DNA from: a bacterium
GTDB lineage: Bacteria > Actinomycetota > Acidimicrobiia > Spongiisociales > Spongiisociaceae
NCBI GenBank assembly: GCA_028821235.1
Contig: JAPPGV010000130.1
Coordinates: 1 to 58,755 of the forward strand
DNA: 58,755 nucleotides
Direction: 5' to 3'
Below, piece after piece: positions 1 through 58,755 of the stretch. The notes under the pieces were generated by a model. The model was not told the origin of the DNA. It saw nothing but the letters and a program-made list of their open reading frames with translations, and did not search any database. The position numbers and the translations under genes were made by a program. The stretch's first letter is position 1. Each line of letters opens with the position of its first letter.

Positions 1-220
1 CGAACGGATCCGCATCACCACCCGAGATATAACCCAACTTGATCGGCTCATCAGCGGTCATCGCAGTGGTCTCGGGCGCTGCCGCCTCGGTAGTGGCGGG
101 GGCTTGGGTCGCGACCGGCTCGGGGGTCTCCTCGTCGTCACCGCAGGCCGCGGCGAAGAGGAAGAAGACCGAGACGATCACCAACCCTGGTCTGAACCTA
201 TACCACGTCCCTCGGAGCAT
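1..220 (-). CDS. Substrate-binding lipoprotein, N-terminal fragment cut by the window edge
   Basis: The minus strand from the ATG at 220 reads 73 residues and runs off the window. It begins MLRGTWYRFRPG, has a hydrophobic stretch (LVIVSVFFLFAAAC) that ends in a lipobox-like FAAAC, then an acidic, Thr/Pro/Ala-rich linker. Next comes IKLGYISGGDADPF, which resembles the first beta strand of periplasmic sugar-type binding proteins. A strong ribosome site (GGGAGG) lies 6 bases before the ATG. By family knowledge this would be the surface-anchored solute receptor of an ABC importer; the transporter genes would lie to the left, outside the window. The ligand cannot be deduced. Confidence 0.75.
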   Translation of the reverse strand, partial: MLRGTWYRFRPGLVIVSVFFLFAAACGDDEETPEPVATQAPATTEAAAPETTAMTADEPIKLGYISGGDADPF

Positions 221-350
221 CTTCTACCTCCCATAGCGCTGGTGCAAGGCATCGCCAAGCCGCCTCCTGCCCACTGATTGACCGTAGCAGGGGCCTTCGA
301 AGCGGGGCCGTCCAGAAGGCGTTCTAATCTCCGGCCGCCGATCCGAGGAT

Positions 351-794
351 TCAGCGGCGGCGAGCCCGGTGGTAGAGGTCGACGAAGTCGCTGACGGAAT
401 AGCGGGCGATGGCCTCCCCGATGACCTCGAAAGGTAGGTCGTCGAGGCGGCGGAAGCGGACGCAGCTCTTGCCCATGTCCATGCGCTTGCCCGTAGCCCG
501 GTACGCCTGCTCGAAATCGTCACGGGCTGCCTGATCGGCGTAGACGCCCGACAGGTAGACGGCCATGTGCCTCTTCTGCGATGCGAGCGCCGCGTACATG
601 AGCGGCTTCCCGTTGTAGGTGTCAGGCTGGATCGCGAGCGGCACCTCGTAGGAGATCATGCCCCAGCGCATCTCCTCCTCGTACCCGTCCGGGAGCCGTT
701 CGAGAATCAGGGACCGCACCGCCGAGATCGCCTCCCGCCGATCCTGGGGAAGGCTCGCCAGGTACTCCTCCACGGTCACGGCGTCCGATCTCAT
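351..794 (-). CDS. DUF1801 family protein (YdhG-like)
   Basis: The 147-residue product starting MRSDAVTVEEYLASLP carries the DUF1801 pattern: an early EEYLASLP helix, then ERLPDGYEEEMRWGMISY, and a C-terminal CVRFRRLDDLPFEVIGEAI segment. An upstream in-frame ATG at 860 would add 22 low-complexity residues; I prefer the ATG at 794 because family members begin just before the EEYL helix. Family members are small cytosolic proteins of uncertain function, sometimes compared to iron chaperones. It stands alone, between the lipoprotein gene and an ATPase. Bases 221-350 between it and the lipoprotein show nothing else. Confidence 0.75.
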   Translation of the reverse strand: MRSDAVTVEEYLASLPQDRREAISAVRSLILERLPDGYEEEMRWGMISYEVPLAIQPDTYNGKPLMYAALASQKRHMAVYLSGVYADQAARDDFEQAYRATGKRMDMGKSCVRFRRLDDLPFEVIGEAIARYSVSDFVDLYHRARRR

Positions 795-936
795 CGTGAC
801 ACAGCATAGAACTGCGCCGGAGTTTCGCGGCGAGGTCGTCGCCCGCGGCTGCTGATTCATCCACGAACTCTGGATCGAAGGAGTTCTCTATCAGGATCGA
901 CGCCAGCTCAGCCTCGGAGCGGAGAAGCGAAGGTAG

Positions 937-2211
937 TCAAGGTCTCAGCGCGGTCAGGGGCACCACCGCCACCCCGTCGTCGGCCTGGTAGCCGGGCCCG
1001 AACGCCGTCAGCACGATCAGCCGCGCCGGCTCGCCGCGCCGGACCGTGTCCACCCGGGAACGCACGGCTCTCAGGGAATCCATGGCCCTCTTGACGGCCG
1101 ATGCCCCTCCGAGCTTGATCTCCACAGCGGCCCAGCGACCGTCGAGACCGTCGATGACGGCATCGGCCTCCAGGTTCCTCTCATCCCGGTAGTAGTACAG
1201 ATGCGCTCCCATCGCCTGGGTGTATACCCGAAGGTCGCGCACCGCCATCGACTCGAACAGCAAGCCCATCGTCTCCAGATCTCGCTCCAGAAACGCCGGG
1301 GAACCTCGCAGCGCGGCAACTGCCAGCGCAGGGTCGGCGAAGTACTTCTTGGGGGTCTTCCTCAGACGGGACGCCGATCTGAGATGAGCGAACCAGGCCG
1401 GTAATGGCTCAATCACGAAAAGGCGGGCGAGTTCGTCCAGGTAGGCCCCGATGGTTGAACGAGCGGGTGCTCCGGCACCCGCTTCGGCCAGATCGGCCTG
1501 CAGAGTGGCGATAGATGCTGTGGTGGCCTCGTTACGAGCAAGGGACGCGAGCAGGTCCGTCACCATCCGCGGGTTGCGTCTTACTCCTGCAACACGGGAG
1601 ATGTCGATGCGGGCGATATCGCTCAGGTAGTCACGGAGGCGAGCCTGCGCGGTGCCAGCGGCCATCCCGATCATGCGAGGCCACCCTCCGCGACAGATGA
1701 GGGACGCCAAGTCGCTGATAGTCCGGCCCATGTCCGGCGCTCTGCATCGACCACCCTCCAATAGCGATGACAGAGACACCTCGCCGGTGGAGTCGCCGGA
1801 TTCCCACAACGCCATGGGTCTCATACGTACACGGGCGACCCGCCCCGCGCCGGAGTGCTCGGTGAGATCGTCCGGGGGATTCTGCGAGCCCGTGAGTAGG
1901 AAGTGTCCGAACCCTCCCCGCCGGTCGCAGGCGCGGCGCATCGGATTCCAAATGCCGCGGACCAGCTGCCACTCATCCAACAGTCGCGGTTCCTCGCCCG
2001 CCAGTATCGAGTCCGGGTCCACTTCGGCGGCGATCCGGAGGGCTTCCGACCCGTCCAAGAAGATCTCGCTACGAGCGAACCTCTGCCCGGTCCAGGTCTT
2101 GCCACAGCCTCGCGGGCCCTCTATGAGCACGGCGGGTGACGAGGCTAGAGCTGCGGCTACCTCGGCGTCCACCGCTCGATCCAGATAATCGGGACTCCCG
2201 TGATCGACCAA
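937..2211 (-). CDS. AAA-type ATPase with DUF4143 C-terminal domain
   Basis: The 424-residue protein has a P-loop (GPRGCGKT, residues 32-39), a Walker B strand (RLLDEW, about 76-81) and a sensor-like LLTGSQNP near residue 105, the typical AAA_14 order. The C-terminal half has the DUF4143 layout and ends with a nuclease-like strand pair (RNLEADAVIDG then AAVEIKLG). The start is TTG at 2211, preceded by GGAGGAG. The family is widespread, often in accessory DNA, and its role is unproven. The gene is monocistronic and has four regularly spaced direct repeats just upstream (2242-2319). A defence, toxin-like or mobile-element role is possible but is inference only. Confidence 0.85.
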   Translation of the reverse strand: MVDHGSPDYLDRAVDAEVAAALASSPAVLIEGPRGCGKTWTGQRFARSEIFLDGSEALRIAAEVDPDSILAGEEPRLLDEWQLVRGIWNPMRRACDRRGGFGHFLLTGSQNPPDDLTEHSGAGRVARVRMRPMALWESGDSTGEVSLSSLLEGGRCRAPDMGRTISDLASLICRGGWPRMIGMAAGTAQARLRDYLSDIARIDISRVAGVRRNPRMVTDLLASLARNEATTASIATLQADLAEAGAGAPARSTIGAYLDELARLFVIEPLPAWFAHLRSASRLRKTPKKYFADPALAVAALRGSPAFLERDLETMGLLFESMAVRDLRVYTQAMGAHLYYYRDERNLEADAVIDGLDGRWAAVEIKLGGASAVKRAMDSLRAVRSRVDTVRRGEPARLIVLTAFGPGYQADDGVAVVPLTALRP

Positions 2212-2241
2212 GGCTCCTCCACAGGGCTGGTTGGCAAACTA

Positions 2242-2319
2242 CACTTTGGGACGATTCTACACTCCACTTTGCGAGTGATCTGCAATGCACTTTGCGGAGT
2301 TCATGCACTCCACTTTGCG
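2242..2319. repeat. Four direct repeats of CACTTTGNG at exact 23-bp spacing
   Basis: Plus-strand copies start at 2242 (CACTTTGGG), 2265, 2288 and 2311 (CACTTTGCG each), so every step is 23 bp, close to two helical turns. Copies two and four share the preceding TC; copies two and three are followed by purine-rich AGTG or GAGT. On the ATPase strand the motif reads CGCAAAGTG. The block lies 31-108 bp upstream of the TTG start of the DUF4143 ATPase and downstream of the stop of the next gene, so it occupies that gene's promoter region. It could be an operator for a cooperatively binding protein, perhaps the ATPase itself. Confidence 0.8.
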
Positions 2320-2376
2320 AAACATGGTGTCGTTCGGGCTGTGGGAGGCGGGAGGGACTCGGGGGGTCGACTTCGC

Positions 2377-3375
2377 TTACGGATCGAGGCCGAGGAGTTT
2401 CCTGGGATTGGTCCTGACCATCTTGCGGATGTCCTCGGCCGGCACGCCCAGGTCGAGGAGGCAGGCGATGAACTCGCGTAGGCCTTCGACCGGCGCCGGC
2501 AGGGTGTACCCGCCGAAGTCCGTCGCCAGGATGCAGTGATGCGTTCCCACCTGCCGCATCTGCTCGGCGGACTTCCTGATGCCGCCGCTCGCCTCCCCCG
2601 TCATCTCCTCGTCCGCCGCGTACGCCAGCTCTACGTAGTAGTGGGTCTTGGGGATCGACGTGGTGTGCGTGTAGGCACCCAGGGTGTACTCGATGAAAGC
2701 GCCCCTCCGGGCCATGTGCCGGAGCTGGTCCGTCGAGGCAGCCTGGGTGACGGCGGTGGCTACCAGCACGTTACCGATGCCGTACTCGTGTGCGAGATCG
2801 ACCAGGCGGATGGCCTCCTCGGGCGAGACGTGGCCCGTGTTCAGGAAGACACGGGGATGGTCCGAGATGACGCTCAGGATCTCGTCCAGTTCGGGCCCCG
2901 CCGGCCCTTCAACGGGGATGCGGATGGACCGATCCACCTCCTCCCTCCTGAACTCCGGGTACAGGTCCTTCAGTGGTGTGAACTTCCCGTCCACGATCCG
3001 GCCCTCCCTGGAGGCCTGGTAGTAGGTGGAGTGGGCGCCGAAGCTGATGAACCTGGCGCCATCGCCGTACCCGATCGCCGTCTTGACAGCCCGAGGGTTC
3101 AGGCCGCCGTACGCGGTATTGAGGATCAGACCGCCGTAGACCGTGAAGTCGGGCACGGCCCGGTTCACGATCCAGGCGATCCCGTTGCTCATCTGGAAGA
3201 CGTCCATCAGCACGATGGCCCTCATGCCTGCGTCCCGGGCCTCGATGGCCGCCTCGATGGGGTCCAGCCGTCGCGGGCTGCTGGGCAGGTGCGGGGTGGC
3301 GTGGACGTGGATGTCTATGGCACCTTCGAGAAGCTGCCGGGACAATTCGAAGGAACGGTTCTCGGGCAACATCAT
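2377..3375 (-). CDS. Metal-dependent TIM-barrel hydrolase (DUF6282/amidohydrolase-like)
   Basis: The 332-residue product starts close to an IDIHVHATPH metal-binding strand (His 23, 25 and 29), the hallmark of amidohydrolase-type TIM barrels. Later barrel-strand signatures are VFLNTGHVSPEEA and a C-terminal ILATDFGGYTLPAPVEGL with the expected catalytic-type Asp. The overall layout fits the DUF6282 family. It ends with a helix reading IRKMVRTNPRKLLGL, like the C-terminal tail of many amidohydrolases. Cytosolic; substrate unknown. The truncated haemoglobin gene lies 19 bp upstream on the same strand, so the two are probably co-transcribed. Confidence 0.7.
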   Translation of the reverse strand: MMLPENRSFELSRQLLEGAIDIHVHATPHLPSSPRRLDPIEAAIEARDAGMRAIVLMDVFQMSNGIAWIVNRAVPDFTVYGGLILNTAYGGLNPRAVKTAIGYGDGARFISFGAHSTYYQASREGRIVDGKFTPLKDLYPEFRREEVDRSIRIPVEGPAGPELDEILSVISDHPRVFLNTGHVSPEEAIRLVDLAHEYGIGNVLVATAVTQAASTDQLRHMARRGAFIEYTLGAYTHTTSIPKTHYYVELAYAADEEMTGEASGGIRKSAEQMRQVGTHHCILATDFGGYTLPAPVEGLREFIACLLDLGVPAEDIRKMVRTNPRKLLGLDP

Positions 3376-3394
3376 GCGACGGTCCCAGTCCCGG

Positions 3395-3880
3395 TCAAGC
3401 GCCGGGCTGGTTGATCAGGTGGGTGGCGGCGTTGTCGAAGTGGTCGAACATGGCGGCCCGGACCTCGGCAGGGAGGGGGCGGCCGGTGCCGTCGGCCAGG
3501 GTTGCGACATCGAGAGAGGCTGCCATGTGCGCCATCCAGGCGTCACGCTCGGCAGGGCCGATGGCAAAGGGCATGTGGCGCATCCGCAGGCGGGGATGGC
3601 CCCGCTCCTCGCTGTAGCGCGGCGGCCCACCCCAGTACTGGGCCAGGAAGCCGGCCAGGCGCTCGCGGGATCTCCGCAGGTCCCGCGGATACATGGGCCG
3701 CAGCAACGGGTCTCCCTCCACGGCATCGTAGAAACGGTCGACGAGATCGTCAAAGAATCGCTGGCCTCCGACCGTCTTGTAGACGGTGGGAGGAGCCTTC
3801 GTCGCCTCTCGTAGTGATCCGCGGAGGATCACCTTCGTCGGCTGACCAAAGTCGCCTGCCACGTTGCCCGGCTCGCTCAC
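3395..3880 (-). CDS. Group II truncated haemoglobin
   Basis: The 161-residue protein contains the truncated-globin core: TVYKTVGGQRFFDDLVDRFY, then LLRPMYP, FLAQYWGGPPRYSEERGHPRLRMRH (Tyr/Trp and proximal His region) and AERDAWMAHM. These match group II (GlbO/YjbI-like) globins, which bind haem and handle O2, NO or redox stress in the cytosol. The N-terminal 30 residues before the globin fold are not conserved, so a slightly later start is possible. It precedes the DUF6282 hydrolase by 19 bp on the same strand. Confidence 0.85.
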   Translation of the reverse strand: MSEPGNVAGDFGQPTKVILRGSLREATKAPPTVYKTVGGQRFFDDLVDRFYDAVEGDPLLRPMYPRDLRRSRERLAGFLAQYWGGPPRYSEERGHPRLRMRHMPFAIGPAERDAWMAHMAASLDVATLADGTGRPLPAEVRAAMFDHFDNAATHLINQPGA

Positions 3881-3985
3881 CTTCCCAGCCTAGATAATCG
3901 GGTTCTCATCGGCCCTATGCAGCTGCCGAAGGATGGGACACCGGTGTCGAACGCGCGACTTACCGTCAGGGTGCCGCGCGGCGGC

Positions 3986-6313
3986 TCAGATGGGGAAGAA
4001 GACCGGTACCAGGGCGACGACTATGCCCAGGACGACCACGGTCAGCGGAGTACCGACGCGGGCGTAGTCGATGGCCCGGTAACCACCCGCTCCCATGACG
4101 AGGAGGTTGGCCTTGTGGCTGAACGGAGTCATGAAGGCGGCCGACGCGGCCAGGCTCACCCCCATCATGGCCGCGTAGGGGTTCATGCCCAGCTGAGCAG
4201 CCGTTTCCAGGGCGACCGGCGCCAGGAGGACCACCGCCGGGGCCCCGTCAAGAGCCTGGCTGAGAAGGCTGGCAAGTACCACCAGGGCGATGAGGATGGC
4301 GAGGTGGCCCATCGGTCCCAGCCACTCCCTCACCCTGCTGACCAGGAGCAACGCCGCGCCGGTGCTCTCCATGGCGATCCCCACCGGCAGGACCGCCGCC
4401 ACCAGGAAGATGGTGCGCCACTCGATGGCCCGGTATGCCTCCTCCATGGTGACGGTGCCGAACAGCAACACGAGGCTGGCGGCGATGAAGGCGGCCACGT
4501 GGATGGGCTGGATGCCCAGCACCACCATCGCGACCATCAGCAGCAACGCTCCCAGCGCGATGGGGGCCTTCTTGGGACGGCGAGGCCGCATCCCCGCCGG
4601 TGAGAGCACCACGAAGTCGGGGTCGGAACCGAGCAGGCTGATCCGCTCCCAAGGACCCTGCACCAGTAATCCATCACCGAAGCGGAACGCCAGATCGGCG
4701 AGGTCCTCGTAGATGGAGCGGCCGTCCCTCCAGACCGCCAGCAACTGGAGGCCGTAGCGATCCCGGAACTGCAGCTCGCGTGAGGTCTTACCCTCGATCG
4801 CCGAGCGGGGCGCCAGCGCCACCTCGACGATGCCGAAGTCCTCCGATTCGAGCTCTCCCTCACCCACCCGGGAATCCACCTCTACGTCACCCAGCCGGAC
4901 CAACCTCTCGAACCGGGCCGGCTCGCACGCCACCAGCAGACCATCGCCGGCCTCGAGCACGTCGTCGGGATGCACGTCGAGACGGGTTACGTCATCACGG
5001 ATGATCCCTCCGACCGTGACTCCCACCAGTTCGCTCAGCCGGCTCGACCCCACCGTCGATCCCGCCAGCGAGGAACCCTCCGGGACGCGGAGTACCGAGA
5101 GATGGCCCTCGAAGGCCTGCATCGCCGACAGCCCCAGGTCCTTCACCAGGAAGTTCGGGTCGGGTTGCATCTCCAGCAGCTGGGAGCGGGGCCCGATAGC
5201 GATCACATGATCCCCGGCGTGGATGGTCCGGGATGCCAGGTTCTCCCGCATGACCTCCCCATCCCGCTCCACGCCTACGATCACCGCCTCGTAACGGTCC
5301 CTGAAGCGCGCTTCGCGCGGGCTTGTTCCTGCCAGGCTCGACGAGGCGGGAACCTCGAACCTGATGGCGGTGAAACCTCGTCTCGGCCTGGGGAGTTGGC
5401 GGGTCGAGGTCGGCTGGAGTTCCACCTCCCCGACCCGCAGCAGGTCCTCGAGATCCGACAGCCTGCCCTCCACGAGAAGAACGTCACCGCCCCTCAGAAG
5501 GGTGTCGGCCGTCGGGGAGAGGTGCTTGGCGCCCCGGTGTATGGCTACCACCTTGATGCCCAGGGCGCCGGACAAGTGGGCTTCGGACAGGGTGACGCCG
5601 TCCATGGCGGACGGCTCGGGAATGCGGATCGTGAACAGGCGCTCCTCGAGTTGGTAGATGTGGGTCAACTCATCCGCCTCCGACTCCGCAGGACCCACCT
5701 GACGGTCGGGAAGGAGCCGCCGGCCGACCGTGATCATGAACAGGATTCCGGCGGCGAGGAGCACCAGCCCGATGGGAGTGAAGTCGAACAGACCGAACGG
5801 CGTCATGTCCCGCTCGGCGATGATGGTGGCGGCGACGATGTTGGGCGGGGTGCCCACCATGGTGGTCGTGCCGCCCAGGATCGACCCGAACGCGAGGGGC
5901 ATCATCAGGCGCGAAGCCGGCAGCCCCGCCCTCCGGGCGATTCCCGCCACCGCCGGCATCAGGACCGCGGTGGCGGCGATGTTGTTCATGAACCCCGAGA
6001 GGATGCCCGACACCAGCATGAGGGTGATGATCAGCGGGACCTCCCTGCTGCCCACCAGGGTGTAGACCTTGGACGCCACGACGTCGGCTATCCCCGTGTA
6101 GAGCAGAGCGGCGCTGATGATGAAGATGGCGAGCATTGTTATCACGGCCGGCGAGGCGAAGCCGCTGAAGGCTTCCGTAGGCCCCACGTAGCCTCCGACG
6201 ATCAGCACCGCCAGGCCCAGGAAGGCAGTCAGGTCCACCGGAAGCTTGGCGGTCAGGAACAGGTAGGCCATCACCACCAGCAGCAGGATCAGGAACCCGA
6301 TCTCCCAGGTCAC
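3986..6313 (-). CDS. SLC13/DASS-type anion permease with four RCK_C-like domains
   Basis: At 775 residues this is a long SLC13-type permease. Residues 1-200 form the first membrane half (GSILGGTTTMVGTPPN is the conserved re-entrant motif). About 205-540 is a soluble insert that looks like four consecutive RCK_C/TrkA-C units, each ending in a GD-x-(V/L/H)-(L/V) strand (for example RGGDVLLVEG, HAGDHVIAIG, EAGDGLLVAC, RFGDGLLVQG). The rest is the second membrane half with SLAASAAFMTPFSHKAN. Family members import sulfate, dicarboxylates or other anions with Na+. The paralogue at 6413-8179 has only two such units. A 99-bp gap with no clear terminator separates the two, so they may be co-transcribed. 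Confidence 0.85.
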   Translation of the reverse strand: MTWEIGFLILLLVVMAYLFLTAKLPVDLTAFLGLAVLIVGGYVGPTEAFSGFASPAVITMLAIFIISAALLYTGIADVVASKVYTLVGSREVPLIITLMLVSGILSGFMNNIAATAVLMPAVAGIARRAGLPASRLMMPLAFGSILGGTTTMVGTPPNIVAATIIAERDMTPFGLFDFTPIGLVLLAAGILFMITVGRRLLPDRQVGPAESEADELTHIYQLEERLFTIRIPEPSAMDGVTLSEAHLSGALGIKVVAIHRGAKHLSPTADTLLRGGDVLLVEGRLSDLEDLLRVGEVELQPTSTRQLPRPRRGFTAIRFEVPASSSLAGTSPREARFRDRYEAVIVGVERDGEVMRENLASRTIHAGDHVIAIGPRSQLLEMQPDPNFLVKDLGLSAMQAFEGHLSVLRVPEGSSLAGSTVGSSRLSELVGVTVGGIIRDDVTRLDVHPDDVLEAGDGLLVACEPARFERLVRLGDVEVDSRVGEGELESEDFGIVEVALAPRSAIEGKTSRELQFRDRYGLQLLAVWRDGRSIYEDLADLAFRFGDGLLVQGPWERISLLGSDPDFVVLSPAGMRPRRPKKAPIALGALLLMVAMVVLGIQPIHVAAFIAASLVLLFGTVTMEEAYRAIEWRTIFLVAAVLPVGIAMESTGAALLLVSRVREWLGPMGHLAILIALVVLASLLSQALDGAPAVVLLAPVALETAAQLGMNPYAAMMGVSLAASAAFMTPFSHKANLLVMGAGGYRAIDYARVGTPLTVVVLGIVVALVPVFFPI

Positions 6314-6412
6314 GAGCCTGCCCCGTCGACAGGAGCCTTCAGCCCGTTGGGTCTGCCTGCAAAGTAATCCATCGTGCGGTCCCTGTTTCCAGCGCTCCGG
6401 TTCACCGTGCGA

Positions 6413-8179
6413 TCAAAACGACCAGAGACGGGGAATGAAGATCACCGACAGGATCCAGAAGATGATGCTGAGGGGCACGCCGGTACGCAGGAAGTCCGTG
6501 TACCTGTAGCCACCCGCGTTGTAGATCATCGTGTTCGTCTGGTAGCCCACCGGCGTGGAGAAGCCGGTCGAGGCGGCGAAGGTGATCGCCATCAGGAAGG
6601 GCCGTGGGTCGACGCCGATCTGCTCAGCGGTGGAGATGGCTATGGGCGCGAGGAGCACCGCGGCCGCGGCGTTGCTCATCGTGTCGGTCATCACCGAGGT
6701 CATCAGGTAGATGACCGCGAGCACGGCCACCGGCCCCATACCGCCCACCACTCCGACCGCCCGCTCCGCCAGGAACCCGGCCGCGCCGCTGGTCTGCATG
6801 GCTATCCCGAGCGGGAGGATCCCGGCGAGGAGGAAGATGACCTGCCAGTTGATGGCCTGGTACGCCTCGTCCAGTCTCAGCACGCGGGTCAGCAACAACG
6901 CGAGGCAACCGAGCAGCGCCGTCACGAGGATCGGGAAGACGTTGAAGGCGGCCAACCCGACGACAGCAACGAGGATCCCTATCACCAAGGGAGCGCGGTG
7001 TCGTAGGGCCGTACCCGGGACCTCGTCGAGCACGATGAAGCCTCTGTTGCGTCGCAGCGCCCTGATCTCGGCCTCGTGTGCCTGGACCAGGATCACGTCG
7101 CCGAGGCTGAGGGTGACGGTGCTGAGCCGGTCGTGGATCGTCTCGCCCCGGCGCTGCATGGCCAGCACCAGCGCCTTGTAGCGGTTACGGAAGTCCAGTT
7201 CCTTGAGGGTGTGGCCGATGAGCTCGGACCCCGGCGCGACCAGGGCCTGCACCAGGCGCAGGTCCTCGGTCTGCAGCGTCTCGTCCCTCAGTTCGAAGTC
7301 GACATTGAGCTCCAGGCCCATGGAGTCGCGCAGGCGGATCAACTCGTTGATCTCGCCGCGCACGAGGAGCACCTGATCCGGTTCGAGGACCTGCCGGAGC
7401 GGCGCCCATCCGGCATCCCCGATGTGCAGAACGCGTAGCACCGTGACGTCGTGCTCCTCACCGAGGCGGCTCTCGAGCACGGTCTGGCCGACCAGCGGCG
7501 AGTTACTCCGCACCCGCATCTCGGTGACGTACTCGCCGAGGTTGTACGTGCTGGCGAGCTCGCTCACCTGGCGGTCTGGTAGCAGCCAACGCCCGAACAC
7601 AAGGAAGAAGGTGACTCCTGCGGCGAAGAGGATCAGGCCCATCCGGCTGAACTCGAACATGCTGAACGACCCGTACCCGGCCTGCTCGGATATCGAGCTG
7701 ACCAGCAGGTTGGTGGAGGTGCCGATCAGAGTGCAGACGCCCCCGAACTGAGAGGCGTAGGAGAGCGGGATGAGCAGCTTGGAGGCGGAGACTCTGCGCC
7801 GGTTGGCGAGGATCGTGACCAGCGGGATGAAAACCGCCACCGCTGCCGTGTTGTTGACGAACGCCGACATCACCGTGATCGTGCTCATCACGACCACCAG
7901 CGCGCTGTAGTGGTCCTTGCCGAAACGGACCATGACCCGTCCTACCGCAGCCGTGGCGCCGGTCTTCTGGAGGCCCGCGCTCAGGATGAACATGGCGGCC
8001 ACCGTGAGGGTTGCCGGATTGCTGAATCCGGAGAACCCCTCCTGTGGCGTGACCAGACCCAGACCCAGCAGGGCGCCCAGACCGAGCAATGCCACCATGT
8101 CGAGGGGGTACTTCTCGGCAACGAACAGGGCGACCGTTCCGACGAGAATGGCAAGGACGAGTACCGCGTCCAGCGACAT
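6413..8179 (-). CDS. SLC13/DASS-type anion permease with two RCK_C-like domains
   Basis: This 588-residue protein has the usual architecture of bacterial SLC13 carriers with an RCK_C insert: membrane half (1-200) with SQFGGVCTLIGTSTN, two RCK_C-like units (about 205-375; RVRSNSPLVGQTVLES and LVAPGSELIGHTLKEL open them), then a second membrane half with ITFAASTGFSTPVGYQTN. The inner-membrane location and Na+-coupled anion uptake are family inference; the substrate is not deducible. It is first in a two-gene same-strand run with the 775-residue paralogue and is divergent from the isomerase-like gene at 8375 across a 195-bp gap, where both promoters should lie. Confidence 0.87.
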   Translation of the reverse strand: MSLDAVLVLAILVGTVALFVAEKYPLDMVALLGLGALLGLGLVTPQEGFSGFSNPATLTVAAMFILSAGLQKTGATAAVGRVMVRFGKDHYSALVVVMSTITVMSAFVNNTAAVAVFIPLVTILANRRRVSASKLLIPLSYASQFGGVCTLIGTSTNLLVSSISEQAGYGSFSMFEFSRMGLILFAAGVTFFLVFGRWLLPDRQVSELASTYNLGEYVTEMRVRSNSPLVGQTVLESRLGEEHDVTVLRVLHIGDAGWAPLRQVLEPDQVLLVRGEINELIRLRDSMGLELNVDFELRDETLQTEDLRLVQALVAPGSELIGHTLKELDFRNRYKALVLAMQRRGETIHDRLSTVTLSLGDVILVQAHEAEIRALRRNRGFIVLDEVPGTALRHRAPLVIGILVAVVGLAAFNVFPILVTALLGCLALLLTRVLRLDEAYQAINWQVIFLLAGILPLGIAMQTSGAAGFLAERAVGVVGGMGPVAVLAVIYLMTSVMTDTMSNAAAAVLLAPIAISTAEQIGVDPRPFLMAITFAASTGFSTPVGYQTNTMIYNAGGYRYTDFLRTGVPLSIIFWILSVIFIPRLWSF

Positions 8180-8374
8180 ATCCGTACTACTCGGGAGATC
8201 GAACGGATGGGAGTGGGGTCATGACTCCTCCCCAGGTTCCAGCTCTCGCGATACTGAGCCGGCGGCTCGCTTCGGCGCCTGGTATCCGACTCCGGATACC
8301 TTATCACGGGCTCCCGCCGCCGAACGCGCCCGCCCATATGTCAGAATCCGGGGTCAGCCACGGCGAGGACAGGT

Positions 8375-9790
8375 ATGCCCGGTGATAACGCTCCCACCCT
8401 CAGGATCGGATTGCTGGCCGTCTACTTCGGGTTGTTCGATGCGGCCATGCCGCCCGAGTTCCGGCAGGAGCGCACGGCATTCGCCGAGGCTTTGCGGACC
8501 CGGCTCGAGCAGTTCGGATCGGTCATCTACCCCGGCGTGGTGGACAATGACGAAGCGGGGCGGGAGGCCGGCGTGCTGTTCGCCCGCTCCGACGTCGACG
8601 TGATCGTCTTCGCGCCCACCATGGCCGCCCCGCCCAGCTACGGATGGGAGGCGATCCGGAATCTCCCCCGGGTGCCGGTGGTGGCGGTAGGGGCGCAGGA
8701 ACTCATCGAGGTGCCGGACGACTACGCCACCGAGGAGGCCACCCGCAGGAGCCTGACGGTCGGTCTGGTCATGTTCACGAACGTGCTGGTCAGGATGGGC
8801 CGGCAGTTCACCACGCTGGTCTCTTCGGTCATCGGGGACGAGCTCGACACCGTCCTCGGCGATACGCTGAGAGCAGCGGATGCCGCCGCCACGGTCACCA
8901 AGTCCCGGCTGCTCACCATCGGCAAGCCCATCCCGGGCTACATGGACGTCGAGGTCACCGGCGAGCAACTGGTCGATCTGGGGGTCGAGGTCATCGACGT
9001 CGATCCGCCGGGGATCGCCGCGGCGTTCCGGGCGGTGGGCGACGGCGAGGTGTCCGCCCTCGTCGGTGAACTCCGGGCTCGTTTCGAGGCCGACCGGGTC
9101 GACGATCAGGTCCTTGCCCGCTCCGCCCGGCTCGCTCTGGCCATGAAGGAGCTGTGCCACCAGAACGACGCCAACGCCGGGGCGGTCAACTGCCACGGCG
9201 ACGCGCTCCGCTGGAATCCGGAAGTGGGTGTGACCGCCTGCCTGGGAGTGGCCTTGTGCGCCGAGGCCGGGTTGCCCTTCGCCTGCACCGGCGACATCCC
9301 CACCGCGATCGCTCTGGCCATCGGGAAGCGCCTGGCCGGATCGGCCCTGTACTGCGAGCTTTACCAGGTCGACTTCCCGGGGAACTGGATACTGGTGGCC
9401 AACGGCGGAGAGGGCGACCTCACCATCCGGGCGGCGTCGTCCCGCGTGACCCTGCTCCCCGAGGACCACTACATGGGCGATCACGGACCGGGGACCGCGG
9501 TGGCGTTCGAGCTCCCGGAAGGGCCGGCCACGCTGATCAGCCTCAGCCCGATCGATCACAGCAACGGATGGGTCCTGGTGGGCGCCGAGGGCCGGATCCT
9601 CGACTCGAAGCACCACGCTATGGAGGGGCCCAACGGGATGTTCCGGTTCGACTCGGGAGAAGTGGCCGGGGCCTACGCCCGATGGTGCGAAGCGGGCGCC
9701 ACCCACCACGCCGCCGTGCTGCCGGGCCACCAGGGGGATGTGCTACGCCGGACCGCCGCAATGCTGCGGATAACCTATACCGCGGTGTAG
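8375..9790 (+). CDS. L-fucose/L-arabinose isomerase-like protein (copy 1)
   Basis: The 471-residue product follows the layout of the L-fucose/L-arabinose isomerase superfamily. It has an N-terminal Rossmann-like domain (LRIGLLAVYFGLFD, DVDVIVFAPTMAAPPSY), a middle section with MFTNVLVRMGR and TKSRLLTIGKPIPGYMDVEV, and a C-terminal half with AVNCHGDALRW, FACTGDIPTA and a closing substrate-side domain. A paralogue lies on the minus strand at 13493-14959 with the same motifs (MLTNVLVRSGR, AMNCHVAEIRFG, WACAGDVLTA). Such proteins interconvert aldoses and ketoses or have diverged roles; the substrate is unknown. Dienelactone hydrolase follows 23 bp downstream. The long antisense frame over this gene is a GC-codon artefact. 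Confidence 0.72.
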   Translation: MPGDNAPTLRIGLLAVYFGLFDAAMPPEFRQERTAFAEALRTRLEQFGSVIYPGVVDNDEAGREAGVLFARSDVDVIVFAPTMAAPPSYGWEAIRNLPRVPVVAVGAQELIEVPDDYATEEATRRSLTVGLVMFTNVLVRMGRQFTTLVSSVIGDELDTVLGDTLRAADAAATVTKSRLLTIGKPIPGYMDVEVTGEQLVDLGVEVIDVDPPGIAAAFRAVGDGEVSALVGELRARFEADRVDDQVLARSARLALAMKELCHQNDANAGAVNCHGDALRWNPEVGVTACLGVALCAEAGLPFACTGDIPTAIALAIGKRLAGSALYCELYQVDFPGNWILVANGGEGDLTIRAASSRVTLLPEDHYMGDHGPGTAVAFELPEGPATLISLSPIDHSNGWVLVGAEGRILDSKHHAMEGPNGMFRFDSGEVAGAYARWCEAGATHHAAVLPGHQGDVLRRTAAMLRITYTAV

Positions 9791-9813
9791 CGGAACGCTA
9801 GAAGTAGGCAGAC

Positions 9814-10578
9814 GTGTGTTTCGACCAGGACTCCGCTCCTCCCATCCCGAAGGGGGATCGACCGGCACAGCGTCGCGATCTGGTACTGACCGCGCGGGAC
9901 GGCAACCGCTTCTCCGCATTCGAGGCCGCCGGAGGCACGCCTTCGACGGCCGCGGTGGTGGTCCTGCCCGACGTGCGGGGCTTGTTCCGGTTCTACAAGG
10001 AACTGGCCCTACTGCTAGCCCACGCCGGCCATGATGCGGTGGCCGTCGACTACTTCGGACGCACCGCCGGGCTCGGTGAGCGACCCCACGAGTGGGACTT
10101 CTGGCCCCATGTCCACGACACCACGTTCGCCGGCATCCGGGACGACGTGGCCGCAGCCGTCTCCCATCTCCGGGCACGCGATCCGGAGCGCGTGGTCTTC
10201 ACCATGGGTTTCTGCTTCGGCGGATCCGCGTCCTGGCACCAGGCCGCCAACGGCCTCGCGCTATCCGGCGCCATCGGCTTCTACGGCAGACCCCGCCGCC
10301 CGGAGGAGACCGCCGGGGCCATAGACCGGGTGGCCGGCATGGCATGCCCGATCCTCGCCCTCATGGGCGGAGACGATCCCAGCATCCCGCTCGAAGAAGT
10401 CAAGGGGTTCGAGGACGCGCTGGCGGGAGCCGGGGTTCCCCACGAGGTCGTGGTATACCCGGGCGCTCCTCACTCGTTCTTCGACCGCCGCTACGGTGAG
10501 TTCGCCGACGACTCGATCGACGCCTGGGAGCGGATCCTGGCCTTCATCGCCGCCAATTCATCCCGGGAAGGAAGGTGA
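9814..10578 (+). CDS. Dienelactone hydrolase family protein
   Basis: The 254-residue alpha/beta hydrolase has the DLH nucleophile elbow GFCFGG (Cys 134), an acid in LALMGGDDPSIP (about Asp 187) and a catalytic His in VYPGAPHSFFDRRY (His 220). The Cys-Asp-His triad is characteristic of carboxymethylenebutenolidases and related esterases. The start is GTG at 9814. It sits between an isomerase-like gene and an ABC exporter pair that begins 3 bp downstream, so it is probably in the same transcript, perhaps detoxifying a lactone or ester. Cytosolic, since no signal peptide is visible. Confidence 0.85.
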   Translation: MCFDQDSAPPIPKGDRPAQRRDLVLTARDGNRFSAFEAAGGTPSTAAVVVLPDVRGLFRFYKELALLLAHAGHDAVAVDYFGRTAGLGERPHEWDFWPHVHDTTFAGIRDDVAAAVSHLRARDPERVVFTMGFCFGGSASWHQAANGLALSGAIGFYGRPRRPEETAGAIDRVAGMACPILALMGGDDPSIPLEEVKGFEDALAGAGVPHEVVVYPGAPHSFFDRRYGEFADDSIDAWERILAFIAANSSREGR

Positions 10579-10581
10579 GGC

Positions 10582-11508
10582 ATGTCAGAAGCGATCGAAA
10601 CCCGAGGTCTCACCAAGTACTACGGTGACGCCGCCGGCATCGTCGACCTGGACCTCGCCGTCGACGTGGGCGAGGTATTCGGCTTCATAGGCCCCAACGG
10701 CGCGGGCAAGACCACCACGATTCGCCTGCTCCTCAACTTCCTGCAGCCGACCAGGGGTTCGGGAACCGTGTTCGGCATGGATATCACGGCCGACTCGGTG
10801 GCCATCAGGAGCCGAGTCGGATACCTGCCCGGGGATCTGGCCCTGTACCCGTCGATGACCGGACGGGAGTTCCTCCTCTACTTCAGCCGGCTCCGGGGTG
10901 TCGACACCGCCGCATCCACGACCCTGCTGGCCGACCGGTTCGAACTGGACCTGGACCGGCGTATCAAGGAGTACTCGAAGGGCAACCGCCAGAAGGTGGG
11001 ACTGGTCAACGCATTCATGCACGAGCCCGAGCTGTTGATACTTGACGAGCCGACCGGCGGCCTCGATCCCCTCATGCAGCAGGAGTTCGCCACACTTCTC
11101 GGCGAGGTGCGGGCCGAGGGCCGCACCGTGTTCCTGTCCTCGCACTACCTGCCCGAGGTGGAACGGATGGCCGACCGGGTGGGGATCATCCGCCAAGGTC
11201 ATCTGATCGCCGTGGACACCCTCGACGGGTTCCGCAGCAAGGTCCAGTCCAACCTGTCGATCGAGTTCGCCGCGCCGGCCGACCCGTCCGGCTTCGCCGG
11301 TCTCCGGGGAGTCATGTCGGTCGAGGTCCATGACGGCGGCAGGCTGTTGAGCCTGAGCGTTTCGGGGCCTCAGGACGCGGTGATCCGGGCCGCGGCAGAC
11401 GCCGGGGCGATCGCCATCCACACCGAAGAAGCCGACCTCGATGACGTCTTCCTCTCCTACTACGGGCAAGGGGATCCCGAATCCGGACCGGGAGGAGGCG
11501 CGCCTTGA
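10582..11508 (+). CDS. ABC-2 type exporter, ATP-binding subunit
   Basis: The 308-residue protein carries Walker A (GPNGAGKTT, residues 37-45), a signature region YSKGNRQKV, Walker B with D-loop (LLILDEPTGGLDP) and a switch His (FLSSHYLPEVE). The C-terminal 80 residues have the DrrA/CcmA-like tail (DAVIRAAADAGAI...DLDDVFLSYYG). Such subunits power export of drugs, lipids or polymers. Its stop codon overlaps the TTG start of the permease gene by 4 bp, and it follows the hydrolase gene by 3 bp, giving a coupled three-gene unit. Confidence 0.92.
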   Translation: MSEAIETRGLTKYYGDAAGIVDLDLAVDVGEVFGFIGPNGAGKTTTIRLLLNFLQPTRGSGTVFGMDITADSVAIRSRVGYLPGDLALYPSMTGREFLLYFSRLRGVDTAASTTLLADRFELDLDRRIKEYSKGNRQKVGLVNAFMHEPELLILDEPTGGLDPLMQQEFATLLGEVRAEGRTVFLSSHYLPEVERMADRVGIIRQGHLIAVDTLDGFRSKVQSNLSIEFAAPADPSGFAGLRGVMSVEVHDGGRLLSLSVSGPQDAVIRAAADAGAIAIHTEEADLDDVFLSYYGQGDPESGPGGGAP

Positions 11509-13181
11509 CCACCGCCATCCTGGTCAAGAGCCTCAGGGACCGGCGCCGGGCCCTGATCGGCAACAGCCTCGGCCTGGTGGCGCTGGTCGTCTGGCTGGGA
11601 GCGTTGTTCCCGATCCTGCGGGACAACCAGGGCTTCAACGACATCATGGAGCAGGTCCCGCCGGAAATGTTCGCTGCCGTCGGAACCGATCTGGCCACAT
11701 TCCTGACGGCGGCGGGGTTCCTGTCGGCCGAGTTCTTCGCGCTGTTCGCACCGCTCCTGATCCTCATCTTCGTGATCAGCGCGATGGTCGCGGAGACGTC
11801 CACCGAAGAACGGGAAGGTCTGATGGACATGCTGCTGTCCAATCCGGTATCCCGGCGCCGGGTCTTCCTTGAGAAGGCAGGCGGCGTGGCGGCGGCCACC
11901 CTGCTGATGGTGGCCGTGATCACCGTCACGCTCCTGGTTGCGAACCCCGTCTTCGGACTGGACCTGCCCGTGGTGGGTGTGGCGGCGGCCGGCCTGTCGC
12001 TCTGGCTGCTCGGTACCTCCTTCGGCGCGGTGGCCTTGCTGGTAGGGGCGTTTACGGGTCGGTCGGCCACCGCCGGCGGGATGGCCGGGTTGCTGGCGCT
12101 CCTGGCGTGGTTCGTGACCAGCTTCTCTGGCCTGTTCCCCTGGCTGGAGGGTGCGGGAGGGCTGAGCCCGTTCACCTGGTACCGGGAGCCCAACCCGCTG
12201 GTCACAGGTTTCGGCGCCGGTCACCTGTGGCTGCTCATAACCACCGCCGTCCTGCTGGTGGTCGCGGTGCTGTTGTTCGACCGGAGGGACATCGCCACGG
12301 AGCGGGCAGCCCTGCCTGATGCCAAGGTCCGGCGCCGAGCGCGGCGCCGGACTCGGCAACCACGGGCGGCGTGGCTCCTCACCGATCCGTTCCGAAAGGT
12401 CATCTGGGATCGTCGCCGGTCCGTCTGGGCGTGGGGCGGGGGCCTCGGCTTGCTGTCCCTCGCCATGTTCTCGGCGTGGCCGGCCCTCGCTCAGGATGCC
12501 GAGGCGCTGGCAGCGCTGGTCACCTCCATGCCCCGGGAAGTGTTCGTCATGTTCGGCATGACCAATCCGGATGCGATCGTCACCCCGGCCGGGTTCGTCT
12601 CATCGCGCAGTTACCAATCGATCGGCCCGATAGTGGTGATCTTCTTCTGCGTGCGCGGCGTGTCGATGGCTCTGGTCCGCCAGGAGGACTCCGGTGTGCT
12701 CGATCTGGTGCTGGCCCAGCCGTCGTCCCGTAGTCGGGTCGTTGCCTCCAAGCTGGCGGCCGTCGCTCTCTCGGCCGGGTTGGTGGTGCTGATCCCGACA
12801 GTCGTCGCCTTGCTGGCTGACCGCCGGTGGGAGACGGGACTCGGGTTCGGGCCGATCCTGGCGGCGGGCGCCGGGCTGTACCTGCTCGGCCTGTTCTTCG
12901 CCGGACTGGCGCTCCTGCTGTGGGGGTTCAGGGGCACGTCCCTGCCGGCCGTCCGGATCGCCGGCATCGCAGCCCTGGCAACCTTCCTGATGAACGGCCT
13001 GGGCGCCCTGGCGGATGGCCTCCGACCGATCCGGTTGGTCTCGCCCTTCTACTGGTACTTCGGAGACGATCCACCGCTCGCCAAGGGGTTCGAACCGTCC
13101 TACTTCCTGTTGCTGGCCGGGACGGTTGCCATGGCGTGGCTGGCCATAGCCCGCTTCCGGCGGCGGGACACCAGCGTCTGA
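11505..13181 (+). CDS. ABC-2 type exporter, permease subunit
   Basis: The 558-residue polytopic protein starts at TTG 11505, overlapping the stop of the ATPase gene. It looks like two related halves of about six membrane segments. Each half begins with a soluble lead-in (TAILVKSLRDRRRALIGNSLG; LTDPFRKVIWDRRRSVWAWGG) and contains an EREGLMDMLLSNPVSRRR or EDSGVLDLVLAQPSSRSR elbow motif, so it is probably an internal duplication. A single-chain permease of this size could form the whole translocation path with two copies of the ATPase. Export substrate unknown. Confidence 0.9.
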   Translation: MTTAILVKSLRDRRRALIGNSLGLVALVVWLGALFPILRDNQGFNDIMEQVPPEMFAAVGTDLATFLTAAGFLSAEFFALFAPLLILIFVISAMVAETSTEEREGLMDMLLSNPVSRRRVFLEKAGGVAAATLLMVAVITVTLLVANPVFGLDLPVVGVAAAGLSLWLLGTSFGAVALLVGAFTGRSATAGGMAGLLALLAWFVTSFSGLFPWLEGAGGLSPFTWYREPNPLVTGFGAGHLWLLITTAVLLVVAVLLFDRRDIATERAALPDAKVRRRARRRTRQPRAAWLLTDPFRKVIWDRRRSVWAWGGGLGLLSLAMFSAWPALAQDAEALAALVTSMPREVFVMFGMTNPDAIVTPAGFVSSRSYQSIGPIVVIFFCVRGVSMALVRQEDSGVLDLVLAQPSSRSRVVASKLAAVALSAGLVVLIPTVVALLADRRWETGLGFGPILAAGAGLYLLGLFFAGLALLLWGFRGTSLPAVRIAGIAALATFLMNGLGALADGLRPIRLVSPFYWYFGDDPPLAKGFEPSYFLLLAGTVAMAWLAIARFRRRDTSV

Positions 13182-13188
13182 CCGCCGC

Positions 13189-13392
13189 TTACGTACCTTT
13201 GTGGAGCAGGGTCTCTAGCCGGGCGAGCCTCTCGCCGTGATCTCGGAGGGTCGTGACCACTTCGGACCGGAGCGCCTTCATTTCTGACCGGAGACCCTTG
13301 ATATCGGATCGCAACCAGAGGAACATGAGTCCCAAGAGGACCCCGACAACACTTATGACCGACGAGAGCAACGCTTCCATATAGGATAACAT
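13189..13392 (-). CDS. Small membrane-anchored coiled-coil protein
   Basis: The 67-residue product has one N-terminal membrane segment (ALLSSVISVVGVLLGLMFLWL) followed by a charged heptad-like helix (DIKGLRSEMKALRSEVVTTLRD). A GGAAAG ribosome-site match sits about 10 bases before the ATG at 13392; the ATG at 13380 is an alternative. Small proteins of this shape occur widely without known function. It is convergent with the ABC permease, only 7 bp from that gene's stop. I recognise no family with confidence. Confidence 0.5.
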   Translation of the reverse strand: MLSYMEALLSSVISVVGVLLGLMFLWLRSDIKGLRSEMKALRSEVVTTLRDHGERLARLETLLHKGT

Positions 13393-13492
13393 ATCACAAC
13401 ATCTTTCCAGATTTCAATATCTGGTTTTCGCGTTCTCTTCGTTTGCTCGATCCGGGACCTGATCTGTCGCATCGGCGCGGTGACATGAACGA

Positions 13493-14959
13493 TCAGGCCT
13501 GGGAGACCCGAGCGAAGCCGATCCCGAGGTAGCGGGCTACCACACGCACTTCGTTAGCCAGGGATCCCGGAGCGGCCGCGCTGTGATGGTTGGCGCCGGC
13601 CAGCGCCCAGCGCCGCCACGCCTCGTCCACCGACTGCCCGCCCGCGAACCGGAAGGCGCCCCCCACCGTGGGACTGTCCGGGAACGACCTGCCGGTGATC
13701 TCCCCCTCGGCGGCTATGAGCCGGAAGCCGCTCGGCTCGTCGTGGTGGGGGGTGAACCCCACCAGGGTGGCCGGGCCGGGCGGCAACTCGAACCAGGCGC
13801 TGAGGCCTGTCATCGGGTCCGACCGGAACCACGGGTTCGGCTGCAGCCGGGGACGGGTGCCGTCACCGCACCAGCCGAGATCGTGCTCCCCCGAGTTGGC
13901 GATGGCCGCCTCGCCGGTCTCGAAGTCGATCGCCTCGATCTCGTGGTACAGGGCCGCGCCACCCAGCCGCTTGGCGACCAGCATGGCCACCGCGGTGAGC
14001 ACGTCGCCGGCGCAGGCCCACGGCACGCCCCTCGTCGTCTCCCGGCCGATGCCGAAGCAGGGGGTGACCCCCGGCTCCTCGCCGAACCTGATCTCCGCCA
14101 CGTGGCAGTTCATGGCCCCGGCATCGAAGCTGCGGGCCCGATCCAGTTCCTCCACCGCCGCCGCCAGCCGCAGAGAGCGCGTCCTGCCCTCCCGGTCTTC
14201 CGTCGCGTCCTCGTACGTGCTCGCCAGCTCGGCCTCCAGTCCCGACACATCGGAAACTCCCAGGTAGAGAGTCCGGATCTCGGCCGGATCGACGGGGATG
14301 AGCTCGATGCCGGTGGCCGCATTCAGTAACTGATCGTCGATGTCTACGCAGTCGTATCCGTCGATGGGACGACCCACCCGGGCGATCCGCGCCGATGCCA
14401 ATGAGCGGGCCACCGCACCCGCGCCGATCGTCCCCGCCAACTTCTCGACGACCGGTTCCTCGCCGATCCCGCCCACGAGCAACTCGAAGGGCCTTCCCGA
14501 TCGGACCAGCACGTTGGTCAGCATGGGCGTGCCCACCGTCGCGCCCATCGTGGTGATATCCGACTGGTCGAACCCCGCCCCGAGCCTCCGGTTCCGCTGC
14601 ACGGCCCACACCACCACCGGCAGGTCGCACAACCGATCCAGCGCCGCCATGGCGTACGTGGGGGGAACCGCCATCGACTGCGCCACCACCAGCACCTGCG
14701 CGCCGGCAGCCACGATCTCCTCCGCTGCCGTGGCCCCGGCCTCCGGCGAGTCGACCATGCCCGACCACACCACATCGACGCCCGCCACCTGCAACCGCTC
14801 GACCACTTCGTCAAGCAGGCCCCGCCGTTCCGAGCGGAAGGATGCCCCCCCGGCACTGGACTCCCAGAACTCCCAGTACGGAAGCATCACCGCGGCCGAG
14901 GCCCTCGCCCTCATGGTGTCCTCCGTGGCATGGCGGACAGGGTAGGCGACAGAAGACAT
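13493..14959 (-). CDS. L-fucose/L-arabinose isomerase-like protein (copy 2)
   Basis: This 488-residue paralogue of the 8375-9790 gene shares the order of motifs: MLPYWEFWESSAGG near the N-terminus, GAQVLVVAQSMAVPPTYAM, GTPMLTNVLVRSGRPFE, then AMNCHVAEIRFG, WACAGDVLTAVAMLVAKRLGG and a closing FELPPGPATLVGFTP. The corresponding words in copy 1 are FELPEGPATLISLSP and IALAIGKRLAGSALY. The first 15 residues are not conserved, so the ATG at 14914 may be the true start. Probably a cytosolic sugar isomerase or a diverged relative. It reads away from the MazEF pair, across a 93-bp gap. Confidence 0.7.
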   Translation of the reverse strand: MSSVAYPVRHATEDTMRARASAAVMLPYWEFWESSAGGASFRSERRGLLDEVVERLQVAGVDVVWSGMVDSPEAGATAAEEIVAAGAQVLVVAQSMAVPPTYAMAALDRLCDLPVVVWAVQRNRRLGAGFDQSDITTMGATVGTPMLTNVLVRSGRPFELLVGGIGEEPVVEKLAGTIGAGAVARSLASARIARVGRPIDGYDCVDIDDQLLNAATGIELIPVDPAEIRTLYLGVSDVSGLEAELASTYEDATEDREGRTRSLRLAAAVEELDRARSFDAGAMNCHVAEIRFGEEPGVTPCFGIGRETTRGVPWACAGDVLTAVAMLVAKRLGGAALYHEIEAIDFETGEAAIANSGEHDLGWCGDGTRPRLQPNPWFRSDPMTGLSAWFELPPGPATLVGFTPHHDEPSGFRLIAAEGEITGRSFPDSPTVGGAFRFAGGQSVDEAWRRWALAGANHHSAAAPGSLANEVRVVARYLGIGFARVSQA

Positions 14960-15052
14960 CCGACGTGACCCACCCCTCTGTCTGCCGCGGTAGCCAGCTA
15001 CGTCGGATAGATCCCTCGGACGCTTATCCCATGTCTATGCTATCTTTATGCC

Positions 15053-15289
15053 ATGCCACGGATTCGAGTTAGCACGACCGTAAGCGACCAACTACTGGAA
15101 CAGGCGAGAGCCGCATTGCCGGATCTCAATGACGCCTCCCTGCTCGACCGGGCGTTGGCCGCGCTTTGTGCGGATTTGCACGCCGCCGAGATCGACCGGT
15201 CGTACGGGATCTACGAGACACTACCACTGGAAACCGAGGATGAGTGGGGCAACCCGGCCGCCTTCCTGGACGCGGTCGGATCCACGTGA
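15053..15289 (+). CDS. MazE-like antitoxin
   Basis: The 78-residue protein starts PRIRVSTTVSDQLLEQAR, a ribbon-helix-helix-like opening suited to DNA binding. It ends with an acidic tail (YETLPLETEDEWGNPAAFLDAV), the part that in MazE5/VapB-type antitoxins wraps the toxin. It overlaps the MazF-like gene by a GTGA junction at 15286-15289, the usual arrangement of antitoxin before toxin. By family rule it would repress its own promoter; the AT-richer TATGCTATCTTTATGCC just before the ATG is a likely promoter-operator area. No individual operator can be proved from sequence alone. Confidence 0.8.
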   Translation: MPRIRVSTTVSDQLLEQARAALPDLNDASLLDRALAALCADLHAAEIDRSYGIYETLPLETEDEWGNPAAFLDAVGST

Positions 15290-15612
15290 CAGCCCTACCG
15301 CAGCGAGGCGAGGTGTGGTGGTGCGAGGTTCCGGACAGGCACCGGCGGCCGGTGGTCGTGCTATCGAGAGACACAGCGATAGCCGCCCTGCGCCGCGTGA
15401 TCGGAGCACCGTGCAGTACGGTGGTCCGCAACCTCGCCACCGAGGTCGTACTCGAACCGGGCGATGACCCGGTACCGCTCCCGAGCGTGGTGCAGCTGGA
15501 TTCGACCTTCAACGTCTCGGTAGCCCACCTCACCTCGCGCCTTGGCAAGCTCAGCGGTGAGCGGATGCGCCAGGTCTGCACCGCTTTGGCAACGGCCGTA
15601 GACTGCCGATAG
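15286..15612 (+). CDS. MazF-like endoribonuclease toxin
   Basis: Taking the GTG at 15286 gives 108 residues opening TALPQRGEVWWCEVPDRHRRPVVVLSRD, the MazF/PemK fold signature (RGEVWW, then RPVVVLSRD). Later pieces are VVRNLATEVVLEP, SVVQLDSTFNV and a C-terminal helix. MazF toxins cleave mRNA or other RNA at short motifs and are neutralised by the antitoxin encoded upstream. The longer ATG frame from 15244 would add residues lying inside the antitoxin gene and lacking homology, so the overlapping GTG is preferred. Confidence 0.88.
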   Translation: MTALPQRGEVWWCEVPDRHRRPVVVLSRDTAIAALRRVIGAPCSTVVRNLATEVVLEPGDDPVPLPSVVQLDSTFNVSVAHLTSRLGKLSGERMRQVCTALATAVDCR

Positions 15613-15673
15613 CGTCGATTCCACGTCACGGGCAACCGACGAATCCCCATAGCATTACCGCAAGGAGGCAAGT

Positions 15674-16795
15674 ATGACGACCGAGACCCGTATCGAGTTC
15701 TCCGAGGCGGTCGGCAGAAGGATCCGCCTCGGCAGCTGGGAAGACCAGAAGATCTCCACCTACCGGAAGATCCGCGAGGCTGTGGCCGAGGAACGTTGGG
15801 ACCATGCCGCTGATCTGGCGGACTACTTCATCGACGAGGCCAGCGTCTGCTTCATCCTCTACCGCCAGTGGATCAACGACCTGAGCAACTTCCTGCAGAA
15901 CAACGGCGTGTCTCCTGAAGAAGTGGCCGGCATCAACGCCGACATCGTCACCAAGATCACCCTCCCCGACGGCTCGCCCTGGAACGCGCACCGCCACTGG
16001 GACCGTTTCAAGCGGGCACAGAGAACGCTGCTCTCTCACCTCTTCCGGGCCGAGCCCGACCACGCGCTGGCCGCCCTCGACACCATGAAGGAAACATGGC
16101 GGCAGACCCACGACCGGGATGTCGACCACACCTACGGCCTCATGTCGGAGATACAGGAGCGCTTCGGCGGCCAAGGCATCGTGGACATGTACAAGGTCGT
16201 GTTGGAGCCCTTGTTCGCGTGGCGCTACGAGAAGTTCGACATCGACAAGCATCCCTGGGACGAAGCCCTCGAGACGCTGATGAACGTGGCGTGCGAGTCC
16301 ATGCGAGGCCACCTGGTGGGACCGGAACGCACCGGTGACTTCGAGCTGATCGAGACCGACGATCGCTTCATCCTGCGGTTCGACCCCTGCTCATCGGGCC
16401 AGCGCACCATCCGGGGAGACTGGATCGAGGGGACCCCGGCCCGCATGGAACCCCCCTACAACTGGGGTGTCAGCCAGGAGGAGGCCTCCTGGAACCATTA
16501 CCAGAAGGGGGTCTGCCTCTACTGCGCGCACTGCATCATCCTGATGGAGGAGATGCCGATGGACCGGTTCGGCTACCCGGTCCGGACCGTGGATCCACCT
16601 ATCTACCCGGACACCGATCCGGACCCCGACGTGCGGCAGAAGTGCCAGTGGGAGATGTTCAAGGATCCCACCCAGGTCCCCGAGGAGTACTACACCAGGG
16701 TGGGACGCAAGAAGCCGGACGTGTTCGGCTCGTCGAACTTCGATGCTCCGCCCATGCCGGACGCCGGTTCGCTGGGACTGCCCGGCACGGGGTAG
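15674..16795 (+). CDS. Uncharacterised protein with FDPCSSG and CLYCAHC motifs
   Basis: The 373-residue cytosolic protein is not one I can name. The first 200 residues look helical and charged (KISTYRKIREAVAEERWDHA, FIDEASVCFILYRQWINDL). The second half holds a Cys-centred pair of motifs, FILRFDPCSSGQRTIRG and KGVCLYCAHCIILMEEMP, which could bind metal or supply thiols. A clean AGGAGG lies upstream of the ATG. Only 3 bp separate it from a zinc alcohol dehydrogenase gene, followed by two overlapping genes for a phosphotriesterase-family hydrolase and an SDR, so it should belong to that catabolic route. Related L-2-amino-thiazoline-carboxylate hydrolase-type proteins have similar Cys motifs; this is only a guess. 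Confidence 0.6.
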   Translation: MTTETRIEFSEAVGRRIRLGSWEDQKISTYRKIREAVAEERWDHAADLADYFIDEASVCFILYRQWINDLSNFLQNNGVSPEEVAGINADIVTKITLPDGSPWNAHRHWDRFKRAQRTLLSHLFRAEPDHALAALDTMKETWRQTHDRDVDHTYGLMSEIQERFGGQGIVDMYKVVLEPLFAWRYEKFDIDKHPWDEALETLMNVACESMRGHLVGPERTGDFELIETDDRFILRFDPCSSGQRTIRGDWIEGTPARMEPPYNWGVSQEEASWNHYQKGVCLYCAHCIILMEEMPMDRFGYPVRTVDPPIYPDTDPDPDVRQKCQWEMFKDPTQVPEEYYTRVGRKKPDVFGSSNFDAPPMPDAGSLGLPGTG

Positions 16796-16798
16796 GCG

Positions 16799-17824
16799 GT
16801 GCGGGCCGCGGTCCTCAGGGAATACGGTGGGCCGCTCGAACTGACCGAGATACCCGATCCGGTCCCGGGTCCCGGACAGGTCGTGGTCGACATCCGGGCG
16901 TGCGGCGTCTGCGGGAGCGATCTGTTCCTCCAAAAGGGCGGCTTCGACTCGACCATTCCGATCATCCCCGGGCATGAGGCGGCCGGCGTGGTGTCGTCCC
17001 TGGGTCCGGGGATCGACTCGGTCGGCATCGGCCAGCCGGTGGCCCTCTACTACATCGACTACTGCGGGACGTGCCGGATATGTCGGTCCGGGCGGGTCAA
17101 CATGTGCCTGGGGGTGCGCCGCATGGGCGTGGAGTTCAACGGCGCCTTTGCCGAGCGCGTGGTGATCCCCGCCCGCTCGGTCATTCCGGTGACCGAACAT
17201 GACGATCCGGCTGCGGTGGCGGTGCTCACCGATGCGGTGGCTACGCCCTACCACGCTCTCGTACAGCGGGCGGGCGCCCTACCCGGTGAGACGGTCGTGG
17301 TGTTCGGGATCGGAGGGATCGGGGCCAACGCCGTGCAGCTGGCCGCCTACCTGGGCTGCCGCGTGATCGCGGTGAGCCGCTCCGATGCAAGCCTCGAACT
17401 GGCCGTGAGGATGGGGGCCGAGGTCGCTATCAGGACGGGCCCCGGCATCAGCGAGCGGGTCAAGGAGGCAGCCGGACCGGGAGGGCCGGACATCATCATC
17501 CAGACGGTCGGGTCGGCGGAGGTCTTCTCTCAGGCGGTCGAGTCCGCCGGCATCGGCTGCCGGGTGATCGCGGTCGGCGCCACGCTGGACCCCTTCCCGG
17601 TGAATGCCATGGACCTGATCTGGAGGGAAGCCGCCCTCTCGGGCTCCCGCGGCTTCACCCCTCGAGACATCCGGGAGGTGCTGGACCTCCACCGCGACGG
17701 CGCCATCACCACCGACCACCTGGTCGGGAACCGGCGGCCGCTCGATCAGGTGAACGACGCTCTCGATGATCTCCGGGCCGGGCGGGTGGTCCGCTCGGTG
17801 ATCGACTTCGGATCGGGCTGGTGA
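16799..17824 (+). CDS. Zinc-dependent alcohol dehydrogenase (MDR superfamily)
   Basis: The 341-residue enzyme starts at GTG 16799. It carries catalytic-zinc ligands Cys 35 (in ACGVCGSD) and His 59/Glu 60 (PGHEAAG), plus a complete structural-zinc set, Cys 89, 92, 95 and 103 (YCGTCRICRSGRVNMC). The coenzyme-binding GIGGIGANAVQ lies near residue 170. It fits sorbitol/threonine dehydrogenase-like members that oxidise polyols or secondary alcohols with NAD(P)+. It overlaps the next gene by 4 bp (GTGA), so the two are translationally coupled. Confidence 0.9.
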   Translation: MRAAVLREYGGPLELTEIPDPVPGPGQVVVDIRACGVCGSDLFLQKGGFDSTIPIIPGHEAAGVVSSLGPGIDSVGIGQPVALYYIDYCGTCRICRSGRVNMCLGVRRMGVEFNGAFAERVVIPARSVIPVTEHDDPAAVAVLTDAVATPYHALVQRAGALPGETVVVFGIGGIGANAVQLAAYLGCRVIAVSRSDASLELAVRMGAEVAIRTGPGISERVKEAAGPGGPDIIIQTVGSAEVFSQAVESAGIGCRVIAVGATLDPFPVNAMDLIWREAALSGSRGFTPRDIREVLDLHRDGAITTDHLVGNRRPLDQVNDALDDLRAGRVVRSVIDFGSGW

Positions 17825-18906
17825 CCACCGTTCCGGAGCCGGAGGGGCGCGCTCGGGCGATGACGGTACGGGGACCCGTTCCGGTCTCCGAGCTGGGTCC
17901 TACCCATATCCACGAACACCTCCACATGGATTGCCGGCCGATCCTCCGCATCCACGGTTACCCGGTGGTCTCGGAGGCGCCGCTGACCCTCGAGACCGCC
18001 GCCGAGGCCCGATGGAACCCCGGCGGCTTCCCGGACAACTACCACCAGACGGATCCCGATCAGGTCGTGGCCGAGTTGGAGCCGTTCCGCGCGGCCGGAG
18101 GCCGCACCATCGTGGACGTGACCCCCAGCCACCTGTCAAGGGATCCCGGCATCCTGCGGCGCATCGCCGAGCACAGCGGGGTGCAGGTGATCATGGGCGG
18201 TGGCTACTACCTGGCCGGAAGCCATCCGCCCGACACTGCCCGGCGAACCACGGAAGCCATCGCCGGCGAGCTGATCGACGAATGGCGCCACGGGGTGGGC
18301 GACACCGGTATCCGTCCCGGAATCATCGGGGAAATCGGAACCGACGACCCGGTCCAGCCCGAGGAGGAACGTGTCGTCCGGGCCGCGGCATGGGCCCATC
18401 TCGAGACCCGCCTACCGATCAGCATCCACGTACACCCGTGGGGCTTCGAGGGCGGGTATGTGCTCGACATCCTCGAATCGGAGGGGGTTGATCCCCGCCG
18501 GGTGATCCTGGGCCACATGAACACGGCGGTCGGCCATCCGCCCTACTTGGAGGACCTGCTGGGCAGGGGGACCAACCTCGGCTTCGACCTGATGGGCTTC
18601 GACCACTCGCTGATCGGCCTGGGCAAGTACCCGCCGAGCGACTTCGACGTGGTGGCGCGGATTGCGGACCTGGCCGAGCAAGGCTTCGTCGATCAGTTGT
18701 TCGTCTCCCAGGACATGGGCGGGGTGAAGACCCGCCTGCTGGCCTACGGGGGCTGGGGATACGCCCACATCCTCGATCATGTGGTCCCGCTGCTCAGGAG
18801 CGCAGGCTGGGGCGATGCGGAGCTGGAAACCCTGATGGTCACCAACCCGGCCCGGCTGCTGGCGATCCCGGGCCTGGCCCGGACGGCCGCCGCCGGACGG
18901 CCATGA
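17821..18906 (+). CDS. Phosphotriesterase-family metal hydrolase
   Basis: The 361-residue TIM-barrel protein begins its barrel with GPTHIHEHLHMD (His 31 and 33 as the HxH pair). Later come GEIGTDDPVQPEEE, where Glu could replace the carboxylated Lys of some relatives, ISIHVHPWG, ILGHMNTAVGHPP and LFVSQDMGGVKTRLLAYGGWGY, which supplies the final Asp. These are the landmarks of the phosphotriesterase/lactonase-like family; natural substrates are often lactones or esters. It starts with GTG inside the stop of the dehydrogenase gene and ends overlapping the SDR gene, so it may open a lactone made by the dehydrogenase. Confidence 0.85.
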   Translation: MTTVPEPEGRARAMTVRGPVPVSELGPTHIHEHLHMDCRPILRIHGYPVVSEAPLTLETAAEARWNPGGFPDNYHQTDPDQVVAELEPFRAAGGRTIVDVTPSHLSRDPGILRRIAEHSGVQVIMGGGYYLAGSHPPDTARRTTEAIAGELIDEWRHGVGDTGIRPGIIGEIGTDDPVQPEEERVVRAAAWAHLETRLPISIHVHPWGFEGGYVLDILESEGVDPRRVILGHMNTAVGHPPYLEDLLGRGTNLGFDLMGFDHSLIGLGKYPPSDFDVVARIADLAEQGFVDQLFVSQDMGGVKTRLLAYGGWGYAHILDHVVPLLRSAGWGDAELETLMVTNPARLLAIPGLARTAAAGRP

Positions 18907-19712
18907 CCGGCGCCACTCCATCGACCGCGGACAGCCCGAACCGCTCCGGCCGGTCGCACCTGGGCGCCGGGTTGGAAGGCCGCGGCGTGATCGTCACCGG
19001 CGCAGCCAGCGGGATCGGGCGTGCGGTCACCATCTCCATGGCCGCGACCGGGGCCCGTGTGGCGGCCATCGATCGGGACGAGCCGGGTCTCCGATCCACC
19101 CTGTCGGAGCTCCCGGGAGACGGTCACCTGCCGGTGGTGTTCGACCTCTCCGACTCATCGGCCATACCGCAGCTGGTCGCGTCCTTGGTGGAGCGTCTCG
19201 GCGACCTGTGGGCGCTGGCCAACGTGGCCGCGGTGCTCCGCCGGCGCAGCCTCGACGAGGTCGACGACGAGGCCTGGGACCTGCAGATGGACGTGAACGT
19301 GAAAGCGTCATTCCTGCTGAGTCGCGAGGCGGGAAACGCGATGGTGGCAGCCGGGGGTGGCGGCCGCATCATCAACTTCGCCTCGATGGCCTGGCTGACC
19401 GGGCCGTTCCTGGGGAGCGACGCCTACGTGATCGGCAAGGCCGGGATCGTCGCCATGACCCGTGGCCTGGCCCGCTCCTTCGGTCCGCACGGAATCCTGG
19501 TCAACACCATCTCGCCCGGCCAGATCGACACCCCGATGCAACACCTGGACAACCCTCCCGAGATGTCCGCCCGTACTGCCGCCCAGTGCCCCCTAGGCCG
19601 GATGGGCCGCCCCGAGGAGGTGGCGGCAGTGGCGGTGTTCCTCGCCTCCCGGCACGCCAGCTTCATAAACGGCGCCACCATCAACGTCAGCGGCGGCCTG
19701 GTGATGTACTAG
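18903..19712 (+). CDS. Short-chain dehydrogenase/reductase
   Basis: The 269-residue enzyme has the classical SDR set: TGAASGIG (residues 32-39), a catalytic Ser at about 161, Tyr 175 and Lys 179 (YVIGK), and the PG-motif NTISPGQIDTPM. The NAG position reads NVAA. About 20 extra N-terminal residues precede the fold. It is last in the coupled operon (unknown protein, alcohol dehydrogenase, phosphotriesterase-like, SDR). Likely a second oxidation or reduction step on a sugar or cyclic polyol derivative; substrate unproven. Confidence 0.9.
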   Translation: MTGATPSTADSPNRSGRSHLGAGLEGRGVIVTGAASGIGRAVTISMAATGARVAAIDRDEPGLRSTLSELPGDGHLPVVFDLSDSSAIPQLVASLVERLGDLWALANVAAVLRRRSLDEVDDEAWDLQMDVNVKASFLLSREAGNAMVAAGGGGRIINFASMAWLTGPFLGSDAYVIGKAGIVAMTRGLARSFGPHGILVNTISPGQIDTPMQHLDNPPEMSARTAAQCPLGRMGRPEEVAAVAVFLASRHASFINGATINVSGGLVMY

Positions 19713-19785
19713 GAAAGCACCGAAGACATCCCGCCGACCTGCTAGGCGGCAACGACGGCCCGGAACACATCCGGGGAAACGTCGC

Positions 19786-20373
19786 TCAATCGACCGTTAC
19801 GCCCGCCCGGCGTAGCTGCTCGACCGCCGCCTCCCCGTCGCCGGGGTCCAGGTTGACCGCCGCGGTGGCAGCGAGGAGCACGGTGGTGTCGAACCCTTCC
19901 CTGGCTGCATCGAGGGCCGTGTCCTTCACGCAATAGTCGAGGGCCAGCCCCACCACCACGACATGCCGGCAACCCGCCTCCCTGATCATGGAAGCCAGCT
20001 CGGTGGGAATCTCCTCGCCCGACCTCGGATCACGCATCGTGAATCCCGAGTAGCCGTCCTCCCCCCCGGCGCCCTTGTGGACACTGGGGCCTTCGATCCG
20101 GAGGTCGGGGTGGAAGTCGGCGCCGGCGGTCCCGGCCACGCAATGGACCGGCCAGATACCCCCGTCGATGGCAAAGTGCGGGGTCCGCTCCGGGTGCCAG
20201 TCCTGGGTGTAGAAGACGGAGGCACCCGCCTCCAACGCCAAGGAGATCTGGTGGTTCACCGCCGGGACCACCTGAGTGTCCCCGCCCGGAACGTACAGGC
20301 TTCCATCCGGATCGGCGAAGTCGTTCTGGACGTCCACCACGACCAGCGCGGTGTCCGGCGCATAGGCAGTCAC
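19786..20373 (-). CDS. pncA: Nicotinamidase (isochorismatase-like fold)
   Basis: From GTG at 20373 the product is 195 residues starting TAYAPDTALVVVDVQNDF. It holds the nicotinamidase landmarks VVVDVQNDF (Asp), a metal-binding DWHPERTPHF (Asp and two His), KGAGGEDGYSGF (Lys) and VVGLALDYCVKDTA (catalytic Cys). It converts nicotinamide to nicotinate. The next gene, divergent 34 bp away, encodes nicotinate phosphoribosyltransferase, the following step. A longer ATG frame from 20433 runs past the neighbour's start and has no homology, so the GTG is favoured. Confidence 0.92.
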   Translation of the reverse strand: MTAYAPDTALVVVDVQNDFADPDGSLYVPGGDTQVVPAVNHQISLALEAGASVFYTQDWHPERTPHFAIDGGIWPVHCVAGTAGADFHPDLRIEGPSVHKGAGGEDGYSGFTMRDPRSGEEIPTELASMIREAGCRHVVVVGLALDYCVKDTALDAAREGFDTTVLLAATAAVNLDPGDGEAAVEQLRRAGVTVD

Positions 20374-20407
20374 GTCTTGAGAGTACCTGCTCGGGTAACG
20401 TGGCGGC

Positions 20408-21937
20408 GTGCTCACCGAGGGCATCCTGGCCACCGATCATTACCAGCTGACCATGGCTCAGCTCTACCACAGCTATGGCCTGGCCGACCGGACCGCCCAG
20501 TTCGACTACCACTTCCGGCATTATCCCGACTACGGCGACCACCAGGCCGGATACTGCATCACCGCCGGCCTGGGACCGCTGATCGACTGGATGGAGCACA
20601 CCTGGTTCGGGCCCGCGGAGGCGGACGCCCTGCGCACAGTGCAGACCAGCTCCGGCAAGCGCCTCTTCGGCGACCCCTTCATCGAATGGCTGACCCGATC
20701 GGACGGGTTCGCGTCCCTCTCGATGTGGGCGATTCCGGAAGGCCGGGTGGTGCATCCCAAGACGCCGGTCGTGACCGTCGAGGCGCCGTTGGCCGTGGCC
20801 CAGCTGCTGGAGACCCCCCTGCTGAACCGGCTCAATTACGCCACGCTGGTGGCCACCAAGACCTCCCGGGCGGTGGAGGCGGCCGGAGGGACCGCGGTGC
20901 TGGAGTTCGGGATGCGACGGGCGCCCGGCCCTGCAGCCGATTCGGCCACCCGGGCGGCTCTCATCGGCGGCGCGGCAGGATCCTCCAACTTCGCCACCTC
21001 CCACCGACTGGGCTTCGAGTCGCGCGGCACCCATGCCCATTCGCTGGTCCAGGTGTTCATCGCCGAATCGGGGAGCGAGCTCGAGGCCTTCAGGGCCTAT
21101 GCCGACCTGTATCCCGATGACTGCCTGCTCCTCGTCGACACGATCAACACCCTCGAGTCGGGCCTGCCCAACGCCATCAAGGTATTCGAGGAGTTGAGCC
21201 GAAAAGGCCACCGACCAGTGGGGATCCGGCTCGATTCGGGCGACCTGGCCTACCTGGCGGTCAGGGCCGCAGCCATGCTCGACCGGGCCGGCTTCGAAGA
21301 CGTGGCGATCGTGCTCTCATCCGATCTGGACGAGCTCACCATCTGGCAGGTGCGAAACCAGATCCTGGAGGAGGCCGGGGACTACGGGGTGGATGCGGGA
21401 AGCCTGCTGGACCGGCTCGTCTACGGAGTGGGTACCCGCCTGGTCACCTCGGACGGTTGCCCGAGCCCCAACGGTGTCTTCAAGCTGGTCGCGGTCAAGG
21501 ACTCGAGCAGCGAGTGGACCGCGGCGATCAAGATCTCGGAAACGCCCTCCAAGGTGCTGGATCCGGGCCGCAAGCGGCTGTGGAGGATCTATAACCACCG
21601 AGGAACGGCCACGGCCGACCTGATCACCCTCGACGGCTTCGATCCGGGCGTCCGACCCATCCAGTTGGTCCATCCCGGCCATCCCGAGGTGGGCCGGATC
21701 CTGACCGCCCGCCAGGTGTCGCGGGTGGAGCCGCTCCGGGTGAAGGTGCTGGAATCCGGCCGGCGGGTTGGCGGCGACTTCGGCGATCTCGAAGCGGCGA
21801 GAGCACGGCGGTCAGCGGATCTCGCCCGGCTGGATCCAGGAGTACGGCGCCTGGTCAACCCCCACACGTACCACGTGTCGCTGAGCCCGGAACTGTCCAA
21901 TCTCAAGCAAGAGCTCATCGCCGGCCTCCAGATGTGA
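20408..21937 (+). CDS. pncB: Nicotinate phosphoribosyltransferase
   Basis: The 509-residue protein opens [17 protein letters not shown], the NAPRTase signature (TDxYQLTM). It contains [14 protein letters not shown] and [11 protein letters not shown], the substrate-side motifs, and [12 protein letters not shown], a phosphate-binding strand. It condenses nicotinate with PRPP to nicotinate mononucleotide for NAD salvage. The start is GTG at 20408. Its divergence from pncA suggests a shared 34-bp promoter region or overlapping promoters within the coding ends. The gene runs towards a 546-bp convergent gap that contains a structured element. Confidence 0.94.
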
Positions 21938-22149
21938 TCCAAACCGCCCCGGTCGGCAGTCCGGTCGAGGTGACGCTTCGAGAACATCGCAAACTGTCAG
22001 CGCGCCTAAGGACCTGACAGAACGGCAGCGGCGGCGAACCTGAGGATCAGAACGTCATATATGACGCCCTCTGCCTCAAGAACCGCTAGAGGGCGCAAGT
22101 CGCGAAAACCGAGCCTCCGGCCAAGGGCCCGCCCCCACCACCACCTATC

Positions 22150-22302
22150 CGGTTTGGAGCGTGGTCGGCCACGCCCGGCTGGCTGCCGGGAGATCGGCCC
22201 TCGCTCCATGAAGCTCTGTTCCCTTCCGCTGACCGTTCCGATCGGTTCCGTGCTGTAGGTCAGTGTCGGTGCTTGGCGCTGACCAACATATATCGGAGGT
22301 GT
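22150..22302. ncRNA. Structured intergenic element, copy A
   Basis: Within the 546-bp gap between convergent pncB and the MurF-like gene, this block matches 34850-35007 over its whole length, with small indels that break any shared reading frame. Features seen in both: an outer GGAGCG...CGCTCC pairing, a CCCGGC/GCCGGG hairpin, a CCGATCGGT palindrome, and a second stem. That stem reads CTGACC...GGTCAG here but CCGGCC...GGCCGG in copy B, so two base pairs change on both sides. Then GGTGCTTGGCG is shared. The sense strand is unknown, as is any function. The rest of the gap (21938-22149 and 22303-22483) shows no gene. Confidence 0.6.
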
Positions 22303-22483
22303 GCCAAGTCGACCCGTATCGGAGAGAACGCGAAATATTTGCCGGGCCGGAACAGCCAGGTGGTGGTACGGCCCTCGTATGGAGAACAGCACCGGGGCTG
22401 AAACGGATACGCACCGGCACCTCGGGATGTTCAGCAGACACTTCCATCCCACCCGCTCGCAACGATCCGGTTCGGGTCAACCC

Positions 22484-24034
22484 TCACGGGTAGTGATCGG
22501 GCAGGTCGTTCTCGTAAAGGACGGCGTCGCCCGGACCCAGGTGCTCCCGGACCCAGGCCACCGCCTGCTCCCTGTTGTCGACCAGGATCACCTCGACCGT
22601 GCCTCCTCGCGCGCCACGGAGCAGTGCCCTACGGTTGGCCCTGCCCACGATCACCAGATGATCCGCCACCTCCGCGGCTGCCGCGGCGAACCGCAGGTTG
22701 GCGTCGTGCTGCCGGGGGCCGAGTTCCACCATCCCGGGAGTCACCACCACCCGGCGGCCGGACGGCTTTCCGGCACCCACCAGGACTTCGAGGGCCCGGG
22801 CGGCGCCGGCGGGATTGGAGTTGAACGTGTCGTCGATGATCTCGAACCCGGCCTCCGACCGACCGGATGTCTGGCGATGGTCCGTGGGGGCGAGACGGCG
22901 GGCCCGATCGGACACCACTGCGGGAGGAACCCCCATCTCCAGAGCCACCGCGACCGCACAGGCCAGGTTGGCGGGAAACGGGCCGGTCGGGACCGGCTCG
23001 CCGAGCGCGCGGCTGTGCACCACGATGGTCAGGAGGTCGCCGTCCTGGCGGACCCGCACGTCCGTGGCCCCCTCGGAGGTTCCGCATCGCCACACCTTCC
23101 GGTCACCCAGGCGCCCGGCCAACTCCGCCAGCGCCGGATGGTCCACGTTGACAATCGCCACCTCGGCATGCTCGAAGATCTCGGACTTGGCCTCGACGAT
23201 GCGCTCCTCCGACTTGAACCGTTGCAGGTGAACCGGCCCGATGGCGGTCAGGACGGCGATGCTCGGAGGTATCCAGGAGCAGGTGTCGGCGATCTCCCCG
23301 GGCTGGTAGGCGCCCATCTCCGCCACGAACACCTCGGCGTCATCGGTCAGGGTCTCGTTGATCGCCCGGGCCAGGCCGAGCCGATTGTTGAAGCTGGCCG
23401 GGCTGGCCACCACCCGCCTGGTCCCGGACACGAGGTCCCGGACATACCACTTGGTGCTGGTCTTGCCGTAGCTCCCGGTGATACCCACCACTACCGGAGC
23501 CACCCGGTCGAGCGTACCGGCCGCTCGGACCACGAACTTCTCCGACAGGCGCCTCTCGACAGGGGCGGCTATCCACAGCACGAGATCCGGGATGGCGTAC
23601 CACGAGACGACGGCGGCCATGGCGAGAGCACCGGGCCATCCCCCGTCGAGCACGATGGTGATCATCCAGCCGAGCAGGGCGGTAGCTAGGGCGAGGAGGA
23701 TCGCCCCGACCGAGGCGGTGCGCCTGAGCCGGACGGTCCAGTTGAGCGGGGACGTCCGGCCGCGGTAGCCGAGGCCGATCGGGAAGATCACCATCCCCAA
23801 GCAACCCAACAAGGGCCAGAACGAATCGGGCGCCAGGGCATAGCCGGCCAGGGCGCCGGCCAGCATCACCTCCTCTAGGACGTTCACGGACCGGCCGGTG
23901 ATCCATACCCGGCGCATGAAGAGGATCGAACCGGCCAGGTAGTGCTCCCGCTGGGCCACCCGGAGCCATTTGACGGCCGCGACGGCAATGCCCGCCAGGC
24001 TCAGCACCGGCACCAGCCAAGAGGTCCAACTCAT
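22484..24034 (-). CDS. MurF-like Mur ligase with N-terminal membrane domain
   Basis: The 516-residue protein has about 150 N-terminal residues with four or more membrane segments (SWLVPVLSLAGIAVAAV, AILLALATALLGWMITIV). A Mur-ligase core follows: ATP loop GITGSYGKTSTK (residues 184-195), SFNNRLGLARAINETL, the EMGAYQPGEI motif typical of MurF, and IGPVHLQRFKSEERI. The C-terminal domain has DDTFNSNPAGA and VVVTPGMVELG, also MurF-like. MurF adds D-Ala-D-Ala to the peptidoglycan precursor; membrane-tethered variants occur in several lineages. It overlaps the alpha/beta hydrolase gene by 4 bp, so it is second in a two-gene operon. Whether it is the housekeeping MurF cannot be told. Confidence 0.8.
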   Translation of the reverse strand: MSWTSWLVPVLSLAGIAVAAVKWLRVAQREHYLAGSILFMRRVWITGRSVNVLEEVMLAGALAGYALAPDSFWPLLGCLGMVIFPIGLGYRGRTSPLNWTVRLRRTASVGAILLALATALLGWMITIVLDGGWPGALAMAAVVSWYAIPDLVLWIAAPVERRLSEKFVVRAAGTLDRVAPVVVGITGSYGKTSTKWYVRDLVSGTRRVVASPASFNNRLGLARAINETLTDDAEVFVAEMGAYQPGEIADTCSWIPPSIAVLTAIGPVHLQRFKSEERIVEAKSEIFEHAEVAIVNVDHPALAELAGRLGDRKVWRCGTSEGATDVRVRQDGDLLTIVVHSRALGEPVPTGPFPANLACAVAVALEMGVPPAVVSDRARRLAPTDHRQTSGRSEAGFEIIDDTFNSNPAGAARALEVLVGAGKPSGRRVVVTPGMVELGPRQHDANLRFAAAAAEVADHLVIVGRANRRALLRGARGGTVEVILVDNREQAVAWVREHLGPGDAVLYENDLPDHYP

Positions 24035-24777
24035 ATCAGGGTCTCTATGGCCGTCCGGATCCGCTCCGGGGCCTCTCGGAGAAGGTCATGCCCGCAACCC
24101 TCGACCACCTCGATGTCCACGTTCCTGAGAAGCGCTGCGGCTCGATGCGCCACCTCCGGTGGAACCTCCGAGTCGGCCGCTCCCCACACCAGCCGCACCG
24201 GACAGGCCACGTCGGGCAGGCGGTCCTCGTAGCTCTCGTTCACCACCCTCACCAGGGTGTCGCGCATCACCCCGGTCACCGCCCGGTAGTCGGCCGATCC
24301 CCGGCGGCGCTTCTCGCGTTCGAGACGCTCGTCGCTGATCAGACCGGTCCGGTGGGCCAGGCGCAGCAGCCGGTAGGCGACCGAAGGCCGGCGGGCAGCT
24401 CGATCCAAGCGGTGGAGCAGGGGTACCCCCACCAGGACCAGGCCGGCTACCAGCTCCGGCCGGGTCGCGGCCAGGACCACGGCGACCCGGCCCCCGAACG
24501 AATGCCCCACCAGGACCTGGGGCCCGGATAGCTGCTCCAACCAGACGGCCACCATCCCGGCATATCCGGCCGCGCCGGTGGCTTCGGCCGGTGGAGGCGT
24601 GGCGCCGAACCCGGGCAGGTCGACCGCCACCCCATCGAAGCCCTCCAGGACGCGCCGGAAGTCACGCCGGTCCCGACCCCAGCCGTGGAGAGCCACCACC
24701 CGGACCGGTCCCGATCCGTAGCGCTCGCCGAACAGGCCATCCGCAAGGCTGGTCAAGGGCATCGGGGGTGTCTCCAA
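24031..24777 (-). CDS. Alpha/beta hydrolase
   Basis: The 248-residue protein has the oxyanion motif LHGWGRDRRDF (residues 30-40), the nucleophile elbow GHSFGG (Ser 93), an acid in LVWGAADSEVP and the catalytic His in VEGCGHDLLRE. It looks like a cytosolic ester or amide hydrolase of the BioH/MenH-like type. It is first in an operon with the MurF-like ligase (4-bp overlap), an arrangement that suggests an envelope-related substrate, though this is inference. Confidence 0.85.
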   Translation of the reverse strand: METPPMPLTSLADGLFGERYGSGPVRVVALHGWGRDRRDFRRVLEGFDGVAVDLPGFGATPPPAEATGAAGYAGMVAVWLEQLSGPQVLVGHSFGGRVAVVLAATRPELVAGLVLVGVPLLHRLDRAARRPSVAYRLLRLAHRTGLISDERLEREKRRRGSADYRAVTGVMRDTLVRVVNESYEDRLPDVACPVRLVWGAADSEVPPEVAHRAAALLRNVDIEVVEGCGHDLLREAPERIRTAIETLI

Positions 24778-24911
24778 GGTCTAGTCCCGGACCGTTCCGG
24801 ACAGAACGCGCTACCGGGTTCTCACGGCAGGTTACCGAGCGAGCCATCCTGCCTGGTCGCTTCCGCTCGCGGCAAACCCCGAGCCTTGCCACAGGGTCCG
24901 AATTTGATATC

Positions 24912-24940
24912 TTTACGCTCAGATTTTCTGGGCATAATCC
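24912..24940 (+). promoter_or_regulatory. Candidate promoter for clpB
   Basis: TTTACG at 24912 and TAATCC at 24935 are 17 bp apart, in the only AT-rich patch of the 223-bp gap upstream of clpB, about 60 bp before its ATG. I looked for the HspR-binding HAIR element and the HrcA-binding CIRCE element and saw neither. A stress-sigma promoter is possible. Confidence 0.35.
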
Positions 24941-25000
24941 ACGCGCCACCGGCGTTGGAACAGGTGGAAGGTAGTCCGGCCCCGGAGAGGCGGAGTAACG

Positions 25001-27610
25001 ATGGACGCAGGAAGGTTCACCCAGAAGGCACAGGCGGCCCTGGTAACAGCCCGCGACGACGCCACCGCTCGCCATCATCAGGCGGTCGAGCCGGCCCATC
25101 TGCTCGTGGCACTCCTCGGGCAACCCGACACCGTCACCCTTCCCCTGCTGGCCCGCCTCGATGCGACGCCGGCTCTTCTCCGCCAGGGCGCCGAGGCCCT
25201 CGTGGAGTCACTCCCGCAGGTGTACGGCGGCGCCGAGACCGGCTACGCCCGCTCCACCATCCGCATCCTGGAGGACGCCCGGGCTGCGATGGCCGCGGCC
25301 GGTGACAGCTACACCTCCGTAGAGCACGTGCTGGCGGCCCTGGCCGGGTCCGACACCCGGGCCGGAAGCCTCCTGCGGGACTCCGGCGTCACCCGCCAGG
25401 CCATCTCCGACGTGCTGGCGGACGTCCGCGGCGCCCGGCGGGTCACCACCGACAACCCCGAGGAAACGATGGCCGCCCTGGAACGGTACGGGCGCGATCT
25501 GGTCGCCGAGGCCGGGGCGGGCAAGCTCGATCCGGTGATCGGGCGGGACGATGAAATACGCCGGATCATCCAGGTGCTGAGCCGGCGCACCAAGAACAAC
25601 CCGGTCCTCATCGGCGAGCCCGGCGTCGGCAAGACCGCCATCGCCGAGGGACTTGCCCTGCGTATCCTGGACGGCGACGTCCCCGAGGGCCTCAAGAACA
25701 AGCGGATCGTGGCGCTCGACCTGGGCGCCATGGTGGCGGGAGCCAAGTACCGGGGGGAGTTCGAGGAGCGCCTCAAGGCCACGCTCGACGAGATCAAGGC
25801 CGCCGAGGGCCGGATCGTCACCTTCATCGACGAGATGCACACGCTGGTGGGCGCCGGCGCCGCCGAGGGGGCGATGGACGCCTCCAACATGCTCAAGCCG
25901 CTGCTCGCCCGGGGCGAGCTCCGCATGATCGGCGCCACCACACTGGACGAGTACCGCAAGCACGTGGAGAAGGACGCCGCCCTGGAACGGCGCTTCCAGC
26001 CGGTGATGGTGGCGCCTCCCAGCACCGACGAGACGGTCGGGATCCTGCGGGGTCTGAAGGAACGCTACGAAGTGCACCACGGGGTCCGGATCACCGATGC
26101 GGCCCTGATCGCCGCGGCCGTGCTGTCCGACCGCTACATCACCTCCCGGCACCTGCCCGACAAGGCCATCGACCTGATGGACGAAGCCGCCTCCCGGCTC
26201 CGCATCGAGATCGACTCCATGCCCGAGGAGATCGACACCCTGACCCGCCGGCTGCGCCAGCTAGAGATCGAGGCAAGCGCGCTGGGCAAGGAGTCCGACC
26301 CGGGTTCGAAGGCCCGGATGGAGGCTGTCCGCCAGGAGATGGCCGAGATCGCCGAGGAATTGGACCGGCTGACCACCCATTGGCAGCACGAGAAGGACGA
26401 GATCGAGGCGATCAGGTCGGTCAAGCAACAGATCGAGGATGCCCGCATGGAGTCGGACCAGGCCACCCGGGCCGGTGACCTGCAGCGAGCCGCGGAGCTG
26501 CAGTACGGGGAGCTCCCCCGCCTGGCGCGGGAACTGGCAACCCGCGAGGAGGCCCTCGCCGATCTGCAGGCCGACATGTCCATGCTCAGCGAGGAGGTCA
26601 CCGAGGAGGATGTGGCGGCGGTCGTGAGCCGTTGGACCGGGATCCCCGTATCGCGCCTCATGGAGAGCGAGATGGCCAGGCTGGTCCACCTCGAGGATCA
26701 TCTCCACGAGCGAGTGATCGGCCAGGATGCCGGTGTGTCGGCGGTGGCCGGCGCGATCCGACGGAGCCGCTCGGGTCTGGCCGACCCCAACCGCCCGATC
26801 GGATCTTTCCTCTTCCTCGGTCCCTCCGGGGTGGGCAAGACCGAGCTGGCCAAGACCCTCGCCGCCTTCATGTTCGACGACGAGCGGGCCATGGTGCGCA
26901 TCGACATGTCCGAGTACATGGAGAAGCACTCGGTCAGCCGGCTGGTCGGCGCGCCTCCCGGCTACGTGGGTTACGAGGAGGGCGGTCAGCTGACCGAGGC
27001 GGTCCGGCGCCGCCCCTACTCGGTGGTCCTGCTCGACGAGGTGGAGAAGGCGCATCCCGAAGTGTTCGGGGCGCTCCTCCAGGTGCTCGACGACGGGCGG
27101 CTCACCGACGGCCAGGGCCGGACCGTGGACTTCACCAACGCGGTGCTGATCATGACCTCCAACCTGGGCTCGGAGCTGATCACCCCGGATCTTCCCTGGG
27201 AGGCGGTCCACAGCCGGGTCATGGAACGGGTGCGGGGCCACTTCCGTCCCGAGTTCCTCAACCGGATCGACGACATCGTGGTGTTCTCCCGGCTATCCGA
27301 AAAGGACCTGCGCCGGATCGTGGATCTCCAGTTCGCCCGGCTCGCCGAGCGGATCGAGGCCAGGGGCATCACCGTGAACCTGTCCGACGAGGCGGCCGAC
27401 TGGCTGGCCGGCAGAGGCTACGACCCCGCCTACGGCGCCCGGCCGCTCAAGCGCCTCCTCCAGACCGCCCTGGTCGACCCGCTCGCCCTGGGCCTGCTGG
27501 AAGGACGCTTCCGATCCGGCGACACCGTGACCACGACCGCCGACGGCGAGGGGTTGGCCCTCTCCGTGGACAAGTCGCCGCCGACCGGTCGCTCGGGCGT
27601 GCGGGCATAG
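25001..27610 (+). CDS. clpB: Disaggregase ClpB
   Basis: The 869-residue AAA+ protein has the full ClpB layout: N domain (1-145) with two Clp_N repeats, nucleotide-binding domain 1 (GEPGVGKT, about 205-212), a long middle coiled coil (about 405-530), and nucleotide-binding domain 2 (GPSGVGKT, about 607-614). Its C-terminal domain has [14 protein letters not shown]. It unfolds aggregated proteins with DnaK after heat stress. The purine-rich GGCGGAGTAACG ribosome-site area precedes the ATG. DnaK genes are not in this window. Length and motif order match the family, so I see no defect. Confidence 0.97.
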
Positions 27611-27649
27611 GTCGTCTCGCGCGGCGCCGTCCCGACCGCAGCGGGGAGC

Positions 27650-27961
27650 ATGACCACTAGCGTGAGCCGGATTGCGATGCGATGGAACCGAATCCGCGGC
27701 CGCACGAACACCGGCTCACGGCGCTGGTCGCTGTTCCTGACGGTGGCGGTGCTCGTCGGCGCGTCCTGCGGGAACGAGCAACCCCGGGACGACCTCGACT
27801 ACCTGGCCTGGGAAGTGTGCCGGCAGGTGAGGACCGAGGGCATGACGGCCGATGACGTGAGCGGGATCCTGGTCGACGCTACTCGCCACGGCGCGGTCAT
27901 GGACCGGATCGAGGCGGAGTGCGGGGACGAGATCGCCGCCGTCTACCAGGACAACGGTTAG
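27650..27961 (+). CDS. Small secreted lipoprotein, unknown function
   Basis: The 103-residue product has a basic N-terminus (RWNRIRGRTNTGSRR), a hydrophobic core (WSLFLTVAVLVGASC) with a lipobox-like VGASC (Cys at about 42), and a short acidic mature part of about 60 residues holding two more Cys. It is 39 bp downstream of clpB on the same strand and ends 12 bp before the convergent endonuclease IV gene. I recognise no domain. Confidence 0.6.
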   Translation: MTTSVSRIAMRWNRIRGRTNTGSRRWSLFLTVAVLVGASCGNEQPRDDLDYLAWEVCRQVRTEGMTADDVSGILVDATRHGAVMDRIEAECGDEIAAVYQDNG

Positions 27962-27973
27962 GGCGGATAACGG

Positions 27974-28756
27974 CTAGGCCAGGCTCGGAGCGGTCGCCAG
28001 CCGGTTCCTGATCCAGTCCAGGTCGGCGTTGTGCTCGGCAACGCCCCCCGGGGTCTCGATGATGGTGGGCGCCCCGGCCTGGCGGACGATCTCGGTCAGC
28101 AGGTCTCCGGGGATGTGTCCCTGACCCAGGTTGGCGTGGCGGTCTCGCCGGGAGTCGAACCCGTCCCGCGAGTCGTTCAGATGGACGAGGTCAATCCGGC
28201 CGGTCGCCTCGAGCACCCGCTCGACCACTCCTTCCAGGGGCTCTCCCCCGGCCCAGACATGGCAGGTATCCAGGCAGAATCCGGGCCCCAGGTCGCCGAT
28301 CTCTTCCCAGAGCCGGGCCAGGTCATCGATCCGCCGGGCCTGGGCGTTGTCGCCCGAAGCAGTGTTCTCGATCAGGATGGGAAGGTCGGTCTCGAAGCTC
28401 TCCAGGGCCTTGCGCCAGCGCGGGAACCCGTCCTCGACCGGCTCACCACCGGTCACGTGGCCACCGTGCACGACTACGCCGGCCGCACCGATCTGCTCGG
28501 CAGCATCCACGATGTTGGCCAGGGTCTTGCGGCTGGGGATGCGGATCCGGTTGTTGGGGCTGGCCACGTTGAGCCGGTAGGGGGCGTGGACATAGATTCT
28601 CACGGGGGAATCCCTCAGCTCCCGGGCGTCGGGTCGCGACGGGGGCTTCTTCCATGATTGCGGCGGGCCGAGGAAGATCTGCACCAGGTCCACACTGCGT
28701 AGCAGGGCCTCGTTGACCGGATCCTCGCCCGACACATGGGCGCCGACGGCGATCAC
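27974..28756 (-). CDS. nfo: Deoxyribonuclease IV (AP endonuclease)
   Basis: The 260-residue protein follows the AP_endonuc_2 barrel: GAHVSGEDPVNEALLRSVDLVQIF at the start, YVHAPYRLNVASPN, VVVHGGHVTGG, LIENTASGDN, GFCLDTCHVWAGG, DLVHLNDSRDGFDSRRDRHANLGQG and a final IIETPGG. The His, Asp and Glu residues in those words are the zinc ligands of Nfo. It cuts DNA at abasic sites in base-excision repair. It overlaps the upstream membrane-protein gene by 4 bp. Confidence 0.93.
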   Translation of the reverse strand: MIAVGAHVSGEDPVNEALLRSVDLVQIFLGPPQSWKKPPSRPDARELRDSPVRIYVHAPYRLNVASPNNRIRIPSRKTLANIVDAAEQIGAAGVVVHGGHVTGGEPVEDGFPRWRKALESFETDLPILIENTASGDNAQARRIDDLARLWEEIGDLGPGFCLDTCHVWAGGEPLEGVVERVLEATGRIDLVHLNDSRDGFDSRRDRHANLGQGHIPGDLLTEIVRQAGAPTIIETPGGVAEHNADLDWIRNRLATAPSLA

Positions 28757-29445
28757 GGGTCCCCATCCTCGGAAGGCATGCCGGCAACCGGATCGGCGGC
28801 CATCTGCGGAGGTGACGGGTCGGATCCGGTCTCATCCGGCGTCGGGTGGGTCCCCGGCCCTGCGGCTTCTCCCAGTTGGTCGACGACACTCCGCGGATGT
28901 TGAGTCCAGTCCGGCGCGCTGATGGAGAGGATGGAGGGCTCGATCCATCTGGCGCCCCAGGGGTTGGGGCCGATCCGGCTCGGGTCGGCCAGGTTGACCA
29001 GCAAGGCAGGAACGTCTCCGTAGTCGTCCGACGCCGTCGTCGCCGAGACTCCATCCACCTCGCTCCATGGGACGGTGACCGCCCGCCGGAAAGGCCCCCC
29101 TACCGCGAGCGCCAAGCCGGAAGGGTCTGCCCGGAGGACCGGTCTCCGGCTGACGAGCCGGACGGACACCCAAACGATCAGCAGTACACCCACGATCAGG
29201 AACATCGCCGCCCACCCCATATCCCGCGTTTCTATCCCTGGAAGGTCGTCCTCGTTCGGGTAGATCAGACCGAGCACCGTGCTGGTGGGCGACCACCCGA
29301 ACAGCAGACCGCCGCCGTGAAGGATCAGGAGCGCTCCGACCAACCCGAGGGACCACCTCCCGCCAAGCCTCCTCCTTACGACCAGAACGGCGTACCAGGG
29401 CGGCTCGGTCTGGAGAGAGGGCGCAAGAGGCTCGGAAACGGACAT
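28753..29445 (-). CDS. Membrane protein of unknown function
   Basis: The 230-residue protein has two membrane segments (WSLGLVGALLILHGGGLLFGW and WAAMFLIVGVLLIVWVSVRLV). A PH-like soluble part follows (RADPSGLALAVGGPFRRAVTVPWSEVDGV), and a Pro-rich tail. The WSEVDGV turn is typical of bacterial PH-domain membrane proteins, but I am not certain. Its stop overlaps the nfo start, so the two are translated together, which is interesting because nfo is normally solitary. Confidence 0.65.
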   Translation of the reverse strand: MSVSEPLAPSLQTEPPWYAVLVVRRRLGGRWSLGLVGALLILHGGGLLFGWSPTSTVLGLIYPNEDDLPGIETRDMGWAAMFLIVGVLLIVWVSVRLVSRRPVLRADPSGLALAVGGPFRRAVTVPWSEVDGVSATTASDDYGDVPALLVNLADPSRIGPNPWGARWIEPSILSISAPDWTQHPRSVVDQLGEAAGPGTHPTPDETGSDPSPPQMAADPVAGMPSEDGDP

Positions 29446-29616
29446 CCGGCCAGGTTACCGGTTCCAGGTGCGCAGATGGATGAGCGACCATCGGGACGGC
29501 CCCGGTGGCTCGGCGCGGAGCCGAGATTTGGCAACCTGCCGAATCCTCGGGGTTCTTCGGACTGAGGAGTTCCCAAGTGACGCCCTGAACCCGAGGTTGC
29601 AGCCGACTGGGAACTT

Positions 29617-29783
29617 CTAGTGGTCTGTCTGTGTAATGGCGGTGTGGTATGGCGAGGCAGCGGTGTTCCTCGCAAGGCCCGCTGACGAAGGCGTACCCGC
29701 AGGGTACGTTAAGGAAGCGGAACGCAGCGACGGGACGCCGATGACCGCCAGAACACCCGGTTGTTTCGCAGGCAGACCACTAG
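29617..29783. repeat. 167-bp inverted-repeat element (MITE-like or structured RNA)
   Basis: The ends are CTAGTGGTCTGTCTG on the left and its near-perfect inverse (one mismatch in 15) on the right. Inside there is a TGGCGGT/ACCGCCA pair, a GCGAGG...CCTCGC hairpin and a GTACCC-GCA-GGGTAC hairpin, so the whole element can fold into one long branched stem. The terminal CTAG is itself palindromic and could be a duplicated target (YTAR is used by some IS5-family transposases). No transposase is encoded. It ends 3 bp before the stop of the SLH gene. The rest of the 341-bp gap (29446-29616) shows no gene. Confidence 0.65.
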
Positions 29784-29786
29784 GTC

Positions 29787-31913
29787 TCAACCTGCCCCGG
29801 AGGCACTGTTGGTGAGATCGAATGCGTTCACGCGTTGGGGATCGGTCGAGTAGCCGGTGTACTTGATCCGTCCGTAGAAGCCCGCATCCAAAGCCTCCTC
29901 GAATACCGCCGGCGTCACCGACCGACCCTCCAGCAGGAACCGGTCCCTACCGGTGTAGCTGATGACCCTTGGCGTGGGATGGCCTACCACTATCTGATTG
30001 CGCAGGGTGTCCGAGACATGGATCACCACGCCCGAACTGGACGCTCCATTGAGCTCCGGCTTCACCCAGAAGTGCCGGATGGAGGCGGGCGCCAGGTCCG
30101 AGCCGGCCAGCCGGGCCGTTATCCGTTCGGCGGCCGCATCCGAGCTGCCCCACAGGTAACGCAGAACCGCGATACCTCGCTGATCGGTCAGCCTGGACAA
30201 GGTACTCCCTATGCCGTCCGGATCGTCGGATGTGAAGTCGATCCGGGCGTCAGGTACGGGGCTGCCGTACTGATCGGTGAGTAGAGCCCTGATCAGGTTG
30301 GTGGGACCGGGCGCCGACGCAGGCAGCAGGTGGTACTGCACCGTCTGTGCCAGCCCGAGGGTGCTCGTCCGCGGCGCCGCGTCGGACCACGTGAACCAGG
30401 CGTCCCTGGACTCGACGGCATCGTGGGTGACCACGCCAGGCGTGGTCCGGTCCAGGACATCGAGAAAGCCGGCATCCACGTCCAGATCCATCCTGACGGT
30501 GTCGCCGACCTGTGTCGAGCTGGGATCCCTGCCTGTGAACGACAGTTCCACCCTCCCCTTGTCATCCGTCAGATGAGTCCTGACAACCTTCCGTTGCCTG
30601 ATCCCGTTGATCTCAAGGGTGGTGCTCACCTGAACGCGCACCCCCTGGTCCTCCACTGCCTGGCCATGCTCATCCACCAACCGGACGGTGACCTCTATGG
30701 ACTCGCCCATCGGAGCCACGATGGCGGTTGGAGGTAGATCGTCCAGGACGTCGACCGCCACCGCATGCTTCCACACCGAAACCCGGACCATGTCGGTCGG
30801 CACACCATCGAGCACGAACGTGTTCCCGCCCGAGCCGGTCCAAGCCCAGAGCACCATGTGATCGGTGGGCTGGAGCACAGCCAGCAGGTTCCCCTGATCG
30901 TCGACCCGCTGATCGAGTTGGTCGATCCTGCACACCAACTCACCGAACACTGCCTCCACGTCGTTGACGCAGAGGCCGTCGCTGTCGAAGGACGTCAAGG
31001 GCCTCGATAGGGGCGTAGTGAACATGTCCACGTAGCCACGTGCAACCGGCCGGTGATTGCTGTCCCGCACCGACACGTGCACGATCAGGGTGTCGCCCGA
31101 GGACACCCGATCGGCTGCGGCGTGCATGGTCACTCCGGCAGGGCGGGCATTGGTGTGCGCCAGCATCCGGGCAATGAAGATAGCCATCTGCGCCCGCGTC
31201 ACGATCGAGGAAGGCGAGTAGGTGGTCGCCGAAGTGCCGGACGTCACCCCCATCTCGAACAGGATTCGTATGGCGTTGTTCACGTTGCCGCTAAGACCGC
31301 CGATGTCCGAGAAAGTCGTGTCGTCCGGCTTGACGCTCGCGGCGCGAACCCCACCCGGCCCGACGGCCGACTGCAGGAGGAACCGATGCAGGAGCAGCGC
31401 CATCTGGCTCCGGTTCACCAGGGAATTGGGCGAGAAGGTGGTAGGCGAGCTACCCCGTGTGATGCCCAGGCTCGCCAGCTGGTTGATCGCATCCTGAGCC
31501 CCTGGCCTGAGACCCCCGATGTCCACGAAACCCTGATCGATTGGTGGGCTCAGGTCGACCCCGGCGAGGGGGGCCGCACGGACGAGGAACAACGCCATCT
31601 GCCATCGGGTGACGGGAGATTCCGGCGTGAAGATGTTCGGCGCGGTCCCGGCCGTGATGCCGTAGTGGGCCAGGCAGTTTATGGAAGGCTCAGCGATCAG
31701 GCCGAGCGTGTCGAGGAACCCGGCCGACTTGGTTGCGGCTCCGGCACAGGCTGTCGCGGCGGGCAGGTGATCGGCGACGCCGTCGGTTGCCCGGGCAGGA
31801 ACCGGACCGAAGGCACTCGCCGAGGCGATCAGCGCTCCCGCGAGTAGCGCCGCAACGGTGCGCCGGCCGGGCCCGGTCGCCCTTCCTCCCGCTACCTCGA
31901 CCCGCAACTCCAA
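29787..31913 (-). CDS. SLH-domain surface protein with Ig-like repeats
   Basis: The 708-residue protein starts with a basic region and a hydrophobic signal segment (TVAALLAGALIASASAFGPVPARA). Three S-layer homology repeats follow (about residues 65-255), each with the words ITAGTAPNIFTPESPVTRWQMALFLVR, ITRGSSPTTFSPNSLVNRSQMALLL or VTSGTSATTYSPSSIVTRAQMAIFIAR shortened or varied. The rest consists of beta-rich Ig-like repeats (VHVSVRDSNHRPVARGYV, VTVRLVDEHGQAVEDQG, IRALLTDQYGSPVPDARI). Such proteins are exported and anchor to cell-wall polymers. The start used here is ATG 31913. The Ig-like part probably stretches outward as an adhesin or scaffold. Confidence 0.88.
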   Translation of the reverse strand: MELRVEVAGGRATGPGRRTVAALLAGALIASASAFGPVPARATDGVADHLPAATACAGAATKSAGFLDTLGLIAEPSINCLAHYGITAGTAPNIFTPESPVTRWQMALFLVRAAPLAGVDLSPPIDQGFVDIGGLRPGAQDAINQLASLGITRGSSPTTFSPNSLVNRSQMALLLHRFLLQSAVGPGGVRAASVKPDDTTFSDIGGLSGNVNNAIRILFEMGVTSGTSATTYSPSSIVTRAQMAIFIARMLAHTNARPAGVTMHAAADRVSSGDTLIVHVSVRDSNHRPVARGYVDMFTTPLSRPLTSFDSDGLCVNDVEAVFGELVCRIDQLDQRVDDQGNLLAVLQPTDHMVLWAWTGSGGNTFVLDGVPTDMVRVSVWKHAVAVDVLDDLPPTAIVAPMGESIEVTVRLVDEHGQAVEDQGVRVQVSTTLEINGIRQRKVVRTHLTDDKGRVELSFTGRDPSSTQVGDTVRMDLDVDAGFLDVLDRTTPGVVTHDAVESRDAWFTWSDAAPRTSTLGLAQTVQYHLLPASAPGPTNLIRALLTDQYGSPVPDARIDFTSDDPDGIGSTLSRLTDQRGIAVLRYLWGSSDAAAERITARLAGSDLAPASIRHFWVKPELNGASSSGVVIHVSDTLRNQIVVGHPTPRVISYTGRDRFLLEGRSVTPAVFEEALDAGFYGRIKYTGYSTDPQRVNAFDLTNSASGAG

Positions 31914-32296
31914 CCTTCCGATCTCAGAAACCCGTGCGTGAGCATGCTCTCCTCGACCTCGTAGCGGCCGGCGAGACTGCTCGGTCGGGTAAGGCTAGCC
32001 CGCTCCGGGCGCTCTCAACGAGGCCGGCTTGCGAACACCAGGTTTCCGGCCGCAGCACCCGGCTAGGCCCAGGCCCAGGCGTGACACCCGGCACGGCGTG
32101 ACGTAGGCGCTCGCGATGCTGCGGTTGAGGTGGCATGGTGTGCGTCCGTCGGGGAGGGGACTACGAAGAGTCACGGAAGGGAGCATCCCTAAGAGGGAGG
32201 AGGGCATGGGTGGCCGGCCACGTCCTCCGCCTTGGGTTCCAGCGCCGGTCATGGGCTGACTGGACACTTTGAGTACCCTCCTAGGAGCACCGCACC
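31914..32296. other. 383-bp gap between divergent SLH and pyrE genes
   Basis: This divergent gap should hold two promoters. I compared it with c-di-GMP-I, ydaO and cobalamin riboswitch consensus words on the SLH strand and saw no match. No tRNA, repeat or credible gene is visible. Part of it (32277-32282) can pair with the pyrE ribosome site. Confidence 0.5.
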
Positions 32297-32304
32297 AGGA
32301 GGAG
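32277..32304 (+). promoter_or_regulatory. pyrE ribosome site with an upstream complementary CCTCCT
   Basis: AGGAGGAG at 32297-32304 lies 7 bases before the GTG start of pyrE. CCTCCT at 32277-32282 is a perfect complement 14 bases upstream of it, giving a six-pair hairpin that would hide the ribosome site. CTCCTAGGAG at 32278-32287 is also a palindrome, so two folds compete. This could be a simple translational switch, or chance in GC-rich DNA. Confidence 0.35.
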
Positions 32305-32311
32305 AACCGCC

Positions 32312-32911
32312 GTGCCCTCGCCGCTACGAGCCGGGCTTCAACAGATCCTGAGGACCAAGGCGCTGAGCCACCGCGACGAGGAGATACAGCTGGCGTGCGG
32401 GGCCATGTCGAGAGACTTCATCGACGGCAAGGAGGCCTTCGCCGCGTGGCAGGACCTCAAGGTCGCATGCGATGCCATCGTCGAGGCCGTCGGCGCAGCC
32501 GGGATAGAGTTCGATGCCGCCGGTGGTCCCACATTGGGCGCCGACGCGCTGGCGGTGGGCATCGCCGCCGTGACCGACACGCGGTGGTTCATCGTTCGTA
32601 AACGGCAGAAGGGGCGAGGAACCGGGCGCCGCATCGAGGGATTGCAGATCGGCCCCGGCGATAGGGTGCTGCTTGTCGAGGACGTCGTGACAACCGGCGG
32701 GTCCGTCATCGACGCCCTCGGCGCGGTCCGGCGGACCGGCGCCGAGGTGGTGGCGGCGGTAACGCTGGCGGACCGGGGCGACACCGCCACAAACTCCTTC
32801 CACGAGCTCGGCGTCCCGTACATCCCGATGGCCACCTACGCCGACCTGGGTATCGCCCCGGTCGTTCCGCCCACCGACCACCCGCCGATGGCCGACCGAG
32901 CCGTCAGCTGA
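32312..32911 (+). CDS. pyrE: Orotate phosphoribosyltransferase
   Basis: The 199-residue enzyme has the PRPP-binding loop VLLVEDVVTTGGSVIDA, the catalytic flexible-loop region RKRQKGRGTGRRIEG and AGGPTLGADALAVGIA, which fit OPRTase. It makes OMP from orotate and PRPP in pyrimidine synthesis. The start is GTG 32312 with a strong AGGAGGAG site. No other pyr gene is adjacent. An adenine or xanthine PRTase is less likely because of the K-rich loop and the GADALA word. Confidence 0.85.
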   Translation: MPSPLRAGLQQILRTKALSHRDEEIQLACGAMSRDFIDGKEAFAAWQDLKVACDAIVEAVGAAGIEFDAAGGPTLGADALAVGIAAVTDTRWFIVRKRQKGRGTGRRIEGLQIGPGDRVLLVEDVVTTGGSVIDALGAVRRTGAEVVAAVTLADRGDTATNSFHELGVPYIPMATYADLGIAPVVPPTDHPPMADRAVS

Positions 32912-32919
32912 ATCACCAG

Positions 32920-34281
32920 GTGATTGAGACCGGCCTCCCCACTATGCACGACGACCTGACTTCGGCCATCGACGAGCTGTTCCCCGCGCTGAGGAGCGAC
33001 TTGGAGGAACTCGTCCGGGTCGACTCGATAAGCGCTCCCGGCTTCGATCCCGGCCGCGTTCGCCAAGCCGCGGAGGTCTCCGCCGCCCAGCTGGAGGGGG
33101 CGGGCCTGGCGGGAGCAAGAATCCTCGAGCTGGACGGCTCCCACCCGGCCGTGTTCGCCGAGATCGCTCCCCCTGCTCCCGACGCCCCCACCGTCCTGCT
33201 CTACGCCCACTACGACGTGCAACCCCCCGGGCCGGCCGAGCTGTGGAGCACTCCGCCCTTCGAGCCGACCGAGTCCCGCGGCCGCCTGTACGGCCGGGGC
33301 ACGGCCGATGACAAGGCCGGGATCGTAATCCACACAGGGGCGATACGGGCTCATGAGGGCCGGCCGCCCGTCGGGGTGAAGGTCTTCCTCGAAGGCGAGG
33401 AGGAGATCGGTTCCCTTCACCTGGACGGGTTCCTGGCGCGATACCGGGAGCTGCTGGCCGCCGATGTCATCGTGGTGGCCGACGCAGCCAACTGGGCGGT
33501 GGGCGTGCCGGCGCTGACCACCTCTCTGCGGGGGTTGATCGACTGCACCGTCACGGTCCGCACTCTGGAGGCGGGGGTTCATTCCGGCGTCTGGGGAGGG
33601 GTGTTCCCCGACGCTCTCTCCGTGCTGGTGCGGGCGCTGGCCTCTCTCCATGACCAGGATGGAAGCGTGGCGGTACCCGGCCTGGTGCGCGGGCAACCCC
33701 CGCTCATCGATGCTGATGAGGACGAGGCCCGCCGGGATGCCGGCGTGCTGGCAGGGGTGGAGACCATCGGGGAGGGGTCGATCACGGAACGCCTGTGGGC
33801 CGGGCCGGCCCTGTCGGTACTCTCGATCGATGCTCCTCCGGTGGCGGGCTCCATCAACCAACTGGTGCCGGAGGCCCGGGCCAAGGTATCGGTCCGGCTG
33901 GCGCCCGGGGACAACCCCGACCGGGCGATGGACTCCCTGGTACGCCACCTGGAGGGGGCGGTCCCATGGGGCGCAGACGTCGAGGTGGAGCGGGGTGCGT
34001 CCGCCCACCCCTTCTCGCTGGATACGTCCGGTCCTGCCTACGAGGCGTTCCAGGCCGGTTTCCGCCATGCGTACGGACGCGAGGCCGCCTACACCGGCAT
34101 CGGCGGCTCCATCCCCTTCGTGCAGGCGTTCTCCGAGGCGTTCCCCCAGGCCGATCTGGTGCTGACCGGAGCGGGCGACCCCACCAGCTACATACACGGC
34201 CCCAACGAGAGCCTCGACCTGGGCGAGCTGCGCAGGAGCGCGATAGCCGAAGCGGTGGCCCTGCGGGCCCTGGCCGGCTGA
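32920..34281 (+). CDS. M20-family metallopeptidase (dipeptidase-like)
   Basis: The 453-residue protein has the M20 metal-site words LLYAHYDVQPPG (His and catalytic Asp), GRLYGRGTADDKAG (bridging Asp), FLEGEEEIGS (general-base Glu, metal Glu), an Asp in VIVVADAANWAVGVPAL and a C-terminal His in YIHGPNESLDLGEL. The dimerisation domain sits in the middle. It should cleave dipeptides or N-acyl amino acids in the cytosol using two zinc ions. The true start may be the ATG at 32944 rather than the GTG at 32920. It follows pyrE by only 8 bp. Confidence 0.88.
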   Translation: MIETGLPTMHDDLTSAIDELFPALRSDLEELVRVDSISAPGFDPGRVRQAAEVSAAQLEGAGLAGARILELDGSHPAVFAEIAPPAPDAPTVLLYAHYDVQPPGPAELWSTPPFEPTESRGRLYGRGTADDKAGIVIHTGAIRAHEGRPPVGVKVFLEGEEEIGSLHLDGFLARYRELLAADVIVVADAANWAVGVPALTTSLRGLIDCTVTVRTLEAGVHSGVWGGVFPDALSVLVRALASLHDQDGSVAVPGLVRGQPPLIDADEDEARRDAGVLAGVETIGEGSITERLWAGPALSVLSIDAPPVAGSINQLVPEARAKVSVRLAPGDNPDRAMDSLVRHLEGAVPWGADVEVERGASAHPFSLDTSGPAYEAFQAGFRHAYGREAAYTGIGGSIPFVQAFSEAFPQADLVLTGAGDPTSYIHGPNESLDLGELRRSAIAEAVALRALAG

Positions 34282-34303
34282 GCCGTCGCTCTGATCCCGC
34301 CCG

Positions 34304-34768
34304 TCAGACGCCGCCGCGGTACGCCAGTTGGCGCCAGGCCTCGAACAGGACGATCGCGACCGCATTGGACAGGTTGAGGCTCCTGCGGTCCGGCAGCATC
34401 GGGATCCGTAGGGTCTCGGTCACCCCCTCGTGGCCCAGGATGTGCCCGCTCAGCCCGACGCTCTCCGGACCGAACAGCAAGGCGTCGCCCTCCCGATAGG
34501 TCACCTCGGAGTACCGCTTCCGGCCGCTTCCCGACATGGCAAACAGCCGTGCCGGCCGGGCCGCCTCCAGATACGCCTCGAAGTCTGAGTGTTCCCTGAC
34601 GCTCGCGTACTCGTGGTAGTCGAGGCCGGCCCGCCTCAGACGGGTGTCGTCCATGGAGAACCCCAGCGGGTGGACCAGATGCAGGTCGGCACCGGTATTG
34701 GCGCACAGACGGATGATGTTCCCCGTGTTAGGCGGTATCTCGGGCCGGTAGAGCACTACCTGGAACAT
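34304..34768 (-). CDS. trmL: tRNA (cytidine(34)-2'-O)-methyltransferase
   Basis: The 154-residue SPOUT enzyme opens VLYRPEIPPNTGNIIRLCANTG. It contains LVHPLGFSMDD, LDYHEYA, LLFGPESVGL and the C-terminal knot IPMLPDRRSLNLSNAVAIVLFEAWRQL, which are TrmL landmarks. It methylates the ribose of the wobble base in tRNA-Leu. It is convergent with the M20 gene, with element B upstream. Confidence 0.92.
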   Translation of the reverse strand: MFQVVLYRPEIPPNTGNIIRLCANTGADLHLVHPLGFSMDDTRLRRAGLDYHEYASVREHSDFEAYLEAARPARLFAMSGSGRKRYSEVTYREGDALLFGPESVGLSGHILGHEGVTETLRIPMLPDRRSLNLSNAVAIVLFEAWRQLAYRGGV

Positions 34769-34849
34769 GCCCGGTGTCCTGGTCTCAAGAGAACGCGAAA
34801 ATCACGCCAAGCGGGCTGCGCCCGCCGGGCCCTCCCCCGGCACCACCAG

Positions 34850-35007
34850 TCCCGGTTCGGAGCGTGGTCGGCCATGCCCGGCCGGATGCCGGGAAACGGC
34901 TGCTCGCTCCATGAGCCCTGTGTTCCCTCGGGCCGGCCGAACCGATCGGTAATGGCATCATCGGCCGGCGTAGGTGCTTGGCGACAGGCAACGTATAGCG
35001 GCGGTGT
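34850..35007. ncRNA. Structured intergenic element, copy B
   Basis: This is the second copy of the element at 22150-22302, in the same orientation on the plus strand. It keeps GGAGCGTGGTCGGCC, the CCCGGC/GCCGGG hairpin with a different loop, CGCTCCATGA, the CCGATCGGT palindrome and GGTGCTTGGCG. The long-range stem is changed in a compensatory way (CCGGCC...GGCCGG in place of CTGACC...GGTCAG). It fills the gap between nucS and trmL (34769-35070), both on the minus strand. If transcribed on that strand it could be a 5' leader of trmL, but copy A has no such neighbour, so a free-standing RNA or a repeat fits better. Confidence 0.6.
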
Positions 35008-35070
35008 GACACATCCAGCCCTCCCCCTCCGATCGGTGGATCGTTCATCGCCAGGCACAAGCGGTCGGGC

Positions 35071-35730
35071 CTAGAAAAGGCGCAGATGATTGGACGGAGC
35101 GCCTCTCAGTTCCTCGTAGTCCACTTCCACGCAGGCGATTCCTCGTGCCGCCGCCAGCACCCTTGCCTGAGGGGCGATGATCGTCGCGGCGAGCACTCCC
35201 CGCAGCGGATGCAGGCGCGAGTCGTTGCCGAGGCGATCCAGGTACCGGGTCAGTTGTTCCACCCCGTCCATCTCGCCCTTCCGCTTGATCTCGACCGCCA
35301 CCGTGTCGCCGTCGGCCGACCGGCACAGCAGATCGACCGGTCCGATGTCGGTGGGGTACTCCCGGCGAACCACCACCATCCCCTCCTCCAGTACTTCCGG
35401 CTTGGCGGCCAGCAGTTCCTGGAGGTGGGCTTCCACACCGTCCTTCTCCAACCCGGGATCCTGCCCCAGATCGAATCGGCGGTCGGACACGACCTCCTCG
35501 ATCCTGATGGTCAGTTCCTCCCCCTTCGGGTTGGTGACAACCCAGCGAGCCTCCTCCTCGACCAGCGTATTGGGAGCGTTCATCCAGTTCAGAGGCTTGT
35601 AGGCGCCGCCATCGGCGTGGATGGCCACGCATCCGTCCGCCTTGACCATGATCAGGCGGGTAGCGGAAGGAAGGTGGGCGGTGAGGCGGCCGCGGTAGTC
35701 GACCGAGCAGCGCGCGATGACCAAGCGCAT
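35071..35730 (-). CDS. nucS: Mismatch-specific endonuclease NucS
   Basis: From the ATG at 35730 the protein is 219 residues: [16 protein letters not shown], an N-terminal DNA-binding part with [22 protein letters not shown], then a RecB-like nuclease domain with [23 protein letters not shown] (catalytic Asp, Glu and Lys) and QLTRYLDRL. NucS replaces MutS-MutL mismatch repair in actinobacteria and some archaea and normally acts with the beta clamp. The C-terminal tail ends with LRLF, which could serve as the clamp-binding tail. The longer upstream frame (to 35850) is GC artefact. Confidence 0.95.
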
Positions 35731-36040
35731 CGTGACGGGAGGATAACCGCCGACCGCCGGGCGGCGTAACGGACCAGTGGCCGGCCCTCGCCACCGTGCC
35801 CGACACGGAGAGGGTCGGGATAGGGCCAGTTCTCCCTTTCCGTGTAACAACCCGAGGTTGGTAGGGTCGAAATCAGGCCATTCCCCGCATGCCGGACGCG
35901 GCCTCTAGCACATTCGAGGGTGATCCCCCATGGACATGACGTGCGCCGGAGTCGTGAGTGGGGAATAATCACCGGGACGACGAATGTCCGGGTTTCCGGC
36001 ATCCCGGCCTGCATAAGCCCCTTCCGAAAGGAACTTCCGA
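35731..36040. other. 310-bp gap upstream of the MacB-like exporter
   Basis: It lies between the divergent nucS and ABC ATPase genes. I see no gene, tRNA, riboswitch signature or strong repeat. The ABC operon promoter should be here; AGGAACTTCCGA precedes the ATG at 36041, with AAAGGAA as the ribosome site. Confidence 0.5.
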
Positions 36041-36769
36041 ATGAACAGTACGGCGGCTCGCGCCGAAGACGTCACGAAGGTGTACGGGTGGGGTGACACC
36101 CGCGTGACGGCGCTCGACGACATATCCGTGGCGTTCACCAAAGGCGAGTTCACCGCGGTGATGGGACCGTCCGGTTCGGGCAAGTCGACGCTCATGCACT
36201 GCATGGCCGGACTCGACTCGGTGACGGAGGGCTCGGTGTTCATCGGAGACCAGGACCTGTCGACGCTGAGCGACCGCCAGCTCACCAAGCTCCGCCGGGA
36301 GCGGGTCGGCTTCATCTTCCAGGCCTACAACCTGGTCCCCACCCTCTCCGCCAGCGAGAACATCACCCTCCCCCTCGACCTGGCCGGCGCCAAGGTCGAC
36401 CAATCCTGGTTCGACTCGGTCGTGGAGACCCTAGGTGTGGCGGACCGGCTCAAGCACCGCCCGACCGAGCTGTCGGGCGGCCAGCAGCAGCGGGTTGCGG
36501 CGGCCCGAGCCATGGTGTCCCGGCCGGATCTGATCTTCGCCGACGAACCGAGCGGCAACCTCGACTCCAAGGCCAGCGCCGACCTGCTCGCCTTTCTCCG
36601 ATCCGCGGTCAAGGACCATGCCCAGACCATCGTCATGGTCACCCACGACGCCAACGCCGCCGGCTACGCCGACCGGGTCGTGTTCCTGGCCGACGGGAGG
36701 GTGGTCGACTCGATGGAGGATCCCACCCCGGAGCGGGTTCTCGACCGCCTCAAGAGCCTGGAGTACTGA
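36041..36769 (+). CDS. MacB/LolD-type ABC exporter, ATP-binding subunit
   Basis: The 242-residue ATPase has Walker A (GPSGSGKST, residues 42-50), a Q-loop (FIFQAYNLVPTLSA), the signature ELSGGQQQR, Walker B (LIFADEPSGNLDS) and a switch His in VMVTHDANAA. The short length and the AYNLVPTLSA and SGNLDS words place it with the MacB/LolD/FtsE group, which pairs with FtsX-fold permeases for lipoprotein, peptide or drug export. The stop overlaps the start of the permease gene (TGATG). Confidence 0.93.
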   Translation: MNSTAARAEDVTKVYGWGDTRVTALDDISVAFTKGEFTAVMGPSGSGKSTLMHCMAGLDSVTEGSVFIGDQDLSTLSDRQLTKLRRERVGFIFQAYNLVPTLSASENITLPLDLAGAKVDQSWFDSVVETLGVADRLKHRPTELSGGQQQRVAAARAMVSRPDLIFADEPSGNLDSKASADLLAFLRSAVKDHAQTIVMVTHDANAAGYADRVVFLADGRVVDSMEDPTPERVLDRLKSLEY

Positions 36770-39393
36770 TGCTGCGGGTCTCCCTCAAGGGTGTCTGGGC
36801 CCACAAGGTACGCCTCGTCCTCACCGCTCTGGCCATCATCCTCGGGGTCGGTCTTATCAGCGGGGTGTACGTGTACACCGACACGATCGGGAAGGCCTTC
36901 GACGGCATCTTCGCCGACGCTTATTCGGGAATCGACATCGCGATCGGAACCGAGTCCGAATTCAGCTTTGGCGAGGGAACCTACCTGGATGAGGCCGACT
37001 TCGCCCTGATCGACGATGTCCCGGGGGTGGAAGAGGCCTACCCCTACCTCCAGGGCATCGGAGTGACCGTTCTGGACGCGGAGGGTGAAGTCTTGAGCAG
37101 CGGTCCGGGGCCGCCCACCTTCGTGTCCAGCCTGTCCGATCTCGAAGGAAGCGCCTACGACGACACCGGTGGCTTCACGATCGCCGAAGGCGCCTACCCG
37201 GTCGGAAGTGGGCAGGTTGCCTTCGACCGCGGTGTCGCCGATCTGGGGGGATTCGAGGTCGGGGACCGGGTGACGGTGATCTCCGATCTGGTAGGTCGTC
37301 TTGATCTCGAACTGGCGGGTATCGCCGTGTTCGGCGAGGGCGGCGGCCTGGGGGGCACCAAGTGGGTGTTCTTCGATCTACCGACCGCTCAGTCCGTGCT
37401 GCAACGTCCGGGAAAGCTGTCCGGAGGGGCGGTGCAGGTCACTCCGGGGGCCCAGATCGATAACGTCATAGCCGGCATCCAGGCGGTACTGCCGGACCAC
37501 GCCACCGTCGTGTCGGGCCAGGACGCCGCGGAAGAAGAGGCCGCCGAGATCCAGGCCGCCCTCTCCTTCTTCACGATATTCCTGTCGGTGTTCGGATGGG
37601 TGGCCCTTTTCGTGGGCTCCTTCCTCATCTACAACACCTTCCGGATCGTGGTGAGCCAACGCACCCGGGAACTGGCACTATTGCGGGCCCTGGGCGCCGG
37701 TGCGCGCCAGATCCGGGGAATCGTCCTGCTCGAGGCGGTGACCATCGGCCTGATCGGCGCGGTCCTAGGGGTGGGCTTCGGCATCATGCTCGCCTTCGGC
37801 CTCCAGCTGATACTGCCGGCGGCCGGGATCGAGCTACCGACGGCCACGCTGTCCATCAAACCTCGAACGGTGATCGTCGGCCTCGCGGCGGGCACCCTGA
37901 TCACGTTCTTCTCCGCACTGATCCCGGCCAGGCGGGCCTCCAAGGTCTCAGTGATGGCCGCCCTCCGAGAGGATGCCGCCGGCCCGGCCCGGGGCGGGTT
38001 CCTGCGCCGGGCCCTGGTGGGAGCGGTGATCCTGGTGCTCGGGTTGGCCGGCCTCTTCTTCGGGTTGTTCGGCGATACAGGTTCCGGGCCGAGCCCGATC
38101 GTCTACGTGGGAGTAGGGGTCGGGGTGATCTTCCTGGCGGTCTTCGTGCTCAGCCCGCTGGCGGCGGGTCCCGTCACCAACCTTCTCGGAACCGTCCTGG
38201 AACGGTTCACCGGTACGTCCGGCAGGCTCGCCCGACGGAACGCCATGCGGAGCCCGCGGAGGACCGCAGCCACCGCCGCGGCGGTGACCATCAGCATCAC
38301 GCTGGTAGCGCTGGCCTCCACCCTCACCGGCTCCATCCGAGGGACCCTCGACGAAGTGCTGGCCAACAATGTGGACGCGGAGGTGGTCGTCCTGCCGGCC
38401 GGCCAGTTTGGCGACCCTTCCGCCGCCTTCGCCCCCGAGGTAGCGGAGCGCATGGAGGGAATAGATCTCGTGGCGGATCTCACCCGGATCGGGATCAGTT
38501 GGGGACTTCTCACCGTCGAGACGCCAACAGGGACTCTTACCGACGAGATCCTGATCACCGGGGCGGAGCCGAACCTGGCCGACTTCATTCCGCCCGACGA
38601 GTTCCAGGGCTCGCTCGACCCCGGCCCGGGAGAGGTCGTCATCGAGGCTGCGATCGCCGACGACTATGACGTCGCGTTGGGCGACTCCCTGGTCATCGAG
38701 TTCGAGCAGTCCGGCGAGTTCCCATTCACCTTGGTGGGCATCGCGGAAGGGCCCGCCTGGGCCGGGATAGTCGCCGTCCCCGCAGCTGACCTGATATCGG
38801 CCACCGGGCGGGACCAGCACTCCCAGGTCTATGCGCAGGCGGTGGAGGACGTTACCCCGGACGAACTGAAGGCTGCCGTCGAGCCGTTGCTGGCCGACTT
38901 CCCGAACGTGGCGGTCCAGACGTTCGAGGATCTGCAGAGCGAGGCCGAAGCCCAACTGAACGGGTTGCTCAACTTCATCCTGGCCCTGCTTGCCCTGGCC
39001 GTGGTCATCGGGATGCTGGGGGTGACCAACACGATGGCCCTGGCGGTGTTCGAGCGGACCCGCGAGATAGGTCTCCTGCGGGCGGTGGGCCTCGACCGGC
39101 GGACCACCCGACGGATGGTCCGGGCCGAAGCGTCGATCGTCTCGGTGTTCGGGGCCCTGATGGGGATCAGCCTGGGCATCTTCTTCGGCTGGGCGCTGAT
39201 AAAGGCCCTGGAGGACCTGGGGTTCGCGGTCTTCGTCATCCCGTGGCTTCCGTCTTCGGCATCGGTAGCCGGCGTGCTGGGGAGCCTGGTCTTCTGGCTG
39301 CTCGCCACCGGAATACTCGGCGTCCTGTTCGCGGTCTATCCGGCGTGGCGGGCAGCCCGGCTGAAGGTCATCGAGGCGATCGCGCACCTATGA
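36769..39393 (+). CDS. FtsX/MacB-type ABC exporter permease
   Basis: The 874-residue protein has an N-terminal membrane anchor (LVLTALAIILGVGLISGVYVYTD) and a large extracytoplasmic MacB-like domain (40-260). Three membrane segments with FtsX words follow (LIYNTFRIVVSQRTRELALLRALGAG...), then a second anchor and periplasmic domain (about 400-720) and a final FtsX domain (VFERTREIGLLRAVGLDRRTTRRMV). This is the two-FtsX-domain architecture seen in many actinobacterial permeases. It probably moves hydrophobic or lipidic cargo through the membrane; cargo unknown. Confidence 0.92.
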   Translation: MLRVSLKGVWAHKVRLVLTALAIILGVGLISGVYVYTDTIGKAFDGIFADAYSGIDIAIGTESEFSFGEGTYLDEADFALIDDVPGVEEAYPYLQGIGVTVLDAEGEVLSSGPGPPTFVSSLSDLEGSAYDDTGGFTIAEGAYPVGSGQVAFDRGVADLGGFEVGDRVTVISDLVGRLDLELAGIAVFGEGGGLGGTKWVFFDLPTAQSVLQRPGKLSGGAVQVTPGAQIDNVIAGIQAVLPDHATVVSGQDAAEEEAAEIQAALSFFTIFLSVFGWVALFVGSFLIYNTFRIVVSQRTRELALLRALGAGARQIRGIVLLEAVTIGLIGAVLGVGFGIMLAFGLQLILPAAGIELPTATLSIKPRTVIVGLAAGTLITFFSALIPARRASKVSVMAALREDAAGPARGGFLRRALVGAVILVLGLAGLFFGLFGDTGSGPSPIVYVGVGVGVIFLAVFVLSPLAAGPVTNLLGTVLERFTGTSGRLARRNAMRSPRRTAATAAAVTISITLVALASTLTGSIRGTLDEVLANNVDAEVVVLPAGQFGDPSAAFAPEVAERMEGIDLVADLTRIGISWGLLTVETPTGTLTDEILITGAEPNLADFIPPDEFQGSLDPGPGEVVIEAAIADDYDVALGDSLVIEFEQSGEFPFTLVGIAEGPAWAGIVAVPAADLISATGRDQHSQVYAQAVEDVTPDELKAAVEPLLADFPNVAVQTFEDLQSEAEAQLNGLLNFILALLALAVVIGMLGVTNTMALAVFERTREIGLLRAVGLDRRTTRRMVRAEASIVSVFGALMGISLGIFFGWALIKALEDLGFAVFVIPWLPSSASVAGVLGSLVFWLLATGILGVLFAVYPAWRAARLKVIEAIAHL

Positions 39394-39413
39394 GCCCCGG
39401 CCTTGGCGAGTGG

Positions 39414-39821
39414 CTAGGCCGCGGGACCCGCCTCGGGTTTGGTGGGTAGCCGGAGGATGTAAACGATCAGGCCCACCCCGAACAGCCCCAGTAGCAACCG
39501 CATCATCGGGCTGTCGAGGGCGAACCCGAGCGTGATCGCGAAGGACAGGGTGATGGCGATCACCGCGGCAGCCTTGAGGCGGACGCTGAATCCGTGGCCG
39601 GCTCTCCAGTCCCTGATGATCGGTCCGAACACCCGATGCTCGACAACCCATCGATCGAAGCGGGCAGAGGACTTGGAGAACAGGAAGGCGGCCAGAAGGA
39701 TCGGCCCGGTGGTGGGGATCAGGGGGACCCAGATGCCGACGATGCCGATCGCGGCAAACAGGAGGCCCAGCCCCAGGAGGACCCACCTCAGAACCCGGTT
39801 CTGCACTAGTCCCGTCGGCAT
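39414..39821 (-). CDS. DUF454 (YbaN-like) membrane protein
   Basis: From the ATG at 39821 it is 135 residues: VLRWVLLGLGLLFAAIGIVGIWVPLIPTTGPILLAAFLFSKSS, then HRVFGPIIRDWRAG and two more membrane segments. These are the DUF454 landmarks (GxxLPxLPTTPFLLLAAxxFA-like, then a conserved W). Inner-membrane, function unknown. It is convergent with the exporter permease (20-bp gap). The longer frame reaching 40097 lies within the NhaA gene and is not used. Confidence 0.85.
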   Translation of the reverse strand: MPTGLVQNRVLRWVLLGLGLLFAAIGIVGIWVPLIPTTGPILLAAFLFSKSSARFDRWVVEHRVFGPIIRDWRAGHGFSVRLKAAAVIAITLSFAITLGFALDSPMMRLLLGLFGVGLIVYILRLPTKPEAGPAA

Positions 39822-39963
39822 GCCCGTGGACGTTAGGCACGGTGGATGACAACAGAAAGTCGGAAACGTTGCCTGACGCGAGCATCCCGGTTCGGGGTGA
39901 TGGCCACCGCGCGCAACACCGGGCGGCAATCGGGGGAAGCAAGCTTGTCTAGACTCCCGAGCC

Positions 39964-41343
39964 GTGGATCGGACTAGCAAGAACTGGATCGATTCCGATC
40001 GGTTTATCCCCGCCAGGTTCGTGCGCCCGGTCCTCCGGCTGACCCGCATCGAGGCAGCGTCGGGGATAGTCCTGGTTGCGGCCGCCGTGGCCGCCATGCT
40101 CTGGGCGAACCTTCCGGTATTCGGGGACTCCTACTACAACTTCTGGCACCACCACCACCTCGAAGTGACCCTCGGGCCCATCCACTTCACCGAAGACTTG
40201 AAGGACCTGGTCAACGACGGGTTGATGGCGATCTTCTTTCTCGTCGTGGGGCTGGAGATCAAGCGGGAACTCGTCCTGGGAGAACTCCGCGATCCGCGCA
40301 AGGCCGCCCTCCCGGTGGTGGCCGCCCTGGGCGGTATGGTCCTGCCGGCGCTTATCTACGTGGCTTTCAACGCCGGCAATGCGGCCGCCCTCCGGGGATG
40401 GGGAGTCCCGATGGCGACCGACATCGCCTTCTCGCTCGGCGTGCTGGCCCTGCTGGGCTCCCGGGTGCCGGTCGGCGCGCGGCTGTTCCTGCTGGCCGTG
40501 GCCATCGCCGATGACATCGGGGCAATAGCCGTCATCGCCATTTTCTATACCGACGATCTCAGCCTCGGATACCTGGGATTGGGGGTCGGCGTACTGGTCC
40601 TGATCGTCATAGCGACCAGGGTCAACATCCGGTCCCATATCCTCTACGCCCCGCTGGCGATAATCGCCTGGTTCTGCTTCCTGGAGTCCGGCGTGCACAG
40701 CACCATCGCCGGCGTGATCCTTGGCTTCCTCACCCCCTCCCGCCCTCTGTACGACAACCACGAATTCGACCGTGCCGCGCGGGAGATCGTCGACATCTTC
40801 CCGACCCACTCCACCGAGCCGGGGTTCCAGGAAAAGGTCGAGTACGAGGCGCGGCAGCTCGCGGACGTGGCGAGGGAATCCATCTCCCCGCTGTCCCGCC
40901 TCATGCACCTGCTCCACAACTGGAGCGCCTTCGTGATCGTTCCGGTATTCGCGCTGGCCAACGCGGGCGTGTCGCTGGCGGGGATCGACCTCATCGATTC
41001 CATCACCTCGAGGGTCGCGCTCGGGGTGGCGATCGGCCTGGTGGCCGGGAAGGCGATCGGCGTGACGGGTTTCGCCTGGCTGGTGGTCAAGCTGGGTTGG
41101 GGCCGCCTGCCCACGGGTATCGGATGGCGGCACATGATCGGCACCGCGACGCTGGCCGGGATCGGATTCACGGTGGCCCTCTTCATCGGAGAACTGGCCT
41201 TCACGGACCATACGATCGTCGATCTCTCCAAGATCGGTATCTTCACGGGCTCGATCCTCGCCGGGGTGCTCGGCTACCTGATCCTGCGGTCGACACCCGA
41301 GCGCAACCAGCCCTCCCAGACAGCGGACGGCACCGTCAGCTGA
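39964..41343 (+). CDS. nhaA: Na+/H+ antiporter NhaA
   Basis: The 459-residue protein starts at GTG 39964. It holds NhaA words: GLEIKRELVLGELRDPRKAALPVVAALGGM, PMATDIAFSLGVLALLG, VAIADDIGAIAVIAIFY (the two Asp, near residues 183-184, that bind Na+/H+) and ALANAGVSLAG. It exchanges cytosolic Na+ for external protons, giving alkali and salt tolerance. A plausible ribosome site is weak, and the next gene follows within 2 bp. Confidence 0.96.
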   Translation: MDRTSKNWIDSDRFIPARFVRPVLRLTRIEAASGIVLVAAAVAAMLWANLPVFGDSYYNFWHHHHLEVTLGPIHFTEDLKDLVNDGLMAIFFLVVGLEIKRELVLGELRDPRKAALPVVAALGGMVLPALIYVAFNAGNAAALRGWGVPMATDIAFSLGVLALLGSRVPVGARLFLLAVAIADDIGAIAVIAIFYTDDLSLGYLGLGVGVLVLIVIATRVNIRSHILYAPLAIIAWFCFLESGVHSTIAGVILGFLTPSRPLYDNHEFDRAAREIVDIFPTHSTEPGFQEKVEYEARQLADVARESISPLSRLMHLLHNWSAFVIVPVFALANAGVSLAGIDLIDSITSRVALGVAIGLVAGKAIGVTGFAWLVVKLGWGRLPTGIGWRHMIGTATLAGIGFTVALFIGELAFTDHTIVDLSKIGIFTGSILAGVLGYLILRSTPERNQPSQTADGTVS

Positions 41344-41345
41344 TC

Positions 41346-42761
41346 ATGGCCGCCTACGACGCGGTAGTCGTCGGCTCGGGACCCAACGGGCTGGCCGCGG
41401 CCGTCCTGCTGGCGGAACGCGAGCACCGGGTGGTGGTGCTGGAGGCCGCTCGGACCATCGGCGGGGGCACCCGAACCGAGGAGTTGACGCTTCCGGGCTT
41501 CCGGCACGACGTGTGCTCCGGCTTCCATCCGTTGGGCGCGGCCTCGCCGCTCTTCGACCGGCTACCCCTGGAACGGCACGGGCTCCGCTGGATCGCGCCG
41601 GAGATCCAGCTGGCCCACCCCTTCGACACCGGCGGCGCGGCGGCGCTGTGGCACTCGCTGGACCGGACCTGCTACAACCTCGGCGCCGACTCGGACAGGT
41701 GGCGACAGGCCGTTGGATGGATCGCCGCCGGCTGGGATGACTTCGCGGCACGGACGATGAAGCCCCTGGCCAGACGGCCCCTGCCTGCGGCCGGCGCGAT
41801 CCGGGCGGCCCTTCCGGCGGCCACCTTCGCCCGGCGGTTCCGTACCCCCGCCGGCCGAGCCCTCTTCGCCGGGTTGGCCGCCCACGCCATGGCTCCGTTG
41901 GGGACTCCGGGCACCGCCGGCATCGGCCTGGTGCTGGGCGCCCTGGCCCATGTCGGCGGATGGCCGATCGCGGAGGGTGGCTCTGAGGCGATCGGTCGCG
42001 CCCTCGCCCGCTACCTCGAAGGGTTGGGCGGGTCGATACGGATCGGACACCCGGTCAGGACGCCCTCGGACATCCCGGATACGAGGGCGGTCCTGTTCGA
42101 CACCCATCCCCGGGCGCTGGTTGCCGTCTACGGCCGCCGAGCGCTCGGCCGCGCCGCCCACCGCCGGATCCGCCGCTACCGGAGCGGCGCGGCCTCCTAC
42201 AAGATCGACTACGCACTGGACGGCCCGATCCCGTGGACCGCGCCGGAGTGCCGTCGAGCCGGGACCGTGCACCTGGGAGCAACCTACGAGGAGATCGCCG
42301 GGGCGGAGAGATCGGTCGCGGACGGCGCCATCCCGGATCGCCCCTTCGTGCTGGTCGGCCAGCAGAGCCTCTTCGATCCGGCCCGGGCGCCGGAGGGCAA
42401 ACACACCGCCTGGGTCTACACCCACGTGCCCTTGGGCAGCACCGAGCCGGTAAGGGACCGGGTAGAGCACCAGATCGAGCGTTTCGCGCCCGGTTTTTCC
42501 GACCTGGTCCTGGCGGCGCGGGTCACCACACCCCACGACTTCGAGTCCTACAACCCCAACTACCTGGCAGGCGACACCGCCACGGGCGCGTACAACGTCA
42601 GCCGGGTGCTGGGCCGTCCGGGCCCGTTCCGCAACCCCTACCGGACAGGTATCCCGGGCGTGTTCCTGTGCTCGGCGGCCACCCCGCCCGGACCCGGCGT
42701 CCACGGGATGTGCGGCGCCAACGCCGCGGCCGCCGCCATTCGGGAGTGCCTGGAAGGCTAG
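41346..42761 (+). CDS. Phytoene-desaturase-like FAD/NAD(P)-binding oxidoreductase
   Basis: From the ATG at 41346, 471 residues: an FAD-binding Rossmann motif (AVVVGSGPNGLAAAVLLAERE), then GGGTRTEELTLPGFRHD, and a C-terminal GVFLCSAATPPGPGVHGMCGANAAAAA, typical of the CrtI/amine-oxidase-like fold. Substrate is unknown (carotenoid, retinoid or other hydrophobic molecule). It starts 2 bp after nhaA, so it may be co-transcribed with it, although the functions seem unrelated. Bases 42762-42829 show nothing further. Confidence 0.85.
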   Translation: MAAYDAVVVGSGPNGLAAAVLLAEREHRVVVLEAARTIGGGTRTEELTLPGFRHDVCSGFHPLGAASPLFDRLPLERHGLRWIAPEIQLAHPFDTGGAAALWHSLDRTCYNLGADSDRWRQAVGWIAAGWDDFAARTMKPLARRPLPAAGAIRAALPAATFARRFRTPAGRALFAGLAAHAMAPLGTPGTAGIGLVLGALAHVGGWPIAEGGSEAIGRALARYLEGLGGSIRIGHPVRTPSDIPDTRAVLFDTHPRALVAVYGRRALGRAAHRRIRRYRSGAASYKIDYALDGPIPWTAPECRRAGTVHLGATYEEIAGAERSVADGAIPDRPFVLVGQQSLFDPARAPEGKHTAWVYTHVPLGSTEPVRDRVEHQIERFAPGFSDLVLAARVTTPHDFESYNPNYLAGDTATGAYNVSRVLGRPGPFRNPYRTGIPGVFLCSAATPPGPGVHGMCGANAAAAAIRECLEG

Positions 42762-42829
42762 TTGCTAGTTATTAGTCGGTAGTAAGAAAAACTGGACCCT
42801 GGCCGATGGACCCAATCATCTAGCGGGGG

Positions 42830-43864
42830 CTATCCGACCGGTGTGTCGAGACGGCCCTTCCTCCAGGCCATGATGTAGTTCATACACATCTCGTCGCGGC
42901 CCAACAGGGTGTCCTCGGCCAGACCGTAGGCCTCGGAGTCGCGATCCACCGAGAAGACCGCGGCCGGCGGGTTCATTACCGGATCGATGATGCCGCTGTC
43001 CGCACCCGCTTCTACGGCCAGGTTGATGAAGGCGGCGTTCATCAACTTGCGGGCGGGTATGCCGAACGAGACGTTGCTCATGCCCCCGGTGATGTGGATC
43101 TCTGGCCCGTAGCGCTCTCGGAGGGTGCGGATCGCCTCCAGGGTGTGCAGCCCGAAGCTGCTGTCCACCGAGATGGGGAACACGAGCGGATCCACGAACA
43201 GGTCACCGATACGAAGGCCCGCACCTAGCGCCCTCTCCACCATCCGGGAGGCGTTGTCGATCCGCTCCCCGGCGCTCGACGGCATGCCGTCCGCCCCGGC
43301 CGCGGTGACGATCGCCCTGGCGCCGTACTCGACCGCGAGCTCCACGGCCTCGGTCCGCTCCAGGGAGGCCGAGTTGAGGATCGGTGAGGCGTCGCCGGAT
43401 CGGCGAGCGGCGGCCAGCCCGGCCTCGATAACGGTGATGTCGGAGGAGTCCACCGAGATAGGGAGAGCAGTCAGCGAGCCGACGTAACCGACCAACCACT
43501 CCATGGCGGCCCGCTGCTCGCCTGTCCGGAGGGAGATCTCGTCTACGTTCACGTCCAGGTAGTGGGCGCCGGTCCGTTCCTGATCGGCCACCACCCGGCG
43601 CAGGTACTCGAGGCCCAGGTCCGGGTCGCCTCCTCTCCCCATGGCTGCATCCACCGCCAGGGCGATGTGCTTGATCCGGCCCTCGTCATAGGCTTTGGTG
43701 GCCCGCATGGCGTCGGAGATCGGGAGCAGCCCGGACTCCCCGTCGAGGGTCTCGAAGGTGACGCCCTCCACGCCGTTCTCAACGGCGAAGCGCTTGCCCT
43801 TCCGCAGGACGATGCGGCTGGTATGGACGTTCTCGCCGATGACGACGAACCTCGGTTGCTTCAT
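42830..43864 (-). CDS. Methyltetrahydrofolate:corrinoid methyltransferase (DHPS/MtrH-like)
   Basis: From the ATG at 43864, 344 residues of a dihydropteroate-synthase-like barrel. Visible are VIGENVHTSR at the start, DAAMGRGGDPDLGLEYL, GAHYLDVNVDEISLRTG, LPISVDSSDITVIEAGL, ILNSASLER, VTAAGADGMP, DLFVDPLVFPISVDSSFGLHTL and GGMSNVSFGIPARKLMN. These fit AcsE/MtrH-type methyltransferases that pass methyl groups between tetrahydrofolate and a corrinoid protein. Its start overlaps the RACo-like gene by 4 bp. In an O-demethylase-type system this is methyltransferase II. Confidence 0.85.
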   Translation of the reverse strand: MKQPRFVVIGENVHTSRIVLRKGKRFAVENGVEGVTFETLDGESGLLPISDAMRATKAYDEGRIKHIALAVDAAMGRGGDPDLGLEYLRRVVADQERTGAHYLDVNVDEISLRTGEQRAAMEWLVGYVGSLTALPISVDSSDITVIEAGLAAARRSGDASPILNSASLERTEAVELAVEYGARAIVTAAGADGMPSSAGERIDNASRMVERALGAGLRIGDLFVDPLVFPISVDSSFGLHTLEAIRTLRERYGPEIHITGGMSNVSFGIPARKLMNAAFINLAVEAGADSGIIDPVMNPPAAVFSVDRDSEAYGLAEDTLLGRDEMCMNYIMAWRKGRLDTPVG

Positions 43865-45552
43865 CGCATCACCAACTCGGAAGCCGCCGGGCTCCCGCCC
43901 TCGGGGGCCGGCGGGAGGGTGTCGGGCATGGGCTTCATCTGGCATCCCTCCACGAAGATCTCGAAGAAGTCGGGGGTGGTCTCGAGTTCGAGATGCGTCA
44001 CCCGCTTGGCCAGTTCCTCGGCCCGGGGACGTCTGGTCCTGTCCAGAAGCAGCGCACGCGCTCCCTCGATAGACGCGTTCCCCACCTTGACCACCCGCTC
44101 CTCGGGCACGGGCGCGATGAGGCCGATCTCGATCGCGTTGGGGACGTTCAGGTAGCTGGCGAACCCTCCCGCCAGGTAGAGGCGGTCGATACCGGATGGC
44201 GTGACCCCGGCAGTGCGCATCACGATGAACTGGCCGCAATAGTTGGCGGCCTTGGCCTGGGCGAGGTTCCCGATATCACGCCTCGAGAAGGTGATGCCCC
44301 GGTCGGGCACCAGGTCGATGGCGGCCAGCCTGCGGTCGCTGGTGAAGACGCCCAGCGGGGTCATCAGTTCCAGGCGGCGAAGCTCGGCCAGCAGGTCGGT
44401 GAGCCCTGAGCCGCAGATGCCCGACGCCGGAGCGTCGCCGATGGTCCGGTAGGAGCCGGCCGATCCGTCGCGGTCCAAGCGGATCGACTCGATGGCCCCG
44501 TCGTACGCCCTCATACCGTAGGTGACCAATCCCCCCTCGAAGGCCGGTCCCGCCGGGCAGGAGGCCGCGTAGAGACGGCCCCGATGGTGGAGCACGACCT
44601 CGGTGTTGGTACCGATGTCAACCAGCATCTCGGTCTCCCCGGTCCGGCCCAAGCTGACGGTCTCGAGGCACGCCACCGCGTCAGCACCCACATGGCTGGC
44701 GATGAGCGGCAGGCCGTAGACACGGGCGCGGCGGTTGGCGCGCAGGCCCAGATCGCGGCTCAGGGCCAGCACGGCGGTGTGCGGGCGCCGACCGTCCCGG
44801 TACTCGTGCTCGATGAGGGACTTGTATGGCTTCTGGCCGATGCTCTGGACATCGATGCCGAACAAGATGTCCCGCATGGTGGAGTTGGCGGCCACCACGA
44901 TCTCGTAGACGTGCGGAGGGCGCTTACCGAGGTGGGTGACCATCTCCCGGATGCCCTGACCGATGGCTGCTACGGCGGCGTTCTGAAGCTCGCCGGCCAC
45001 GCCCCGCCGCGCCTCGTAGGAGATACGGTTCATGACATCGCTGCCGCCGAACTGCTGGGGGTTCTCGAAACTGGTGACGGCGACGGTCTCGCCCGACTCC
45101 AGGTCGACGAGCTCCAGCACCACGGTGGTGGTTCCCAGGTCGACCGCCACGCCGAGGATGGCCCCGCGGTACGTGTCGATCACCTCGCCCGCATACGTGA
45201 CCCGGTCGCCAACCCTGCTCACCATCGGGTCGAGCCGTTCTCCGGGATCACGGCGGCGGAGGCTGGACTCCAGGATCCTCGGACGGCGGCGGAGCGGCTC
45301 GAAGCTGATCGGGCGCTCGTCGCTCACGATCTTGGCCTGGCATGCCAGCCTGAAGCTGCCCCGCAGAAAGCCCTCGGGCTCGGTGCGCGGCGCCAGCGAT
45401 TCCATGCCGCCGGTTATCTCCACCACGCACTCATGGCACCGGCCGGTGCGGAGGCACGAGGTAGGCACCTCGACCGACAACTCGTCGGCGTAGTCGAAGA
45501 TGGTCCGCCCGACCCGCAGGTCCCTGGTCGTGCCCAGGTGGGAAACGGTCAC
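43861..45552 (-). CDS. RACo-like corrinoid reductive activator (2Fe-2S plus ASKHA domain)
   Basis: From GTG at 45552, 563 residues. The N-terminal ferredoxin-like domain has Cys 33, 39, 42 and 71 in a 2Fe-2S plant-type spacing (C-x5-C-x2-C). A linker follows, then an ASKHA ATPase with AVDLGTTTVVLELVDL, SDVMNRISYE, AANSTMRDILFG and VDIGTNTEVVLHHRGRLYA. This is the architecture of RACo (reductive activator of corrinoid proteins), which uses ATP and one electron to rescue Co(II) cofactors. It is coupled by a 4-bp overlap (GTGA) to the 112-residue gene upstream. Confidence 0.9.
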   Translation of the reverse strand: MTVSHLGTTRDLRVGRTIFDYADELSVEVPTSCLRTGRCHECVVEITGGMESLAPRTEPEGFLRGSFRLACQAKIVSDERPISFEPLRRRPRILESSLRRRDPGERLDPMVSRVGDRVTYAGEVIDTYRGAILGVAVDLGTTTVVLELVDLESGETVAVTSFENPQQFGGSDVMNRISYEARRGVAGELQNAAVAAIGQGIREMVTHLGKRPPHVYEIVVAANSTMRDILFGIDVQSIGQKPYKSLIEHEYRDGRRPHTAVLALSRDLGLRANRRARVYGLPLIASHVGADAVACLETVSLGRTGETEMLVDIGTNTEVVLHHRGRLYAASCPAGPAFEGGLVTYGMRAYDGAIESIRLDRDGSAGSYRTIGDAPASGICGSGLTDLLAELRRLELMTPLGVFTSDRRLAAIDLVPDRGITFSRRDIGNLAQAKAANYCGQFIVMRTAGVTPSGIDRLYLAGGFASYLNVPNAIEIGLIAPVPEERVVKVGNASIEGARALLLDRTRRPRAEELAKRVTHLELETTPDFFEIFVEGCQMKPMPDTLPPAPEGGSPAASELVMR

Positions 45553-45887
45553 GCCTGCGGCTCTTCCCCGGTCTGGTCCCCTCGGCGGGCGGCGGCCTCC
45601 TCCTGGATGGCGGATATCTTGGCGCTGGCCCTCTCCCGGGCGCGGGGACGGCTCTCCCAGGCGGTGCGGTAGTCGAAGCTTCCGTCGTGGCCGCAGGTCA
45701 GCAGATCCGGTTCGCTGTCCGCTTGGATCTGGTTTCGGCACCGGAACAGCGCGGTGCAAAGGTCGTGGCGGTCCCGGTAGGGGCAGCGGGTGCGAGATGA
45801 CACCTCGGCGTGGCTGACGATGCCGGCGAACATACGGGCGATCCGGTCGAGCCGCTCCTGGAAGGCCTGCTGGTCCTCGTTTGCCAT
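45549..45887 (-). CDS. Small cysteine-containing protein of the corrinoid cassette
   Basis: The 112-residue product has four Cys and His residues in the middle (RCPYRDRHDLCTALFRCRNQ, then LLTCGHDGSFDYR) and an Ala/Glu-rich helical tail. The Cys-x6-Cys-x5-Cys arrangement could hold an iron-sulfur cluster or metal. I recognise no named family. It lies between the corrinoid-protein gene (21-bp gap) and the RACo-like gene (overlap), so it probably serves corrinoid maturation, electron delivery or methyl transfer. Confidence 0.65.
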   Translation of the reverse strand: MANEDQQAFQERLDRIARMFAGIVSHAEVSSRTRCPYRDRHDLCTALFRCRNQIQADSEPDLLTCGHDGSFDYRTAWESRPRARERASAKISAIQEEAAARRGDQTGEEPQA

Positions 45888-45908
45888 AGTGTGGCTCGGG
45901 TCAGAGGC

Positions 45909-46661
45909 TCAGCGGCGGACTTCGAGCGCCAGCTGCTTGGCCAGCGACACGCAGGCCAGGGCGTCCTTGCCGTAGCCGTCCGCCCCCACCTCTTCGCCGA
46001 ACTCCGGGGTCACCGGGGCCCCACCCACCATGAACCGCACCTGCTCGCGGAGGCCGGCGTCCTTGAAGGCCTCAACCGTCTTGGCCATGTTGGGCATGGT
46101 GGTCGTGAGGAGGGCCGACATCCCGATCAGGCGGGCTTCGCTGTCCTTGACGGCCGCGAGGAACTCGTCCGGTGAGGTGTTGACGCCGAGGTCGATCACC
46201 GTGAACCCGCCGCCTCGGAGCATCATGATGCAGAGGTTCTTTCCGATGTCGTGCAGGTCGCCCTGGACGGTGCCCATGATGACGGTACCGATCGGTTCCA
46301 CTCCCGAGGCGGCCAGGATCGGCTCGATATGGGCCATACCTGCCTTCATGGCCCGGGCCGACACCAGTACCTCGGGGACGAAGACGAATCCCTCCCGGAA
46401 CTTGATACCCACGATCCCCATGCCGGCAATCAGGCCGTCGTCCATGATCTCCAAGGCGGGCACGCCGCCCGCGAGAGCCGCGGTGGTGAGCCGGTCGACA
46501 GTCTCGTTGTCCCCCTCGATCAGGGCGGCGGCGATGTCCTGCATGGCCGGAGAGGCGCGGTTGAACAACTCTATGTTGCGTTCGATCTCCTCAGGCCGCT
46601 CGAGGAACTCCTCGATCTCGGCCCGTATCGTCTCGTTCGCTATACCGGATAGCTGAGCCAT
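45909..46661 (-). CDS. Corrinoid protein (methyl carrier, B12-binding)
   Basis: The 250-residue protein has an N-terminal helical cap (IANETIRAEIEEFLERPEEIERNIELF) and a B12-binding Rossmann-like domain. The base-off/His-on motif Asp135-x-His137-x-x-Gly140 lies in GDLHDIGKN, followed by VIDLGVNTSPDEF, IGMSALLTTTM and MVGGAPVTPEFGEEVGADGYGKDA. It is the mobile methyl carrier of an MtbC/MttC/OdmA-like system. In the operon, the UroD-like methyltransferase gene is 115 bp upstream and the small Cys gene 21 bp downstream. Confidence 0.93.
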   Translation of the reverse strand: MAQLSGIANETIRAEIEEFLERPEEIERNIELFNRASPAMQDIAAALIEGDNETVDRLTTAALAGGVPALEIMDDGLIAGMGIVGIKFREGFVFVPEVLVSARAMKAGMAHIEPILAASGVEPIGTVIMGTVQGDLHDIGKNLCIMMLRGGGFTVIDLGVNTSPDEFLAAVKDSEARLIGMSALLTTTMPNMAKTVEAFKDAGLREQVRFMVGGAPVTPEFGEEVGADGYGKDALACVSLAKQLALEVRR

Positions 46662-46776
46662 TGCGAATCGATCAATCCCGTCTCATCGGTTGGAACGCGG
46701 TCCTGGAAACCTTTCCAGCACTCCGGAAGGCTACCCCGATCCGGTCGGTCAAGCAAGGGGTGAGCGGACCGGCGAC

Positions 46777-47886
46777 CTACTGCCCGGAGCCATCGTCACC
46801 GCCCGCCGGCGGCAGATCATGGACGACGAACCGGCCATCCGGGCGGTGCGCGTTGGAATAGTCACGGGCGGAGTCCGCCAGAGCGGCTAGCACCTCCATC
46901 TTCGTCCCGAGCGGAACCGAGCCCTCGGGCGCCACTCCCTGCACCCCGGCGTTGAGTACGGTCATGCAGGCCTCGTAGCAGTCATCGTAGGTGCCGCTGA
47001 ACAGGACGGTCGGGTTGTTGATGTTCCCGAACAGGGACATGCGGTCGCCGGCGATCTCCTTCGCCTTGATCGGATCGACCTGCGACTCGAAGTGGAAGCA
47101 GTCCCAGCCGGCCTCGGCGAAGTAGTCGATGCGATCGGTGGTCTCGCCACAGCAGTGGAGGATGCTGGGACCGCCCACCTCGGCCTGGATCTGCTGATGC
47201 ATCTCGAGGAGGAAGTCACGGTACATGTCGGGGCTGACCAGTTCCCGGTTGGCGTGATCGCACCACATGATGGCGTCGGCCCCGGCTTCGAGCTGGGCAT
47301 GGGCGGACATCATCGACGCCGGCAGCAGGACCTCCAGGTAACGGCGGATCTTGTCGGGGTCGAGGATGGTGTCCATCAGGAAGTTCTCGATACCGACCAT
47401 ATGGAAGCCCACCGACCAGGCTCCGTAGACCTTGCCGACGATGCCCACGTCCGGGTAGCGCTTCCTGAGCAGGCGGATGGCGCCGAGGGCCGCCTTGAAC
47501 GAGCGGCGCTCCAGGTAGTCGGAGGGGACCTTGAAGTCCTCGGGGTCGGTCAGGACGTGATCGTCGACCGCCGGCCAGTTGTCCTTGGTGCCCCACCAGG
47601 TCGAGGCGTCGAGGGCGTCGGCCTCGAGTTGGGAGTGGAAGACGGGCATCACCGTGTCGAGTCCCAGGTTCTCGTGGGCGGTGGCCGCCAGGCGGGCCAT
47701 CTTCTCGGCGTCCAGATGGGCCTCCGGAAACTCGGCGTCGGCGATCTCCATAGCCTCGAGGGTGATCACCGAACTCAGGGTCATGGCCGGGACCTTGTCG
47801 ACCCGGCCCCCGTACAGGGCCGACAGGAAACGCCGGCGGGGGGTCATCCATTCGCCGCTGAGTCGGGGGTACTGCTCTTCGGTCAT
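46777..47886 (-). CDS. Uroporphyrinogen-decarboxylase-like corrinoid methyltransferase
   Basis: The 369-residue protein follows the UroD/MtaA/MtbA barrel. It begins TPRRRFLSALYGGRVDKVP and has VYGAWSVGFHMVGIENFLMD and CDHANRELVSPDMYRDFLL. ILHCCGETTD (His and Cys as zinc ligands) and SLFGNINNPTVLFSGTYDD come next, near the end. In known four-component O-demethylases, a UroD-like methyltransferase takes the methyl group from the substrate and hands it to the corrinoid protein. The donor molecule here is not deducible. It leads the five-gene minus-strand cassette. Confidence 0.85.
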   Translation of the reverse strand: MTEEQYPRLSGEWMTPRRRFLSALYGGRVDKVPAMTLSSVITLEAMEIADAEFPEAHLDAEKMARLAATAHENLGLDTVMPVFHSQLEADALDASTWWGTKDNWPAVDDHVLTDPEDFKVPSDYLERRSFKAALGAIRLLRKRYPDVGIVGKVYGAWSVGFHMVGIENFLMDTILDPDKIRRYLEVLLPASMMSAHAQLEAGADAIMWCDHANRELVSPDMYRDFLLEMHQQIQAEVGGPSILHCCGETTDRIDYFAEAGWDCFHFESQVDPIKAKEIAGDRMSLFGNINNPTVLFSGTYDDCYEACMTVLNAGVQGVAPEGSVPLGTKMEVLAALADSARDYSNAHRPDGRFVVHDLPPAGGDDGSGQ

Positions 47887-48094
47887 GCTTTGCCTCGTTG
47901 CCTCTTGGTCTGTCTTCGGTGGAGTCCTGCCCGGCGGGCGGGATAGGCCGAAGATAGTAGTTGCTCCCGGTCCCTGCCCCGGGCATGCCTCGAGATGAAT
48001 CGGCGGTGGTCGAGGCGGGCCGCTCCAGGGTGGCCTACCCGCGTCCGGCTAGCCATGGGGCAGGAATAGACTCGGCGGACCAGGGAGGTTTGAC

Positions 48095-49327
48095 GTGAGC
48101 AAAGAAGGAGAGCACTCCAAGCCCGAGGGCTCGTGGGAGGAAGGCTCCACCGGGTTCGCGGAGTTGGGTGACCTGTTGCGATCCGGTTTCAGCGAAGACC
48201 GCGACGGAGGGCCGGCGGCCGGCGCGGAACTCCGCTCGGCCTGGAGCGGCTTCGTGGATGCCGCTCGCGATCTGGGCCAGGCGCTCGCGGCGACCGCGAA
48301 CGACCCGGAAGTCCGGGCGACCGTGAAGAGCGCCATGCAGACGTTGGTCGACACGGTCGGGACCGCTGCTCGTGATGTCGCCGGTACGGCCGCCGAACGC
48401 GTCAGACAAACCGCGGAGAGACGGAAGGATGGGGGCGAGGACGCGGAGGACGAAGCCGAGCGCGCGACCCCGCCCCTCGTCACTTGTGACTGGCTGGCCG
48501 GCAATCTGGATAGTCCCGGCATCCGTATCGTGGACACCCGATGGTTCCTGGGAGAACCTGGCGCCGGAAAGCTCCGCTACCAGGAGGATCACCTCCCCGG
48601 CGCCATGTTCCTGGACCTCGACGATGACCTGGCAGCCTCCGAGGGTCCCGGTCGCCACCCGCTCCCGACCACGGACGATTTCGCCGATCTGCTGGGCCGC
48701 CATGGAATCGGCAACGACCATCACGTGGTGGTCTACGACCAGGGACCCGGGGCCATAGCCGCCCGCCTCTGGTGGATGCTCAGGAGCGTCGGTCACGAAC
48801 GTGTGAGCGTGCTCGACGGCGGATACAACCGTTGGTCCAGCCAGGACCATCCGCTAACCACGGACCCACCGGACGTCGTCCCTAAGACGTACGAGCCCAC
48901 GGAAGGCCCCACCCTCACCGTCGATCGCGACCAGCTCCTCGAACGCCTGGGAGCCGCGCAGGTAATAGACGCCCGGGAACCGGAGCGCTACCGGGGTGAG
49001 ACGGAGCCGATCGACAGCGTGGGCGGTCACATCCCGACCGCCCTGTCGGCGCCCACGGCTGAGAACGTCGGCCCGGACGGCACCTTCAAGCCTGCTCACG
49101 TGCTGGCGGCCCGGTTCTTCGAAATGGGCCTTGATCGGGACGAGCCGGTGGTCAGTTACTGCGGCAGCGGCGTCACCGCCTGCCACAACCTCCTAGCCCT
49201 CCAAGTCGCCGGATACCCGGAGGGCATCCTCTACCCCGGCTCCTGGTCCGACTGGTCCGCCACAGGAATGCCCACAGCGGTAGGCGCCGACCCCGGCCCA
49301 CCCCCGGAGCCATCGCCGCGTAACTGA
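48095..49327 (+). CDS. Rhodanese-type sulfurtransferase with N-terminal helical extension
   Basis: Starting at GTG 48095 (GGGAGG 7 bases upstream), the 410-residue protein has about 125 residues of charged helix (WSGFVDAARDLGQALAATANDPEVRATVKSAMQTLVDTVG, written here only as a description of residues about 45-90). Two rhodanese domains follow: a non-catalytic one (VTCDWLAGNLDSPGIRIVDTRW) and a catalytic one ending YCGSGVTACHN, with active Cys near residue 353. Rhodaneses move sulfane sulfur, for example from thiosulfate or 3-mercaptopyruvate to cyanide or thiols. The gene lies on the plus strand, alone, between the corrinoid cassette and the CRISPR array. Confidence 0.85.
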   Translation: MSKEGEHSKPEGSWEEGSTGFAELGDLLRSGFSEDRDGGPAAGAELRSAWSGFVDAARDLGQALAATANDPEVRATVKSAMQTLVDTVGTAARDVAGTAAERVRQTAERRKDGGEDAEDEAERATPPLVTCDWLAGNLDSPGIRIVDTRWFLGEPGAGKLRYQEDHLPGAMFLDLDDDLAASEGPGRHPLPTTDDFADLLGRHGIGNDHHVVVYDQGPGAIAARLWWMLRSVGHERVSVLDGGYNRWSSQDHPLTTDPPDVVPKTYEPTEGPTLTVDRDQLLERLGAAQVIDAREPERYRGETEPIDSVGGHIPTALSAPTAENVGPDGTFKPAHVLAARFFEMGLDRDEPVVSYCGSGVTACHNLLALQVAGYPEGILYPGSWSDWSATGMPTAVGADPGPPPEPSPRN

Positions 49328-49384
49328 CCCTTCCGAGTGGCGAGGCGCGGAAATCCGCCGACGATCCTCATGCCTCGGGCGGGA

Positions 49385-50864
49385 GCCGCAATGGAGGGAC
49401 AGCCCTCAAGCTGCCCGAATCACGCCGGTGTGATCGCCGACGAACACCCCGCTTTCACGCCGCAATGGAGGGACAGCCCTCAAGCTGCCCGATGGGGCGG
49501 TCGTGAGCACACCCCGTAGGTGTACCCGGTTGCCGCCAGGGTCGGACAGTTTCAAGCTGCGCGAATGCCGTCTCCCACTGCAATCGGATCCTGCCGGAGG
49601 ACTTACCGCAATGGAGGGGCAGCGCTAGAGCTACCCGAACCCCTTCCTGAGCCTCGTGGAACACTGTGTAGGCCCGGCCGCAATGGAGGGGCAGCGTTGA
49701 GGCTACCCGAGCTTGTACGGCTCCAGTCCCCGCTTCGACCAACTCCCCAAGCCGCAATGGAGGGGCAGCGAAAACGCTGCCCGACCCACGCCGCGCAGGA
49801 ACCCGCGGGCCGGTATCTCGGTGCCGCAATGGAGGGGCAGCGAAAACGCTGCCCGACCCGACCTCGCGCAATGGGTTAGCGTGGCGGCAATGACGCCGCA
49901 ATGGAGGGGCAGCGAAAACGCTGCCCGACCCGACCTCGCGCAATGGGTTAGCGTGGCGGCAATGACGCCGCAATGGAGGGGCAGCCATAACGCTGCCCGA
50001 CCCACCGTGGCCGACAACGGCTCGCTGGAAGGCCTCGGCCGCAATGGAGGGGACCTCACCCACCGCTCTCGGCCCCGCGGAGGAACCGCTTGCCGCAATG
50101 GAGGGGCAGCGAAAACGCTGCCCGACCTTTGGACCCCTACGCCCAGGGCGTCCGCCCGCTGCTTGCCGCAATGGAGGGGCAGCGATGACGCTGCCCGACC
50201 ACCTCATCAAGAAGAGCCAGCAAGACATGCTGCCGCAGCCGCAATGGAGGGGCAGCGATGACGCTGCCCGACCCCCTCGTGCTGGGTGACCCCGAGCCCG
50301 AGCCCGAGCATACCCGCCGCAATGGAGGGGCAGCGATGACGCTGCCCGACCGCGCAACTGATAAACGAGCGCCGCATGAGCGTCCACGAGCCGCAATGGA
50401 GGGGCAGCGATGACGCTGCCCGACCCGACCTCCGACATTTGGGCCACCAACCCGCAAACGACGCCGCAATGGAGGGGCAGCGATGACGCTGCCCGACCCG
50501 GTTTCTTCTGGGCGGGCGGTTTCTTCTGGGCGGCGCCGCAATGGAGGGGCAGCGATGACGCTGCCCGACCGCGGACCGTCAGATCGCCGGGCCCCTGTCG
50601 GTCGTCCAGCCGCAATGGAGGGGCAGCGATGACGCTGCCCGACCTCGGGTTCGGTACCGGTGGTCCGGCGATACAGGTGGGCGCCGCAATGGAGGGGCAG
50701 CGATGACGCTGCCCGACCGCGCGCCGGATTCTGACGCTGGCGATTGTGTTCGGTGCCGCAATGGAGGGGCAGCGATGACGCTGCCCGACCCGCCTTGCGG
50801 GGGCTCTGCATCCGCAGCCAGAACGGGTGCCGCAATGGAGGGGCAGCGATGACGCTGCCCGACC
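49385..50864 (-). CRISPR. CRISPR array, 21 repeats of 36 bp (type I-G)
   Basis: Plus-strand repeats begin GCCGCAATGGAGGGG and end GCTGCCCGACC. Repeat starts: 49385, 49459, 49532, 49605, 49677, 49751, 49823, 49895, 49967, 50038 (15-base half only), 50092, 50165, 50238, 50316, 50390, 50463, 50535, 50609, 50683, 50755, 50829. Spacers are about 35-42 bp. A central inverted repeat (GGGCAGCG...CGCTGCCC) forms the crRNA hairpin. Repeats 12-21 are identical with loop ATGA (plus strand); 6-8 and 11 have AAAA; 9 has a CATAA variant; 1-5 are degenerate. The leader and cas2 are on the right, so transcription is on the minus strand. Confidence 0.97.
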
Positions 50865-51031
50865 CGCTCGCTCTATAACCTAGCTCTGACATGGGGCTTT
50901 GCCATGGGTTGCGAGGGGTGGCGACCAACGGGCATCAGGCTACGTGATTTGGTTGTCAAGGAGCCTTAAAACTGTATGCCACCTGGGTTCGAGCGCTGGG
51001 CCGCCTTGGTGTCGTCACCCAACCGCTCGCA
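50865..51031 (-). promoter_or_regulatory. CRISPR leader
   Basis: The 167 bp between cas2 and the first intact repeat are less GC-rich than the surroundings. On the minus strand there is a TTGACA at 50959-50954 and a TTATAG at 50878-50873, but they are 75 bp apart, so they would not form one promoter. The cas operon may read through into the array. The strict repeat identity beginning at 50829 fits this being the end where new spacers are added. Confidence 0.7.
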
Positions 51032-51328
51032 TCAGATGACCACCGGACCGGATGTGGGTAGACGGCTCGCGAGACCCATGAACCGGAAACATTCACTGCC
51101 TCGATCTTCCGGGGCACCAATGTCGACAATAGCTATCGAGTCGAGCGCATGGTGGATAATGTCGCCGAGGTCAGTTCGCATCGCGAGAAGCTCCATCGAA
51201 TCTAGATCACAGATAAACACGCTGTATTGGAGGCTCCATCCGTAGCCCTTCATGGTCTTGTGGACTCGTCGGAGGCGTTTGCCCTCCCGGATGTCGTAGG
51301 CCACGAGGTATCTCCTGCGTCCCGCCAT
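51032..51328 (-). CDS. cas2: CRISPR adaptation protein Cas2
   Basis: The 98-residue protein has the Cas2 ferredoxin-like opening RRYLVAYDIREGKRLRRVHKTMKGYGW with the metal-site Asp, and LQYSVFICDLDSMELLAMR as the second strand and helix. It bridges Cas1 dimers in the integrase. It starts 3 bp after the stop of cas4-cas1. Confidence 0.95.
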   Translation of the reverse strand: MAGRRRYLVAYDIREGKRLRRVHKTMKGYGWSLQYSVFICDLDSMELLAMRTDLGDIIHHALDSIAIVDIGAPEDRGSECFRFMGLASRLPTSGPVVI

Positions 51329-51331
51329 CGG

Positions 51332-52969
51332 TCACCTCGTCATGAACGGGACGTATTCGGGTATCTCGCCCAAGAGGTAGGCGCCGAGCATGCGGGCCTG
51401 CACCTCCAGTACGCGACGGTAAGTGATCCGGTATCTGTACGTGGGGTGGGTTATCTCGTGATCGAGGCGTCGTTCGTAGGCCGATAGGAACGAGCGCCGA
51501 GCCTTTTGGTTCATGGCCACGCCCTGGGCTCGGACGATGAAGCCGGATGAGCGGATCTCGCCGTTGTTGATCACGCTGACAACAACTGAGTCGGCTATAA
51601 GCGGGCGGAACTCTTCGGCTAGATCGAGCGCAAGCGCTGGACGGCCAAAGCGAGGGCGGTGGTAGAGGCCCAGGTATGGGTCGAATCCGACTCCGAGCAC
51701 AGTCGCGGTCAGGTCTTTCGCCAAGAGGGAGTACGCGTATGAAAGGAGGCAGTTGACGGGGTCCTGTGGGGGTCTCCGGTTGCGGCCGTTAACGTCAAAG
51801 GTGCCTACGTCATCATTCTTGAGCATGCCGGAGAACCGTCCGAAATACAGTCGAGCGGCGGTTCCCTCTAGTCCGAGTAGGGACTCCACGGACTCCGCGG
51901 AGGCGGCCTGATCGGCTAGGCGCTTGAGTTGAGGGAGCACGGGTCCGGTGTCCCCGCGAGTGTTTCGTCTCAGGAAGGTACGGCAGTTACGTATCTTGCC
52001 TTCAACCAGGCGTCGCGCCACTGGTAGGCCGGCTTGGGCGGCGATACCAGCTTGGCGTCGCCTGAGTTCGACGTGCTTGGACGGCAAACCCTGGGCAATG
52101 CCCTGAAACCACCCTCCGTACGAAAACCAGCAGACTGGGATCTCCCGGCTGAAAGCAGCTCTCATGAGTTGCGAGGACAACTGGACGTTGCCGTACACGG
52201 AGATCTGAGACACATCGATTGCCCGGACCTGTAGAACTTCCTTATCTTGCCGGGTCACGCGGACCCGCCCTCCTTGAATCCCGACCTTCACCCCCTGCTC
52301 TGTGATGTAGAGGGGCCTAGCCGCGGAGTCCGTAGGAGTGAGCCGTCTCGGTCGCTTGGAGGATCTCTCGACATGGAGGTTGGTTTCGTCCGGAAGGCAT
52401 ATACCTACCAAGGAGCAATAGGCGCACTTTGGGCTATCGACAAGTGGAGCAGGTGCAATCGGTAAGGCGGCTACCTCGCGCATCGCCCTGATCATACCCT
52501 CTGTTTTATCCATCAGGGCATCATCAAAACTGTTAGTTATTCTTCGCCGAGTCTTCGTAAAGTAGAGTACGCCCTCAGTACATGTATAGCCTTGATCGCG
52601 AAGGATGAGGCCTATCGCATAGAGCTGGGCGAGTTCTGGGGTCCACTGAGGGCCATGAGTCGGTTGGCTTCGCTTAAACTCTACAGGCACAACCGATCCG
52701 CCAGACCCTTCGATCAAATCAGCCTTAGCTATGAGGCCGAGACGCTCGGAACTGATCACTACGGATCGAACTCTACCGGCGGGGTCATCGTCGAGGGGGC
52801 CTCCCATCCTACCCCCACCTGCATCTACAATTCGATGGTTGTAGCGCCCGTGCATTGTATCTGGATTGTCCTCAAACTCAGATCGTACCCACTCCAGATA
52901 GAACAGCCTGGGACAGTATTCAAATTTTCTGACCATTGAGGTCGGGATGAGTCGGGGAATATCCGTCAT
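51332..52969 (-). CDS. cas4-cas1: Cas4-Cas1 fusion protein
   Basis: The 545-residue chain starts with a Cas4 RecB-like nuclease (about 1-195). Cys 19 lies in FEYCPRLFYLEW, and the Cys cluster CAYCSLVGIC is near residue 185, together a four-Cys Fe-S cluster. A linker leads to Cas1 (about 210-545), with the active Glu in SLLGLEGTAARLYF, His in LYHRPRFGRPALALDL and Asp/Glu in AEEFRPLIAD. Cas1 integrates spacers, while Cas4 selects and trims prespacers by PAM. Fused Cas4-Cas1 is typical of type I-G. It overlaps the previous gene by 4 bp (ATGA). Confidence 0.95.
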   Translation of the reverse strand: MTDIPRLIPTSMVRKFEYCPRLFYLEWVRSEFEDNPDTMHGRYNHRIVDAGGGRMGGPLDDDPAGRVRSVVISSERLGLIAKADLIEGSGGSVVPVEFKRSQPTHGPQWTPELAQLYAIGLILRDQGYTCTEGVLYFTKTRRRITNSFDDALMDKTEGMIRAMREVAALPIAPAPLVDSPKCAYCSLVGICLPDETNLHVERSSKRPRRLTPTDSAARPLYITEQGVKVGIQGGRVRVTRQDKEVLQVRAIDVSQISVYGNVQLSSQLMRAAFSREIPVCWFSYGGWFQGIAQGLPSKHVELRRRQAGIAAQAGLPVARRLVEGKIRNCRTFLRRNTRGDTGPVLPQLKRLADQAASAESVESLLGLEGTAARLYFGRFSGMLKNDDVGTFDVNGRNRRPPQDPVNCLLSYAYSLLAKDLTATVLGVGFDPYLGLYHRPRFGRPALALDLAEEFRPLIADSVVVSVINNGEIRSSGFIVRAQGVAMNQKARRSFLSAYERRLDHEITHPTYRYRITYRRVLEVQARMLGAYLLGEIPEYVPFMTR

Positions 52970-53889
52970 GTACTCAAAGTTGAATACACTATCCGTGGCG
53001 GCCCCATGTTTCCGAGACCCAGAGCTCTCTTTGCTCGTCTGATATCTGATTCAACAATGGAATGAATACTCCAGCCTGTGTACCACTTGCTGCGCTGTGT
53101 GAAGGCTCGATGATCCTCCGAAACCGTATGGGCAAGCAACGATCTAACCACTCGCTGGCGAAGAGGCCTACTCCAGAGTGGCCAGACGAACTTGCCGCCT
53201 TGAGTCCATTCACCCTCACAATTCTGTGTGAGGGTTCTGCCTTGCCTACCAAACACAGCGAACAAACTGAAACCGAGTAGGGCGAGTGCTTCAGCGCCTG
53301 GACAGGTTCGCTTGTCTATGCCTGGTTTTGTAGCAGACAGTGCCCAGTCCGGATCGTCAACCGTATCCCACCTCAATGAGGGTAGCTTACTGCGGTACTC
53401 CCAAGGACCTCTCAAGGCGACCAAAAGGTCTTCGGCGCGAACGTTATCGAGTATCCTACGCGCATCCCTTAGGAAGGCCACCCTACCCGCCGAGAGGTAC
53501 AAGTCACTCGGTTTAGCATTGCCGTGTCCGTCATAACTTCCTTCAGCAACCAGACAGCTAGCCATTCGATTAGGCGTTCCGTCTATCTCGTTTACGGCGA
53601 TGTAGCGACGAAGCTGATCCGGTTTGAACTTGGCATCATCGTCTGCTTTCCTGTCTATTCCCGGACTTAGAGCAGAACTACTCAGCCACATGGGGAAGAT
53701 CTCAAGAGCTCGACGAACGATTCGGTCTGTGTCAAATTGGCCGTCGGTGACGGCGTGGGGGATCACGTCCTCGGTCCACCACAGGCGGGGCTGCTTATCT
53801 TCTCCTTCGAAGAGAACCTGAACTCCAAGAGCCGCCAGAAACCCAAGCGGGTTGGTTCCCGAAAGCCCGGTCAGATGTGTTGTTGTCAT
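52966..53889 (-). CDS. Putative small Cas8-like (type I-G) protein
   Basis: The 307-residue product starts TTHLTGLSGTNPLGFLAALGVQ, a motif like the opening (G-x-x-x-x-PL-x-x-LxALG) of type I-G large subunits such as Csx17. It continues with WWTEDVIPHAV and ends in helices (IVESDIRRAKRALGLG). The position, between cas3 and cas4-cas1, is where I-G loci carry Cas8 or a related protein. It would help recognise PAM and recruit Cas3. It is much shorter than Csx17, and codon use is less GC-rich than in the neighbours. No frameshift is seen. Confidence 0.6.
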   Translation of the reverse strand: MTTTHLTGLSGTNPLGFLAALGVQVLFEGEDKQPRLWWTEDVIPHAVTDGQFDTDRIVRRALEIFPMWLSSSALSPGIDRKADDDAKFKPDQLRRYIAVNEIDGTPNRMASCLVAEGSYDGHGNAKPSDLYLSAGRVAFLRDARRILDNVRAEDLLVALRGPWEYRSKLPSLRWDTVDDPDWALSATKPGIDKRTCPGAEALALLGFSLFAVFGRQGRTLTQNCEGEWTQGGKFVWPLWSRPLRQRVVRSLLAHTVSEDHRAFTQRSKWYTGWSIHSIVESDIRRAKRALGLGNMGPPRIVYSTLST

Positions 53890-53892
53890 CCT

Positions 53893-58318
<4,426 letters not shown>

Positions 58319-58322
<4 letters not shown>

Positions 58323-58702
58323 TCCGTTGGCTGCTTGGCCGCCGACACGGCGCGACTCCTCTTGATCAGACTGATCAGTTTCGGCGCCGGTACCAGCTTG
58401 ATCTCCGCCGTTTCCCAGCCTATGTCCTGCTCGGCAGCGTGATCGGCGGCCCGATCGAGCAGGCACCGTGCGACTGACCGGCCTATGTCAACGACCTCAG
58501 CAGCCGAGCCGTCTCGCCCCACCAATTCGACTTGAGGGGAATGGTCGGGTATCAGTAGACAGCGAGACCGAAGGTCATAGTCCATCTCGTGCTGGTAGGC
58601 CATCGACGCCACTCCCAAGGCTGCGATGGCAGTTCGGGCGGCAATCTCGGCACCACGGCTATGGCCAGGAAAGCGAAGACGACGCAGGGCTGCGAGAGAG
58701 AC
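58319..58702 (-). pseudogene. csb1: Csb1 (Cas7), C-terminal remnant cut by an insertion sequence
   Basis: About 128 codons remain. They read VSLAALRRLRFPG just after the break, then GAEIAARTAIAALGV and a MDYDLRSRCLLIP strand, and end at 58319. The first words match the C-terminal third of Csb1 (GSU0053-like Cas7). Reading upstream, the frame runs into the IS end at 58703 and meets a stop there (58715-58717), so the native protein cannot be made. Full Csb1 is usually about 300-400 residues, so most of the crRNA backbone subunit is missing. A later Met at 58618 could start only a fragment. Confidence 0.85.
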
Positions 58703-58755
58703 TGTTGATGGTCATTGAAAATCCCCGGAGTTGATCACTGAAATTCCCCACCCCC
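58703..58755. mobile_element. End of an IS21-family insertion sequence (cut by the window)
   Basis: The segment starts TGTTGATGGTCATTGAAAA and holds two similar 15-base words, TCATTGAAAATCCCC (58712-58726) and TCACTGAAATTCCCC (58735-58749), 23 bp apart. Multiple short, spaced terminal repeats with TGAAAATTCCCC-like cores and a TG tip are a hallmark of IS21-family ends, where the IstA transposase binds. No IstA or IstB coding sequence is inside the window. Its target duplication cannot be seen. Confidence 0.75.

Follow-up and report, generated by a model that had tools for sequence, protein, structure and literature searches.

A 23-bp direct-repeat array before a DUF4143 ATPase gene and its probable recognition by the encoded protein

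The repeat array and its counterparts before related genes

What are short direct repeats in front of an ATPase gene for, and which protein reads them? The question is raised by a window of 58,755 nucleotides (the whole stretch of DNA that was analyzed), in which CACTTTG copies lie at plus-strand positions 2242, 2265, 2288, and 2311, in steps of exactly 23 bp. A sequence-only reading of this DNA had reported the four repeats with this spacing and these positions, and it was right. In self-alignments of positions 2191 to 2350, lag 23 scored 27; 2,000 dinucleotide shuffles averaged 8.0 and never exceeded 17.8. When 604 segments of the window served as controls, none had 22 or 23 as its best lag with a score of at least 14. 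Exact GCAAAGTGNANTG occurs at only three sites in the 3.6-Mb genome, all of them in the window array, the fourth copy being deviant; likewise, CACTTTGCG is present in three exact copies, and the copy nearest the gene reads CACTTTGGG. The same reading had set the copies on nearly the same face of the helix, which is wrong. Because 23 bp amount to 2.19 turns (10.5 bp per turn), each step rotates the copy by ∼69 degrees, or ∼206 degrees from first to last, and the copies trace a shallow helix.

The window array thus consists of four polar direct repeats 5′ of the ATPase gene, which lies on the minus strand. Written on the gene strand and in the phase of the family, these are the distal unit 1 (TCGCAAAGTGGAGTGCATGAACT, 2298 to 2320), unit 2 (CCGCAAAGTGCATTGCAGATCAC, 2275 to 2297), unit 3 (TCGCAAAGTGGAGTGTAGAATCG, 2252 to 2274), and the proximal, more degenerate unit 4 (TCCCAAAGTGTAGTTTGCCAACC, 2229 to 2251); in the family scheme, the unit is TCGCAAA-GTGGAGT-GTAGAA-TCG. 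Unit 4 ends 17 bp from the ATPase start codon, a TTG that together with a GGAGG ribosome-binding site occupies 2209 to 2220 on the minus strand (start inferred). A scan for sigma-70 promoters and terminators over 2150 to 2420 recognized none, so the overlap of array and promoter is one of position only.

The source genome has 13 DUF4143 genes, most of them with a different array just 5′ of the start codon, and for most of these upstream regions the best lag in the self-alignment scan was 23. Among 80 named relatives drawn from many phyla, lag 23 was found at a z score above 4 in 60, and lag 46 in 3 more. Acidimicrobiia, Gammaproteobacteria, Gemmatimonadota, Bacteroidota, Clostridia, Spirochaetes, Elusimicrobia, Nitrospirota, Chloroflexi, and Methanomassiliicoccaceae archaea are among the sources of the relatives with 23-bp arrays. 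Overall, this class reaches across about ten bacterial phyla plus the archaea. Over 179 family loci, the significant lags were 23 (112 loci), 22 (12 loci), 32 (9 loci), 33 (2 loci), and others (3 loci), and about 40 loci had no significant array; with loci pooled, 135 of 218 had a 23-bp array. The canonical short DUF4143 type (L002) had none. The search before other DUF4143 genes that the sequence-only reading had proposed therefore recovered the period in 112 of the 179 loci, with differing unit sequences. That reading had also named orthologs without repeats as a result that would tell against it, and orthologs of 77 to 99% identity retain the array, also in other neighborhoods. Arrays hold about three to five copies and end a median of 26 bp from the start codon (78 loci; the relatives are mostly metagenome-assembled genomes, with inferred start codons). 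Like the window array at 17 bp, they stand where an operator would be expected, 5′ of the reader's own gene and near its start.

Spacing follows the protein. Most of the 32/33-bp class belongs to a protein clade of its own, the tree requiring 5 changes versus a shuffled mean of 10.8, and a single genome can hold several classes, distributed by protein clade: lags of 22, 32, and 23 in one (G214) and of 23, 33, and 23 in another (G221). Such differing spacings for differing clades inside one genome speak against a host factor shared by the arrays. In the 23-bp class, the units lack palindromy in all but 1 of 112 cases, and the 22- and 32-bp classes are often palindromic pairs. Tandem palindromes at 22 or 32 bp take the place of direct repeats upstream of four loci from other DUF4143 subclades (L007, L014, L088, and L113). 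The arrangement suggests a dimeric reading mode for these arrays.

To what extent are the units alike? An alignment of 86 units by circular shift, made without protein information and setting the unit phase, gave a common polar consensus with a power of 2.05 versus 1.63 ± 0.03 with random strand, far above both controls. Positions 16 to 22 of the unit form a constant YKSCAAA box, and positions 8 to 12 an A-rich TRAAA stretch. Positions 1 to 6 are an address, with an identity of ∼0.75 to 0.89 within an array and ∼0.26 to 0.34, which is near random, between arrays. Unit sequences differ among paralogs, and every tested paralog of one genome has an address of its own: six arrays of the source genome are mutually orthogonal, each scoring 18 to 36 with its own profile and at most 9 with any other. 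In a genome search for trans targets, the window motif and the L012 motif stayed at control level outside their own arrays.

The ATPase and its covariation with the repeat unit

The gene behind the array (937 to 2211, minus strand) encodes a protein of 424 amino acids with AAA_14, winged-helix, and DUF4143 (PD-(D/E)XK) parts. Both Pfam domains score above their curated cutoffs (DUF4143, 102.9 bits versus 28.1; AAA_14, 41.6 versus 27), and the PADLOC model for PDC-S01, PDLC04790, matches residues 8 to 422 with an E value of 2.8e-63. An AlphaFold2 model built with 77 homologs (pLDDT 93.5, pTM 0.93) has a secondary structure that fits an AAA+ domain, a helical linker, a winged helix (residues ∼210 to 290), and a PD-(D/E)XK-like C-terminal domain. 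On the minus strand, the AAA+ domain (residues 9 to 135; Walker A G32..GK38, Walker B D79 E80) is encoded at 1807 to 2187, the winged-helix region at 1342 to 1584 (domain limits inferred), and the DUF4143 domain (residues 291 to 424) at 940 to 1341. In the 135 array-bearing homologs, the Walker residues are almost invariant, as are the putative active-site residues among ungapped homologs: E348 in 132 of 132, D350 in 130 of 131, E364 in 126 of 126, and K366 in 123 of 125. The protein thus has the residue pattern of a PD-(D/E)XK nuclease and is a predicted nuclease.

Closest to the model among solved folds are two archaeal ATPases, 2qen (Z 14.8) and 2fna (Z 13.3), followed by NLR/CED-4-type assemblies. 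Foldseek lists DNA-bound Cdc6/Orc1 as well; the Orc1/Cdc6 structure 2qby has an E value of 6.4e-05 but a TM score of 0.27, and 2qen and 2fna are closer. A sequence search of the PDB gave matches at the P-loop level only, PHROGs gave no relevant family, and NCBIfam gave no match. The VIA list holds no nuclease match for the C-terminal domain; it barely covers that part, and we do not count it as evidence.

Whether this protein reads the repeats can be asked of the family as a whole. Motif similarity followed protein identity on the same strand (rho 0.21) and not on the reverse complement (−0.06), and a region-wise comparison singled out no domain (top partial correlation 0.18, residues 136 to 209). 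Only column-wise covariation on the aligned units pinpointed protein positions. Using 135 arrays (effective number 105), one MAFFT alignment, and a FastTree topology, the strongest pairs of residue and unit position by MI-APC z score were 344-17 (12.2), 252-3 (10.1), 344-18 (7.9), 251-2 (7.5), and 282-18 (7.1), compared with maxima of 4.6 to 6.4 in permuted controls. In the model, residues 250 to 252 open the recognition helix, residue 282 is in the wing, and residue 344 is in a DUF4143-domain loop, four residues before E348. The corresponding codons lie on the minus strand at 1456 to 1464 (250 to 252, at the N terminus of the recognition helix, covarying with unit positions 2 to 4 in the address box), 1366 to 1368 (282, an arginine, covarying with position 18), and 1177 to 1182 (344 and 345, covarying with positions 17 to 19).

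The associations amount to a code. At residue 344, K, R, or H goes with G17 (36 of 44), N with T17 (28 of 28), and D or E with C17 (23 of 25); R or K at residue 251 goes with G2 (40 of 47) and R at residue 282 with G18 (52 of 67). These pairings are chemically sensible and of a familiar kind, with N344 and T17 placing an A on the opposite strand. Shared ancestry was addressed with a tree built without the covarying columns, in which independent pairs gave 9.1 versus 0.5 for K/R/H344 and G17, 8.2 versus 0 for N344 and T17, and 9.3 versus 0 for R/K251 and G2; mismatched controls were near balance or not significant. The pairs 282-18 and 252-3, and D/E251 with C2, point in the same direction, but their tree-corrected sign test alone misses 0.05. 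Between proteins less than 60% identical, residue 344 predicted base 17 correctly in 82 of 116 cases (baseline, 46), and unrelated residues did not predict it. The window follows the code, with E344 and C17, R251 and G2, and R282 and G18.

Altogether, because its residues covary with the bases of the unit, we regard it as very probable, judging from sequence, that the ATPase recognizes its own array, presumably with one protomer per unit. Because the covarying loop beside E348 belongs to the DUF4143 domain, the predicted nuclease domain would sit on the array. The sequence-only reading had expected cooperative binding by an oligomer and had named the ATPase as a possible binder. Clade-conserved spacing and residue-base covariation strongly support the first as a likely mode of binding, and the same two observations, spacing that goes by protein clade and residues that covary with unit bases, strongly favor a part for the ATPase itself.

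In all, the array probably serves the ATPase whose gene follows it as a private operator and as a site of assembly. At the level of sequence, this reading is backed by the array itself, its fixed spacing and polarity, its co-transfer with the gene (see below), the paralog-specific addresses, and the covariation at predicted contacts, the last of which indicates that the repeats would be recognized by the gene's own product. Each 23-bp unit would bind one protomer in an orientation that is constant relative to the gene. The recognition helix of the winged helix (residues 250 to 252) would read the 6-bp address box; the bases on either side of the constant CAAA box would be read by the wing (282) and the DUF4143-domain loop (344 and 345). 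In this arrangement, three to five protomers would lie head to tail, at a 23-bp pitch, over the promoter region, where the bound ATPase may repress transcription of its own gene. That autoregulation is the purpose of the array is likely from its position, and we hold this less firmly than recognition of the array by the ATPase. ATP-dependent assembly on the array may further set the protein level and restrain the conserved nuclease site, and release may serve a defense-type function, as the PADLOC listing suggests.

Locus mobility and alternative explanations

Array and gene appear to have moved together. Homology to an ortholog of 82% identity with a different upstream neighborhood (L135) spans 932 to 2320 on the minus strand, with unit 1 at one end and a point slightly beyond the stop codon at the other. 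Of five cases with differing neighborhoods, three have homology that begins inside the array or at its margin (exactly at unit 1 for L135) and ends at the stop codon. As these bounds are the array and the stop codon, array and gene form one cassette by sequence comparison and behave as a single transferred unit. The window gene is flanked by the conserved chromosomal genes DUF6282 (2377 to 3375, minus strand, present in most of the genus) and DUF1801, and the segment 796 to 2376 (minus strand) is missing from the relative G006, where these neighbors are about 16 bp apart.

Other arrangements occur between the same neighbors. G002 and G007 (L250 and L251) have a different single gene there, a ∼1.43-kb insert with a secreted-protein-like open reading frame of ∼430 amino acids, and G005 has both inserts in tandem, with the end of DUF6282 duplicated. 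In G001 (L252, just after the DUF6282 stop codon) and G010 (L256, ∼1235 to 1320), the flank is kept with one degenerate CGCAgAGTGGAGT-type repeat, followed by unrelated sequence; both breakpoints lie just past the first repeat core.

Could the array instead be a DNA antidote or sensor that keeps the nuclease-ATPase inactive, so that its loss, occupation, or damage (through plasmid or gene loss, or phage takeover) frees an active nuclease, with transcriptional control secondary? Across array-bearing homologs, the predicted PD-(D/E)XK and ATPase residues hardly vary; the loop adjoining the putative catalytic residue E348 covaries with base 17; the gene is transferred with its array as a cassette; and the fold is near NLR/CED-4-type assemblies. 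A nuclease restrained or licensed by the array would agree with the conserved active site and with a DUF4143 loop predicted to lie on the DNA. However, G001 and G010 have no gene at the site and keep a single repeat, which means that loss is survivable, and we consider this explanation unlikely, though the best of the alternatives.

Still less probable is a mobile element of a single gene that would use the array for recombination, transposition, or replication, for example as an iteron origin or a transposon end. The insert is polymorphic for presence between DUF6282 and DUF1801, the homology block of L135 begins exactly at unit 1, lone degenerate repeats mark the G001 and G010 breakpoints, and direct repeats of 22 to 23 bp resemble plasmid iterons. 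However, a search of 65 loci for another array, close to the 3′ end or in the flanks, gave 18 outside matches versus 14 in a reversed control, which makes a two-ended transposon unlikely, and conserved chromosomal genes stand on both sides. Among 2.9 million viral contigs, each scan found only 7 family loci. At the window gene there is no transposase, Pfam giving AAA_14 and DUF4143 only, and neither two matching ends (65 loci) nor a transposase marks it as a DNA transposon. An iteron replicon was likewise rejected: Pfam reports no Rep domain in the window protein, the gene lies between conserved chromosomal genes, and the insert is missing in one relative. The transposition-like site considered by the sequence-only reading is therefore not supported, there being no second end and no further copies of the window units nearby or in the genome.

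It is very improbable that a host regulator rather than the ATPase binds the repeats. Operators before defense genes are often read by separate regulators, but here each tested paralog in one genome has its own address, spacing tracks the ATPase clade in bacteria and archaea alike, and unit bases covary with ATPase residues, all of which already contradict such a regulator. A chance tandem repeat or a functionless product of local slippage has practically no probability: the nearly identical units of two arrays (L139 and L175) indicate that slippage or homogenization does occur, but the shuffle and genome controls, the exact 23-bp period, its recurrence in 112 of 179 relatives, and the diverged units already refute this explanation.

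Relation to known systems

How does a private operator of this kind compare with known arrangements? Plasmid iterons are direct repeats, tandem and polar, that recur about every two helical turns next to a gene for a winged-helix initiator, and the window array is also tandem, polar, spaced at about two turns, and beside the gene of its probable winged-helix reader. In contrast to iterons, the window array has no Rep protein or replicon context, the reader is an AAA+/PD-(D/E)XK protein, the neighbors are chromosomal, and the addresses are private to paralogs. The products of toxin-antitoxin and restriction controller genes bind paralog-specific repeats in their own promoter region, most often a single palindrome or a pair recognized by dimers, whereas the family arrays have three to five non-palindromic units (1 of 112 palindromic) at a strict 23-bp pitch. 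An AAA+ domain with a winged helix, as modeled for the window protein, would also be the arrangement of SSO1545 (2fna), PABY2304 (2qen), and, less closely, Orc1/Cdc6 (2qby), which marks replication origins; the alignments to archaeal ATPases extend only to about residue 300, and the C-terminal DUF4143 domain lies outside them. In its mode of working, the system most resembles iteron arrays and autoregulatory operators, and by membership this is a PDC-S01/DUF4143 protein.

PDC-S01 is a PADLOC candidate for single-gene phage defense, most PDCs being unvalidated, and is counted as the fourth most common prokaryotic “defense system,” with 29,494 bacterial and 9,986 archaeal cases, in the accessible passages of PMC12988326. 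The window protein resembles it by the model match (E value, 2.8e-63), as a fusion of ATPase and PD-(D/E)XK domain, as a single gene, and in its occurrence in bacteria and archaea. Neither a cis array nor DNA specificity nor regulation comes up in the same passages. In 5.39 million open papers, we found no description of such arrays: “23-bp direct repeats” returned nothing relevant, PDC-S01 came up in three papers whose accessible passages are silent on arrays, and DUF4143 came up in one, within a table of genes changed by plasmid presence.

It is tempting to extend these results to the whole of a large stand-alone ATPase-nuclease family, with tens of thousands of PDC-S01-annotated genes. Such a family would work via self-addressed arrays, each serving as an antidote or as a platform for assembly by which the nuclease is licensed or restrained, with a protein-DNA code insulating the paralogs and with spacings of 22, 23, and 32/33 bp as mechanistic classes. 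We offer this generalization as a doubtful one. For PDC-S01, the analysis provides a probable, defined ligand in DNA, a hypothesis on stoichiometry (one protomer for each 23 bp), and a residue-to-base code with named residues, and private addresses give a reason why many paralogs can coexist in one genome.

Elsewhere in the window, positions 49602 to 50868 hold a CRISPR-like array with 17 copies of a 36-bp repeat, GCCGCAATGGAGGGGCAGCGATGACGCTGCCCGACC, in steps of 72 to 78 bp (one of 125); its spacers are mostly unique, and the first two repeat copies are degenerate.
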